Assembly (NCBI GenBank): GCA_950295325.1
Contig: OX485806.1
Span: forward strand, 10,664,001-10,728,000
Origin: Polytrichum commune
Lineage: Eukaryota > Streptophyta > Polytrichopsida > Polytrichales > Polytrichaceae
Direction of reading: 5' to 3'
Length of the DNA: 64,000 bases
Part shown: in pieces, positions 1-64,000 of the stretch
How positions within the stretch are numbered: the stretch's first letter is position 1
How the letters are laid out: each line of letters opens with the position of its first letter
Notes under the pieces: generated by a model
Database searches by the model: none
What the model was told of the DNA's origin: nothing
The model's input: only the letters and a program-made list of their open reading frames with translations
Made by a program: the position numbers and the translations under genes

Positions 1-385
1 AAAGAGAATGATGTGACACAGTGATCTTGTGTCATAACTGTAGTGGCATAACCAGGATCTTGAATCTTGAGTAACTGACAAACCTAGATACAAAACCACC
101 CTAAAAAAATTGTAGCATTTTGAGATGATAGCTCTTGTGGATAACTCGCACCCTAAATAATATTTTCACTTAGGATGACAACATAGATAGGTAATCATGG
201 CAAGAGATGATGCAAGATATAACAGGCAAGGTGCATAAGGATAAAATTTATCTAACATCTGTCAAAGATGATTGAAAACGCATTTCTCACCTTGTTCAAA
301 TATGTGCACAAATAGAGAAGCTATCAAAATTGATTTTGAGTATAAAAATTAGCGCCAAGGCTAGTTACATCATGTAAAGTTACAC
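1..385. other. 3' flank of the cpRNP gene
   Basis: No coding exon is seen. This AT-rich stretch lies downstream of the cpRNP stop and probably includes its 3' UTR. No clear polyadenylation signal can be assigned by eye. Confidence 0.4.
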
Positions 386-3300
386 TCAGAAACTCCTTGG
401 GGTTGGGGGCTTGTCTCCTGCCAAGTTAACTCTTAGCTGCCTTCCGTCATAATCCTGTGCAACACACCCAAATATGAGAACAAACCTTGGCATTCCTCCG
501 GTCATAATAAATATCAAACACTCCTAAATAATCATCTTCTAGTGATCTCAGGGCAGCAAGCAACACAAATAAGAAAGTAAGAACACAGGGCACTTACAGC
601 TCCATCAAGCTTTTCAATGGCTTCATTCACTTCTGAGGCTTTCTCGAAGGTTACAAAACCAAATCCTCGTGACCTCCCTGATTCTCTATCGTGCACAACC
701 TTGGCATCCAAAACATTGCCGTAGTCTGAAAACAGTTGCCCAAGGCTTGAATCATCTACACTCCAGGCTAGGTTTCCAACAAATAGTTTGTTAGGGTTGT
801 TGTAGCTGCCACCCCTGCTAGCACCACCGTAGCCTCCCTCAGTCCTGGGAGGTCTTTCACTCCTAAAGTTGTTTGTCCGGGGTTCCCTGTTAGATTGTGG
901 GAAGTTTACCTTCAAAGCCCTTCCTTCCATTTCCTGAAACAATAAATTCCAAATGCTTAAGAAGATAGAAAAACTGCAAATCATTATTCCTTTTGTTTCA
1001 CCACCCTAAATCACTACAAAATATAGTTCCTCACTATTACAAATACTTAGGTGTATTTGAAGCCATTAACATCACACAACCAGAAGTTCTTTAAAGTAAA
1101 AATACAGCGAGCACCTTTACAGGTAGGGACAATTGACTGAGATAAGTGAAAGTAGTGGCCATAACATCTGCATTGGAACTGACATGATGGAAACTGGATA
1201 AAGCTAGAACAGCAACCTTTTACTATCCATCTTTGATATAAGACAGATTTTGCATCAGTATTAACATTCAGATTTTTGAAAGGCCAGGAAACAACTTACA
1301 AATCCGTCCAACTTAGCAATTGCCTCTTGTGCGTCCTTATTGGAGGACATGGTGGCGAAAGCGTATCCCCTACTTCTTCCGGTGTCTCTGTCATAGATAA
1401 CCTGTTGGGTACATGCCACATTGTAACAATTACTTCCCACAACGCACAGAAAAGCACAGATGGGATTACAAGATTTGCAGACATGGGAATAACACGTAAT
1501 TTACTGAAATCGCTCTCAGACACAGAGTGCAACCTATGGCCAGGACTGTAATGGCAATGCCCTCACTTCTCCTAAAATACTAGGGGTTGGACATATTTCC
1601 CACCTAGGGGCAAACCATGTTATAGGTAGAATAATAATAATAGTTCTACCAAGAACGAATGCTGATATCAGCTACGTTGCTAAAGAATAACTTGAGGAAC
1701 ATGTAGGATATCCAAAGCTACGCAAAAACTTGGTCACTCTCCAAAACCAGTGGACCTCAGAAACGGGTCAAAGTATGGATATAGATTTGTTACATTGCCT
1801 CTGCTTGGAAAAGACGGCGCATGTAAGTAGAAAGGAGGTACTTTCAACATCTCCTCTCGTCAGGAAAATTTGTCTTCCATGAGGCAGCACAAAGGACATT
1901 GTCTAGCCTAACAACAAAAATTGGCATGTGACCAGTAGGACTTATACAATCTCGCAAAGAACACATGTCAGTTTAAAACAGCGAGAGAACAAGGTCGGAT
2001 TACGGACGGCACTAGGCACTAGAATTTGGCTACTCAAGTTTCAACATGTCATCTCGCCAGGAGAATTCAACTTCTATAAGGCAGCACAAAGGACATTGTC
2101 TCGCCTACCAATGATTATTGACTTGTGACAGTAGAACGACATCTACTCATGCAGCATGTCGGAGTTAATATCCGCAAGAAACAGAACACCGACATGCGGG
2201 TAGGTCAAAGCCAGCAGCACCTCGACAAGCTCAACCTTGCCAAAGTCTTTGAGGTAGGTAATAGAAATAAGGTACTAGAGCATCGACGTTATTCTCGTCA
2301 GAATGATTTTAACTTCTATGAGATGCACAAAAACATTGTCTCACCTAACACTGAAAATCGATACATAACCGGTAGAAAACATTGAACATAGCAAAAGAAA
2401 AGCACATAAGCCAGAATTGATATCGGCAGAACTATGAAGGCAAGCAGCACCTCGACAAGCTCAATCTCTCCGACGTCTTCAAGATAAGACTAGAAAGGGA
2501 GTACTAGAGCTTCAATTTAACTTCTACAGGGCGACAGTAAGCACATTGTCTCGCCTAGCAATGAAAATTGACATATGACCAACAGAACTTGTCGAATATC
2601 GCTAAGAAGAACACAGATGCCGGACTTAATGTCAGCAAGAAACAAAATAGATACATGCAACTATGAAGGCGGGCAGCACTTCAACAAGCTCGACCTCGCC
2701 GACGTCTTCGAGGGAGGTAATACAAAGGAGGTACTAAAACTTCCACGTGTCATCTTGACAGATGAGTTTAACTTCTATGAGGCGGCACAAACTTAAACAA
2801 TGTCTCGCCTAACCATATGAAACTGACATATGACCATTAGAACTTGTCGAAGTGCACAGATGCCAGAGTAAATACCAGCCAGAAGCACAACAACAACGAG
2901 CAGCACGTCGCCGCCGTCTTCGAGTTAGATACTAGATAGAAAGTACCATTGCTTTGACGTGTCTTCTTGACGGAAAAAATTAACTTCTATGAGGTGGAAC
3001 AGAGGAAACCGCTAACAATCAAAATTGACATATGACACGTAGAAAACATCCAATATCGCAAAGATGAACACAAATGCCAGGCTTCAATAATATCAGGAAA
3101 CAAGAACAAAGGGCAACGCAGCTTGTGAAGCTGTTTCATCAAGTGTGCAATTGTGACAAGACTTGAATAAGAAGCCCCGGCTAACTCCGTACCAGCAGCC
3201 GCGGTAAGACGGGGGCCTAGACATGGCACTTTGAAGGCAAGCAGCACCTTGTCAACCTCGCCGACGCCTTCGAGGTACGCACTAAAGCTTCAATGTATCT

Positions 3301-3887
3301 TCCCGACAGGAAAATTTAACCCCTACAAGGCGGCAGAGAGGACATTGTCTCCCCTAACACCGAAATTTGGCGTCTGACCAGTAGAACTTCTCGAATATCG
3401 CAATAGAAGAGCACATGCAGACACCTGAGTTGATATCAATAAGATATACGACAACGACATGCAACTATAGGAAAGCGAGGGGCGGTACCTCGACAAGCTC
3501 AACCTCGCCGACATCTTGCAGCACTTCCGCGAGGATTTGGCTGTTGCAGCTCCACGGCAAGTTTCCAATGTAAAGCTTGGAGCCTTCCTCAGGAGAAGGG
3601 GAGCGAGGGGCGCTCTCCTCCGCGGGGGCCTCCACGGTCTCCTCAGCCGCGGGTGCCGATTCGTAATCCAAGTCTGCAGCCCTGGCGATGATAGAAGCGT
3701 TCAAATTCAAACCCGACCTCCTGGCGAGAGACAGGCTCAGAAAGCTACAAGACACGGCCGCTGAGGTCACAGAGGGTGCTGCCATGCTCAAATGGGCACC
3801 ATTCTTGGTCGCGTTTGTCTCGGACCGCATTGCTACGGCGGACAACCGCGTGCCGGCCACAGCCATGGTCATCCTTGCGGCCGCCAT
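386..3887 (-). CDS. Chloroplast ribonucleoprotein with two RRM domains (cpRNP, CP29/CP31-like)
   Basis: Exons, complement: 3489-3887, 1300-1401, 598-933, 386-454. All join in phase 0 with GT..AG introns and give 301 aa, the usual cpRNP size. Residues 1-70 are rich in Ala, Ser, Met and Arg with few acids, like a plastid transit peptide. Residues 72-102 form the acidic linker typical of cpRNPs. RRM1 has RNP2 KLYIGNL (104-110) in exon 1 and RNP1 RGYAFATM (144-151) in exon 2. RRM2 lies in exon 3, with RNP2 KLFVGNL (216-222) and RNP1 RGFGFVTF (256-263). The short last exon supplies the final beta strand (GRQLRVNLA) and a TGA stop at 386. Known family members bind plastid mRNAs in the stroma and help their stability, processing and editing. 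Start 3887 is the first ATG of the open frame. Intron 1 (2.1 kb) is filled by tandem repeats. Which cpRNP paralogue this is cannot be told. Confidence 0.93.
1830..3488 (-). repeat. Degenerate ~230 bp tandem repeats in cpRNP intron 1, each with a copy of the exon-1 end and 5' splice site
   Basis: The exon-1 end (plus-strand motif CTCGACAAGCTCAACCTCGC at 3489) recurs in diverged form at about 2221, 2451, 2680, 2907 and 3248. Spacings are 230, 229, 227, 341 and 241 bp. In most copies the base pair next to the motif still reads GT on the coding strand (GTCGAG then GTGCTGC), so each copy is a potential donor site. A second landmark of each unit (AACTTCTATGAGGCGGCACA and the following ACATTGTCTCGCCTA) recurs near 1870, 2070, 2310, 2530, 2775, 2985 and 3330. 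The one long spacing contains the rRNA-like insertion described separately. The repeats are clearly diverged, so the expansion is not very recent. Confidence 0.85.
3155..3217 (+). pseudogene. Small-subunit rRNA fragment (530-loop region), probably mitochondrial
   Basis: The plus strand carries GCCCCGGCTAACTCCGT, then CCAGCAGCCGCGGTAAGAC and a G-run. This is the universally conserved 530-loop segment of bacterial and organellar 16S-type rRNA. The version GGTAAGACGGGGG resembles plant mitochondrial rrn18 more than typical bacterial or plastid copies. It lies in a stretch about 110 bp longer than the neighbouring repeat units (approximately 3118-3232), so it looks inserted into the intron repeat array. 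Only about 60 bp are recognisable, so it is not a functional rRNA gene. Organelle of origin is inferred, not proven. Confidence 0.8.
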
Positions 3888-4260
3888 AGCTCCAGAAAAT
3901 TTGACGAAACCTGCTTGTTACGCCGATTAAGCTTTCGGAGTCTTGCGGCAAAACAAACCCCAAACCCCTTGCACAAAGAGAGGGCCGTAGAGGAAGAGAG
4001 GAGAGAGAGAAGGCCTCTGGTCTAGCGAGGGGATGGTTATCCAGGGGACTCGCGCACTGGGCCGTCCGATCTCCAGATCCGACGGCCGCGATTGCCTCCC
4101 AGTGGCATTCTCAAGGCCAAGGTGTCGAGGTTGTGGATAATCCAGTTAGCACCTGCGCTGCGCCGTCCGATCTCCGAGACTGGGCGGGTGAGATTGGCGC
4201 AATCTCTTAGCGCTTGGGGAGCACCCGGAGGCCCCGGTCCCCTCGTAGGCCTTTTTGCAC
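3888..4260 (-). promoter_or_regulatory. GC-rich promoter region of the cpRNP gene with a CCGTCCGATCT palindrome
   Basis: The DNA just upstream of the cpRNP ATG is much richer in G and C than its surroundings. It contains a near-perfect palindrome at 4060-4087 (arms GGCCGTCCGATCT and AGATCCGACGGCC, 2 nt loop, one mismatch). A second half-site, GCCGTCCGATCTCC, lies at about 4162. Position suggests the promoter, but no TATA box or start site could be assigned. Confidence 0.4.
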
Positions 4261-4489
4261 TGGTTTTATTTTCAAATATTTAAAGTCAGAATTCCAATGG
4301 CAATTATTTGAGCCTATGAAGTAAGCTTAGTGGATAGGTTTTAATAAAAGGTTGAAGGTTTGGTGGTTGAAGTAACTTTACATAAATTAGTGTGGTGGCA
4401 TGTTTTAGGTCTGAATACTGCTCAAATATGTGTGGCTTTATTTGGTCGCTCTTAGGCTCAATTGGACACCTATATTTGAGGGATGATGT

Positions 4490-4680
4490 TCACTATCTAT
4501 CCCAATTAGTGTGTGTTACTATTCAGAGTTACGCAAATGCTATAATTAATTATATTCTATAATGTTCAAACAACCTATTGAACTTTTGTTAGTAAAAATT
4601 AAAGTCCGGAATAAAACGTTATTGCACTGCATAGCTCCGAAAGGTGACACACACTAATTGGGGTAATCAATGTAGTGGAT
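4490..4680. repeat. Palindromic MITE-like repeat, family M1, copy 1
   Basis: The ends are inverted copies: CCCAATTAGTGTGTGTTAC on the left and CACACACTAATTGGGG on the right. The inner parts (GGAGTTACGCAAATGCTATAA versus the complement of TTGCACTGCATAGCTCC) also pair, so the whole 190 bp is a long imperfect palindrome. Copies 2 and 3 are at about 8722-8938 and 15467-15700. There is no coding capacity. Confidence 0.65.
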
Positions 4681-4789
4681 GGGTTTTGTTCAAAGGTTGG
4701 AGTTTTATTTTGGGTATTTGATGGTTGGGGTAACAAGAATTGGTGTGTTAGAAGGTCTAACTTAAGTTTTTTTTGATACAACTCGAATA

Positions 4790-5275
4790 GTATGTGGGTT
4801 TTGTGAGGTCACTCTTCCTAATTAGACACCTTACTTTATGTTGTATACCACAAGGTTGTAGTTTAAGAAATGGACACCCAAAAGACACATGCTACGATGA
4901 GGTTGGACCTTGTGCTCAAAGCATAGACATAACTTTAGGCTCAACGGCTAGAACACAATTTGGAAGGGCCTATGTGATAGCTTAACAAGAAACACATTTT
5001 GCACTACATACTTTTATAACTTTTGCACGCAAAAAACACATGTTATAATGAGATTGGACTTTGTGCTCAAAAATATAGACACCATATTGAGCTTAATAAT
5101 TAAAAGATGGAAGAATCTATGTGATTCTTTAAAGAGAAAAAGAATTTGCACCATGGACTCTTGTAACTTCTAAACCTTTACTTTGATTCTGAAACTTCAA
5201 AATGATAATCTTTGTGACACAAAATTATTAACCAAATGAGATGATTCTTGAGTTGATCCAACTCAGCAACCAACA
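4790..5275 (+). repeat. Dispersed repeat family A, copy 1
   Basis: Shares a recognisable order of motifs with other copies: TTAATTGGGCACC-like start, AAGGCTTGTAGTTTAAG, GAGATTGGACTTGTGCTCAAA, AATTGGAAGGGTCTATGTG, then a tail with CTTTGATTCTGAAACTTCAAA and AATCTTTGTGA. Other copies lie near 5660-5890, 7120-7240, 8390-8560, 15785-16150, 27577-27690 and 60010-60250. No protein is encoded. The class is unknown. Confidence 0.6.
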
Positions 5276-5381
5276 CACAATACATGCCATGCAAAAGCTC
5301 TACCTCATGCACAAAACTAGCAACCAATAAGATATAGTCCACCTACAATAAAGGCCATCACATGAAACCCAACTGAAGAAC

Positions 5382-5408
5382 TATATATATATATATATAT
5401 ATATATAT
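5382..5408. repeat. (AT)n microsatellite
   Basis: Uninterrupted alternating T and A over about 27 bp. Confidence 0.95.
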
Positions 5409-5659
5409 GAATGAAATGTATCCACCATCTTCTCAAAGTGTAGAATTGACACTTGCAACAATGTTGACTCTTACCATGCTTGGTATGGTCATGTCTAACT
5501 TAACCCCCTTGCATACCCCTCAATGTAATCCCTTGCCACATCATCCATCAAGCAAGAAGAAAATCCATGTGCCTTCTTTTTGCATATATTGCAATCTTTC
5601 ACATGTGGAGAATCTATTTGCCTTCCAAGCACATCCCAATAATAACTTTTTGTAGACAT

Positions 5660-5890
5660 AAGGTATGTGAGCTTTGTGTGATCACTTTTCTTGATCTGAC
5701 ACATGTTTATGTGGTATCTATATGGAAAGGCTTATAGTTTAAATTGGGCACAAAAAAGACATGTGTTACAATGAGATTGGACCATTTGATCATATAATTT
5801 TTTTTCCATTTCAACCTTTGTTTTAAAACTTAACATGTGTGATTCTACAATTGTTATCATATGAGATAGTTCTCAATCTCATCCCATGGT
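5660..5890 (+). repeat. Dispersed repeat family A, copy 2 (partial)
   Basis: Matches the family order: GGCTTATAGTTTAAATTGGGC, ACATGTGTTACAATGAGATTGGACC, then the tail TTAACATGTGTGATTCTAC and ATCATATGAGATAGTTCTC. Confidence 0.5.
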
Positions 5891-6221
5891 CCAAATTCTA
5901 TTGTGTAGTTGGAAATACACACAATAGGGTCATGAATTTTACCTTGATTCAACCACTCCCTTTTGCATCCATTGCAAATATTCACATGCCAAGGGGAAAA
6001 TAACATAAATTTCATGTTCTTGCATCGACGAAGAAGATTATCGTTCTCCTTATATTGATAACGAGTATCCATGATGCATGCTGAAGGTGAATTGCTTGCC
6101 TCCCTTTAAGAAGGTGGGCTTTGTGAGGTCATGGGACAGTGGGGGTGTCACATGTGCTTGTCCACAATCAAGCTTTCTTATAGTCTGGATTAAGAAATTT
6201 GAGATGTTTTATGACATTTTG

Positions 6222-6637
6222 GCACGGGGGGGGGGGTCACTCCATTGTCAAGTTGAACACCACGTGCGACCAAAAAAATCTTCTTTTGGTAAGTTGCACC
6301 ACCAAAATGGGTCAAAATTTTATCAAATTTTTTTCATGAGTAGATATACACAGTACCTATGACATAGTTAAAAGTGGTAACTAAATTTGATGATTTGTTT
6401 TTTTCATAAAACATACCGTTTCTAACTAGAATGACACAGAATTGAACTAAAACAAATACTAAAAAAAATAAAGATAACTAAATATTTCAAAAAAATATAC
6501 GAAAGATACTATCAATGGTTATGTATATGTAGAAAAAATATCATAAATTTTAAATTTATATATGGCATGTAATATAGGGGTAGCAAACTTTGTCCGCACA
6601 TGGTGTCAACTTGACAATGAAGTGACCTCCCCGTGCA
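6222..6637. repeat. Inverted repeat flanking about 310 bp
   Basis: The left arm, about 6223-6275 (CACGGGG run, TCACTCCATTGTCAAGTTGA, CACCACGTGCG), is the inverted complement of the right arm, about 6588-6636 (CGCACATGGTGTCAACTTGA, CAATGAAGTGACCTCCCCGTG). The arms are about 50 bp with mismatches. This is likely a non-autonomous TIR element. No clear target-site duplication was found. Confidence 0.6.
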
Positions 6638-7119
6638 TTTTGGTGTTTGGATTTCATTAGATTTTTGATGGTGGGTTTAAGAATGTTGAGATCTTTGAAT
6701 TTCACAAGGGAATTTTGATGTATGGCACCTTGTACTCGTACCATGATGATTATTGAAGTTTACTTTCCATCATTTTTTTTCTTCTTCTTCTTAAATGCAT
6801 CTATCAATGAGTCATATTTTCTACATTTATTTTCAACATATGTCTATGGATGTTGGTGGTGGCAACGCGAATTTAATAAATAATATTTAGAGTGAGGGGA
6901 GTGGGGTGGTGGTGTTTGATGTTGATTTTGGGCACCCGTTTATGCATGCATTATGAGTATTATAGTATTTACATCACAAACTTAAGCCGTTCTCTCACAT
7001 TGGCATGCCCCACTACAAGAGATTTGAAGACACACATGTAAGTTGGATTGGTCCATGTGTGAATGGGGCTTTAACTTGATTCTTGGGACCGTTATTGAAA
7101 CTTGATATATCAGCACCAC

Positions 7120-7240
7120 TTATATGCAAGGCTCATAGTTAAGATACGGAATAGACACGTGTTAGAATAATAATGGATCGTGTGCTCTAAATATGTTAAA
7201 CATTTTTAGGTTTGATAGTTTACACAAGTGGGAGCGTCTA
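7120..7240 (+). repeat. Dispersed repeat family A, copy 3 (fragment)
   Basis: Contains GCAAGGCTCATAGTTAAGA, ACACGTGTTAGAATAATAATG and GTGTGCTCTAAATATG in the family order. Confidence 0.4.
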
Positions 7241-8389
7241 TGCAGTGGTTAAATGCTCAAGCCTCCATATTCCATTTTCGGGCATTTTCATCACCAATGC
7301 TAAAAAATTATGTTATGTAGAAAATTACACTCATATTATGGAAAATCCGACCGTACAAGTGCGAACTAGATTACTATATATTGTTGTTGTGAAATTTTGA
7401 AGTCTATCAGACCACATTTGCTAGGTTAGATTGATATTTGAAAATTGACTTCAAGAGGGGGGGGGGGTAGCCCTAATTTATTTGGAGCTTTCCATTTGAT
7501 GCCATCTTTGGTGAAGGTAAACATTTTCGGAAGTTGGAAATTTGGCCATAACATGTTATGTGCTTGTCAAAAGAGTTGTTCCCAACAATTTGACTTATTT
7601 GGATGAGATGTAGATGAGGTTTGTCGCCCTCAAAGTTGAAGGGCCAAATAAGGACATTTTTGTAGATGTAGCCTTTGACCATGATGGATAATCCCTTAGA
7701 CTCAAAATTAGCCAAATCCATGTGGTGGAGTCATGCACATCCATGCTCTTGAAGTGTGGAAAAACATTTGGCCAAGTTGGACATGCTATGACTAAGTTTA
7801 AGGCTCCAAAGTGAAGAATTATAGTAGGTGCCCTTTGGGTAGCTACAAAGGGAGTTAGCATGCCCAAAATTTCCCGGGATAATGTCAAGGCCACATGGGT
7901 CCAAGCCCTAACACCGACCTCCCCAACTCTAGGGCTATAGCCTCCCCCTTCAGCATGGTTCTACAACATGCCTGCCTAACATGAAGGTCTACCCAAGGAG
8001 ATTTGACTGATATTTACATATGAACATGTTGAGCTACCCCCCCCCCCCTCCCAAGCGATGGGTGCCACTTGGGTCCCAAGATGTGATCCATGCTCCCCTT
8101 TCTAGAGCAAACCATTTCAAGGCCTTTTTTGCGTTGTTTGGCTTTGGGCACCATCTTGGCAACTCATAGAAACACTGCCAAATCAAGTAGTGCCAATCTT
8201 TGCAAAAATCCCTCACAGTTGGAGTACTAGGTTTTTTAGATGAATTTTGGCCCACATGGTAGTAGGCACCACCCTTCACCAGTAGATACCTTCCATTCAC
8301 ATAGATTGCCACTTAGTGGGTTGCAAACCCCATATGAATATTAAGGGCAATCCATTTTCGTTGCTTGAGCACTTAAGGGTCAAGGAGAA

Positions 8390-8938
8390 GGAGAGCCTTT
8401 ACTTTGACCTCCTATAACTTTTGCATCTCAACTTTGATTATGAAACTTGAAATGGCAATCTTTGTGATTTGCAATTGCTAACTAGATGAGGTGATTCATG
8501 ATCCGATCCTATCCAACTACCAAGATTGTATGTAAAGTTGGAAATGCCCCCAACACACTTGCCTTCCATTTCTCAAGCATGTGAGTGTTGCAATGTCTAC
8601 TTTACATACTTGGCGTTCATTTTCCCTAGACAACTAGGTATCATACTTGTTGGTTCAAGTTCACGTGCAAATCCATCAGTGAAGGTGGGCTATGATTATT
8701 GAGGAAAAATGAAAATCTTTACTACACCAATTATCCCAATTGGTGTGTGTAACTATTCGGGGTTATGTAGTGCCATAATGTGTTACTTAAGAGTTCAATT
8801 TTTACTAACAAAAATTCAGTAGGTTGTTCGGACATTATAGAGCATAATTGACTTTTCTTGGTAAAACATAACATTCTCGATAAATAATTATAGCACTACA
8901 TAACTCCAAATAAAAGCACACATAAATTTAGATATCAA
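8390..8938. repeat. Family A tail (8390-8560) followed by M1 palindrome copy 2 (8722-8938)
   Basis: The family A tail motifs CCTCCTATAACTTTTGCAT and TTGATTATGAAACTTGAAAT are followed by a second copy of the M1 palindrome (left end TTATCCCAATTGGTGTGTG, right part GCACTACATAACTCCAAAT). The two families are adjacent again near 4.5-5.3 kb and 15.5-16.2 kb, so they may belong to one larger repeat. Confidence 0.55.
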
Positions 8939-9199
8939 TAGAGTATGAGCTTGGGTTGACCCAACTCTTTACACTCATGTATAACAACACATCACTCTAT
9001 TGTGGTCCTCTTACCTTTTCAAAATGCTGGGAAACGACACCACCACCACCACCTTCTTATTTTCCATTGTAAATAGATATTCAAATGAGCTCCAAACATC
9101 ATGAGGAAAATGTCTATGGTCTCGTGTTGGACTCGCTAATTCATTGCATATTAATTGCGTGTTTGATCCTAGGAGATGTGGATGCAGAGCTAGAATTGT

Positions 9200-9280
9200 C
9201 CATTTTAGGCCCACTCACCTTAGCTCTGACCCAGGTGTGAACGGGGGCTTTATTCAATACCGTCGCTTAAACCCTAGACC
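9200..9280 (+). promoter_or_regulatory. Site II-like and telo-box-like motifs upstream of the TACO1-like gene
   Basis: AGGCCCA at 9207-9213 and AAACCCTAG at 9269-9277 lie 220-290 bp upstream of the proposed ATG at 9495. These two motif types are known from promoters of plant growth-linked and translation-related genes. The link to this gene rests on position only. Confidence 0.4.
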
Positions 9281-9494
9281 CTCTGTCTCTCTTCCTTCTC
9301 TACCTCACGTGTTCCAACACCACATTGTCCGACATTCTGCACTTTTTAGCGACACATTTCCATCCATGGTCTAAGTTACAACTCTGTGTCCACTTCCTCA
9401 ATGCGGATATAATGATGAAGAATGTGCATTTTGGTTTTGTGCGATCACATCAAGTATAGCAGCTGGTTGTAGCTGTTGCAGAATTATTTTGACG

Positions 9495-10523
9495 ATGCAA
9501 CACACGGTGTCATCTATGGGAGCAAATGTGGCCCTCCGGGCCATGCTGTCTCTTCCTTTCCCTCGAGTCTTGTCGAAAGCCTGTCCCATTGCCACGTATG
9601 GATTCATCTTTCGACGGAAAATTGGAACGATCCGAATTGGTGATGGCTATCCTATGACAATTGCTCTAGGTAAGAGTGTGGAATTGCTTCCAAGAATGTC
9701 GTTGTTACAGATTTTTTTGCTCAAGGCAATTCCGGACTGGACTAGGCCATGGCAGGCCTAATTCCTCTATTCGAGCAGAGGTAGTGAGTTTTGAAAACTA
9801 ATTGCAATAGAATTTCAAAGTGGCGTGTTCGACATCTAATAATGTGAGGGAGGCATTAAATGGACTCTTTTAGCTCTGCGCCCACTTGTAGGATATGAAA
9901 CACGCAATTTAGTGCGAGATAATTAACAAATCCAAATCGTGCCCGTAACCATTTCCCTCATAATTTTCGGAGCTCATATGAATGTCTTATTCATTATCAG
10001 AGTGAAGTTTCTTGAGTTCATTAGAGGCCCCCAATTTTTGGTTGACTAACGAGCTTAGAATGGTTAACAAATTTTGATCACGCAGTCCGATCTCTTCATG
10101 GTGTTAATCTTAGATCCACACCATATTACACACCACTCAAATATAGGTGTCTGATTAAGAAAGTAACCAAGTAAGGCTCGCATAACTTATGTGTCATTCC
10201 TGAGGAGTTGTGGTGGTCATAATTAGGCAAATGTGGACTAGGGTTTTGCAAATGTAGTGAAACACACAAATGCCAGCTCATTATGGGTTCTACTTGATAA
10301 GGATCATGTTGGTGTATGCTCATCAGTCTTAATTCATACGAAAAATAGCAAGCCAACCTTGGCATCCTCGCATAATTAAATTCGCAAATGTATAGTCTTC
10401 TACACAAAGAAGTTCAAGGTTGTTTTCAATTTCCCCAAAAAGTATGTCTTCGTAATTCCAACATTAGTACATGATGGAAGGAAATTTGTGTGTTCAGAGC
10501 TTCCAGCAGCATGTATTAGTCCA

Positions 10524-10560
<37 letters not shown>

Positions 10561-13500
10561 TATGATGGGTTACATGAACAATTAGGTGTCACCAATTGGG
10601 AATACGGTTGTTGTCCGATATGGTTGAGAATTTCATTTTTTCCTCTCGTTGTATAGTGCCCTTCTATTTGACATAAGTTACACGTCTGGTGCAACATATA
10701 TACCGAATAAGGCAAAGAGGCAAGTTCTTAGGCAAAGATGTCACTGAAGTTTCAAGGCTGGCCCTGCTTACGAGTATACTAACTCTTGATAAACTTCATG
10801 TTGCGTGCTTTGCAGCTGAAAAGAACTTTACACACAGGTCTTTTGAAATGTTTCTACCAGGCTCTTTGAGAGTAGGGGAAATTTGTGGAGATGCCAGCAC
10901 TGTGTGGCTACCTGTTGAAAAATCTGGAAATCTTGGCATTCGTCGGTTTCGAATCTTACCTCCAGTTCAGATGGGTAGACGATCGTCCAAAATTGCCATC
11001 AGAAAGGTGTGATTTCTCAGAGCACTTTATGCTTTCATGTAGAGGCTATTGCTTCTTAACGCTAGAGCAACATTGATTCCTTAACACTAGAGCTCAAGTT
11101 GGGAGCTAGAACTTGCAATTTCTGGGAGTTTGATACTTTGAATTGACAAGCTTTTATCCAAAGCTCAAACTATTGAGAGCATGACCAATCTTCAAATTCT
11201 CAATAGTTTGAGCAAGTGTAAAAGTGACCATGCTTAAAGTGGGATATCAAAAGGGGGATGATACTAAACAAAGTATCAATCATGGCAAGCCAAAGAATGC
11301 TTGAGAGCCCATTGGGTCTAGGCTCATAAATGAGACCTCGAGCTATTGACATTCCTAATCTACCTTATGGAGGTAGCTTAGGATTTTGACTGAGAGCTTG
11401 ACAAAAATGATGGAGAGCTTGTTGTAGTCGTTCCACATGGGATCCATCAGGGTGCCATCTAAGCATTGTAAGCCCAGTAAAATGTTCAAGCTCTCAAGTG
11501 GAAAGCTCATGTAATGTGGACTTGATTGCACAAGTGTGTGTAAGAGGCTCCCACCAATGAAAAGCTCCTCTCTTTGAGCTCTCAACCTCTCTAATGTAAA
11601 GGGGGCCCTTAGCCCTATTAGCCATTCCATATTCTCTATTCTGCACATGCTGGTACTTGAGTATTAAAGGTTCTTTGGAATTGTTTGTCATGGAGGTGTG
11701 TAGGGTGTTCAAGATCAGAAAAAAGCTAAACTCTATGGCAAGCTTGGAAAGCAGATCATTACAGTGTATGTGCCCATATCCCATCTTCATAGGGGTTTTT
11801 CTAGTTCCTTCCTTGTAGCAGAAGACTTGTTAGTATTTGTCAAGAATACATTTAGATTAAAATATAGTTCAATCATCAGATCAAAATCACAATACGCTAC
11901 ATTTTTCAATAGGATAATGTTTGAAACTTCAAATTCCTAATTGAGAATGATTGTGGGTGGCCGGCGAGCAGAGTGAAAGAGGGAGGACCCAATCCAGCTT
12001 CAAATGCAGCATTAGGAGTTCTATTACAACAAGCAAAAGATGCTGATATCCCAAAGGACATCATTGAGCGCAACATTAAGAAGGCCACAGATAAGGGACA
12101 ACAAGATTTTGTTGAACTGACATATGAAGTGAGAGTCTTTGCCTTTCTTATTGCCTTTTAATTTTTATTTAATGCCTAAACCCTGTGAATAAATGGAGCA
12201 GTTGGGTGATTGTCAATGGTTTAAGCATAATCCTCATTTGACCCTATTTGTCACCACTTGTCAGGAAACAAAGATCTCTCATAGTGTTGGGGCTGCCTGG
12301 CACTAAATACGTTGATATTCGTTCTATTTGTTGTTGGTCAAGTCTGGAGCACTTGCTTGAAGGTCGTTGAGGACATGAACCTTAACTCCAACGGTTCCTG
12401 AGGATTTTGGAGGACAACATTGCCTCCCTCATACTCGAGGAGACTGGTTATCTCCAACGAATTTAGAATACTCTCTACTAACATTTCATACTCTTGTTCT
12501 GTTATAAATAATGGTTCTTGTCTGTGAAGAATTCTTGAGCACTTACTGCTTGACTGCCAGGTATATGGGCATGGAGGGGTTGGATTAGTGTTGGAAGTTT
12601 TGACGGATAACTTCAATCGGGCGGCAGCAACTATACGTGATGTTGTCAAGAAAGGTGGAGCGAAAATGGCAGACTCAGGATCTGTGCTGTTTAATTTTAA
12701 ACGTGCAGGTGTGGTATACGTGAATGCTGACAAAGTAGAAGGAGATGATCTATTGCTTGCAGCCATGGATGCAGGTGCCGAAGATGTTGTGGAACCTTCT
12801 ACCTCTGAAGAGGATGATGACTATGAAGTTGAAGAAAAGTACTTCACCTTATGCCCTTTACTGATGAACATCATGTGAAAGTTATAATATGTCATAAAAT
12901 GAAGTATGTTTGTATTAGAGTTATCCATAAAGTCTCCGGGTCAAACTCTGGGTGAGTTGGCTAAAAGGTGGGTTTGAGAGCTTGTGCATAAAATCACCCA
13001 AGTTTTTGGAGGGCTTAATCGACATGCTCAAAGAGTGGGGTTGGGCTATAAAAAACAGCTATCTAGCTTGTCATAGTAGGATGGGGTGCGCCAAGCTAGC
13101 CTTGCATAGGTCAAGGTGGGGTTTAGGGTGAGGGGTCTCATGGGGTAGACCTTATTTTAGATCCTATAGTTTTCTCAATGAAATGAAATTGATTTTAAAG
13201 TCCAGGAAGGCTAATGGGACTGAAAGTACATTAGGATGGTTTCAAACTAGTTATTCTCTAGAGTGGTGGAGTGTGGTAGCTTTTGTGAGATAGAAGCTAA
13301 TGTTAACTTGTTGGTCTAATTGAAAGAAAGACTTGAGGCTCCTTGGAACTACGTTCTCAAATAGTGATGGAAACTTAGCTCCAATGGGGTTGTATAGGGG
13401 GCATTCCAACACAAAATTTGTCTCATTTTCAACTGCATTATAAGAGCAAAAGTGGCATAGTCTAGTATCTCTAGAGATAGGGATAATTGTCCATCGTCTA

Positions 13501-15059
13501 GTTTCAATGACAAGTCTATGGTTCGAGGTGCGGTAGGCAACAATGATCTTGCGTTGTGGTGGAGTCAACAGTTGCTTCAAGTAAAATTCAGATTCGTATT
13601 TAAGAAAATCCTTGAGATGGAGGTAATCTAGTTTCTTCCCATAGAGATGGAAAGACTTCCACTCTTTAGCAATGCTTTTGGGATAGAAAGAAGAAGTCCA
13701 AGGAATTTCACCCATGTTTGAAAATGAGGCTCCAACATAAGATGTTCTATTGAGCTCTTAATAGAAGTACTTTGAGGCACCAAACTCCTAGTTTGGTCTG
13801 AGCTACTTTGCAGATAACTCTAATACTTTCCAGCAGACAGAGCAAGCAGATGACTCCTAGGGGTGCGACTATGCCTTTTACAAGCCCTAGTCTTCTAGAA
13901 TGCAACTAGATTCAACCTTGAAAAACCTGTAATGGTTCGAGAAATCTTTGTACTGAATCCGTTTACCGTCACTGAAGGTTCATCCTAAATCTTCTAGGAT
14001 TCAAGTGAAGACAAATATGCACCAAAGATGACGAGATTGAATCTGAATCCTGACAACTACACTTCCAGGTATAGATGTTTGGGACAGGAATGACCGAATC
14101 ACTGTGGTTGACTTTATGTGCAGATTCTTCAAAGTTATCACCCCAGTAGATCAATTTGCATCTGTGCGTGCAAGCTTAAAAGGGGCAGGCATTGCCGTTG
14201 ACACTGAAAGCTCTGGATTGGAACTAATTCCAGTGTCCATCATTGAGGTAGCACTTGACTATCTTGTCTATTCATGACTCTTCTTGATGTATTGTAATAT
14301 AGTATCTGGTCGTCTGTCTCTGAAGGTACTTAGTGCCACTTTACACTAAGGCCAAGGGCCATGACCAGAAAATCATGAGGGCCCTTTAAACTCATCCGAA
14401 GGTCATACCATGGAAATCTGAAACTGAAATTTTCATGGTCATGAGCCTTCAAGTGTAGTATAAAGACATACTTGACCAGGCTATCAATTAAAGGGTATTT
14501 CATTACCATCCTATTCACGTGGGTCCTTCTACACAATAAGTTCAAAATAGATTAAGGGTTGAGAGATTTTGAAGTGTCATGGTCTCCCGGTTATGTGTTA
14601 GACCCACCTCAAATCCGGTAGACCATGAAACATTATCCATTTCATGTCATGTAGGACTCCACATAGGTTTTAATCCATTCCAACTTCTTTGGTCCCGTAG
14701 GCCCTCAAGCTCTAGTGTAAAGTGAAGAAAGACAGTCTTAGCATTTTCCACCAATGTGAGATTTTAGATTTCAATGGTCACATGCCCTCAAGTTCAAGTG
14801 TAAAGTGCCCCTTAGCTCATTGAGAAGCATTATGGATGGCCGTTGACATAGGAGTGTCAAACGTCAACCATTTGTTACTTTTGATTGTAGCTCCTGAACT
14901 ATATGTCATAAGTGTTTTTTGGTTAGATTCTTACACGCCATTAAACATGGGGCTCATATTGTGCAGGCTGAGGGGGAAGTGGAGGATCTAAATAAAGCCC
15001 TAATTGACAAGCTTCTTGAGCTGGATGATGTAGATGCTGTGTACTCAAACCAGAAGTAA
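9495..15059 (+). CDS. YebC/TACO1-family translation factor, organelle-targeted
   Basis: Exons: 9495-9669, 10816-11006, 11704-11765, 11972-12128, 12561-12838, 14124-14247, 14967-15059. The split codons all close correctly, giving 359 aa and a TAA stop. Exon 1 is Arg- and hydrophobic-rich with no acidic residue before the middle, like an organellar presequence. The family signature MGRRSSKIA ends exon 2 (residues 111-119). It is followed by the YebC core: DQKKAKLYGKLGKQI, EGGPNPASNAALG, DIPKDIIERNIKKA, YGHGGVGLVLEVLTDN, VKKGGAKMADSGSVLF, FKVITPVDQFASVR and a C-terminal LDDVDAVYSNQK. Bacterial YebC proteins act on translation at difficult sequences, and human TACO1 supports mitochondrial COX1 translation. 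The plant organelle served cannot be read here. Exon 1 is inferred from its strong donor (CTAG|GTAAGA) and its phase match to exon 2. An alternative start is the ATG at 10848. Confidence 0.9.
10526..10556. repeat. (TC)n microsatellite in intron 1 of the TACO1-like gene
   Basis: About 15 uninterrupted TC dinucleotides. Confidence 0.95.
11163..11213. repeat. Perfect 16 bp hairpin in intron 2 of the TACO1-like gene
   Basis: GCTCAAACTATTGAGA at 11163-11178 is exactly inverted as TCTCAATAGTTTGAGC at 11198-11213, with a 19 nt loop. It may be the core of a small foldback repeat. Confidence 0.7.
13251..13715 (-). pseudogene. C-terminal fragment of a non-LTR retrotransposon polyprotein, antisense in the TACO1-like gene
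   Basis: A 154-codon open frame on the minus strand inside intron 5. Residues around 85-110 carry a Cys-x2-Cys ... Glu-Cys pattern (LCHFCSYNAVENE, then FVLECPLYNP) after a segment resembling HRLVIETRRW. This resembles the C-terminal zinc-binding tail of LINE polyproteins. There is no reverse transcriptase domain nearby, so it is a truncated insertion. It is oriented against the host gene. Its sequence differs from the large LINE at 37-47 kb, so it is probably another family. Confidence 0.6.
14333..14811. mobile_element. Tourist-like (PIF/Harbinger-type) MITE in intron 6 of the TACO1-like gene
   Basis: The ends are inverted (GTGCCACTTTACACTAAGG on the left, AAGTGTAAAGTGCCCC on the right). Both sides are flanked by TTA (14330-14332 and 14812-14814), the 3 bp TWA target duplication typical of PIF/Harbinger elements. 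It is 479 bp long with no coding capacity. Related termini occur at 28982-29484 and in NOC4 intron 1. Confidence 0.75.
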
Positions 15060-15466
15060 ATTTAATTTTAGCCATGCATGTCATTCATCAACGTGACTGT
15101 AATCTCCTGTAAACTGGCACTGCTCCACTTGATAGATGCTGATGTGATATGTGCACTTGACCCACAAACTTTTGGATATATTATCCAGAAAGTGGAGGCC
15201 AAAATCATCATGGATCATTTCACAATTATTTCTCCCCTAGTAGGCCAAGTTCACTGAGCCCTGCTTGGGTGGTATAATGGCATGGGTGAAGCACAGAGCC
15301 CAACCAACTATGAAAGGCACTGGTTGGGAGAATTGGCTTCTGAATTTCAACCATCTCTGAAACGATGTTTCAATCAAAACCTGCTTATTTGTCATTCAAC
15401 TTCACAACCGGAACACTCCATCATGAGGCTTAAAGGTACGCCTACTTTCAAGAGTATGAAGATTAC

Positions 15467-15700
15467 TACACTGGTTATCCTAATTAGTGTATGTTACTAT
15501 TTGGAGTTACATAGTGCAATAATGTCTTACTCAAGAGTTCAACTTTTACGAATGAAAGTTCAATAGGTTGTTTGGACACTATAGAATATAAATGACTTTG
15601 CTTGGTAAAATACTACATTCTCATAAAATAGTTAGAGCAGTGCGTAACTCCAAATAGTAACATGCACTAATTGGGATAATAATTGGGATAATCAATGTAC
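15467..15700. repeat. Palindromic MITE-like repeat, family M1, copy 3
   Basis: Left end CTACACTGGTTATCCTAATT and right end AATTGGGATAATCAATGTAC are inverted relatives. The inner arms GGAGTTACATAGTGCAATAA and the complement of GAGCAGTGCGTAACTCC also pair. Confidence 0.65.
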
Positions 15701-15784
15701 TATAAATTTCACAAGGTAGAGGTAGATGAAGAACAACAATAAACAAACTATGCTTATGCTTGTTTCATGTAGAAGGGTGGATGA

Positions 15785-16150
15785 ACTAGGTCTATTTTGA
15801 TATAAGGTCTGTGGGCCTTATGTGGCCACTCTTCTTAATTGGGCACATATATTTAAGTGATAAATGGCAAGGCTTGTAGTTAAGAATGGATGCCACATAT
15901 ACAAACATCATAATAAGATTGGACTACGTGCTCACAATGTAGAGACTATTCTAGATTCAATTGTGAACATAATTGGGAGGGTCTATGTACCCACTTCAAG
16001 TTTAGATGAAATCCTCACTCCTCACTCTGCCCTCTTATAAGTTTTGCATGTCAATTCCGATTTTGAAATTTGAAATGATAATCTTGGTGATTTGTCATTG
16101 CTAATTGGATAAAAAAAATTAAAAAATTCATGATTTGATCAAAAAGCCAA
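15785..16150 (+). repeat. Dispersed repeat family A, copy 5
   Basis: The most complete copy besides the one at 4790: TTAATTGGGCACATATATTT, GCAAGGCTTGTAGTTAAGAA, AAGATTGGACTACGTGCTCA, AATTGGGAGGGTCTATGTAC, followed by the tail TTTTGAAATTTGAAATGATA. Confidence 0.6.
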
Positions 16151-17262
16151 AATGTACGTACCCTAGATTTGCATAGTATTGCCAATTGTTAGCACAATCA
16201 CTCATGAACTTCTTGTGGGAACACTTAGTGTAAAATAGTGAAATGGGCCTTAGTGAAATAGACACTACATATTCTATTTCAAACAACATGGACTTTGGAA
16301 TAGTGTGGAATAGAGTGAATCACATCAAGTGCAAATGTCTTGGTACCCTTTGACCAAGTAAACATGTGTTTTAACGCTTGCAAGGAGGGTTGATCCAAAT
16401 TGTCATAATCTTTGCAGTAATAGCTTCAAGCCTTTTAGGCTTTTAGGGTTAAGTACCCACTATTAAATAACCACCATGTTAAGGCAACCCAATGATTTTA
16501 CCTTATTTTGTAATATAGAGTTTAACTTACTACTATTAGAGGAAAGTGAGGGATGATTGTATTTACCTATATGGAGGGCGCAAACATCAAGAGTGGGCCC
16601 ATAAGTGTCTATGATTTCTTTAAATCAATTCTAGGCACTTTTGGTGCCTATCAAACTAAGGGAGGTTATAAACTACACTATATAGCCTTATTAGTGTGAG
16701 CCAAAATAATTTTCTAGAGCTCATGCTAATTCTCATAATGAGAATTAATGTGGGCCACATTAATTTTCAGCCCATGCTAATTTTCCTAGAAGAAAATAAA
16801 CTTGGGTCACTTTAAATGATTTTCCTAGAAAAAATTATGTGGATGATATTTTATTTTGTGCTATTTTGTGCTACTTTTGTCCTATAGCTGATATTTATTG
16901 TATTGATTAGAATTTTTTATGAAGACTTATGGGGAGACCCAAGATATTGGACCCACATTGATTCCACATTGATTAGGAAATTAGTATGGCTAATTATTTC
17001 CATGCTAATTTTCCACCCACAGTAATAGGACTACTTAGTGTAGTGATCTATATAATACACATGGCCTTGACTATAGGGACTTTGGATACATTCCAATTGA
17101 CTCTTTCTATTGTTGGGCATTTCATTTCACTTTTCTATATATAATAAGTCAAGGTGTGATTCTAAGCAAGGGCGATATGTATTAGTCCACAAATTGGACA
17201 TCTTCAAGAGACCATGATAGTTTTTAGATGATGGCCCATACGCATGAGTGGAAAAATTGTTT

Positions 17263-17305
17263 GAGGGTTTAAGGGTTTAAGGGTTAAAGGGTTAAAGGGT
17301 TTAGG
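17263..17305. repeat. Degenerate telomere-like array
   Basis: Five tandem units of the type AGGGTTT/AAGGGTTA on the plus strand, a variant of the plant telomere repeat TTTAGGG, at an internal position. It is short and impure. Confidence 0.55.
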
Positions 17306-18193
17306 ATCCTAGTACTGGCTCTTCTAGGCTTTGCACTTGAATTGAGCAAGTGGAAATTTAGTGTGGAGCTACAAAGCAATTTTTTTTGTTTTTGATATTA
17401 TAATTGTAGTCACCAATTTATTCAATTTGAAAAGCAAATGATTGCTATTCAAGAAGTGCTACAATGCCCTACAAGATTGCTTCTATCCCCCATGTTGTGC
17501 AAAGACAATGGAGTAGAATGGACTTCAATCAAGCAAATCCTTGGTACTAGATTTGTGAGGATGAAAAGGGCATTTTTGACATTTTCTTTAGTCATAGTTG
17601 TAGGTCAATGAAAACATTGTTGGTCATTTCTTTGCAACTAGCATGGGCCACAGTTCCGAGTAGCAAGAGAAGAAACACAAACATTGGCCTTACGATTGAT
17701 GTGAATTTGAGCATGTTGGCCTCAACTTGTTCAAGAGTGCCCTTGGTACAAGATAAACTTTACTACTTACCATGCAAAAGGTGGGCCTTGGTGAAGTGTC
17801 ACATTACAATATCAAAGTTTCCCTATATGGGAAGTAGCGGTGGTGCTTGTTTCCCATATAGTTTCCATCATTTGGTAACGACTAAGTGAGATATTTGATC
17901 GCAATTTGATATATTATTTTCGTCGATCGTTTAAAATTACTGATGGGTTTGTGTAGCAGTGATAAGAAGCAATACAAGAGTTCCTTTGGAATATGAGAAC
18001 AATAATTATTTTAACAATAGATGAGGTAGTTACTCTGGTGCAAAGAGTTGAGAATGCCAATCTAATAATGTTGGGAGATGTAGCACTAATCCATGTGCTT
18101 TATGGTTTAGTTACAACGACTGAAAGCAAACTAAGAGAGTAACACTATGTTGGTGAGTTTAGATGAAAATGGTCACACACATGCACAAAATGA

Positions 18194-19099
18194 CTACACT
18201 AAATATGATAGTTATGCCCCCTTCCCACCTGGCTTTACCAAATAACCAAAGTCTTTCCTAAAAACCGGGTAAAGCTCCCTCGGTTATAGCTGAGGCATCC
18301 GGCTATCCCAATGCACCTACAAGAACTTGCTCCGGAGATTTTCAAGTAGCTTTCAGTTAAGTAGCTTTCACACATGTTCATGGTTTTATCTACCAAGCAA
18401 TGAATGTTGGGTAGTTTTTGTCCCATCCCCAAATGCCTTACTACTCACCTATCTTACCATTGGTTTTTGTTAATGGAGCTCCTGGTGCCCTCATTGCTAA
18501 GACTAAAAAGCAACCGATCACAAGGGCGGGAGGTGACACTTTTAAAGGTTGTATATTCTTGCCTCATGTTTAGGTACCGATGGGAGGGTCGGTGCTGGAG
18601 GCTTAAAACCTCCACTTGTAAGCCATGCCACATCATTTGCCAACAAGGCTCGGCACTAGATAATGTCGATGGTGTGAAGGATGGGTTGTTAGAACCAACT
18701 TTTATTTAGTCTTAGCTAAAGTCAGGTAGGAAGGGGGCATTAGTGTCATATGGATTTGATGTCACTTTGTTAACTTTCAGAAGACACTTCTTATGAATTT
18801 AGTGTAAAAATATTGTCATGGATGATGGATGGGTTCATCCATTGGCCAAAACCCTACCTTCTTTTGTCAGCAACTTGTGATGAGATATTGTCATGGGTGA
18901 TTGGAAGTTGGACGAAAATTCACTTGGTAAGTGACAGTAATTGCAACAGAGTGAATCTATAATCCCACAAAAAATTTACAAGGAATGACAAAATGATGTT
19001 GGGTTAACATCTAGTGTTGGTGACACTATACCACAGTTTACAGTTAGTATTGAGCAAGACAATTGGAATTGGTGACACTAGATATCATATTTAGTGTAG
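18194..19099. mobile_element. Family B TIR element, interrupted by a nested MITE
   Basis: Perfect 17 bp terminal inverted repeats: CTACACTAAATATGATA at 18194-18210 and TATCATATTTAGTGTAG at 19083-19099. Setting aside the outer C/G, the ends are flanked by TA on both sides, as expected for a TA-targeting element. Without the nested insertion the element is about 380 bp and non-coding. Its right half (GGTGACACTA, AGTATTGAGCAAGACAATT, CATGGATGATGGAT) recurs near 28724-28870 (inverted) and 49415-49698, and its left half near 47774-47850. Confidence 0.75.
18215..18739. mobile_element. PIF/Harbinger-type MITE, copy 1 (nested)
   Basis: 525 bp with imperfect terminal inverted repeats (TGCCCCCTTCCCACCTGGCT and the complement of AGTCAGGTAGGAAGGGGGCA). 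TTA occurs on both sides (18212-18214, 18740-18742). A 499 bp copy in opposite orientation lies at 55647-56145, also flanked by TTA/TAA. No transposase is encoded, so it would depend on an element elsewhere. It sits inside the family B element and is therefore younger than it. Confidence 0.85.
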
Positions 19100-19730
19100 C
19101 ACCCAAGCTTTTTTCTTGAAAACTGCCGGTTTTGCAGATTGGTGCATATCTGACTTGCCTTTGTCATACAAACAGATCAGTGCTCACAGGCTTTCGATAA
19201 TTAATGCTAGCAAAAACAATAGATGCTTCTCCAGTAAGTCAGATAAACATATCATCCAAGCTTGTTATTTAACCACACATGGCAAACTAGATTCACAGAG
19301 CTTGCAATAACCAAAGTTTGTATATAAAATTGGTCAAAGCAGGGTCCAAGCTAACCATAAACATGTGAATTGTTTCATTTGTTTCACTGAAAGTTTTTCA
19401 CAACAGGTGAAATGCATCTGCTATTGAAAATATTTTACATGTATCCTTATATACAGACTACAATTGAGATAGACCTGAAGATGCACCAAAAACAGCTTTA
19501 GTTCCAAAGATTTATAATAAATCTGAGTTGAGGTATACAGTGGAGTGAATTACTTTCAAACCCAGATGAATGAATTAGTGACACTGAAGTGCTTGGCTCT
19601 CAAATTCTGCTTCAGTCTTCACCTGTTGTCAAGTACAAGATTTACTTGCTATGCAGAGGCACCTCCTTTCACCTTGTACAATAAAATAAAGGCCATAAGA
19701 CCGTGATACCTGTGTAAAGGCCAAGTTGAG
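19100..19730. other. 3' flank of the aminotransferase gene
   Basis: No exon is visible downstream of the minus-strand aminotransferase stop at 19731. The stretch probably includes its 3' UTR. Confidence 0.4.
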
Positions 19731-24086
<4,356 letters not shown>

Positions 24087-24207
24087 GTCTCTACTACGCT
24101 AACAGATGTGTTCTTCCTCTGCAAAAGTCAATACAAAAACACAGCCTCAGGAACATCAGCAACGTTACGTATGTTATGTCAAGTGTCTTCACACCTCTGC
24201 CACTTGT

Positions 24208-25015
24208 CCCATCACAACAAACCTCACGACTTCCAAGGAGATTGATCATACAACAATTTCTGACAACAGAGGGTTTGTTGACCCCTGTTTCTCCACCTCA
24301 TAGTCTCGGATGCAACAAATAGCCTGTTCGCAATGTTTTACATTCAAATTAAGAGACAATCAAAGTGGCTTCAGCTGAAGAAACATCAAACATTCCGTGC
24401 TTTTTGGCTTGGAGTGCCTCAAAAACATTTGATTAGCTAACAGCTGGAACTCTCTGTGGCGTATCTTCAATCCAGACATGCGAATGAATGGTTTGGCATG
24501 GTAATCTTGTAAGAAGGAAATTATCAATAAAAAGAAATAAAGAGCCATCAACTACAGTAAAGAAATTGCTTCTATAGAACAAATCTAATAAAAAACGGTC
24601 TCAGGAAAAACAAGGGTAGTTGGAATATCAAGTATCTTCAAACCTATACCAAGCGTCTCACAACAAATCTCAAGACCTCCAACGAGAGAGATCATACAAC
24701 AATTTCTGAAAACAGAGGGTTTGTTAACCCCTGTTTCTCCACCTCGTAGTATCGGATGCAACAATCAAATAGCCTGTTCGTAATGTTTTGCGTTAAAATT
24801 AAGAGACAACCAAAGTGCTTCCAGCTGGAGAAACATTAATAATACCGCGCTCCGCGGCTTAGCATGCATCAGAAATTGAATAATTGGTTTTCAGCTGGGA
24901 ACTATCTATAGCATATCTTCAATACGGACACGCGAATGAATGTTGTGGCATGGTACTCTTGTAGCAGGAAATTTCTCCATGAAGGGAAGAAAAGAGGCCT
25001 CAAATACAACGAAGA
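24208..25015. repeat. Diverged tandem duplication upstream of PAT (period about 445 bp)
   Basis: The segment from about 24208 to 24560 is repeated at about 24655-25015. Shared landmarks in order are GATCATACAACAATTTCTGA, ACAGAGGGTTTGTT, CCCCTGTTTCTCCACCTC, TCGGATGCAACAA, AGCCTGTTCG, TTCAATnnnGACA and GCATGGTANTCTTGTA. It lies 120-930 bp upstream of the PAT start codon and so may carry duplicated promoter or 5' UTR sequence. No coding content is apparent. Confidence 0.75.
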
Positions 25016-25530
25016 GGATCGCTTCGTCTCATCATCACTTGATTTAATTTGCTTCCTCTCCGCAGAAGTTATGATGTTTTTATATCTCCGGTGATTCTTT
25101 TGCGGCAGACCAAGATGCAAACACACACGACCTAAACGTAGAGGAAACTCTCAATACTCAAAGCCAAAATCCTTCTCTTGCAAATTTCGATTGCAATGTG
25201 GTGCATCAAACCGTCACAATAAAGCATAACGAAGAAATCAGGTTCCACCGAACACTCATCGGCCAATCAGGTAGTAGAAACTAAAACAGATTACTTTCTG
25301 CTTCATAAGCTCAAAATTTCACATCCATTCCAAATTTACAGCAACCACTTACAGAAGCTGCGGATTGCAGGGCAGAAAATGCCAAACAGCGGCTCCAGAA
25401 CCCGAGAAAGAAAAAAACTGGAGGTGATTCAGTGGAGCACATTGAAATGTAAGAGGTTCTTCTTTATAGATTTCGTTTTGCAATGCAAACCTGTGTCAAT
25501 TGGAGGGCTGCGTGCAAATCGGAGTCCAAA

Positions 25531-25647
25531 ATGGCTGCCCCTCGCTCGCTTGCTCCTTCGTCTGCCTTCATTTCTTCACCACAACGAGCCACTCTCTCAC
25601 ACAGCTTGACCAGAAGGATGAATGAAAATATTGGTCTTCGTCAGTAG
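25531..25647 (+). CDS. Short ORF with transit-peptide-like start (doubtful)
   Basis: A 38-codon frame begins MAAPRSLAPSSAFISS and continues with Arg, Ser and Thr but no acid for the first 25 residues, like the start of a plastid transit peptide. The local DNA is richer in GC than its surroundings. It could be a first exon whose downstream exons are lost, a remnant, or chance. No follow-on exon was found. It lies 1.4 kb upstream of PAT in the opposite direction. Confidence 0.2.
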   Translation: MAAPRSLAPSSAFISSPQRATLSHSLTRRMNENIGLRQ

Positions 25648-26888
25648 ATGATAGTCATCCATAATTTCAAGAGCTTCCAATTTGTTGCATCCAAAAATAA
25701 TATCATAATTAGTGTAGCAAGCGCACTTGAATGTCAAGTATCACTCTAATAGTGAAGTTGTTGATCATTATTGTAATCTAGTATACATTTCAAAATAGGG
25801 TAAATGACATAATTACATATGTGACACTAAAATATCATAAATGGTGCACTTGTGTCAAGAAAGATGAGAATAACATGCATGTAAAAGAATTTCAACAAAA
25901 CCTTGATTCTAGGCGGGCCATGTTGGATACTTCATCATTGACATGCCAAAACATTCTTGATTTGTTCGATGGAAATTATATTTGGTCCCATTCTCTAAAG
26001 ATCCAAGCATGGAGTTATGAATTTAACGCTTTTCTTAGAAAGTGCTACATAATAGTAAAGGCACCAAAGCAAGAACTTTGACCTTTTTGGACGTAGTTGA
26101 CATGAAGTCAAACCACCATTGTAGCCGGGAAAAACAACACGAATAGCCACCATAAAGCCGCACCGTTTAGGGTATTTAGTGTCACGTACACTATTTGAGA
26201 AGAGGGCCTAAACTAGATACCTAGATGTCTCAAAGTGCCACATCCGTTGATTGCAATATGATACTATTCGTCAACATCAGGGGGGAAATTTTATTAAGTG
26301 AAAATATACTTACACTATTGACATTCTGTGTAGCACATTGAGATATTTGAGATGATAGTTTTGTGTTTTAGTATGCAAAAAGGAAGATAGTATTGAGCAT
26401 ACTAATTGCAAGTGTCATGAGTATACACTTTAGTATGCAAGAGGTAGATAATTTTGAATGTACCACTGCCAAGTGTCATTTGTGTACACTCTAGTCAAGT
26501 TGTAGACCATTGTGTAACATAGGCATACACCACACAACACTATTGAACATACTTATGCACAAATATTAGAGTAGAGGCGCCCATAACCGATCACTTAAGA
26601 GACTGTGTGCCAAATTTGGAGAAGTACGAGGCGGTGCAAAAAAAAATCCCCATCTAGGAAGATAGAAATCGTGAGGACTGCAAGTTTTTGGTTATTTCAT
26701 TCCGTAAATTGAAATTATTGTGAATTTCTTAAGCCCAAAGTTGGCCCGAACACATTACCAAAGTCTAGAATCTGCCAACATCGCTCATTTTGAAAAGAAT
26801 TCCTCCTCACTTAACACTCCAAATCGGGGACATGTGCCATAGCACAATCGACTCCCTAGTAAATATACTACACCGAAGTTGGAGACTT

Positions 26889-27013
26889 GGGTTAGTTTCC
26901 ACGCAGGCCGCTTTGCCCACACCAGATTCTAGTGGAAACGTAGATTCCACTAAGTGGCATCTACATCCCCACTAGAATCTGGTGGGCAAAGCGGCCTACA
27001 TGAAAACAAACCC
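26889..27013. mobile_element. Foldback MITE with 45 bp arms
   Basis: The left arm 26889-26935 (GGGTTAGTTTCC, AGGCCGCTTTGCCCAC, CAGATTCTAGTGG) pairs with the right arm 26969-27013 (CCACTAGAATCTG, GTGGGCAAAGCGGCCT, GAAAACAAACCC). The loop carries a second palindrome (GTAGATTCCAC / GTGGCATCTAC). It is about 125 bp in all. The end motif GGGTTTGTTTTC on the complement resembles plant Tourist or hAT MITE ends. No target duplication is clear. Confidence 0.75.
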
Positions 27014-27576
27014 TTGGAAACCATGAAACGCGGAATCTCATATATATTACCCACCCACACAAAGAATTTACCGAACTCAATCCTAGCTTGATCGAAATCA
27101 TAACACCCTGTAGATTCCCAATGGGATCTTGATCAGGAACAAGTGATTCGACTCTGATAAATGCACTTAAAACCTCGCGCATCATGAGGTGACACGAATG
27201 CCGAAATTGTTGATCATTAGTGTAACCTAACATACACCTCGTGATAGAGAAGGCGACATTAATAACACATTGCAACACCGCTAATTACCATGGAACGGTA
27301 GAATGCCATTATTCCACCGACCCTATTCACATGAGCACTTTACAAGGGTCAAGTGCACACTTTCAAGTAAAAGAGAGGCGACTCCCCCACAAAAGCTTGA
27401 CCATGTGGGCGTCGCCTTTGAAGTCCGGTCTTACAATTGACCCCATGGCTGGGCCGCAGCCCAAGGCTTTTGACATTGTCGTGACCCTTTGCAATCGCGA
27501 CCTTAGTTTGTCCCTTTTATTCTCCTCAATGTCAATGATTCTATGCCAACATTTCTAAGCCTCGAGCGGCTTAATA

Positions 27577-27690
27577 AGGTTGCTTATTAGGGTTGGACTA
27601 CGTGTTCAAAGTTTGTTGAGTATGCTAGGTTCAACGATCGACAAGATTGGAGGGACCTATATGATCGTTCACGAGGGGGGAACAATCGTT
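27577..27690 (+). repeat. Dispersed repeat family A, copy 6 (fragment)
   Basis: Contains GGTTGGACTACGTGTTCAAA, TAGGTTCAACGATCGACAAG and TTGGAGGGACCTATATGATC in the family order. Confidence 0.5.
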
Positions 27691-28723
27691 TATTTTGACA
27701 ATGAATCAGATCTTCATGTGAGATCCAGAACCTATGAAAAGAGTGATGACAACTTTAGTGTGGATTTGTTGATATTGTTGTTTTAGTTACATGTGAAACA
27801 TCCTAAGAGAAGTGGGTGTGGAGCTAAGATTGTTTAGTGTTTGACCCACTTAATTATCTTAGGTGTGGAGACTGGCCAAGTTTAAGGTGAGTGCACCCAT
27901 AACACATATTTAAGCAAAACTTGACAAAGTCCAAGTCAAGAATCGTAACATGTTGAATTCTATCATAGGTACCTACAATAAGATTGTATGTTAAGATCCT
28001 CCAACAAAATTAAAGAGTTGATTATGATAATATTTTAGCTAATTTTTTAAATTTTTTGGTCATTATTCAACGTTTATTTTATATATTTATCATAAAAAAC
28101 AAAAAAAATTACATCACATGTTGATAGCATAACATTCATGTAATCACTAAGGATTCACACATCTTCCATAAAGTTTAAGTATATCAGGAGTGTGATGTAG
28201 GATCCTATGATAGAATTGAAGTAGCCAAAAAGTCCATATTAACTTAAATACAACATCCATCGTGGATACTTTGAGCAATTCAGGGTAAGTAAGGGGTTTG
28301 ATAACGAAATAAAAACTTTGTAAGCATTTGAGTGAACCCAAACGAGGAACATAAAAGTCAAAACTGATCTTTTTGCGTTCCATATTGGAATTGTATGACT
28401 TTCTTGAAGTAAGACTCATTGACAATCTATATTGTCTATGGTGTTTGGTTTATGGTCAATTTGGGCCTCTCACACTCCTGACCCCCTTGGGCAATGAAGT
28501 GTAAGGATCAATGTTTTTGACATGCCAATTAAAAATGACAACCCTCGATTTGCATAGCCATTTTTCTACGTCTAGAGGACTAAGCTAGACCTTCATGATT
28601 TCAAAGAGGCTAAGTGATTAAGTTCATACCTTCACATATGACTCCTAAGCAACTCCAAGACTTACAAACAATGGTACAACCCAAAGGTACGGTGACACAA
28701 ACTTTCAAGTTCAAACATGCTTA

Positions 28724-28870
28724 TGAACTACACTAAATATGATATTTAGTGTCACCAATTCTAGTTGTCTTGCTCAATACTAACTGTAAACCATGGTATA
28801 GTGTCACCAACACTAGATGTTAGCCCAACATTATTTGTCATTCCTTGTACTTTTTGGGGGGACACTAATT
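28724..28870. repeat. Family B element end, inverted relative to the 18 kb copy
   Basis: Starts CTACACTAAATATGATATTT and continues AGTGTCACCAATTCTAG, TTGTCTTGCTCAATACTAAC, TAGTGTCACCAACACTAGATG and CATTCCTTGTA, closely matching the complement of the right end of the 18194-19099 element. Similarity then stops. Confidence 0.65.
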
Positions 28871-28981
28871 TCATAGCGTATAGAAATTTAGTATCACCAT
28901 CACTAATTTCACACATGGACTATTAGCCCACCCCCACTAAATTGGATGATGAGTGTAGTGAAAGTTTGGCGCTCTTCCTAA

Positions 28982-29484
28982 GGGCCATTTCACACATGAG
29001 ACTGAGAGCCCGTGACCATTACACGTCATGCACCGTCATTGGTGGAAAAGGTAGAGTTGGTCCAAGTTTGCTCCACACTACGCTTGAGGGACCAACGGAG
29101 TAAGTATGTGAATGCAAGATGGATGCAAAGTCTACATGGATTCCTACGTGGCATCGAATGGATCATGTTTCATGGTCACTTGGACTATTTTCAAAAACCA
29201 CCTCTTGGAGGTAGGCCTAACACAAAATCGGGAGACCATGGCACTCCGAACGCTCACAACCGTTGATTTATTCTACTTTATCATGCATGAGGACCCGCAT
29301 GTATAGAAATTCATTGAAATAGCATTTGGTTGGGGGCCCGGTGACATATGACTTCACACTTACACTTGAGGGTCCGTGACCACACTACATGGCTTTGGAG
29401 TGTGTTGGGACGGCCTTTGGACACTTTCTTTTGGGTTGTCACAATTTCACGGTCACGGCTCTTGGCTCGTGTGTGAAGTGGCCC
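28982..29484. mobile_element. Tourist-like (PIF/Harbinger-type) MITE with 38 bp TIRs
   Basis: The left end GGGCCATTTCACACATGAGA and following GAGCCCGTGACCATTA are inverted at the right end as TCACGGTCACGGCTCTTGGC, TCGTGTGTGAAGTGGCCC. TAA flanks both sides (28979-28981 and 29485-29487). It is 503 bp and encodes nothing. An internal copy of the end motif (CACACTTACACTTGAGGGTC) lies near 29356. The ends are related to the elements at 14333-14811 and in NOC4 intron 1. Confidence 0.8.
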
Positions 29485-29759
29485 TAAGACCTCGACTTGG
29501 AGGACATCATCTTGCCAACACCAAAAGTCTTGTGAGGTCAACGTGTCACATGTGTGCCACAAAAAGGGAGATATATGACATTCAATGCAAAACACGCCAT
29601 TTTTGACACTTAGCTTATAAAAATGATGTTAAGAACTACCATTGAAAGAAGAGAGTGAAGTCAAGAACTAAATAATTAGTTGTAACAGTGCTTCACTCTT
29701 TTTCCCACAAAGAGAACATGATTGTACTACAGTAGGGGAGGGGGAGAAAACAACAACAT

Positions 29760-30170
29760 CCTCTCCCGTCCACTGGACGGGACATAGATTCAGCGGACGG
29801 CCACCAACCATCCGTGTCAACCTGTTGGCCCCGCCACCCACGACCAGAGGACACAAGCCAGTGCTGGAGCCGCTCACCAGACGGCGTCCGGAGTCTGAAC
29901 CATCGTTATTGAGAAGGGGGGGCGGAAGCGGAGAACTTAGGTCGCCGTCCGTAGGTCGTGCGCCGCACTCCGCATCACCTACCCCGGCGTGGACTCACTG
30001 CAATGAATTCCTGAAACGGTGAAAGGGCTATTTGGAAGTTCCGTGGGCGCCATTCCGGGATTGCAACAAGGTTAGGGAGCTCTTGTATCTCTTGAAGAGC
30101 GTTCTGAAGAATCTCCTTGTGTTGGTGAGGAGAATCCTTTTCGGTGTCCTCCTTCAACAAGGCCGAAGGT
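29760..30170 (+). promoter_or_regulatory. Probable ACLA promoter and first 5' UTR exon
   Basis: A GC-rich island (29760-30010) in AT-rich surroundings precedes ACLA. A donor-like site, CCGAAG|GTACGA, lies at about 30168, and an acceptor, TTTTTTACAG|GATCAAG, lies at about 31665, 19 bp before the ATG. Together they suggest a leader intron of about 1.5 kb. The transcription start is not determinable by eye. Confidence 0.4.
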
Positions 30171-31390
30171 ACGAACTCTGTTCTGTGGTTGCCAAATTTG
30201 GTGGAGTTTGATTGCAATCTCCCTTTCTAAGGGCAATCTCCCTCTCTAAGTTTAAGGTATGCTGGAAGGTGTTTTCTGTACTTTGGAATTTTTTGTTCTT
30301 GGCTTGATCGATCGATTGAAGGAAATTACTCTGTTTCGTGGATGCCGAATTGGTGGAGTTGAGTGATTCTTCCGGAGGTGGCTGGGGAACGATGTTTCTT
30401 AATTTAGTGTGAGGTATCTTAGAAGGTGTGTCTAAACGTAGCAATCTGGTTTTCCTTTATCTTTATCACTTAATGCGTATACTAGTTGGATTGTAATTGG
30501 TTCATACTGTGTTGAGAGTCTTTGAAGTACGGAGGAGCTATTATTGCTTCTGTGAAGATAAGTAAACTGTCGTGTGACATTTTGTCTGTAGTTTGCTACT
30601 CGAGTATAGTGGGAGGTGTTACTGTAGTTTCGCATCTGGTGTTCTGTGCTTCATCATTCGATTCAATGAATGACTCGTGGATGTTGAACTGGTGGAGTTG
30701 AGTGATTCTTTCGGAGCCGACTGTGGAACGATGTTTCTTAATTGAGTGTGAGGTATATTAGGTGTTTCTAAGCGTAGAAATATGGTGTGCCTTCTGAAAT
30801 GCGTATAATAATTGGATTGTAATTGGTTCATACTGTGTTGAGAGCCTTTGAAGTACGGAGGAGCTATCATTGCTTCTGTGAAGATTAGTAAACTGTCATG
30901 TGGCAATTTGTCTTTAATTTGTCACTCGAGGTCGGGATTTCCGAGTGTAGTGGAAGGTGTTGCTATCGTTTGGAATGTCTTGTTCTTTGCTCCGTCGATT
31001 GAATGGAAGAGATTTGTTTTGTGGATGCCGAATTGGGTGGAGTTGAGTGATTCTTCCGAATCCGACTGTGGAACGGTCTTTGTTTAGTGTGAGGTGTTTT
31101 AGGGGGTATTGTAGGGGAGGTTTTTCTATGCGTTGAAATCTGGTGTACCTTCCTTGATGGGATGAAATTAAGAAATCTGTTCCCTGGATACCGAATTGGT
31201 CGACTTGAGGTCAACTGACTGTAGAACGGTGCTTTTAAGGCGTTTCTAGGCTTTGTAATTTGGTGCGCAATTATTTCATTCTTTGTTGAGAGTCTTTGGA
31301 GTACGGAGTAGCAACTAATGCTTTCTGTGAAGGTTAGTTAACTGGTCCTCTGGCATTGTGTCTGTAATTTGTCACTTGAGGTCGGGATTT
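30168..31390 (+). repeat. Tandem repeats in the presumed ACLA leader intron
   Basis: Two landmark blocks recur. TGGATGCCGAATTGGTGGAG with GTTGAGTGATTCTTCCG is near 30332, 30678, 31022 and, decayed, 31180. TTGAGAGTCTTTGAAGTACG with GAGGAGCTATTATTGCTTCT and TGTGAAGATAAGTAAACTG is near 30512, 30838 and 31285. The period is about 330-450 bp. The first block resembles the sequence just after the presumed donor (CTCTGTTCTGTGG, AATTTGGTGGAGTTT at about 30177), so the repeats may derive from the start of the intron. Confidence 0.75.
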
Positions 31391-31683
31391 CCGTGTCCGG
31401 GGTGCTTTTAGTAGTTGGAAATTCTTGTTCCTATAATCGGCAACTTTAGTTTTGCTTTTGTTCGTTCTTGATTTCTGTGTTCGCCAGCTGCTCAACGTTC
31501 GAATCTATGGCCTGATTGTCCATAGAAGAGTTAGTCCGCGTCTACAAAAAGAATAATTCGCATGAGCTTATGTTACCAATCTGCAGTCCTACCTCTGTCG
31601 ACAATCAAATTTTGCCATCATCGTGCCTTCATATAATTTCCTCTTACGGAACTGTTTTTTACAGGATCAAGCTATAGAGAAAG

Positions 31684-34600
31684 ATGGCAAGGAAGAAAAT
31701 CAGAGAGTATGACTCAAAGCGTATCTTCAAAGAACATCTGAAGCGGCTAGCTGGCATTGCTGTGGATATTCAGGCTGCTCAGGTTGGTTGTTCATCTTAA
31801 CACTTCCTTACTACTAGTTTCGTGTGGTCGTGGGCAGCTAACGTAAAGCAATCAGTTCAATACTTGATTTGACAGCAGTTACTTCAAATTATTACCACTC
31901 CTAGCGGCTTATAAATTCTAATTCCATAACCGACGGATAAGGGACTTCACTTCAGGGTGATTGTTTTCAAGCAAGTGCGTATCAGTGATAGTACATTTAC
32001 GTAATGTCTTGTGTGCTGTTTTGGATTATCAGGTTACGGAATCTACAGATTTCGATGAACTGCCAGACAACGAGCCATGGCTGAATTCTACTCGTCTGGT
32101 GGTCAAGCCGGACATGTTATTTGGCAAGCGTGGTAAAAGTGGCTTGGTGAGCATTTTTTGGGTCCAAATCTATGACTTAGTTGAAGTCAATTTCTTCCTC
32201 CTAACACCCATTTGACATACTGGAACTAGATAGTAAAGATACACGGTGATTCATCTCTTTTTATGCAAACAAATTGCAATTCAAATTGAACGAGACCTTT
32301 TATGCAATAGCTTGAAGGAAAGGAAGCAAGTTTTGTCCATCACATAAAACAAATGGCAACTTATGCACAATTGGAATTTTATGGTCCCGTGTTTCTAGAT
32401 TGATTGGCGTCCCCATTGTCTGCCTTAACTCTTGTCCTGATGTGGTGCAGGTTGCTCTGAATCTGGACTTGGCTGGTGTGGAATCGTTCGTGAAGGAGCG
32501 GTTAGGCAAAGAGGTATAGTTGTTGGCTGAATTTGTTTCCTGCCAATCTAAAAAGTATGAGGAGTTCCTACGGACTATCCATCAGATGCCTCCAACATTT
32601 CTTAAATTTGTCATTTTTTTCTGTCATCAGGTCGATATGAGTGGAACAAGAGGCCCGATCACTACCTTCATAGTTGAGCCTTTTATCCCTCATAGTGATG
32701 AGTACTATCTGTCCATCGTATCAGACCGACTTGGAACGAATCTGAGTTTTTCCGAGTGTGGAGGCATAGATATCGAGGAGAACTGGGACAAGGTGAGTTC
32801 ACAGATATGCTTCTGCTTGTATAGTGCACTGAGAACCTAGTCGTCATTTCTAAAGAATGCGCCAAATAACATATGACTTATATTACCTACGTGTTTGTGT
32901 GTTCTTCTTTCTATGCAATGTAAAGGACCAATCACTAAAACTACAGTTGGTGGGTTCCAGGTCAAGTCTGTGTTTATTCCAACTGAGAAGGCACTTACCT
33001 CGGAGCTTTGTGCCCCTTTGATCGCTACACTTGCTTTGGAGGTAATTTGCATTCTGTCTCTCCTGTAAAAATAGCTCTTAGGGCTCCAGAGTATGATTCC
33101 CTGGAAATTCTTGCTTTTGAGAAAATGTCAATTCTTGCTCGTCATTTTTTTAGTGCGGTGTGCATGTGTCCTTAATCTGACGACTCATGAAAGATTTAAA
33201 TTCATACAAGTCTGTTTGTATCGACCTAGCATCCAGGTTCTAGTCGCCAACACTCATTCTGTGTACCTATCATATGAGACGCAGTAAAATAATAGTTTTT
33301 TTGCTCCTTGCAGATTCGACCTACAATTGAATCATTTTTGAAAGGTTCCTTCGCTGTCTTTCAAGGTGCAATTGAAACCCTTTTATGCTGTAGACTCGTT
33401 GTAGACACTGTCAAACTTTTAAGTCCACCCTCTCGGCTTTACACTCAACTGATTTTTATGGAGTTTTGCATATGCAGATTTGGACTTCACTCTGCTGGAA
33501 ATGAACCCATTTACAATTGTCAATGGTACTCCTTATCCATTGGACATGCGTGGCGAATTAGATGACACTGCCTTATTTAAGAATTTCAAAAAGTAAGCCG
33601 AACTTCCATTCACTCTTTCAGTTAACTATTAAATAATATTGTGATAATTGTTGGAATTATATTTTGGTTCTCAGGAACAGCTAGCATTAGAATCCATGAA
33701 GGGCTGTTGATTATACAAGTGTTAGTGTACTAGCATTTCTAATGAAAACGAGTCGCTCTTTATGTAGAGAATATTTGTAAGTATGAAAAGAACCGAGTGA
33801 ATTGAGATTCGGTTGGGGTTGGTTGTGCAGGTGGGGGAATGTGGAGTTTCCGCTGCCGTTTGGAAGAACCATGAGTCCTGCGGAGGAGAGCATTCATAGA
33901 ATGGATGAAAAGGTGGGATACAAATTGTATTTCTACGACAGACCAGGCCAGATTACATACAGAAACTTATATTCAAGTGTCTGGACGCATTCGCTATATT
34001 TCAAGCTGACTAACATTTGTTTGTATTTGCATGTAGACTGGGGCGTCCTTAAAATTGACAATTCTGAACCCCAAAGGACGCATTTGGACTATGGTTGCTG
34101 GAGGTGGTGCAAGTGTCATCTATGCTGATACAGTAAGTATAACTGCAGATTCGGCCTATATTTGTCATACTGAAGAAGATGATTGCATGCTGAGTTCCAA
34201 ACATGCAGTTTCGTGACCAGGGAAGAAAAAGAAGTTCTGCATACACAGAAGCTGCATGATTAGATAAATTGCCAGCTGAGGATCCTTGGGGACTTCAAAG
34301 TTGAACACGTTAGCTATTGAATTTTGGACCTGTTGTGAAAGTCTGACGCTATTAAATATCTCAGGTTGGGGATCTGGGCTATGCCCACGAGCTTGGCAAC
34401 TACGCAGAGTACAGCGGAGCTCCTAATGAGGAAGAAACCTTGCAATACGCTCGTGCTCTCATTGATGTAATGTTACAAACCCACTTGAGTTGTGTTCTCC
34501 CAATTTTCTTTTCTTGCACTTTTCAAAATTATTGTTACTAGTCGCAATCCTATACCCTCTCAAATCCTTAACTCATCAGCTGCCATAACACAATTTGCAA

Positions 34601-35918
34601 AGAGACATGTCCTTAATCTTTGCAAACAAGTCAGCCAGTCAACTAGAAGGTGCAGACGTATAAATACATGCATGCTTAGGCTACATTTATGAGTTGCATT
34701 TCCAGAGTGCAGAGCAAGGAACTTCTTTTGAGATGCACAGTATCTTCAGTCTAACTTTGGTAGACTTGGTGTTGTCAACCAGTGTGCAACTGCAAACCCT
34801 GATGGTCGCAAGAGAGCATTGGTGGTGGGAGGAGGCATTGCCAACTTTACTGATGTTGCTGCCACTTTTAATGGTATCATTCGAGCTTTGCGTGAGAAGG
34901 TATGTTGTCTATTGAATAGGTTGTAGATTGCTGAAGGAAGATATGCATTTTAAGTATTTTTATGGTGTATACACATTTCCAAAGACTGAATACATTCTCG
35001 ATTCTTCTGTTTCAGCAATCTCATCTCAAGGCAGCAAGGGTCAACATCTATGTCCGGAGAGGAGGCCCAAACTACCAGAAAGGCCTTGCAAACATGCGCT
35101 CTCTTGGCGAGGAAACCGGGGTCCCTATTGAGGTATTACACAACTCTCTAATATGAGCATTACATTGTTGAAAAAGGTTGCAGAGACTCTTTTGATTGAT
35201 CTTCGGCATAACTGGCCGCTCATCCACTTGGAGAGTGCTTCCGCACCTTCGTGTGCTTATCTATCCACGTTGAGAACATGTTCTCCATAACTTCCAATTG
35301 TCGTTCATGAGCAGACCTGTAAAGCCCATGAACGACTCTGAGTAGGTGGGTGTCTCACTGCTACTGCAGCTTGTCATTCACTCTCCTCTTGTCAATTATG
35401 ATGTCCACTAGTTTGAGTCCATACAGTCTCGACCCATTGCACTTCCGGGCCATCCTGCACCCATCCACTCAACATGCCGACGTCAAAAGCCGGCCGTTTT
35501 GGAAAGGTTTGAACGTCAACGGCCTCACCAACCATGTGCCCTCACCGTTCAACCTTTCCAAAATGTGAAGTCATTAGACTGCACCTCTTTTTGGGCATGG
35601 ATGATGTCTTCTACATCTAGGGCGGTATGTAGGCACTGTTGAAGTATAACACAATTGAAATCCCTTCACACCTTCACCCTATATTGAACAAATGCTAGAA
35701 TGCAATAGGTAGGACTCATAGGGCATGTATTTTGTTCTGCCTGACAAATCTAGCAGGAGAATTTGTTTTCCAGCTTGTTTGCACTTGCTCATTGTTATCA
35801 ATATCTATCGTTTGGTCTCCAATGGGTTATGTGGGAATATGCATAGGTATATGGACCAGATGCAAGTATGACTGGGATTTGCAAAGAAGCCATCGATTAC
35901 ATCAGCGCAAGGGATTGA
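31684..35918 (+). CDS. ACLA: ATP-citrate lyase subunit A (ATP-citrate synthase alpha chain)
   Basis: Exons: 31684-31782, 32033-32146, 32451-32513, 32631-32792, 32961-33041, 33314-33365, 33478-33592, 33831-33912, 34037-34132, 34365-34466, 34783-34899, 35016-35132, 35847-35918. Every phase closes, giving 423 aa, the length usual for plant ACLA. Recognisable family segments: [157 protein letters not shown]. The protein is the ATP-grasp, CoA-ligase-like half of the heteromeric plant enzyme. With subunit B it makes cytosolic acetyl-CoA and oxaloacetate from citrate, CoA and ATP. No subunit B gene lies in this window. Intron 12 (35133-35846) holds a hairpin. Confidence 0.97.
35497..35564. repeat. 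Hairpin in ACLA intron 12
   Basis: TTTTGGAAAGGTTTGAACG (35497-35515) pairs with CGTTCAACCTTTCCAAAAT (35546-35564) apart from one bulged base, with a 30 nt loop. It could be a small foldback repeat or a structured RNA stem. Confidence 0.6.
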
Positions 35919-37315
35919 GCTCTCTTGCAGTGTGTCATTTCCCAGTAAATAATATTCAGATCCTAGATGAATATATATATATATATACACAGTATCAGCA
36001 GCTTGGTTTTCACTGCACACGTGTTTAATTCGCTTGGCAACTTTCTCAGCAATGTTAGATATCAGGATCAAATTTTTACAGCATTGTTATTGTAGATCTT
36101 TCTTAGACAACATATTCGTAACAAGGTTTCCTCTTGTTGCACAAGCGATGTTGGAGAATGGCAGGCAGTTCAAAGAGGAACTTGGCAATTTAAATCAAAA
36201 GTTTCAAACACACTGAAAATCTTTAGCTGATGGAAGTGTGCAGTCCTGTTGGTTCAATGCTTGATTATTCTCTATAGAACTTTGATGTGCTTTTTGAAGA
36301 GCTTCTATTGAAGCATGATTTGAAGACCTTATTTGGAGTTGGAACAAGCAATATTATTGATGACTGTCACATAATAGTTTCAAAATGGTTATTTTCCATA
36401 TTTTAACCATAAGTCCACTAAAGATTGAAATCGCTTGAACTTTGGTTTGATCAGCTTAAATTACTCCTTTGGTGAGATGAATTCACAGAAGGGCAAACTC
36501 GATTTCATGATTTTACAAACCAATTTAGCAATAGGTTCTACCGATTTCATTGGAATCATGAACCAAGTTCATTACACAGAGACAACCAATTTAACTTGAA
36601 GTTCAACCAATTTCACTACATGTTGTGAACAATTACATGGTTTGGTACCCATATTCACAATTTCATAAATTGATTTCATGAACTTTATAACTTTCTGTCA
36701 CAAAGAACAATCATCATATATGAGGTTCTCCTAATCTCTCCCACAACTAGCTTTATCAAAATTTCAATTGACCTCTCTTAATTTAACCTTGGAGCATGTC
36801 TACAGTAATTGCTTGTACATCATGGTTACCTAATAATGTTCGATAAATTTGGAGATCATTTTGTCATACATGGCTTTTGATGTGTCTGAATATCCATTAC
36901 AACAATGATTATAACGACATTCCTGCCGTGATTATAATGGGTGGTCATACAATCCATCCTAGTTGGGATAGGGGTGGGTGGAGAATGGTGTATTTATCAA
37001 GTTTTCGGTTGGTGGCTTCTACAACAAATATATCAATACAGTAAGTGAATTCAATAATTTGTACTTTGAGGCTTGGGTTGGGAGTGAAGGGTGGTTTATC
37101 TATAGGTGGGGCTCCTAAGATGCATATTATATTGGATCTAAGTCGAGTTGGGCATTTATATCTTGGTAGATAGCATGTGCATGAGTAGCCATGAGGGTAT
37201 ATATGGTGTTGTCAAGTGTGGGGTCTTTAATTTTATGGGAGTTGATTAGGGTAAAGCAACGGGCTGTAGGGTGGGCTGGTAATGTGTTCGCTAGTGCGTG
37301 TACTCCTTTTTTGTG

Positions 37316-37493
37316 TCAGTTTGTCCTTAGATTGTTTATGTGTTTATTGATGCAACATGATAGTAGGTGGAGGCATGTGTCATTTTGATGGGATGTGCAT
37401 AGGTTACATGTTAGGGTTATGTCTTGTTTGAGAATGTGATTTTTTTGGTAGTTCCCTAAGTATCTCCCATATCTAAATTTGAGGATTTGTGTA
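37316..37493 (-). pseudogene. LINE C-terminal Cys/His segment, 3' of the Tigger insertion
   Basis: Minus-strand frame with CTQILKFRYGRYLGNYQKN, then CNLCTSHQNDTCLHLLSCC and INKHINNLR, a Cys2...His...Cys arrangement like the zinc-binding tail of LINE polyproteins. It continues the frame that ends at 39433 on the far side of the Tigger-like element, when one TA target copy is removed. Confidence 0.7.
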
Positions 37494-39430
37494 CAATCTA
37501 ACCTCGTTAGTACGACACTCGTTAAGACGACACCCTCGATATTACGACACATTTTTGCGCGACCAAACTTCTTAGTTCAAAACTCCCTCTTTTAGACGAC
37601 TATGACACTCGATAATATGACACTTAGAGCGTGCATTTTGTCATATTAAAGAGGGAATAAATGCTAAAATTCCTTTCATCCATGATATGTACATCTAGAA
37701 TACATCCATTTTCACTTGGGAACTACTTGAGAACTTCACTTATCATTGGAAACTTAATGATAATTAGGGTTACAAGTGTAGAATGGACGTGGTTTAGGGT
37801 TAGAGGGGCCTCCTCCCTAGTATGTTGCCTCTTGTGCACTCTCTTGGTGCAATCTCCAATCTTTGTGCACTCTCTTGCATTCTTGCAATTTCCAAGTTCT
37901 CATTTTATCTCCGGAAGGCCACACTAAGTATTGATCATGTCTTGATTACATTGTATTGAATTATCCTTACACTATTGTACAGAGTGTATCTACATGGTGA
38001 AAGTGGTGATGCTGATGCTGATGGAGTTGCCCAAGCAATAAGTCAGCTTCCTATTCTTTTGTCAAATTATGAGCCTGAAGATGTTTACAATATGGATGAG
38101 ATTGGACTGTATTTTAGAGCACATCCTAATAAAACCTTAGCACAAGGGAAGGTGAAGGGTCGGAAGTTACAGAAAGAACGTGTAACACTTGCTCTTGCTG
38201 TTAATTCAACTGGAACTGATAAGTTGAAGTTGCTTGTGATTTATAAGTCTAAGCAACCACGATGTTTTGGAAGGTGGTAGCCTCATGAGTATGTTCGGTG
38301 GCAATCAAATAAATCCGCTTGGATGAAGGGGGATATATTTGAAGCTTGGATTTTGCAGCTCAACAATCAATTCAAAGGCCAAAATCAAAAGGTGATTATG
38401 ATTTTGGATAATGCATCTTCACATGTTGTTAGATCTGCCAAAGTTGGTAAGTCTCATGGTTTTTCAACCTTGGAATTGAGCAACATGACTTTGGTATTCC
38501 TCCCCCCCAATGTGACAAGCGTAGTGCAACCTTTGGATCAAGGTATAATAGCATCTTTCAAAATTCAATACAAGAAGAAACTTTTGCAGTGGGTTTTGTC
38601 ACAATATGATGATGCTACATTGAAGGACTTAAGGAAGGTGGTGCCCAATATCAGACAAGCTATCATGTGGAGTTATGAAGTATGGAGTGAGTTGGATGCA
38701 CAAATAGTCAGGAATTGTTGGAGGATGGCGCGTATATTACCTGCAACATGGAATGCCGATTTTGCCTTAGTTGACGAAAGGGAGAAGAATAGAATGCGAG
38801 AAGAATCAGATGAACTTGGTGCTCTGATTTCAAAATTGCGATTGGGTGATGATGAGATGTCTATCGAGACTTATATTCATATGGAAGGGGAAGAGATTAC
38901 TAAGCTAGAATTGACAACTGATGAGTTGGTGGATGCCGCTTTGGGAGTCAATCATGCACAAGGCTTTGATCTTAATGTTGATTTGCATTCAGTAGATGTG
39001 GATGATGTTGCTCCACCTACAGTAAAGCTTAGTGATGCTAAACATCATGCATCATTGTTGTCTAATTTCTTATTAGACAACTCTTTACATTTTGGTGTTA
39101 ATGAAATTATTAGTTTTCAAAAGCTAGTAGGGAATTTAGAGAAGATGACAGTTGCTAACTTAGGTAGGCAACACTAGAGATCTTTGAACTCTTATTTCAA
39201 GAGTTCTTGAGAATTTTTGTATTTGTTTGGAGTTATAAGTTATTATTTCATACACTTCCTAAACCCTAAACTCAATGTATATGGTTTGAATCTCATATTT
39301 CTTATGTTTTTGTATTCCCTCGATAGTACGACAATTTTAGGCCATTTGTCATATTAACGAGAAGACGACACCTCGATAATACGACATTTTTTGCGTTTCC
39401 CAAAGGTGTCATACTAAAGAGGGAGAACAT
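37494..39430 (+). mobile_element. Tigger/pogo-like DNA transposon (Tc1/mariner superfamily)
   Basis: Flanked by TA on both sides (37492-37493, 39431-39432). The ends are inverted and related (CAATCTAACCTCGTTAGTAC on the left, the complement of GTATGACACC-type sequence with CTCTTTAG on the right), and each end carries several subterminal copies of CTCGATA(A/G)TACGACA. The pogo/Tigger class has TA target sites and A-C-C-T-C-G-rich ends of this style. It carries a transposase with DDE_1-type motifs, listed next. The length of 1.94 kb is short for the class because the N-terminal coding part is missing. Confidence 0.85.
37975..39177 (+). pseudogene. Tigger/pogo-like transposase, truncated and with one in-frame stop
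   Basis: One reading frame runs through this range, broken only by TAG at 38278-38280 between ...RCFGRW and PHEYVRW. The DDE_1 catalytic acids are present: Asp in YNMDEIGLYF (38095), Asp in MILDNASSHV (38407) and Asp in VVQPLDQGII (38536). Downstream of the stop, an uninterrupted 284-codon frame starts at the ATG at 38323. The CENP-B-like helix-turn-helix DNA-binding part expected at the N-terminus is not found between 37660 and 37975, so it was lost or replaced. An acceptor-like TTGTACAG at 37981 leaves a spliced upstream exon possible, but none is recognisable. Confidence 0.85.
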
Positions 39431-39638
39431 TAATTTGTGCATCGGTAATCTAGGGGGCATCCTATAATAGATTTGACCATTTTATGTGTATGTTTGTGTT
39501 GGAGAGCCATTTGTCTATATAGGGTATTATTATTATATTTTACATTGGAGATGAGTGCGTTAATAACTCTTTTTTAATGTAGTTTTTGAGGTTGTGGACT
39601 AAGCCATCATGTTGTGTGGATGTTGGGGGGATAGATGG

Positions 39639-40100
39639 TCAATACGGTGTCTTATGACTGATGAGGTGGAAAGGGGTTTCTACAATGCAGGGTTGTTTTG
39701 CTCCTTGTTTGGTCAATTTATCAACCTCGTTGTTTCCAACTATGTTTGTGTGGGCTCTAATTTTGCGGATGATGAAATTGTGGTGGGATGTTTTTAGCAT
39801 ATTTACTATTCTGGTTATGAGGAGCTTATCCATGTGGTTATATTGGGAGGATGGGTTCCTTATGTGGTTGAGGAGAAGATATATGTTGTTGAGGTTGTCT
39901 ATGAATATGAATGTATCCATTGGGAGCGTTTTGGTATGTTCCGCAGCAATCAAGAGTGTGTGTAATTATGCTTCAAGAATATTGGGGTATCCGGGTAGGC
40001 GAGCAACAATATTGACTTGTAGTGGTCCGTTCTTGCGATATCGTCTTTTCCTTCATCCGGTGGTGCGAATGAGCCATCTGTATAGTAGGATTGGGCAGGT
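39639..40100 (-). pseudogene. LINE RNase H domain
   Basis: The minus-strand frame holds LIAAEHTKTLPMDTFIFIDN, then LLNHIRNPSSQ and IIRKIRAHTNIVGNNEVDKL, the last being the typical end of an RNase H domain (His-Thr...Gly-Asn...Asp-Lys-Leu). A proline-rich stretch precedes it (40053-40256 minus), encoded by long C-runs. It contains in-frame stops. Confidence 0.7.
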
Positions 40101-40216
40101 GGGAAGCGTAGGGGGAGGATTGATGTTACGGTTGGTAGGAAGGGGGGTGTTGGCGGGTTGGGTGGGGTGGGGGGGTGGGGGGGTGGGGGGGCCTATGTGC
40201 CATGCTTTAGGATTTT

Positions 40217-41799
40217 GATGTACAAACAAACTTGAGTACGACATATACAAACTCAACTTTGGCTCCCATTATCAGCTGATACAAATTAGAAAACAAAATG
40301 ATGAAGTGATCAAAGCAAGAGAGTCCAAGTAATCAATTGCATAAATATGAAACCAAAAAGTGACAAGGGTTTAAGGTTTCTAAAATAGGAAATGTCAAAA
40401 TGGTTAGGTTTACAGTACTTGTTTTTTTTTTGCCACTAATCTTCCAACATCGTCATCTGTGTATGCATTATGTAGTTGAGAACGTGATGAGATTTCTTGT
40501 GCATTGTGTAGCCTTGGTTCCATAGTACATGAGGTGCAATTTGTAGAATCATTTGTAGCCATATGCCTCCGTTGTCTTAAGGACAGAAGCACCAAACTTT
40601 GGTGCAACTTAGAAGTGGTGTTTCTACTCGCAAAGTTGCCGCTTTAGTGGGCATGAGCTAATCTTCTGTAGCACATTTGAGGAAGGATGTAGGGGGATAT
40701 GATTGAGAGACAAAGAGGAGGGCATCTAAAGCTTCTTGCAGACCAAGAGAAAAGGCGTTGTGTCACTCTTGTTATTGAAGGATTTGGAATTGCATATGTG
40801 ACAACAAAACAACTTTGATCTGAAACAAGTAAACTAATGTCTGACATCATTGTGAGGCGTGCTTTGAGAGAGGTTAGATTGCATGGTGCAGCAAATGAAG
40901 CCAATTCTGAGTCATCAACATATTCTCGCATGCGTAAGCTCTGCTCAAAGGTATGAGAATTGGACCACTGATGATTGGAAATGCATGATTTTTAGTGATG
41001 AGACAAAGATAAATAGGTTTAACTCCAATGGTGGGTCATGGTGTTGGATTGGAGGTGGAAAACGTGTTGGACCTCAACGTGTCTATCAGACTGTGAAGCA
41101 TGGTGGTGGGTCAGGGATGATTTGGGGATGCATGACAACTTTTGGGCTGGGAGCATGGTACAAAATTGAAGGTAGGATGGATAGGCATTTGTACTAATTT
41201 ATTTTAGAAAATTTCTTGTGGTCCACTATACTAAATTACAATTTGGATCCAAGTAGGTTGGTCTTTCAACAAGATAATGATCCCAAGCACGTGAGCAAGA
41301 TTGTTCAAGAATGGTTGGTATCACAATCATTTCAACTCCTTCAATGGCATGCACAATCTCTGGATTTGAATCCCATTAAACACTTTGGGGCACTTCTCAA
41401 ACAACACTTGAACGAATTTACAACACCTCCAAGGGGTATCCAAGAATTGTGGGAGTGGTGTGTTCCGTGTACTTCAATTTCAGTGAACATGATTGCATAA
41501 CGCTTTATGAAAGCATGCCGCAAAGAATTGACGTTGTGTTGAAGAGTAGGGGTTACTAGACCAATTACTAAAGATTTTGTAGGCAATTTGAACAAAATTG
41601 AGTATATGTATATAGTTTATCATTTGGTTTTGCAGCATATTTTCTTACTATCAATGTAATGCGAAATTTTACATACATGTACACAAGTTTGTGCAGTATT
41701 ATATCCAATTTTCAAATTAATAAAAGAGCATGTGAATTGTTCATGGTTGTCTGCTGAAGATGAGTATGTTTAAAGTGTACTCAATATTGTTCGTCAATG
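40217..41799 (+). mobile_element. Tc1-like DNA transposon inserted in the LINE
   Basis: The left end (GTACAAACAAACTTGAGTAC near 40220-40239) and right end (GTACTCAATATTGTTCGTC near 41777-41795) are inverted relatives over about 40 bp, with mismatches. TA follows the right end (41800-41801). The left flank reads TT, so the target duplication is not perfect. Base composition supports the limits: the strong G/T bias of the LINE stops near 40200 and resumes near 41815. A transposase of the DD34E Tc1 type lies inside. Confidence 0.75.
40600..41590 (+). pseudogene. Tc1-like transposase (DD34E type), inactivated
   Basis: Scattered across frames are an N-terminal helix-turn-helix (RSGVSTRKVAALVGMS, then SSVAHLRKDVGG), a linker (RQRGGHLKLLADQEKRRC) and the catalytic core: Asp in MIFSDETKINRF (40997), Asp in VFQQDNDPKHVSK (41273) and a Lys in DLNPIKHFG (41378) where the catalytic Glu should be. 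The spacing of 34 residues between the second Asp and this position is the Tc1 signature. There are stop codons (for example TAA at 41196) and frame changes, so it is dead. The family is common in fungi and animals. In plants the usual mariner-like transposases are DD39D. Confidence 0.85.
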
Positions 41800-43849
41800 T
41801 AAGTTCTATTTGTATGAAGGTGGGTGAGGTGGGGTAGGTGGTGAAAGTGGGGAGGAGTGTTGGAAGATGTTGTTGGAGGAAGGTGGGTATTTGTGATGTG
41901 GTGAATGTGTGGGAGAGTATTAAAATGGAAGTGAATATGGATTCTTTGTTGTTGTAATATGTGAGGAAAGATAATGTTTCAGTATATTGTAAAGTGAGGG
42001 GTGGGATGGTAAGTATAGGAGTTACATATGGTTATTAAAGCGGGTTGGTTGGATAGTTTGTTCAATCATCGTGTGTGATGGTAATAATTGTAGTGAAGTT
42101 GTGATTGGTGTGTGTGGCTAGTCTTGCCCATTTGATAATTATTGGGAATAGGTCGAGGGTTGTTATATAGGTGTACCCACATCCTTTCCATTGAGTGGAG
42201 AAGGTTGGACCAATCGAGCCAAAGAATACATCCATTTTACATGGAGACCGATAATTGCATGGGACATGTGAGTGGAATGGAGAAATATGAGTGTGTGATT
42301 TGGATCATCTAGAATCGATGGAGGTGGTGGGTGGTTCGTGTCTTGGAAATGGTTTGTATCAGTTAATTAGAAGGAAATTTTCCATGGCAAAGTCTTGTAT
42401 AGGTGGGGAGAGGGTGTGGTTCTCGATGGGTTACATATTGAATATCTTTCAAATGGTATAACAGTTAGGTAGTTTCCCATGTCATCGTGTATTTGGGTTG
42501 GGGGGGGGGGGGTGTATTTGTATTATGGGTGATGTGGCGATGATGTCTTTGTTTGCGTTACATTCTTGAGTATGAAGGGTAAGGTGTGGGATGTCAAGGT
42601 TGGGGCGGACATTTCGTATGTTGTATGATTGTTGGGTTTTTAAGTTGTTGAGTGATTTGTCTTTTATGTTTTGTTGTTTTATTTTTTTGTGAAGTTGTGA
42701 CGAGTAGTAGGTTATGTTCATAGAGGATGGTATCGAGGTTAAGAATTGTGTTTGTGTGATCCATTTGGAGTGGTTGGTGTGTGGGGTTTGCCAATGGCAA
42801 AAAAAAAAATTTGAATGTTGCTTGGCTCCCCAGTTGTCTTTTATGTATGTGGATTTTAAGCTAGAGATGTACGAGATGGGGGTGCCTAGGGGTTGCGTGT
42901 TTGTGTTGTGTCTTGGGTGTGGGCTAGAGTTTGGGGTTGTGCGAGGTGATGGGGGTGGAGATGGGGTTGGTGGTGTGTGTTGTGTGGTATGTGTTTGGTG
43001 GGAAGATGGTAATGGATTGTAAGAGTGCACTTTTCAATATTCTAGATTTGGTATGGTATTTATCTTGGAATTCGTTAATGATGAGTATGTGTGTGTTGGT
43101 GCGATCTTGGACTTGAGGTAGGGCGGTAATATTGGAGGAGAGTTTTTTAAGAAATTTCTCCGTATTGGATCTTTGTTGTGAGGTAAGAGCAAGGTAAAAT
43201 GTGCTTCTATACCATTTCTTATGATAGCGGGGAGTTGTTGAGAGGAAAGGTGGTATTTATGGAGTCTAGATGGATGTTGAAGTGTTTTTTGGTATGTATA
43301 GGATATAGTGGTTGGTGATTTAGAGCAAGCTTTGGTATTTTGATTGTAAGAGGTGTTCAACTCCACCATATTTGTTGGCTATGAATTTCATTACTCTTTG
43401 GTATATCAAGCCTAACATGCCTAGGTCGATTTAGTGTTTGTGTGAGTTGTTTGCTATATGTAGTGGCATATCTTAGGAGTATGGAGACTACTTCAATGCC
43501 AAACGTTTCGCGGGGTAGTTGGGCAAGGATGTTGGGGGAGTTTTGGGGCATATTACATATGGATTTTGTGAGTTTGATGAGGAGTTTATCCAATTTCTTG
43601 ATGTCTAGGACAGAAAAAGGGGGCAACATAAAAGGCATATTCGATGTTTGGGGGAATGATTGTTTTGAGGATCTTTATCTTTGGTTGTAATGATGTGGGT
43701 GATTGTGCCTTTTTTTTTTTTTGCTATAGTGATTTCTTTCTATATGGCCCATTTTAGAGATGGGACTAGTCATATTCCTAGGTATGTGTATGGTTCATTT
43801 TGTGAGAGGATTGCGAATTGTTGTTGTTTATAGTTAATGTTTTGGGTTT

Positions 43850-44874
43850 TTAGGCATGTGATAGATGCAAGGGGTCATAGTTTTGATTTGTTGGGGCATC
43901 TTATAACTGCACATTTGTTTATGCCTAGTTCTGTGTGTGCCCAATCGGAGTATTCTCTTAGTTTGTTGAGTTGGGGTTGTTTGTGTTTTATGTTGTCGAG
44001 GAGGATGGCTAGGTCGTCGGTGTAGGCCGTGGTTGTGATACTATTTGGTGAGGTATTAAAGTGATATCCTAGTTGATCTTTCTCTAACCTTCTAAGTAGG
44101 GGTTTGAAGAAGATGATGAATAAGTAGGTGTCTCCTTGGATGGTTCCATAATTAATTGGAATGGGTGTTGTTGTTGTGAAGTGTAGACCTCGGAAAGAGG
44201 TGGTTGATTATGCGTAGATATTGCCGACTAGTTTGATGGCATCTAGTGAATATCCAAGGTGTTTCATTATAGCTAGTAATCTAGGGTGGTCTATAGAGCC
44301 AAATGCATTTAAAAAGTCTATGTAAGTTAGGTAGATATCTTTGTTTATGAATTTGGCATTTTCTAAGGCGACAATGATTGCTTTAATTTATCTAGTTGTA
44401 TTTCTCATGGGTTTTAAATCCTTATTGGTTGTGGTGGAGGGTTTTATGTCGTTTACCGAATGTAGTGAGGACGAAGGTGAGTGTGCTTGTAAAGATTTTG
44501 TAGATGGTGCAGGTGAGGGCTATGGGTCTGTAGTTTGTGATAATTGTGTGGTTATCTTGTTTATGGAGGAGTATGGTGATGCTATGTTTCCATTCACTAG
44601 GTATTGCTTTTTGGTGATAGCATTGTAGGAAGAATAGATGCATCATGTTGTGGAAGTTGCATAGTAGGACTTTTAAGATATTGTCGGGGATACTATCAGG
44701 TCCGAGACATTTGCCTTTGGATAGATTTTGGAGGCATCTCTCTGATATAATTATAGTGAATGATGAAGCTAATGAAAGAAGTGTGGAGAAGGTTATTTTT
44801 TCTAGTATGAAAATGTCTTCCATCTGCCATGGATATTGACGGATGGCACACATGTATCTTGACAAGTGGTTCAT
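43850..44874 (-). pseudogene. LINE reverse transcriptase domain
   Basis: On the minus strand: SKGKCLGPDSIPDNILK, EWKHSITILLHKQDN, ITNYRPIALTCTIYKIFTST (upstream palm motifs). After a frameshift come DIYLTYIDFLNAFGSIDHPR (motif A region, 44270-44340) and TAYTDDLAILL, whose YTDD at 44013-44024 is catalytic motif C (usually YADD). In-frame stops and at least one frameshift break it. Confidence 0.85.
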
Positions 44875-46963
44875 TGGGTCTGAGCATAGGAGGGCTTATC
44901 TTTGGAATGATTTTTTTTCTTATATAGAGTACATAACATTTACAATGGCATTCAGATATGTGGCTAAGTTTCCATCTTTATCTATGAGCAGTTGAGTAGT
45001 GTGGAGTTTTAATGATTGAAAATATTATTGTGCTTTGTTTTTGGTTTTCTTGCTTAGTAGAGTTCTATATTGTTTTATTGCTCTTTTATAGTGGGAGGTT
45101 TGTGTAGTGGTTATTGTTTGGGCTTCTACCTTGGCATTTTTTGCTATGTTAGTTATATTGTCCAACCAATTTTGTATATCTAGTGGGTCGTAAGTGATGG
45201 GTAATGTAGTGATGTTGTGGAAGTTTTTTATTTCTTGAATTTTTGGTTTAAGGTGCCAGTTAGGGGTTAGTGGGAATGTGGTGGCTCCGATGGTTTTTTT
45301 TTAGAGGTGGCAGGTGTTGAGTTATTTTCCCATTGTTTTTGTAGTTTACTGGCATGAAGTCCCCTTGATGTTTTGTTTGTGGTGTGACGGAGCGGGTGAG
45401 GCACATGTTTGTTTGGTACATTCACTTATTAAGCTTATGATGGTTTGTATTTTTTTTTTGTGTGCTTTTGTCCATTTTTCGGGGATGAGGGGAGCGGCTT
45501 CTTGTAGTAGTTTGGTAAGTCATTGGATGTTGATGAAGTTTGGTATACTAAATTTAGTAAGGAAAGCTTGGATAATAATTTCCGGTATGGGTATGTGAAC
45601 TAGAGGATTGTGTTGGTTGGTGATACAAGAGGTTTGTATACTGCAAATTAGGGTGGGAGGTGGAGGGTTATTGGGAAATGGTTTGAATTGAGGTGTAATT
45701 ACTTATTGGTACGGCATATTAGGTACATTAAATGGGAGTTGGAGCTATAAAAACCCAACTATGAGCCTATTGTGGTAATAGTTGGGTCCCCCTTGTCTTG
45801 AAAATGCTGATTTGTTGGGGATTCGTGTGAGTTGGAGATTGGATGTAAAAATTTGTCATTCCATGTCCTCATTGGTTGGTTGAGTTAAAGAGTGTAGGTT
45901 ATGGCGTCGAATGCGGAAGATATCTCAGTTTTAAGTCCTCTATGAGAATTGGGAAGTGTGTTGAGTGGATAGTTAGGGTTTGTTTAATTATTTTTTGGAT
46001 ATCAGGGATTAAGTGTATGTCTTCTTCGTGTGTTGGCATACATGAGTGGATTAGTACTATGGGGGTGAGAGATTTATTGGCTATTGTAATAATTTGTAGG
46101 TAAGAGGTGAGTTCAATAGAATAGTTATTTTGGTGATGTTACTGGAGAAGGCGATTGATTTGTGTATCATAGTGATTAGTCTTCCTCTTGTTGGGGCGTA
46201 TTATATATAAGGGCACATGATGCATATGAGTATATCCAATGTCTTGTTGTACATGATTTTATATATTGGAAATTGTATACCTATATATCTTGTGGGTTTA
46301 TCTTTGGGGATTTCTATTTCCTCTATAAATAAAGGTTAAGATGGGATACCATTTATGGTGGTGAGTTGGTAGATGTCTCGAAGGCTTGTATTCAAGTGCC
46401 CGCAGTGCCATGTGAAGCATGTTATGGGGTCTAGGTATATGTTTGTATGTTGGTTTGGTGTGATTTATGTGAGAAACCGAATATTGGTCGTAGAATTTTG
46501 AAGATTCTTATATGACTTTTATGGGATAGGCTGGAAATAGTCATTGGAGTGATGATTGTGAGGGGATGATAATGTGTGAGATGTTGAGTTTGATGTGGTC
46601 ATATAGTTCTTGTGTGAGTTATTCTAGTACATGGGTGGTGACGAGCAATTGGGAGATGGGGCATATAGTATTGGGGGGTTGAAATGGAGGTGGGAGATTG
46701 TGTAATCTTCTTAATATAGTGAGACTATGTGCATGGAATCCATTTTACAGGGGTGGTGTTGCATTGTGTTGGTAGAGGGCTTCTATAGACTATTAGGGTA
46801 TATATATATATATATATATGATGTGCATGGTGTGGTGTGTGGTGTGTTTGGAGGAGTTGGACATGTTTGGTTAGGTAAGGAAGCTCTTGGTTAAGGTTAG
46901 TGTTGTGTATGGGAGGTTGTACAAAAGAAAAGAATGTGTTGAATAGTATGGCATATTCAAATT

Positions 46964-47503
46964 CTAATGTCGTGAAGTTTTCTTGGTAGTATTGAGAGTG
47001 TTTTTGTTGGAATGTTTTTGGCTTTTTTTTTTTAAGGATGTGGTATGTAGGTATCGGGTTTGGAAAGATATGTCCAGCGAGTAGATGAGTTTCACATGTA
47101 ACAATGAATAGTTTTGCATTTGGGTCTTTTTAAGGTGTGTGTTTAAGATGTGGAGGGTCTCTTTGAACTTTGTGTTTAATATGAGAGTGGTTAAGTTGTT
47201 GTTGTATGTGTGTAGGAGGATGGTGTATATGACTATGTTGGGTGTACTTTGTATATATGTGGAGTTTGCCTTTGGGTGGTGTGCCAGTAGATGTGAAGGT
47301 ATAGGGGCGATCTTGGTGAATGGTGGTATTTCTATGGTGTGTGTTTCCCATTGTGCGGTGTTGGTGTTGAAGATCTTTGTGGTTGTTGGATATTTGTATA
47401 AATTGTAAAGAATATTTATTAATATGAGGGCATGCAAGTATGCATTTGAGGTGGACATGTTTGTGAAGGACTTTATTAGGTTTGAGGTGGGGGTTAGGAG
47501 CAT
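46964..47503 (-). pseudogene. LINE 5' ORF1-like frame
   Basis: A 179-codon open frame at the 5' side of the LINE, rich in Thr, Asn, Leu and His because of the A/C-rich strand. No domain is recognisable. Assignment rests on position and composition only. Confidence 0.35.
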
Positions 47504-48229
47504 GTGTTTTTGTATTGGTATGTTGATGTGGCTTTGTATAGGCGTGGGTGAATATGTTTTTTGTTAGCATACATTTTGGGAAGATGATAAGAATCCATGG
47601 AAGAAATTCTAGTTCTTTATTGATATAGATATAGATAGTACATAAAGATAGTAGAATGAGCCATTAATGTGAATATATGAGGGAGTTATTCATGTTATAT
47701 GTTGTAGCCTTCGTGATTATTGTTAGTTGATGGTGGATTGTAGAAGCCCATAGGGCTTGGAGTTGATGCAATGTTCTAAATAAGATATTTAGTGTCATAT
47801 GAAATTTTATGTCATGTTAACTTTTTGGATGACACTTCTTATGAATAAGTGAACAAGAAAATGATAGAACCGTGAAGCTTTGTCCTTTACTATGAAAGAC
47901 TACAAATGTAGTTGTTCACTTTGCTCATGCCAATCCATGGCTATATAATATACTTATAACCAGACCTTTATTGGATTTTGTGCACCTTCTTCTCCAATGT
48001 GGGTCAAGGACTGAAGCTACTCATTTATTACCTATAAATGCTAAAATAAGTAATTAACAACTGCCAAAATAACTATAGTTAACTAGATTTTTTCAATACA
48101 TTTTAGGGAGCAACTATAGTTACTATATATCTATATCTATATATAGCCAAAATTTCAAAAGTTTTACAAAGTTTGAACTTCCTCTTTTCAAAGGCCAAAT
48201 CCTTCAACAACTTCTTCATTGCAATGCAA

Positions 48230-48248
48230 GGGTGGGTGGGTGGGTGGG
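48230..48248 (+). repeat. (GGGT)n short tandem repeat
   Basis: Five GGGT-type units in a row, a possible G-quadruplex motif. Confidence 0.85.
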
Positions 48249-49254
48249 AATTTCCATAAGACTCTTTTTATTTTCTTTGCATCTTCCTACTTGGTAACAC
48301 AATAGCATTTTGCATAGTAAAGTTGTTTGCAATCATGATTATCTATGTGTTGTATAACCTGGACATTTTTTGTTATATCCTACTTTGCTTTGCAAGACTA
48401 TGTACCTTACTTAGGGTTGTGCTATAAAATGGTATCCAACAACAAATGTTTAAGTTTGACTATCCCATACCTTTGAGGTTTAATCACCTATCTTCTTGCT
48501 TCACCACAAAGTACACATATCTAATCCACCACATGTATGGAGTACTTACAAAGGAAATGTTCCTAGTAACATCAACCAATAGAAATGCCTTAAATGTCAT
48601 AATCATAATACATCCTCGTATTGAGAGTGTGAAGGGCATGCCTCACCTGTGCCCATGCAACCGACCAACAAACATTTGAGGATTAGTTACGTACATGAGG
48701 TAAATAACAAGACCCAATTGTTATCCATGTCGCACACATATAAACAACATCAAATGCATCGCAATATTTCAAATTATAACACTCATTGCAAAATGACATA
48801 TGGGTGTTCAAACTTGATCCTTGGCCATGACTAGGTTACTCCAAGTAGAATACTCCTCTTGGTGATGAGTCCTAGTTTCTCTCACTTTCCACATGTATCT
48901 ACTATTCTAGTGAGTATGCACAGAGTCACCCCACCTTACGCTTGCATAAATGGTAAAAAAGGAGGCTTCTTTTAGGGTTAGGGGTTTATATTGGAGTTCT
49001 TACCTATGGTAAGTTTTTCCAAACCCTATTTTTTTTATCATGGGTTACAGAAGTGGTTCACAGCTGTAACCATGGTTACTTTGCTCCATTCATCTACATC
49101 CTCGTTACATATATATAGTATGGAAAGTATGACCATTTTCCATGTATGTATATGTAGGATCTTTTGAGTGTATTGTCATCTATTTATAAAGAAGACAATT
49201 TTTAGTTGATTAATGTGAAAGTTTATAATCAAAAAGTTTTTAATATCATGGCAT

Positions 49255-49277
49255 TGAGAGAGAGAGAGAGAGAGAGC
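49255..49277. repeat. (GA)n microsatellite
   Basis: About 11 uninterrupted GA units. Confidence 0.9.
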
Positions 49278-49330
49278 CCACATTAAATAAATTGGACCAA
49301 AAATATCAAGAACAAGTAACGTGCAAGTGT

Positions 49331-49400
49331 GAACGCAAAGTGGTTAGGACATTTGCTCTTGAAATAGAGAAGTCGATGCATAGTCTCTGTCCTACAGATG
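49331..49400 (+). other. tRNA-like or SINE-like fragment (doubtful)
   Basis: AAAGTGGTTAGGACATTTGC resembles the D-arm/A-box part of a tRNA, followed by CTCTTGAAATAGAGAAGTC, which could form an anticodon-like stem and loop. No acceptor stem or proper T-arm is seen, so it is at best a decayed tRNA-derived sequence. Confidence 0.3.
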
Positions 49401-50215
49401 GAGCCAACAAATGTAGTCATGGATGATGGATGAATTCATCCATTGGCCAAAACCCTACCTTCTCTTGTCAGCAACTTGTGATGAAATATGTTCATAATTG
49501 ATTGTAATTTGTGATGAAAAATCACGTGGTAAGTGATAGTAATTGCAACACTGCAAATCTATAATCCCCCAAAAAGTTTACAAAGTTTACAAATGTTGGG
49601 TTTAACATTTGGTGTTGGTGACACTATAGTGCGGTTTACAATTAGTATTGAGCAAGACAATTAGAATTGGTGACACTAAATATCATATTTAGTGTAGTAA
49701 TGGAGCAAGGAAGGAGTGTGAAAACCCATTAACAACGAGAAGTTGAGAAGTTGAGAATATGAAATCCATAAAGTGCAAAACGATTATGAAATTGATTTGA
49801 AAGATTGATGAAGTTGCTAGAGGTAAAAATCCAATATCATGAAATTGAGGTGTGCCACATATCAAGTTGGTTTATGAAAGTGATAATTTAGAAGGTTCAT
49901 GAAAGTGGTAAAACAATCTAGTAACATTCATTGGAATGTTCATGAACTAGCTTGGAACCTTCATGAAATTGAGTTTACACTCTTATGAAGTCATCCTAAC
50001 AAAGGAGTATAACCCGCATAAAATGGTTGAAATGGGACAAATTTATCATGAAATGGTGAAAAGTATCATGTAACTTTGAAGGTGCAAGTCAGAAGAATCG
50101 AATGATTTGTCAAGCTCTGCTCTGTCAAACCTGTTTAGGAAGGACAGGTTATCCTATAGTGTGATATTGAATGCTCAATGATTTATATAAATGTTAACAA
50201 AAAATTAACAACTCA

Positions 50216-50720
50216 CCCTGATAGAAACTTCTACATTAAGCACCAGGATTGCAGTGCCCTGCATTGTTCTGTACTTCAGAGAAAGCATGTTACATAATTC
50301 ATCAAGAGTCAGACATCAACGAACAAAGACAACAATTGAAGTAGTGACCCTCCTCAGATTGGACAGGACAAAACTGTACATTCATTTCCATCGCCAGCTA
50401 GGCACAGACACTTCACTCGATTCGTTGCTAAAGTGATTCATAAGAAGTATATGAGCAGTGGATGCCTGAGTTTCAAAAATAATGGTAACTTTGCTTAAAT
50501 TACAGAAAGTTTCTCCCACGATAGAAACTTCACTGGATTGGAGCACTAGAATTGTGGTGTCCTGCATTGCTCTGTACTTGTAAGAAACCATGTCACTTAA
50601 ATTCATTGGTGTCAGACACCACCAAACAAAGCACAACAGTTGAAGCAGTAAACCTTCTTCAGATTGGACAGGACGAAATTGTACACTCATTGCTGGCATC
50701 ACCAGCTAAGAAACTGGCAC
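50216..50720. repeat. Diverged tandem duplication (period about 300 bp)
   Basis: 50219-50415 and 50520-50715 share, in order, GATAGAAACTTC, CCTGCATTGNTCTGTACTT, AGAAANCATGTNAC, GTCAGACANCANC, AACAAAG, ACAATTGAAG-type and AGATTGGACAGGACAAAA, then CATC(G/A)CCAGCTA. Identity is roughly three quarters by eye. Confidence 0.75.
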
Positions 50721-51135
50721 TTGGACCTCAGGATGACGAACCACAAACTACAGCTTGCCGAGGTGGTAAGCAATTTACACTCTTCATTTTCTGATTCTAC
50801 TCTCCGCATCCAGAGGCAGGCAGGACTTTCAACATCTCTCCATGCATTCTCTTTCATATGCTGCTGCTACAAATTTCTGCATCCTCTCTAGCTACATAAC
50901 AAATCTCAAAACCCTAGCCACTTACAAATTTTGGGTTTTTTGTTGGGAGCTTCGAGCCAATTCGAGGAGGCTCTTTGCTGAAGGTTATGAATCCAATGTA
51001 GGAATTAAGCAGCGCAAATTCCTTGACAATGCATTTAAGGTTCAAGAATGTTGGTTTCCAAATCACGAAAAGCAGTTGAAGCAGTAGCTTATCCTCTCTG
51101 CCCAGATCCTATCGGACTTGTGAAACCTTTGGCCC

Positions 51136-51404
51136 ATGCCATTGCTTCGCCCTCGCACCTCTTTCTTTCTAATCCTCTCTGCCATCCCGCCGGCTCCACC
51201 ACAGCCATCTGGCACCGTCTCTCTCCTTTCTCTTTTTCTCATCAGCTCTACCCTTGCTATACCTGCTCTTCTCTTGCCCAAAGTGCTCAGTGCGTGCCTA
51301 TCCACACCGTCATCACATCCAGAACACCTCTCTGCCTCGCTAGGCAAAGGCAGCCTCGCCATGTTCGAAGTTCTATGCAATCAAACCCGCCACAATGACA
51401 GCAG
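51136..51404 (+). CDS. Possible first exon or remnant, unknown product (doubtful)
   Basis: An open frame starting MPLLRPRTSFFLILSAIPP is hydrophobic at its start like a signal or transit peptide, lies in a GC-richer patch, and ends at a good donor site (GACAGCAG|GTGAGA). Another frame overlaps it fully (51048-51398). No domain or following exon is recognisable, so it may be the 5' end of a degenerate gene or chance. Confidence 0.2.
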
Positions 51405-52423
51405 GTGAGAACTTCCTTAATTACAAACATCCTATCAACCACTCTCAGCCAAAACAGTGGGACAAAAATTAGACTAAATCGCCCTCAACACGACACTGAC
51501 ACGATCTTGGCACAAAAAGCTGTTGGAAGGTGCGGATGGAGGCATATCAAAAGAAGCTGGTGGTACTGAATAACGAATGGGATTGCTTCCAAGCTCGCTT
51601 TTCGTTGACTGAAGATTAGAAGATCCAAATGCCAAAGATGACTGGGTCAAAATATCGATGAAATCTGAGGATTTCCCGTTTTCATGTTTGCTCTATTTGA
51701 GTACGAACATTATCTTCTATGATATCTTGGGAGAGTTCAAGCAATTAAAAGTCGTTATTGGGATTATGGTTGATTTGTGAAAGAAAAATTGAGCATTTGC
51801 ATTACTTACGAGATTGCAGAGTCGGTCTGCCGAGAAGGTTCAGCTCACTCAGACGATTTCTCTAAATTATGTGAAGGCATGGACTTCCACAATACAAACA
51901 GAGGCAAAATATTCCGAAGAGGATTTGTAGTAAGACATGTAGGTTCGGTAGATACAATGAATGAAAAACCTTAACAACCTTCGTCGACAAAAGTTTTATC
52001 GAAGATTCATCATTTTCAAGAATAGCCCTCACCTTATTTATTGCAATGAAAGAGCCGATGATATTTGTTGACCTTCACTCCTCAGCTTTCCTAAGAAGGA
52101 CTCGGTGCTCAGGAGCTGGTAATCTAAGCATTCGTAACTCTATAACATTGGAGGCAACCCACGGGCAGGTCGGAAGGGTAGAATCCAAACCTGGAATACA
52201 AGATTCTTCTTCGCTTGCACAGTCCACTCCAGACCAGCTTGATCAGAACTAAACCGAGGTCATTTTCTCTACAACACTCTCCGTGATCCACAAAACCTCC
52301 TTCTACACAGGTTAAACCGCACAGAGGCGAGCCGCAAGAGCGCAACTCAGCTTCTCTCTCCCTCCGCCTTTTTCCGTTTTTCTTCAAAATTGGAACCGTA
52401 TGTGTCAAACAAACACAAGGGAG

Positions 52424-52560
52424 CTAGCAATTCCTACGAAAAGTGTACCCTGTGAACTTCCAGACTTGCGAGTAGCCCAACAGAGCGCAATCTGCAGCGG
52501 TGGCCTCAAGCAAAGTCTCCAAAGCCTGCGTTAGGGTTTCTGGAGGGTTCATGAAAGAGA
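52424..52560 (-). CDS. Possible short ORF or first exon, unknown product (doubtful)
   Basis: Minus-strand frame with an ATG near 52552 (MNPPETLTQALETLLEAT, then DCALLGYSQVWKF) and a possible donor at CACAGG|GTACAC, in a GC-richer patch. Upstream, CGGTGAGATACCCG is repeated directly at about 52580 and 52602. No homologue is recognised. Confidence 0.2.
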
Positions 52561-54384
52561 CAGCAGCCACCCGTGCGTACCGGTGAGATACCCGTTCGTG
52601 CCGGTGAGATACCCGCTGGTGCCAGGGTCGTGCGAAGTTTCGAATATTGATATCCGCCGGGTGTAATAGTGTGCCTGTGGCTAGGGAGCGTCTGTGGATG
52701 CCATGTGTCAAGTTGTTGCCACGTGGGCACAATTAGGTGTGCTGGAGCATTACCTGGGCACTGTCAGCAATAGGACACTTATCCAAATCAATGGTGGCTT
52801 ACCACCATGGGCATCCATGTGTTGGTAACATGGGTTGTGTGCATTGGGACCACGGAAAATTGGTACATACGAGTGTAGGTAAATACACCCTAAACTCCGT
52901 AATATCAACCCCCATAATGTCACACACTCTCTAATATCCCAAAACCCTAGGGCACGGATGTTCGTAGTTCAAATCTCACTCTTTATTGTAAAATTCTCTC
53001 CCTTATATCACGATGAAATTTGTCATTAATGCAAACCACCCAAGAAGTCCACCCACACCCTCGCATTGCGCCATGTGTTAACATGTGGAGTGACTTCTTC
53101 TTCTTCCACTTGTTGAATGTTAGTGCATGCATCCGCCACATCACCTAGGAAGGCCAAGTGGAGTGGACCACACTAGCGTAGGTGACGGGAGAACGAATTC
53201 AAATTGTCCTCACATCTCCTTTGTGTTATTCCATAATGTCACATGCCACTAATTCTATAGTATCACGCATCCATGCTAACACTACAAAATTCTGTAATAT
53301 CACATGCACTTTGGTTGCCACATGTGTGATACTATGGAGTTAGAGTGTAATAAGGGTGGGTTCAACATTAGGACATAACATTACATAGAACTTGGGTTCA
53401 TTGCGGCGGCTAGCTAACCTCAGCTTTATGCAACATTTATTTGTCATTAGTATAATGTACATGTTGTACACCTACATCGGGTCCACATGCATGTTGGCGT
53501 CTTCGTGGTAAGGTAGATGTCATGATTGCAAATCCCGGTATTGTAGGGGATGGGAAACATGTGATACCGACTGAGAAAAATTGATGGGGATTATTGTACA
53601 CCAACATCTTCTCGTTGTGCAACTATGTTCAAAATAGGGAGCGGCAATGAGAGGTTGAGTAATGTTATGGATTTGGGTCCAAGAAAACTTGGGGTCCAAA
53701 ACACCCCTTAAACCCTAAGCATTAAAAGCATCCAAGAGGGCACGTTGAGCATCTCCATGCATAAAAACATGTATGATATGAGCTACATTGATATATACAA
53801 TTAGGTTGTCCCATGCTATTTTATCGACATTCCACACTATTTTGAACATTTATTACCACAATTAAAAAAACCATACATCAACCGTTTATTTATCGTGGTT
53901 GCTATACGGATGAATAAGCAAAATTATAAGTTATTATAATCTAGTTTTGATCCAAAGTAATTTGCATGGGTGAAGAGGCAACCTATTCACAAAGGCAACC
54001 TAATCGGACATATCATTGTACGTATTTTCATCTTTGGCTAATTATGTCAAAAGCAAGCTGATCTAAAATCAACTTATTCTCAAAGTGCACTTTTCAAATT
54101 AGTTGAGTACCACAAGGTTACTAAAGATTTGAGTTTAATGAACGACTTTAGTGCCTTTGGATACAAATGCATATGTTGTATTTTGATCATCAATGTCACA
54201 TGTGTGTTTATTTTGATTTCATCCTTGTCATACAAGACAACGTAATAAATAGGTTTCAAACCCCCAATCTTTTTATAAAAAAAAATTTGAGACTTGAAGA
54301 GGCTCATAGAAATTGTCTACGCATTTTGTAGATTGAGCCTATGTATCTTGAAAGAATTAAAGGTTGTCATACGGAAGGGTCTTG

Positions 54385-54590
54385 AAGATTATTTCTTGCA
54401 TTTTTACTTGAAAATATCATAGGTGGCCCTCTCCAAAACCATCCCATTTATCACATGCATTGTTCCAATCTAAACATAAGTATATGTTAATTGAACCACA
54501 TAGAAATTTGACTTGTATACGCGACCTAGACTCAAATACACCCCACATAAATTTAATTGTTCTTGTCATTGTAGTTTTGAACTTGCATTG
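54385..54590 (+). repeat. Dispersed repeat family D, copy 1
   Basis: Shares with 61440-61640: CCCTCTCCAAAACCATCCC-like start, CACATGCATTGTTCCAAT, CATAAGTATATGTTAATTGA, then GACCTAGACTCAAATACA. Non-coding. Confidence 0.55.
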
Positions 54591-55646
54591 TGTTTTTTTT
54601 TGTTACCACTCGAGTTTATATAACTGCATCCATAAAGTAAATGTTTGTCTAACATAATCCTTAACCTAAGAATATTGACTTCTCACCTAAAATCTATAGT
54701 ATTTACTTTTGATAAGTGGCCAACATTGGTGTAAATCCATGTCGAGATCACTACAGTAGTTACCTAGTCAAGTGGGTTTTGTCGTGACACCCCATATGGA
54801 GAAGTCTAGTACTAAAGCAATGGTAGTTGGAGACTTCACATAACTTATGTACGGTAATGGTAAGTAATGGTTATTTAGTTTGTCCTTTCATTCAAATTAG
54901 TTAACCTCACCGATATATTGAATAATTGAAATAGTATGTAAAACCCTATATTGTATAATCCTAGAATAGTATATAACTAATCTCTTATATCACATATGTC
55001 CATTGTCCTTTGAATACCCTTTTTCAAGTGTTATTACATATTGGAATTTCATTAATAAGAGGCATTAGTTTTTGCAAAATTATGAGTATCCAAATCTCAA
55101 CTTTTAAAAATCAAGTTAATTGTCTTGATTCCACCTTCTCTCAAACTCAATCACATCATAACTTTTAACTAAATTTACCAAAATTGTTTGGATTTTCTTT
55201 TTCACTACCTAAATTGTAAACTTGTTGTCAATGGTTGGGCAAAGTAGCGTGGACCCTTTAATACATAAGGCTCGGTTTCATATCAGCTCATGAATAAAAG
55301 ATTGTCAAAGGTCATTGGATGAAATAATAACTTTATCTTGTGTGTTGTTCAAACTTAGGGTTTGTCCGCTCTGTCTACCTGCCATGTCATCAACCAATGT
55401 AGCCACCTCAGTAGCCAAGACGGAAAAGTTTTGGGTCTTACCTAGGGGGTGGCTCCAAACTTGTCTAGTGGTGGAACGCTCCTGCTTGTTCGGTTAGGGT
55501 GGCCGTCATGTTTGAAGTCGCATGTAATGATGAAGTGGATGGCACACACAACAACATGATGATGTGGAAGCACTTTGGGAGATGAAAGTATGGACTTGGT
55601 GTCACTAATCACACTTTGTCTGGGCGCTCATCTAAACCAAGCCTAA

Positions 55647-56145
55647 TTCCCCCTCCCCACTTGACTTTAGCTAAGCCTAAAAGTTGGTTCTAAAAATACA
55701 GCCTTCACACCATCGACATTATCTAGTGCTGAGCCTAGTTGGCAAATGATGTGGTGTGGTTTAAAAGTGGAGGTTTAAGCCTCAAGCACCGACCCTCCCA
55801 TCGGTACCTAGACTTGAGGCAAGAATGTAGGACCTTTAAAAGTGTCGCCTCCTGCCCTTGTGATTGGTTGCTTTTAGTCTTAGCTATGAACAAAAACTGA
55901 TGGTAAGGTAAATGAGTAGTAAGGCATTTGGGGATGGGACAAAAACTATCCAACATTCATTGCTTGGTAGATAAAACAATGAACGTGTGTGAAAGCTACT
56001 TAAATAAAACCTACTTGAAAATCTCCGGAACAAGTTCTTGTAGGCGCATTGGGATAGCCGGATGCCTCCGCTATAACCAAGGGAGCTTTACCCGGATTTT
56101 AGGAAAAACTTTGGTTATTTGGTAAAGTCATGTGGGGAGGGAGCA
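55647..56145. mobile_element. PIF/Harbinger-type MITE, copy 2
   Basis: A 499 bp copy of the 18215-18739 element in the opposite orientation, with ends TTCCCCCTCCCCACTTGAC and the complement of GTCATGTGGGGAGGGAGCA. TAA flanks both sides (55644-55646, 56146-56148). It ends about 400 bp upstream of the NOC4 start codon. The copies share long internal blocks, for example CGATGGGAGGGTCGGTGC-type and CTCCGGA...CAAGTTCTTGTAGG. Confidence 0.85.
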
Positions 56146-56379
56146 TAAACCATGTTAGATTTCCACTTGGTTAATTTTTCTTCTTTGAGGAGAACATTTA
56201 ATATATGCTTTGTGATTCTATACCCTTAGTTTTAGGTGTCCACAATACCGAAATAGGTGCACCTACCTTACCTACCAGTTCACTGGTGTAAAGGTTTAAA
56301 CCCATGGGTGACACCACCGGTTATTCGAGCGGTTTTCGTTGTGATACCCCGTGTATCGAAGTCACACAGGGAGCCAAAA

Positions 56380-56410
56380 CCCAAGGGGTTTAGGGTTTAG
56401 AGCGGCTTCG
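56380..56410 (+). promoter_or_regulatory. Telo-box in the NOC4 promoter
   Basis: GGTTTAGGGTTTAG at about 56387-56400 contains the inverted telo-box (AAACCCTAAA on the complement), some 160 bp upstream of the ATG. Telo-boxes are known to be enriched in promoters of plant ribosomal protein and ribosome-assembly genes, which fits NOC4. Confidence 0.55.
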
Positions 56411-56554
56411 CGAGAAGACTCAACTCTGCACTTCAAAGGGTCGAATTCTCACCTCCGGTAGTGGAGGTTGAGATACAAACCTCAATTTCACTTTCTTAGT
56501 TGTAGCTTCCTTCTCGTATTTTGGAGAGATTGCGATAAGTGGTTAACCTAAGCA

Positions 56555-59500
56555 ATGGTAGCGATGCTAGGAGGAGGGCGAGAAAGCAAGAAACTGACCG
56601 AAACACGGAAACTGGGAAAAGAGCTTCTGGAGTCTCGAGCTCACGTCAACAATGCACCCCTCTTGATCGCCACCCTCGCCTCATCTCTCTCCGTTGATTC
56701 GCATTCTGCCTCCCCTAAGGCCCTCACAGAGGCACTTACCTCATTGGAGGCTTTCTTCATCCCCTTGGTGCAATCGGGTGAATTCACTCCTGCAGCGCAG
56801 AGGAAGGCTGACAAGGAGCTTCAGAACGCAAAGAAAGATGAGGAAAAAACAGAGGAGTCCGAGATGGCCAAGGCCGAAGCCATTTATAAGAAGTGGATTT
56901 GGGACCGGTATCGTGAGTTTGTTAGTACTATGTTGCGCTTTGTTGCTCGACATAGCGCCATACCTACTGTCCAGGTATGCTTTCCCGCTATTGTTGTGGG
57001 TTTAGGTAGATGGGCCTTATTTGGTAACTTTTTGGATTCGCGGGATTGAAATTTCTGTGCGTCCGGAAATGTATCTGAATAAGCCAGGATCAATTCTAGA
57101 ATTTTTTGGAGACAATTTCGAATTGTTATGAATCATCAAAGTCCACATAGGCTCCCCCCCACCCAATTATGTTGACTTTTGATCCTAGTATGTTCAATGA
57201 ATTTTTGACAAATTTTGTTACAACTATGCTGCGCTTTGTTGCTCGGTATAGCGCTGTACCTACATTCCAGGTATTTTTTTCAGCATTTTGTTTTGTATAG
57301 TTTGGCAGTTCCTTGCTAGGCAATTTGTAATGAGCTTAAAACCTTGGCAAGGTTTCTGTTCTGCAATGGTGCAATTGAGGGGCACTTTACACTAGAGCTT
57401 GAAGGGTTTTGATCATTGTAATCAACAATCTCTTATTGGTGGAAAATGGGGAGACCGACCGTCCCACCTCACTTTACACTAGAACTGGAGGGCCTTTGAG
57501 ACCAAGAAAGTTTGAATGGAATGAGCGTTTTGGTTCAGAGTTTGGCGTAAAACCTTAGCAAATTTTGTTTCTGCAATAGTGCAATTTGTGCACCATAATT
57601 TGGTCATTATGCTATACTTACAGTCCAGTCCCTTGTGAGGCAATCTGCAATGAGGTTTTTTGTTCAGAGTTTGGCATAAAACCTTGGCAAATTTTCTGTT
57701 TTGCAATGGTGCAATTAAGCACAATAATGTAGTAATTTTGCCATACCTACAGTCCAGGTATCTTTTTTGAGCATTTTTTCTATTGGGCAGTTCCTTGTGA
57801 GGGAATTTGCAAAGATCTTTATTTATTTATTGTTCAGAGCTTGGGTTAAACCTTGGCAAATCATGTATCTTGCAATGGTGCACTACACTGGAAAGCCTGT
57901 GACCACACAAAGTTCAATCTCAATTTTCCATGGTGTGGCCTTAACAACCATGGTTACGGTCCTTGGCCATAGTGTAAAGTGGGCTTGAGCACCATAATTT
58001 GGTAGTCTTTGTGAATCTGAAACAATTGTTATCTGGCAGACAGCTGCATTGCACACAATAATGGAGCTTGTACGAGCTGAAACAGATGGCGAGTTTAATA
58101 ACCAGCTCTACTTGAGGTTGTGCTTCACAATTGTAAGTATATCCTCCTCATATATTTGGCTGCTTCAGAAGAATCAATGTTTTTAATCAATGCATTTCTC
58201 ACAAAAGTAGTATGGAATTGCATTCTTTCTGTCTCTTGTAATTCTCAAAGTTATGGCTCTGAATGCATCACTTCATTTTATCTGGAATGTTTGAGATCAG
58301 AACTCTTACTTGTTGTATGGGAATAATGTATCCAAAGGAGGGTGGCTTGGAATTCAGGTTCTGAAAGAAGCAGTGATTTTTGCAGGTGTGCTCGAGAGGT
58401 TTAAATACCGATCTCCTTGCTGTTCTTGTGTCAGATTATTTCAAGTACTTAGATGTTTGGTAAGCACCAAACTGCCCGGTACCATCATAAAACAAAATGC
58501 AAGTAATTTGTCCTTCTCAAACTTGTGTCTCTGGATCCTGTAATGGTCTGTGAAACTGTTCAAGGAAACCTGTTTTTTTGCATAGTCGATTAAGAGCACA
58601 GTGAAATAAATTGTCCGAGTTGTGGAAAGTATTGAGGTTCACATATCATGTTTTGCATGGTGTGCAGTGTTTTTTTTTACTTACTGATATGAGCACATCT
58701 ATATTGTTTTTGAGGGAGTGGAAGGCTTGCACATCTAAAAACTTATTCTGAAGACAATCAGCCAAAATTTGTATTAATACTAATCTCAACATGTAATCAC
58801 CTACATATGGATTCCTTCAGAGAGATTAGAGGTGTACAGGAGACTTTACCCGACTTATGAACTCGAGATCAAATAAAATTGTATGAGAGCTGAGATACAT
58901 ATAGAGGATTCTAATGCATATGACAATATATGTATTTCTGATGGATGCAGTTACTACACTTACTCTAACATGGAGAAGATTGCCATCAGACGAGTTGCTA
59001 AAAAATCAACAGGTTCAGTGTTTCTATTTCTACTTTTTATGTCATTTATATTCTAGGGCACAATTAATTTACTGTTAATTAATGTCATTGAGAATTTTAT
59101 CAACTTGTTTCTGGTATGCTGTGCAGGGAATGACCTTATATCTAGTGATGATGAGGATGGAAGTAATATTGGTGTGACCAGGTACTATCCTTTTCATTTC
59201 TGTTTTTAAAGTTCACGTTAATAGTCTTTTACAGCCAATGGTGGAAAGTGAGGCAGAATGTCTGCAATTCTAACCTTGACATGATTAGTTCCTGATGGAT
59301 ACGAACTGTGCCATGCTGGCCTATTTCAATTGAGCTTGAAGTTGGAGTTTTTAGACCAATCATTTTGGTAATTCTGTTTTTTTGGGAGTGCAGTGTACAT
59401 GGCATGGTGCAGAACATTTATGATGTTTTGATGAATCTACCGGCATTTCCTAATGATGGGGATGTAACCAGTGACGAGCTTTGGTGTAACAATTTGAGTA

Positions 59501-62500
59501 AGTAGTATGTCATGTTGCAAGTGAATCTATTTGGTAGCTTGTTGGGGGCTTGTGTTAGATGTTTGTCACTTTGACTTCGATGTTGAGGCGCCCAACGTCT
59601 TAACCCTTAAAGGACCAAGGGGCTCAATGTACAGCCATATACACATTTTGTACTAGCCTCACCAAGACTATACAACTGTTAATGCTTTTGGGTTCCAATT
59701 TTATTTTATAATATATTATATGTCAAGGGGATAAGAAAGATATACTACCATGTGACATTTATGATCAGAATATGAAGTATGTATTTGTATCCAATGGCAC
59801 CCAGGTTGTGTTCTTTAACCCAAATCTTCAATACTCAAATCACTAAGGTAGTCAACCAATTTGAAAAGTGCACTAGAAGAATAGAAGAATGAGTTAATTA
59901 AAGATAGGGCCACTTTTGTTGCAGTTGGCTAAAAATAAAAGTATATAGTTCACATACACATTTTAGTGCAGTGAGAGGCCCAGATTGGGTATTTTAGATG
60001 CTCAGGGGTTAAGGTAAGCAAGCCTAATTTGGTTACTTATTGGCCACCTATACTTGAGTGGTGTGCAATTAGGTGTGGATCTATGAATGTATACCAAAAA
60101 GATATGTGTTTAAAAGAGATTGGATTATGTGCTCAAAACTTGTAAACTATTCAAGGTTCAATATTTAATGTAATTGGGGGGGACCCATATGATTATTAAA
60201 GAATAAACAGGATTTTATATTCAATTTTTGAACTTGGGCTATGTGGAAGAGTTGAACAATAAGCGACCAATGCCGTGCTTCCACTTCAATGTAGATTTTA
60301 AATATCCCTGTCAACTCCAACCAATAATCAATGCCCTTAATCAATTTTTATGGTAAAAAATCCACCTATAATGGTGTTGCAGGTATGGAGGATACGGCTC
60401 CTGCTTCAGGGGTTAAACGAGGAGCTGAGCCTTCTCAGGTATGAGTGGCGACTTCTACTTCTTAGTTGATGAAACAAGGCCTGAAACTCAATCCATGTAA
60501 CCAGTTGGATTGGGTTTGAGATCATACTGTCTAATTATTTCATTCGTGGTTGTGCAGTACTATAGAGACAAAAAGAAGCAACGAATTCGATTCAGTAAAG
60601 CTTGGCTTACTTTTCTGCAGCTTCCCCTTCCTGTTGATATTTACAAGAAGGTTTGGAGCACTTATTTTCTGTAATATTCAGGGTTTGTTGCTAGGAACAT
60701 GCTACCCATTACAGCTGTATATGGTTTTGGACCAAACCTTGGATGGACATGGACATTGTTTTCAATTACCATGATGCATAATCTATGTGGATTTGCATTT
60801 GAATCAAGTTATAGCATTTAATACCTGAATTTAACTTCACATATGTTCGCAACCAGATCACTTGCACTGTTTCTTAGATTTGCTAGGCCTCGTCACAAAG
60901 TTGGATCATGTCTTGTGACAAGTTTTATTAAATGCCTTACAAGTGGTGATTTCTACTTCAGGTGTTGCCACAGCTACATAAACGTGTCATTCCCTTTCTC
61001 ACAAATCCAAATCTTCTCAGGTGATGAGGTTCTCCATTGTATGATAAATGTTAGTCCTTGTTGAAATATTTATTTTTCATATTTATATTATAAGGTGTAG
61101 TTAAAACTGTCTTTAAAGCTCTATTTACTGAAGTATTCTGGAAATGTTCTCGACTTGGCACCTGCAGTGATTTCTTGACAAACTCATTCAATGTTGGGGG
61201 CCTCATAAGTGTGATGGCTCTCAACGGTCTCTTTATGCTGATTATGAGCTTTAACTTGGAGTACCCTGATTATTACAAGAAGCTCTACTCTCTCCTAGAG
61301 CCATCTATATTTGTGGCCAAGCATCGTGCACGATTTTTTGAGGTAAATGCCTTCAAAGATGTCCTATTGTAATGTTCGTCCCCTGAAAGGTCCTAGAGGC
61401 CCATGCTAGGCCTAACGGTGTCATAAGGAGGGGGTTCAAGAATACTTTGATAACTTTTGCTTAAAATGTTAAAAGTGACCCTATCCAAAATTAGCCCCTT
61501 TGTCAAATGTATCATTCCAATTGGAGCATACATATATATGCAGAATCAATATTAGAGAGATTTGAGCTTGTACAAATGACCTAGACTCAAATACATACCA
61601 TGTATATCGAATCATCATTGTTTCAAATGTGGATTCAATACCATAGCCCAAATAATTTATTTTTTTAATCACCTGTTAGGGTTTGTACAATTGTTCTGTA
61701 TCCCATCACATCCTCGGCCCTTCTCAGGGTTATAGTGTATAGAATGCCAAGTGAAGAACAAGTAGATTCACTGACATCTCTGGCGTTTAATTTGAGGATA
61801 GTCTGAAGGTGAATGTTATTTAGATGGCTGTGCTTTGTTCCTAATGTGGTTCATTGAGTGTTGTTTTTCCAGTTGCTAGACAAAAGTTTGGAGTCTCCAG
61901 CTATCCCATCCTACTTGGCAGCTGCATTTGCTAAAAAACTAGGACGCTTGGCATTGTCTTCACCACCAGCTGGTGCTATTGTTGTGATAGCTGTGATCCA
62001 CAATCTTTTGCGACGGCATCCTGCAATTAATTCTCTAGTGCATCGGGTGTGCTATGTCAACCTATACCTATCTCTGTCTGACATAACATGCAAATAGTGT
62101 TTTCTAGTTCTTTTCAGCAGTGTACTCAATTCTATACTGCAAGGTTCATAGCAAGCATTGTCCTTTCATGCTGAAGTTTGTCCATGTGGACTTCCTGATT
62201 TGATGTATGCCACAAACTCCATGAAGTAAAATTATCATGTAGGCAAAATTTGGAAATTTGTGCTATATTTGTAGGTGTCTGTTGATTATGAAGAGGATGG
62301 ATACTTGGAGGTCAACGTCAATTGCACTGTGGTTTTCTATGAATAGGTTATATTTTGAACTCAAAGCATTCATCTTTGACTTGGGTTAATATTTTCTGTT
62401 CTATAGGACATGGGGATTTCAACCCCTTCAGAAGTTGAGGACCAAATTCAGGAGGATAAACGTGGTGCAGATCCATTCTTGTTCTCTGAAGAAGACCCTG

Positions 62501-64000
62501 CTAAATGCAAAGCTCTTCGTATGTCCACTTTCCTCATTTAAAGCAGAAGTTATTAAAGGGTGATGTCAATTATACTTGTGTGTCTACACTGTCATTTGCG
62601 GGTTTTGTTTAAGCAATGTTATGGTTGTCAACACATTACCTTTAAAAGCAGCATAGACTCAAGTTTCTATATTTCACTCTATGCTCTAGTTTAGCAAAGC
62701 AATGAAATCTTGGATATATGTACATTTACCCAGAAGTTCTATCAGCTGCCACTTGTTGAAAGTAAGCAAATGGTTAACTACCTTACAAGTACACCTGTTG
62801 GGTTTCCTTTTTGAAATTTGAGACCAGGATGTCTTTTTTAAACTCTATTTGTATCAGGATAGATAAATTCAGACCTTTAATTCTACCAAGGGAACACATA
62901 TTTCTATTATGATATTGTGGGAGACTGGTGTTGTAGTTTGTTGAATTTAGTAATGTTTTCTGTTTGAGCTATAGGAACCCATATTTGGAGGCTCTTTAAA
63001 TCCATGTTTGAGCATCTTTTCGCTGTTGACAGTAGATTGTCAACAATGAATTTGATATAGGTCTGATTTGTGGCTCTGATCTGGCAGAAAGTTCGCTTTG
63101 GGAGGTAGAGACATTACGCAGTCATTATTGTCCTGCTGTATCCAGGTAGGTTACTGCTTCACCATCCTTTTTCTCTACTAGTCATTTGTTACTTCTAAAT
63201 GAAATTTCTGTGTGCTATCTCAACAGAGGGACACTGAGTTTTAAGGTAGTATCGTTACTGAAAGCATTTATATGTCTTGGAGACCGGTCATGACAATCCT
63301 GGACTCAAAATACCGGTTTGCTTGGTCATCTTTGCACAATGATGCATCAGAAACAGGGCAAGAGTTTGTTTGATGATCGAGGGATATTACTTTTCAGGTT
63401 TGTATCGTCACTGGAAACAGATTTGACTGCAAGAGCAAAAACAACAGAGGTGGCCATTACAGACTTCAGCTCAGCATCGTACACAACAATCTTTACAGAA
63501 GAAGTGAGCCTTTTTTTCTTTTCATGTAACAATGCACTCTCAGTTTCCAAAGAAGGTTGTTGTGGGCCTTGAAACTAAAACTTGCAATATGTTAACAAAG
63601 CCTTTACACCTCTTTGACTTGGTTGTATCGTCAATCAATGAGTTCTATTAACTCCCAAGTCTCCAAGAGGCTCGATCTGGGCCCATTTATCCAGAAGAAC
63701 GTGTATTTGAGTTACATGTTTCCATTTTAAGCTAATTATGTCAACAGTGACTATTTAAAATCAACTCATGCTTCAAGTCCATTTTTCAAAGTACTTCAGA
63801 AGTAGGCATCATAGGCTTGATTTCCATGTGGCCTGTGCAGGTGTCAAAGAGATTGAAGGCTGTACCATTGGCATTTTATCAGACAGTTCCCACTACTCTT
63901 TTCTCTGAGAATGGTTTAGATGATTTTCTTGGTTGGAGATTTGGAGACCAAAAAGCTAGTGTAGCCGCAGTTCCTGTCAAAAATGACCAGCCTAGTCAAA
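56555..64000 (+). CDS. NOC4: Nucleolar complex protein 4 (NOC4), CBF/Mak21 family, 3' end outside the window
   Basis: Exons: 56555-56974, 58040-58132, 58386-58459, 58951-59012, 59127-59181, 59394-59497, 60383-60438, 60558-60650, 60962-61020, 61168-61342, 61873-62046, 62275-62310, 62407-62518, 63088-63145, 63398-63503, 63841 to beyond 64000. Phases fit throughout, giving about 612 aa so far. The CBF/Mak21 domain spans roughly residues 345-455 (LNGLFMLIMSFNLEYPDYYK, AKHRARFFELLDKS, SYLAAAFAKKLGRLAL, IAVIHNLLRRHPAINSLVHR). It is followed by DPFLFSEEDP and SSLWEVETLRSHYCPAVSRF, the conserved tail. An acid/Lys-rich stretch lies near residues 88-108. NOC4 works with NOP14 in the nucleolus during assembly and export of the small ribosomal subunit. 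The 36 nt exon 12 (VSVDYEEDGYLE) is inferred from splice sites and phase only and could be optional. Confidence 0.93.
57170..57900 (+). repeat. Copies of the NOC4 exon-1 end and 5' splice site inside intron 1
   Basis: The exon-1 end (CTTTGTTGCTCGACATAGCG, CCATACCTACTGTCCAG|GTATGC, junction 56974) recurs at junctions 57270 (long copy, CTTTGTTGCTCGGTATAGCG, TACATTCCAG|GTATTT), 57628 (CTATACTTACAGTCCAG|TCCC, donor lost) and 57757 (GCCATACCTACAGTCCAG|GTATCT). The following intron sequence (GGCAGTTCCTTG, GGCAATTTGCAA, AACCTTGGCAAATT, TTGCAATGGTGCAATT) is repeated with each. The copy at 57270 still reads in frame over about 20 residues (TTMLRFVARYSAVP). This is the same arrangement as in the cpRNP gene. 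Confidence 0.85.
57376..57985. repeat. Two small insertions with ACTTTACACTAG ends in NOC4 intron 1
   Basis: 57376-57505 (GGGGCACTTTACACTAGAGC ... CTCACTTTACACTAGAACTG) and about 57886-57983 (CTACACTGGAAAGCCTGTGA ... GGCCATAGTGTAAAGTGGGC) interrupt the exon-junction repeats. Their ends resemble those of the Tourist-like elements at 14333-14811 and 28982-29484. Confidence 0.55.
60010..60250 (+). repeat. Dispersed repeat family A, copy 7, in NOC4 intron 6
   Basis: Contains GGCCACCTATACTTGAGTGG, AGAGATTGGATTATGTGCTC, AAGGTTCAATATTTAATG and a closing GGGGGGGACCCATATGATTA, in the family order. Confidence 0.55.
61440..61640 (+). repeat. Dispersed repeat family D, copy 2, in NOC4 intron 10
   Basis: Matches 54385-54590: GACCCTATCCAAAATTAGCC, AAATGTATCATTCCAATTGG, ACAAATGACCTAGACTCAAA, TACATACCATGTATATC. 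Non-coding. Confidence 0.55.

Follow-up and report, generated by a model that had tools for sequence, protein, structure and literature searches.

The window, the whole 64,000-nucleotide stretch of Polytrichum commune DNA analysed here, has a G+C content of 39.9% and lies on a contig of 59 Mb. Near its start, the minus strand carries a cpRNP-like gene with two RRMs, whose product matches the RRM_1 domain (E 1e-38); among PDB relatives that cover both RRMs in a single stretch, chloroplast cS22 ranks first (E 1e-28). Exon 1 (3489..3887, 60.4% G+C), coding from its ATG, is followed by intron 1 (1402-3488, 43.6% G+C), exon 2 (1300..1401, acceptor CAACAG/GTTATC) and exon 3 (598..933). The putative real donor of intron 1, GAG/GTACCG with its GT at 3487..3488, occupies a position common to both paralogues of the gene, P1 and P2. 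Intron 1 consists mostly of decayed tandem units. No known RNA family reached the gathering threshold in the window, and none was found at E≤1 in 1402-3600.

Seven of these units, all on the minus strand, span 1820-3521; each is about 230 nt long except one, whose length an insertion raises to 350 nt, and repeat coverage at the array amounts to 1515 nt of intron and 60 nt of exon. The units are 53-75% identical to one another. A profile built from the array units themselves (nhmmer) gave a top match of E 1.8 in the window outside the array. The first unit, U0 (3275..3521, nhmmer E 6e-61), starts 33 nt inside exon 1 and joins the exon end, the source copy at 3489..3521 identified by self-BLAST, unit alignment and shuffles, to the start of intron 1. 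Unit U1 (2925..3274) has an exon copy at 3248-3274, reduced to 27 nt by a 6-nt deletion, and a GT at 3247. The wide spacing between the copies at 3248 and 2907 reflects an insertion, which includes a 55-nt SSU-rRNA-like fragment (3161..3215, plus strand, seen by BLAST only) that among the matches listed agrees with E. coli 16S rRNA at 87% of these 55 nt and is presumably of organelle origin. Unit U2 (2713..2924) keeps an exon copy of about 20 nt (2905-2924) and a GT at 2906, whose assignment to the junction depends on the alignment of the U2 deletion. Exon copies are found at 2680-2712 in U3 (2484..2712, GT at 2679), 2451-2483 in U4 (2254..2483, GT at 2450) and 2221-2253 in U5 (2015..2253, GT at 2220). 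The last unit, U6 (1820..2014, nhmmer E 2e-44), consists of the intronic part only, without a recognisable exon copy; both the exon-end copy and the junction GT are retained in five of the six units beyond U0.

The original prediction, that the exon-1 end and its donor recur about every 230 bp through intron 1, was confirmed by self-BLAST, the profile and shuffles. The five positions it listed (2221, 2451, 2680, 2907 and 3248) were all correct by ungapped matching and unit alignment, and the GT that it found at most junctions is present at all five, with the reservation on U2 given above. Its inventory of five copies did miss the seventh unit, to 1820, and the exon parts of U1 and U2 are shortened. 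The expected period of about 230 was not recovered by Tandem Repeats Finder, which missed the array and returned a single 15-nt row in 1402-3488.

Self-BLAST of 1201-4000 (minus strand, E≤1) aligned the exon-1 end significantly with the intron, giving 23 off-diagonal matches with a best E of 1e-37. The match of 3517-3228 to 2708-2431 (69.9% identity) spans the exon-1 end, and 3517-3487 matched 2479-2449 at 90%. In ungapped comparison, the exon end (3521-3489) agreed with 2483-2451 at 28/33 positions, with 2712-2680 and 2253-2221 at 27/33 each, and more weakly with 3274-3242 (22/33) and 2924-2892 (21/33). After the source itself, these five were the best matches in the window on either strand, the next scoring 20/33. 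Dinucleotide shuffling of the intron, repeated 2000 times, gave a maximum score of 22 and never a score of 23, indicating that the three best copies are beyond chance. The scores of 22 and 21 are within the shuffle maximum, and the copies at 3248 and 2907 therefore rest on the collinear alignment of the units.

The units could alternatively be an inserted transposon or satellite with no more than a resemblance to the exon end. Their periodic tandem structure and the presence of other local arrays in the window, such as that at 30257-31396, would fit such an origin. However, the first unit begins in the coding exon, the identity crosses the junction collinearly, and no further copy turned up in the window or in the one genome search, which makes this reading extremely unlikely. 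That search compared U3-U4 DNA once with the 408-Mb genome, by a procedure that ignores very frequent words and scores no more than its top candidates; its five matches all fall in intron 1. A dispersed element was rejected, as the profile and genome searches returned nothing outside the locus. Furthermore, the exon end encodes part of RRM1 and aligns to RRM relatives, and so it is the source rather than a copy.

In both paralogues the exon-1 end and the position of the donor are unchanged. Exon 1 of P1 is 69% identical, and its intron 1 has an unrelated array of its own, while exon 1 of P2 is 46% identical and its intron 1 lacks an array. No exon-end copies were found in the P1 array, where 173 of 200 shuffles scored as well. 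An array once present in the paralogues could also have become unrecognisable through decay. All copies in the present gene sit inside the one intron whose position is common to both paralogues, and no new spliced intron between the copies is needed to account for them, although one may exist.

The copies were predicted to form a ladder of donors. Donor-like sites do recur, and three of the five copies come close to the real donor in U1 pairing (-5.3 to -5.4 against -5.7 kcal/mol), the other two being much worse (-2.8 and -0.6 kcal/mol). However, the real donor ranks only 8th of the 177 GTs between 3520 and 1402; seven GTs pair better, the best at 2344 with -9.5, so that the ladder is not distinguished by its U1 pairing. 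The suggestion that downstream donors would yield longer RRM1 linkers was contradicted and is rejected. All five read-throughs, three of them with a shifted frame, run into one common in-frame stop, which is codon 141 or the eighth after the junction. The shared stop and the near-equal pairing of three copy donors to a weak real donor would suit poison splicing, in which exon 1 is joined from a downstream donor to give a decay-targeted transcript through which the expression level is adjusted. This would require 241 to 1268 nt of intron to be retained although the upstream donor is as strong and is made first, and other GTs in the intron pair with U1 better than any copy. We regard such regulation as distinctly unlikely.

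On paper, the reading frame would stay open only if the copies were spliced as cassettes, which three of them allow. When lengths of 12-199 nt were scanned, an in-frame open stretch behind an AG was found in three of the five copies, corresponding to possible cassettes of 54 nt (2680-2733), 39 nt (2451-2489) and 54 nt (2221-2274). As optional exons running from AG to GT, these would repeat the LEDVGEVELVE segment that precedes the RRM1 strand and give RRM1 variants with a larger loop. A GT is kept at all five junctions and the copy in the NOC4-like gene described below is likewise open, with 120 nt in frame. Within the unit, conservation is higher in the exon part than elsewhere: this is the best-conserved 33-column window, equalled by none of 186 others in U0-U5 and by two of 186 in U3-U5 alone. 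Codon position 2 takes none of the 10 consensus changes in U3-U5 (p 0.017). Against this reading, codon position 2 takes two of 14 changes when all five copies are counted (p 0.11), and the copies in U1 and U2 are broken. A pyrimidine-rich tract precedes the AG only in U4 (0.82), the others having 0.41 and 0.47 and the real acceptor 0.47. By our own rough arithmetic, five GTs out of five would occur by chance about 1 time in 10, and GT conservation was not accepted as a sign of selection. Moreover, the tests were post hoc, devised after the data had been seen. Use of the copies as cassettes is thus quite unlikely. The better conservation of the exon part does count against simple neutral decay, which does not predict it; however, its margin shrinks under pairwise alignment, and as an alignment-dependent, post hoc result it was not accepted as proof of coding use.

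A second case was found in the window on the plus strand, in a NOC4-like gene (exon 1, 56555..56974). The exon-1 end with its donor, CCAG/GTATGC (56918..56988), has a copy in intron 1, CCAG/GTATTT (57214..57284), that is 82% identical. Two more repeats in the region (57590..57757) end in CCAG/TCCC (57628) and CCAG/GTATC (57757), and by eye their last 18 nt resemble the NOC4 exon end. A UQ_con gene (L060), where the intron-1 array begins 11 nt inside exon 1, is a weaker case than NOC4; its exon-only test was weak (4 of 200 shuffles as good) and its junction test gave 0 of 200. The junction test for one non-first intron (L071) gave 4 of 200. Of 17 donor edges in the two modelled window genes, 2 have copies that exceed all 200 shuffles; none of the 16 acceptor edges does, and two acceptor-side tests were borderline (2/200 and 6/200). 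Further local arrays are visible in the window at 4875-5169, 24176-25008, 30257-31396 and 50220-50708; a gene could be assigned only to the one at 24176-25008.

In a small convenience sample of introns, local arrays were present in five of 11 first coding introns, one of the 11 having been picked for its array, and in none of 30 other or unclassified introns (p 0.0006); six of the 11 had none. Without both window genes the figures were 3/9 and 0/15 (p 0.04). Local repeats also extend beyond first introns: they were present at 12 of 57 loci outside the window, three of these being the same P1 array, and several lay at places that defied assignment. The bias in the survey is what would be expected if the array multiplied a first-intron enhancer of transcription and was kept for that (intron-mediated enhancement). 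However, the units are strongly decayed and the unrelated array of the paralogue favours mutational bias over kept sequence, which renders this explanation very unlikely. The second case, in the NOC4-like gene, gives a hint that exon-edge stuttering may lengthen introns close to gene starts in this genome.

Intron 1 very probably grew by local duplication of the junction, the copies having since decayed, through a tendency of the genome to local duplication that is stronger near gene starts. The structure, order and divergence of the units and their junction GTs were directly observed, and growth by repeated tandem duplication of the exon-intron junction, as originally proposed, accounts best for the way the units are built. 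A segment of 33 exonic and about 200 intronic nt across the exon-1/intron-1 junction would have been duplicated locally and repeatedly in tandem, in an order deduced from the sequences, and the duplicates would later have decayed. The upstream junction would stay joined to the coding exon, allowing the gene to survive; the donor transcribed first would be used and the later copies removed as intron. Use of the first-transcribed donor is suggested by the reading frame and general splicing knowledge. Test genes with tandemly duplicated donor sites use the upstream donor; these constructs share with the present array the tandem arrangement of exon end and donor, but they are artificial, whereas the array is natural and decayed. 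Duplication of a donor junction would be cheap, while that of an acceptor junction would risk exon and intron pieces in the mRNA, so that donor-side copies should accumulate. Most likely, the copies have no present function.

Sequence or exon stuttering was described in introns of chicken dot-chromosome genes (Genome Biol Evol 2026, PMC12954441). In both systems imperfect local direct repeats, from tens to hundreds of bases in size, fill an intron, a neighbouring exon edge and its splice site are copied so that the repeats touch the exon border, and the repeats are absent from the paralogue (here, P1 has an unrelated array and P2 none). The sizes also agree: the exon segment has a median of 36 bp in chicken and measures 33 nt here, the copy number has a median of 4 against 5, and the span a median of 1,751 bp against about 1.7 kb. 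Extensive within-species variation in intron length is a further feature of the chicken cases; the comparison here covers one genome. In contrast, the host here is a land plant rather than a bird. Tandem Repeats Finder recognises the majority of chicken cases and missed this array. The intron is AT-richer than the chicken introns, and the association of stuttering with GC-rich dot-chromosome genes is unmatched. The units at 53-75% identity are more diverged than the worked chicken case, which has an edit distance below 20%, suggesting that the plant array is much older. The clear cases here involve first introns and the donor side only, whereas in chicken either donor or acceptor sites are copied and the gene illustrated is PHF8, in its intron 18; the acceptor copies count against a strict donor-side rule. 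We would read the array as an old plant form of exon stuttering.

In another plant gene, the boundary of intron 1 and exon 2 was tandemly duplicated and a new intron arose (PMC4974935). Tandem duplication across an exon-intron boundary by the first intron is common to both; in the present gene, unlike there, it was the donor side that underwent many duplications, and the existing intron probably just became longer. Among the papers listed, mostly open literature and judged by titles and the opening of abstracts, no report of plant exon-end arrays in introns was found apart from the related potato case, and exon stuttering as a term occurred in one of eight papers matched.

The process seems to be a local propensity of the plant genome, more pronounced near gene starts and extending beyond a single gene. 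A broader version, in which donor-side stuttering near gene starts is lineage-wide and some copies, still open and spliceable, form a reservoir of small in-frame cassettes repeating the exon-1 end (RRM1 loop variants here, and likewise in NOC4), is very unlikely. If junction duplication were genome-wide, it would explain in concrete terms how first introns lengthen, and exon stuttering would not be limited to birds and a handful of rodent genes. The proposed asymmetry, with donor junctions duplicated more cheaply than acceptor junctions, is a simple prediction that can be tested in any annotated genome.

The window, C4:10664001-10728000, has a gene content that reads as that of a land plant. 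The two-RRM protein gene lies on the minus strand at the left end of the window, its remainder lying beyond, with exon 1 at 3887-3489, exon 2 at 1401-1300 and exon 3 at 933-598. The predicted protein contains two RRM_1 stretches in Pfam (E = 1e-38), and, among PDB relatives, the best whose match spans both RRMs without a break is cS22, a chloroplast ribosomal protein. The name cpRNP is a fair type name for this two-RRM protein; its plastid location is putative. A copy of window 788-1580, which runs from within exon 3 across intron 2 and exon 2 to take in the final 179 nt of intron 1, was found on contig C3 at ~5.537 Mb (99.4% identical), and a copy of 991-1580 on contig C6 at ~14.179 Mb (99.3% identical). 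The two share the end at 1580 and differ at the other end; both are gene fragments copied very recently, perhaps by way of a mobile element.

Self-alignment confirmed that the exon-1 end is repeated in intron 1 (1402-3488), with E-values down to 1e-37, and the array survived the search for significant matches at the positions named in the original prediction. A profile built from the units located seven tandem places on one strand, from 3521 to 1820; the next best match of this profile in the 64 kb had an E-value of 1.8. The source unit, U0, begins 33 nt inside exon 1, and five of the six downstream units (U1-U6) carry a copy of this exon end, 33 nt long in U3, U4 and U5, 27 nt in U1 and ~20 nt in U2. 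The unit alignment showed no exon-end copy in U6. The five copies are the top five ungapped matches to the exon end after the source on both strands of the window. The three best match at 28, 27 and 27 of 33 positions, the maximum in 2000 intron shuffles being 22. The remaining two (22 and 21 of 33) are within the shuffle maximum, so that their support is the collinear unit alignment. The proposed spacing of ~230 nt holds for most units and fails between 3248 and 2907 because of an insertion in U1. This unit carries ~100 extra nt, within which 3161-3215 is an 87% match to E. coli 16S rRNA, the comparison sequence used. The SSU-rRNA-like fragment was not reported by an Rfam search; it probably derives from organelle DNA inserted into the nucleus.

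A GT, noted earlier at most copy junctions, is present at all five, the U2 case being alignment-dependent. The real donor (GAG|GTACCG) is itself weak in U1 snRNA pairing; the donors at 3247, 2450 and 2220 pair nearly as well, while those at 2679 and 2906 pair poorly. As a control, all 177 GTs between 3520 and 1402 were scored, and seven, the best at 2344, pair better than the real donor, indicating that pairing strength alone cannot pick the donor. The suggestion that downstream donors could yield a longer product was not borne out. When exon 1 is read into the intron, a stop is encountered at codon 141, ahead of every copy donor, and simple use of a downstream donor would therefore give truncated products. 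In three copies an AG is followed by 39 or 54 nt that stay open in frame (stretches of 15 nt exist too), and a good pyrimidine tract is present in only one of the three.

Across the multiply aligned units, conservation peaks in the 33 exon columns (80.5% vs. 65.7%). None of 186 windows was as high for U0-U5, and 2/186 were when U3, U4 and U5 only were considered. Permissive pairwise alignment, under which shuffled units average 67% identity, placed the exon part higher in 15/15 pairs, by 4 to 13 points. None of the 10 changes in U3-U5 falls at codon position 2 (p = 0.017); over all five copies the count is 2/14 (p = 0.11), and avoidance is not clear. These results hint, short of proof, that the exon part of the copies has been kept.

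The low identity of the units (53-75% in the multiple alignment) marks the array as old. When the genome (408 Mb, 64 contigs) was searched with U3-U4 as the query, five matches were returned, every one inside cpRNP intron 1. Two paralogues, P1 and P2, are 69% and 46% identical to the cpRNP gene in exon 1, and all three genes have the exon-1 end and donor position in common. The match of the unit profile to P1 is limited to the exon end and approximately the first 27 nt of the intron (E = 2e-5) and that to P2 to the exon end (E = 0.02). Intron 1 of P1 (1300 nt; loci L008 and L009) contains a different, unrelated tandem array beginning 63 nt past the donor, with no detectable exon copies, and intron 1 of P2 (597 nt) has no array. 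An array older than the paralogue split could have decayed past recognition in P1 and P2; the simplest reading is that the cpRNP gene acquired its array after the split, and that the corresponding intron of related genes gained an array on two occasions.

The same anatomy was found in a second, NOC4-like gene, whose model runs up to the window end. The gene encodes a CBF/Mak21 domain (E = 2e-45), and its protein matches the PDB chain "Nucleolar complex protein 4 homolog" (E = 2e-63). The junction of exon 1 with its donor (56918-56988) recurs within intron 1 (56975-58039) at 57214-57284 with 82% identity. Two more repeats, before 57628 and 57757, resemble the exon end by eye, one lacking a GT. 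In the cpRNP and NOC4-like genes, 2/17 donor edges have copies in the next intron beyond all 200 shuffles, exactly the two first donors, and none of 16 acceptor edges do, two being borderline (2/200 and 6/200). A weaker, third exon-edge case emerged from the survey of UQ_con-domain genes. In L060 (C6:12556906-12557187), a ~200-nt array with decayed donors fills nearly the whole of intron 1, beginning 11 nt inside exon 1 (shuffle tests: junction 0/200, exon-only 4/200).

The wider survey used a convenience choice of families, with exon borders outside the window read by eye. Local arrays were present in 5/11 first coding introns (cpRNP, NOC4, P1, L060 and the Rab/Ras locus L067; not P2 or the Rab/Ras loci L068, L069, L070, L072 and L074, "first" being inferred for L069 and L074, whose start codons lie outside the fetched stretch), and in three of the 11 (cpRNP, NOC4, L060) the array begins inside the exon. 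The remaining 30 introns, non-first or unclassified (introns 2-14 of NOC4, intron 2 and a portion of intron 3 of cpRNP, L071, L073, and 13 UQ_con introns between exon hits, including three near-copies and perhaps some first introns), had no arrays, yet L071 gave 4/200 in the junction test. Fisher's test of the difference gave p = 0.0006, or p = 0.002 without the cpRNP intron, p = 0.04 without both window genes (3/9 vs. 0/15) and p = 0.03 when the comparison was restricted to introns of 480 nt or longer (5/10 vs. 0/10). Some local repeat was nevertheless found in 12/57 non-window loci (three being the P1 array), several outside assigned gene parts, and repeats also occur elsewhere in the window, which argues against exclusiveness to first introns.

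Outside the survey tally, a tandem duplication (24176-25008, 390 nt, 79%) lies just upstream of the ATG at 24086 of a minus-strand gene named aspartate-aminotransferase-like from its translation; an acceptor-like TTTTGCAG stands between the two, and the duplication is possibly within a 5'-UTR intron. At locus L018, a local array (893-1436) ends ~60 nt before another RRM gene's start codon. Decayed local direct repeats outside any assigned gene occupy 30257-31396 and 50220-50708, with periods of ~345 and ~300. An ORF at 38323-39174 encodes a DDE_1 transposase domain (E = 2e-19).

A study of chicken dot chromosomes published in 2026 terms such repeats sequence stuttering, or exon stuttering where they take in the edge of the exon. 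It counts 236 introns in 115 genes; the medians are 36 bp of exon, 4 copies and a 1,751 bp span. Acceptor sites are likewise copied, and within-species length variation is one of three main features (PMC12954441). On these figures, the anatomy of the cpRNP array matches and the sizes are nearly equal. In potato, a segment spanning the boundary between intron 1 and exon 2 was duplicated in tandem and gave rise to a new intron (PMC4974935). Among the papers listed in literature searches, none was a plant report of exon-edge arrays. Given this and the likeness to chicken, the cpRNP array is classed, on the evidence of one genome, as an old form of exon stuttering in a plant.

Following tandem duplication across an exon/donor junction, the first junction would stay joined to the coding exon and the downstream copy, transcribed later, would be removed as intron, so that the intron would lengthen with each duplication and the gene would pay little for it. 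If an acceptor junction were duplicated instead, fragments of intron and exon would come to lie before the true acceptor, at risk of inclusion, which would explain why the clear cases here are donor-side. We infer a donor/acceptor asymmetry and a preference for the first donor; the counts of copied edges, 2/17 vs. 0/16, are too small to prove the asymmetry, and the copying of acceptor sites in chicken speaks against a strict donor-side rule. Fragile, open chromatin at gene starts and relaxed length would be candidate grounds for a first-intron bias.
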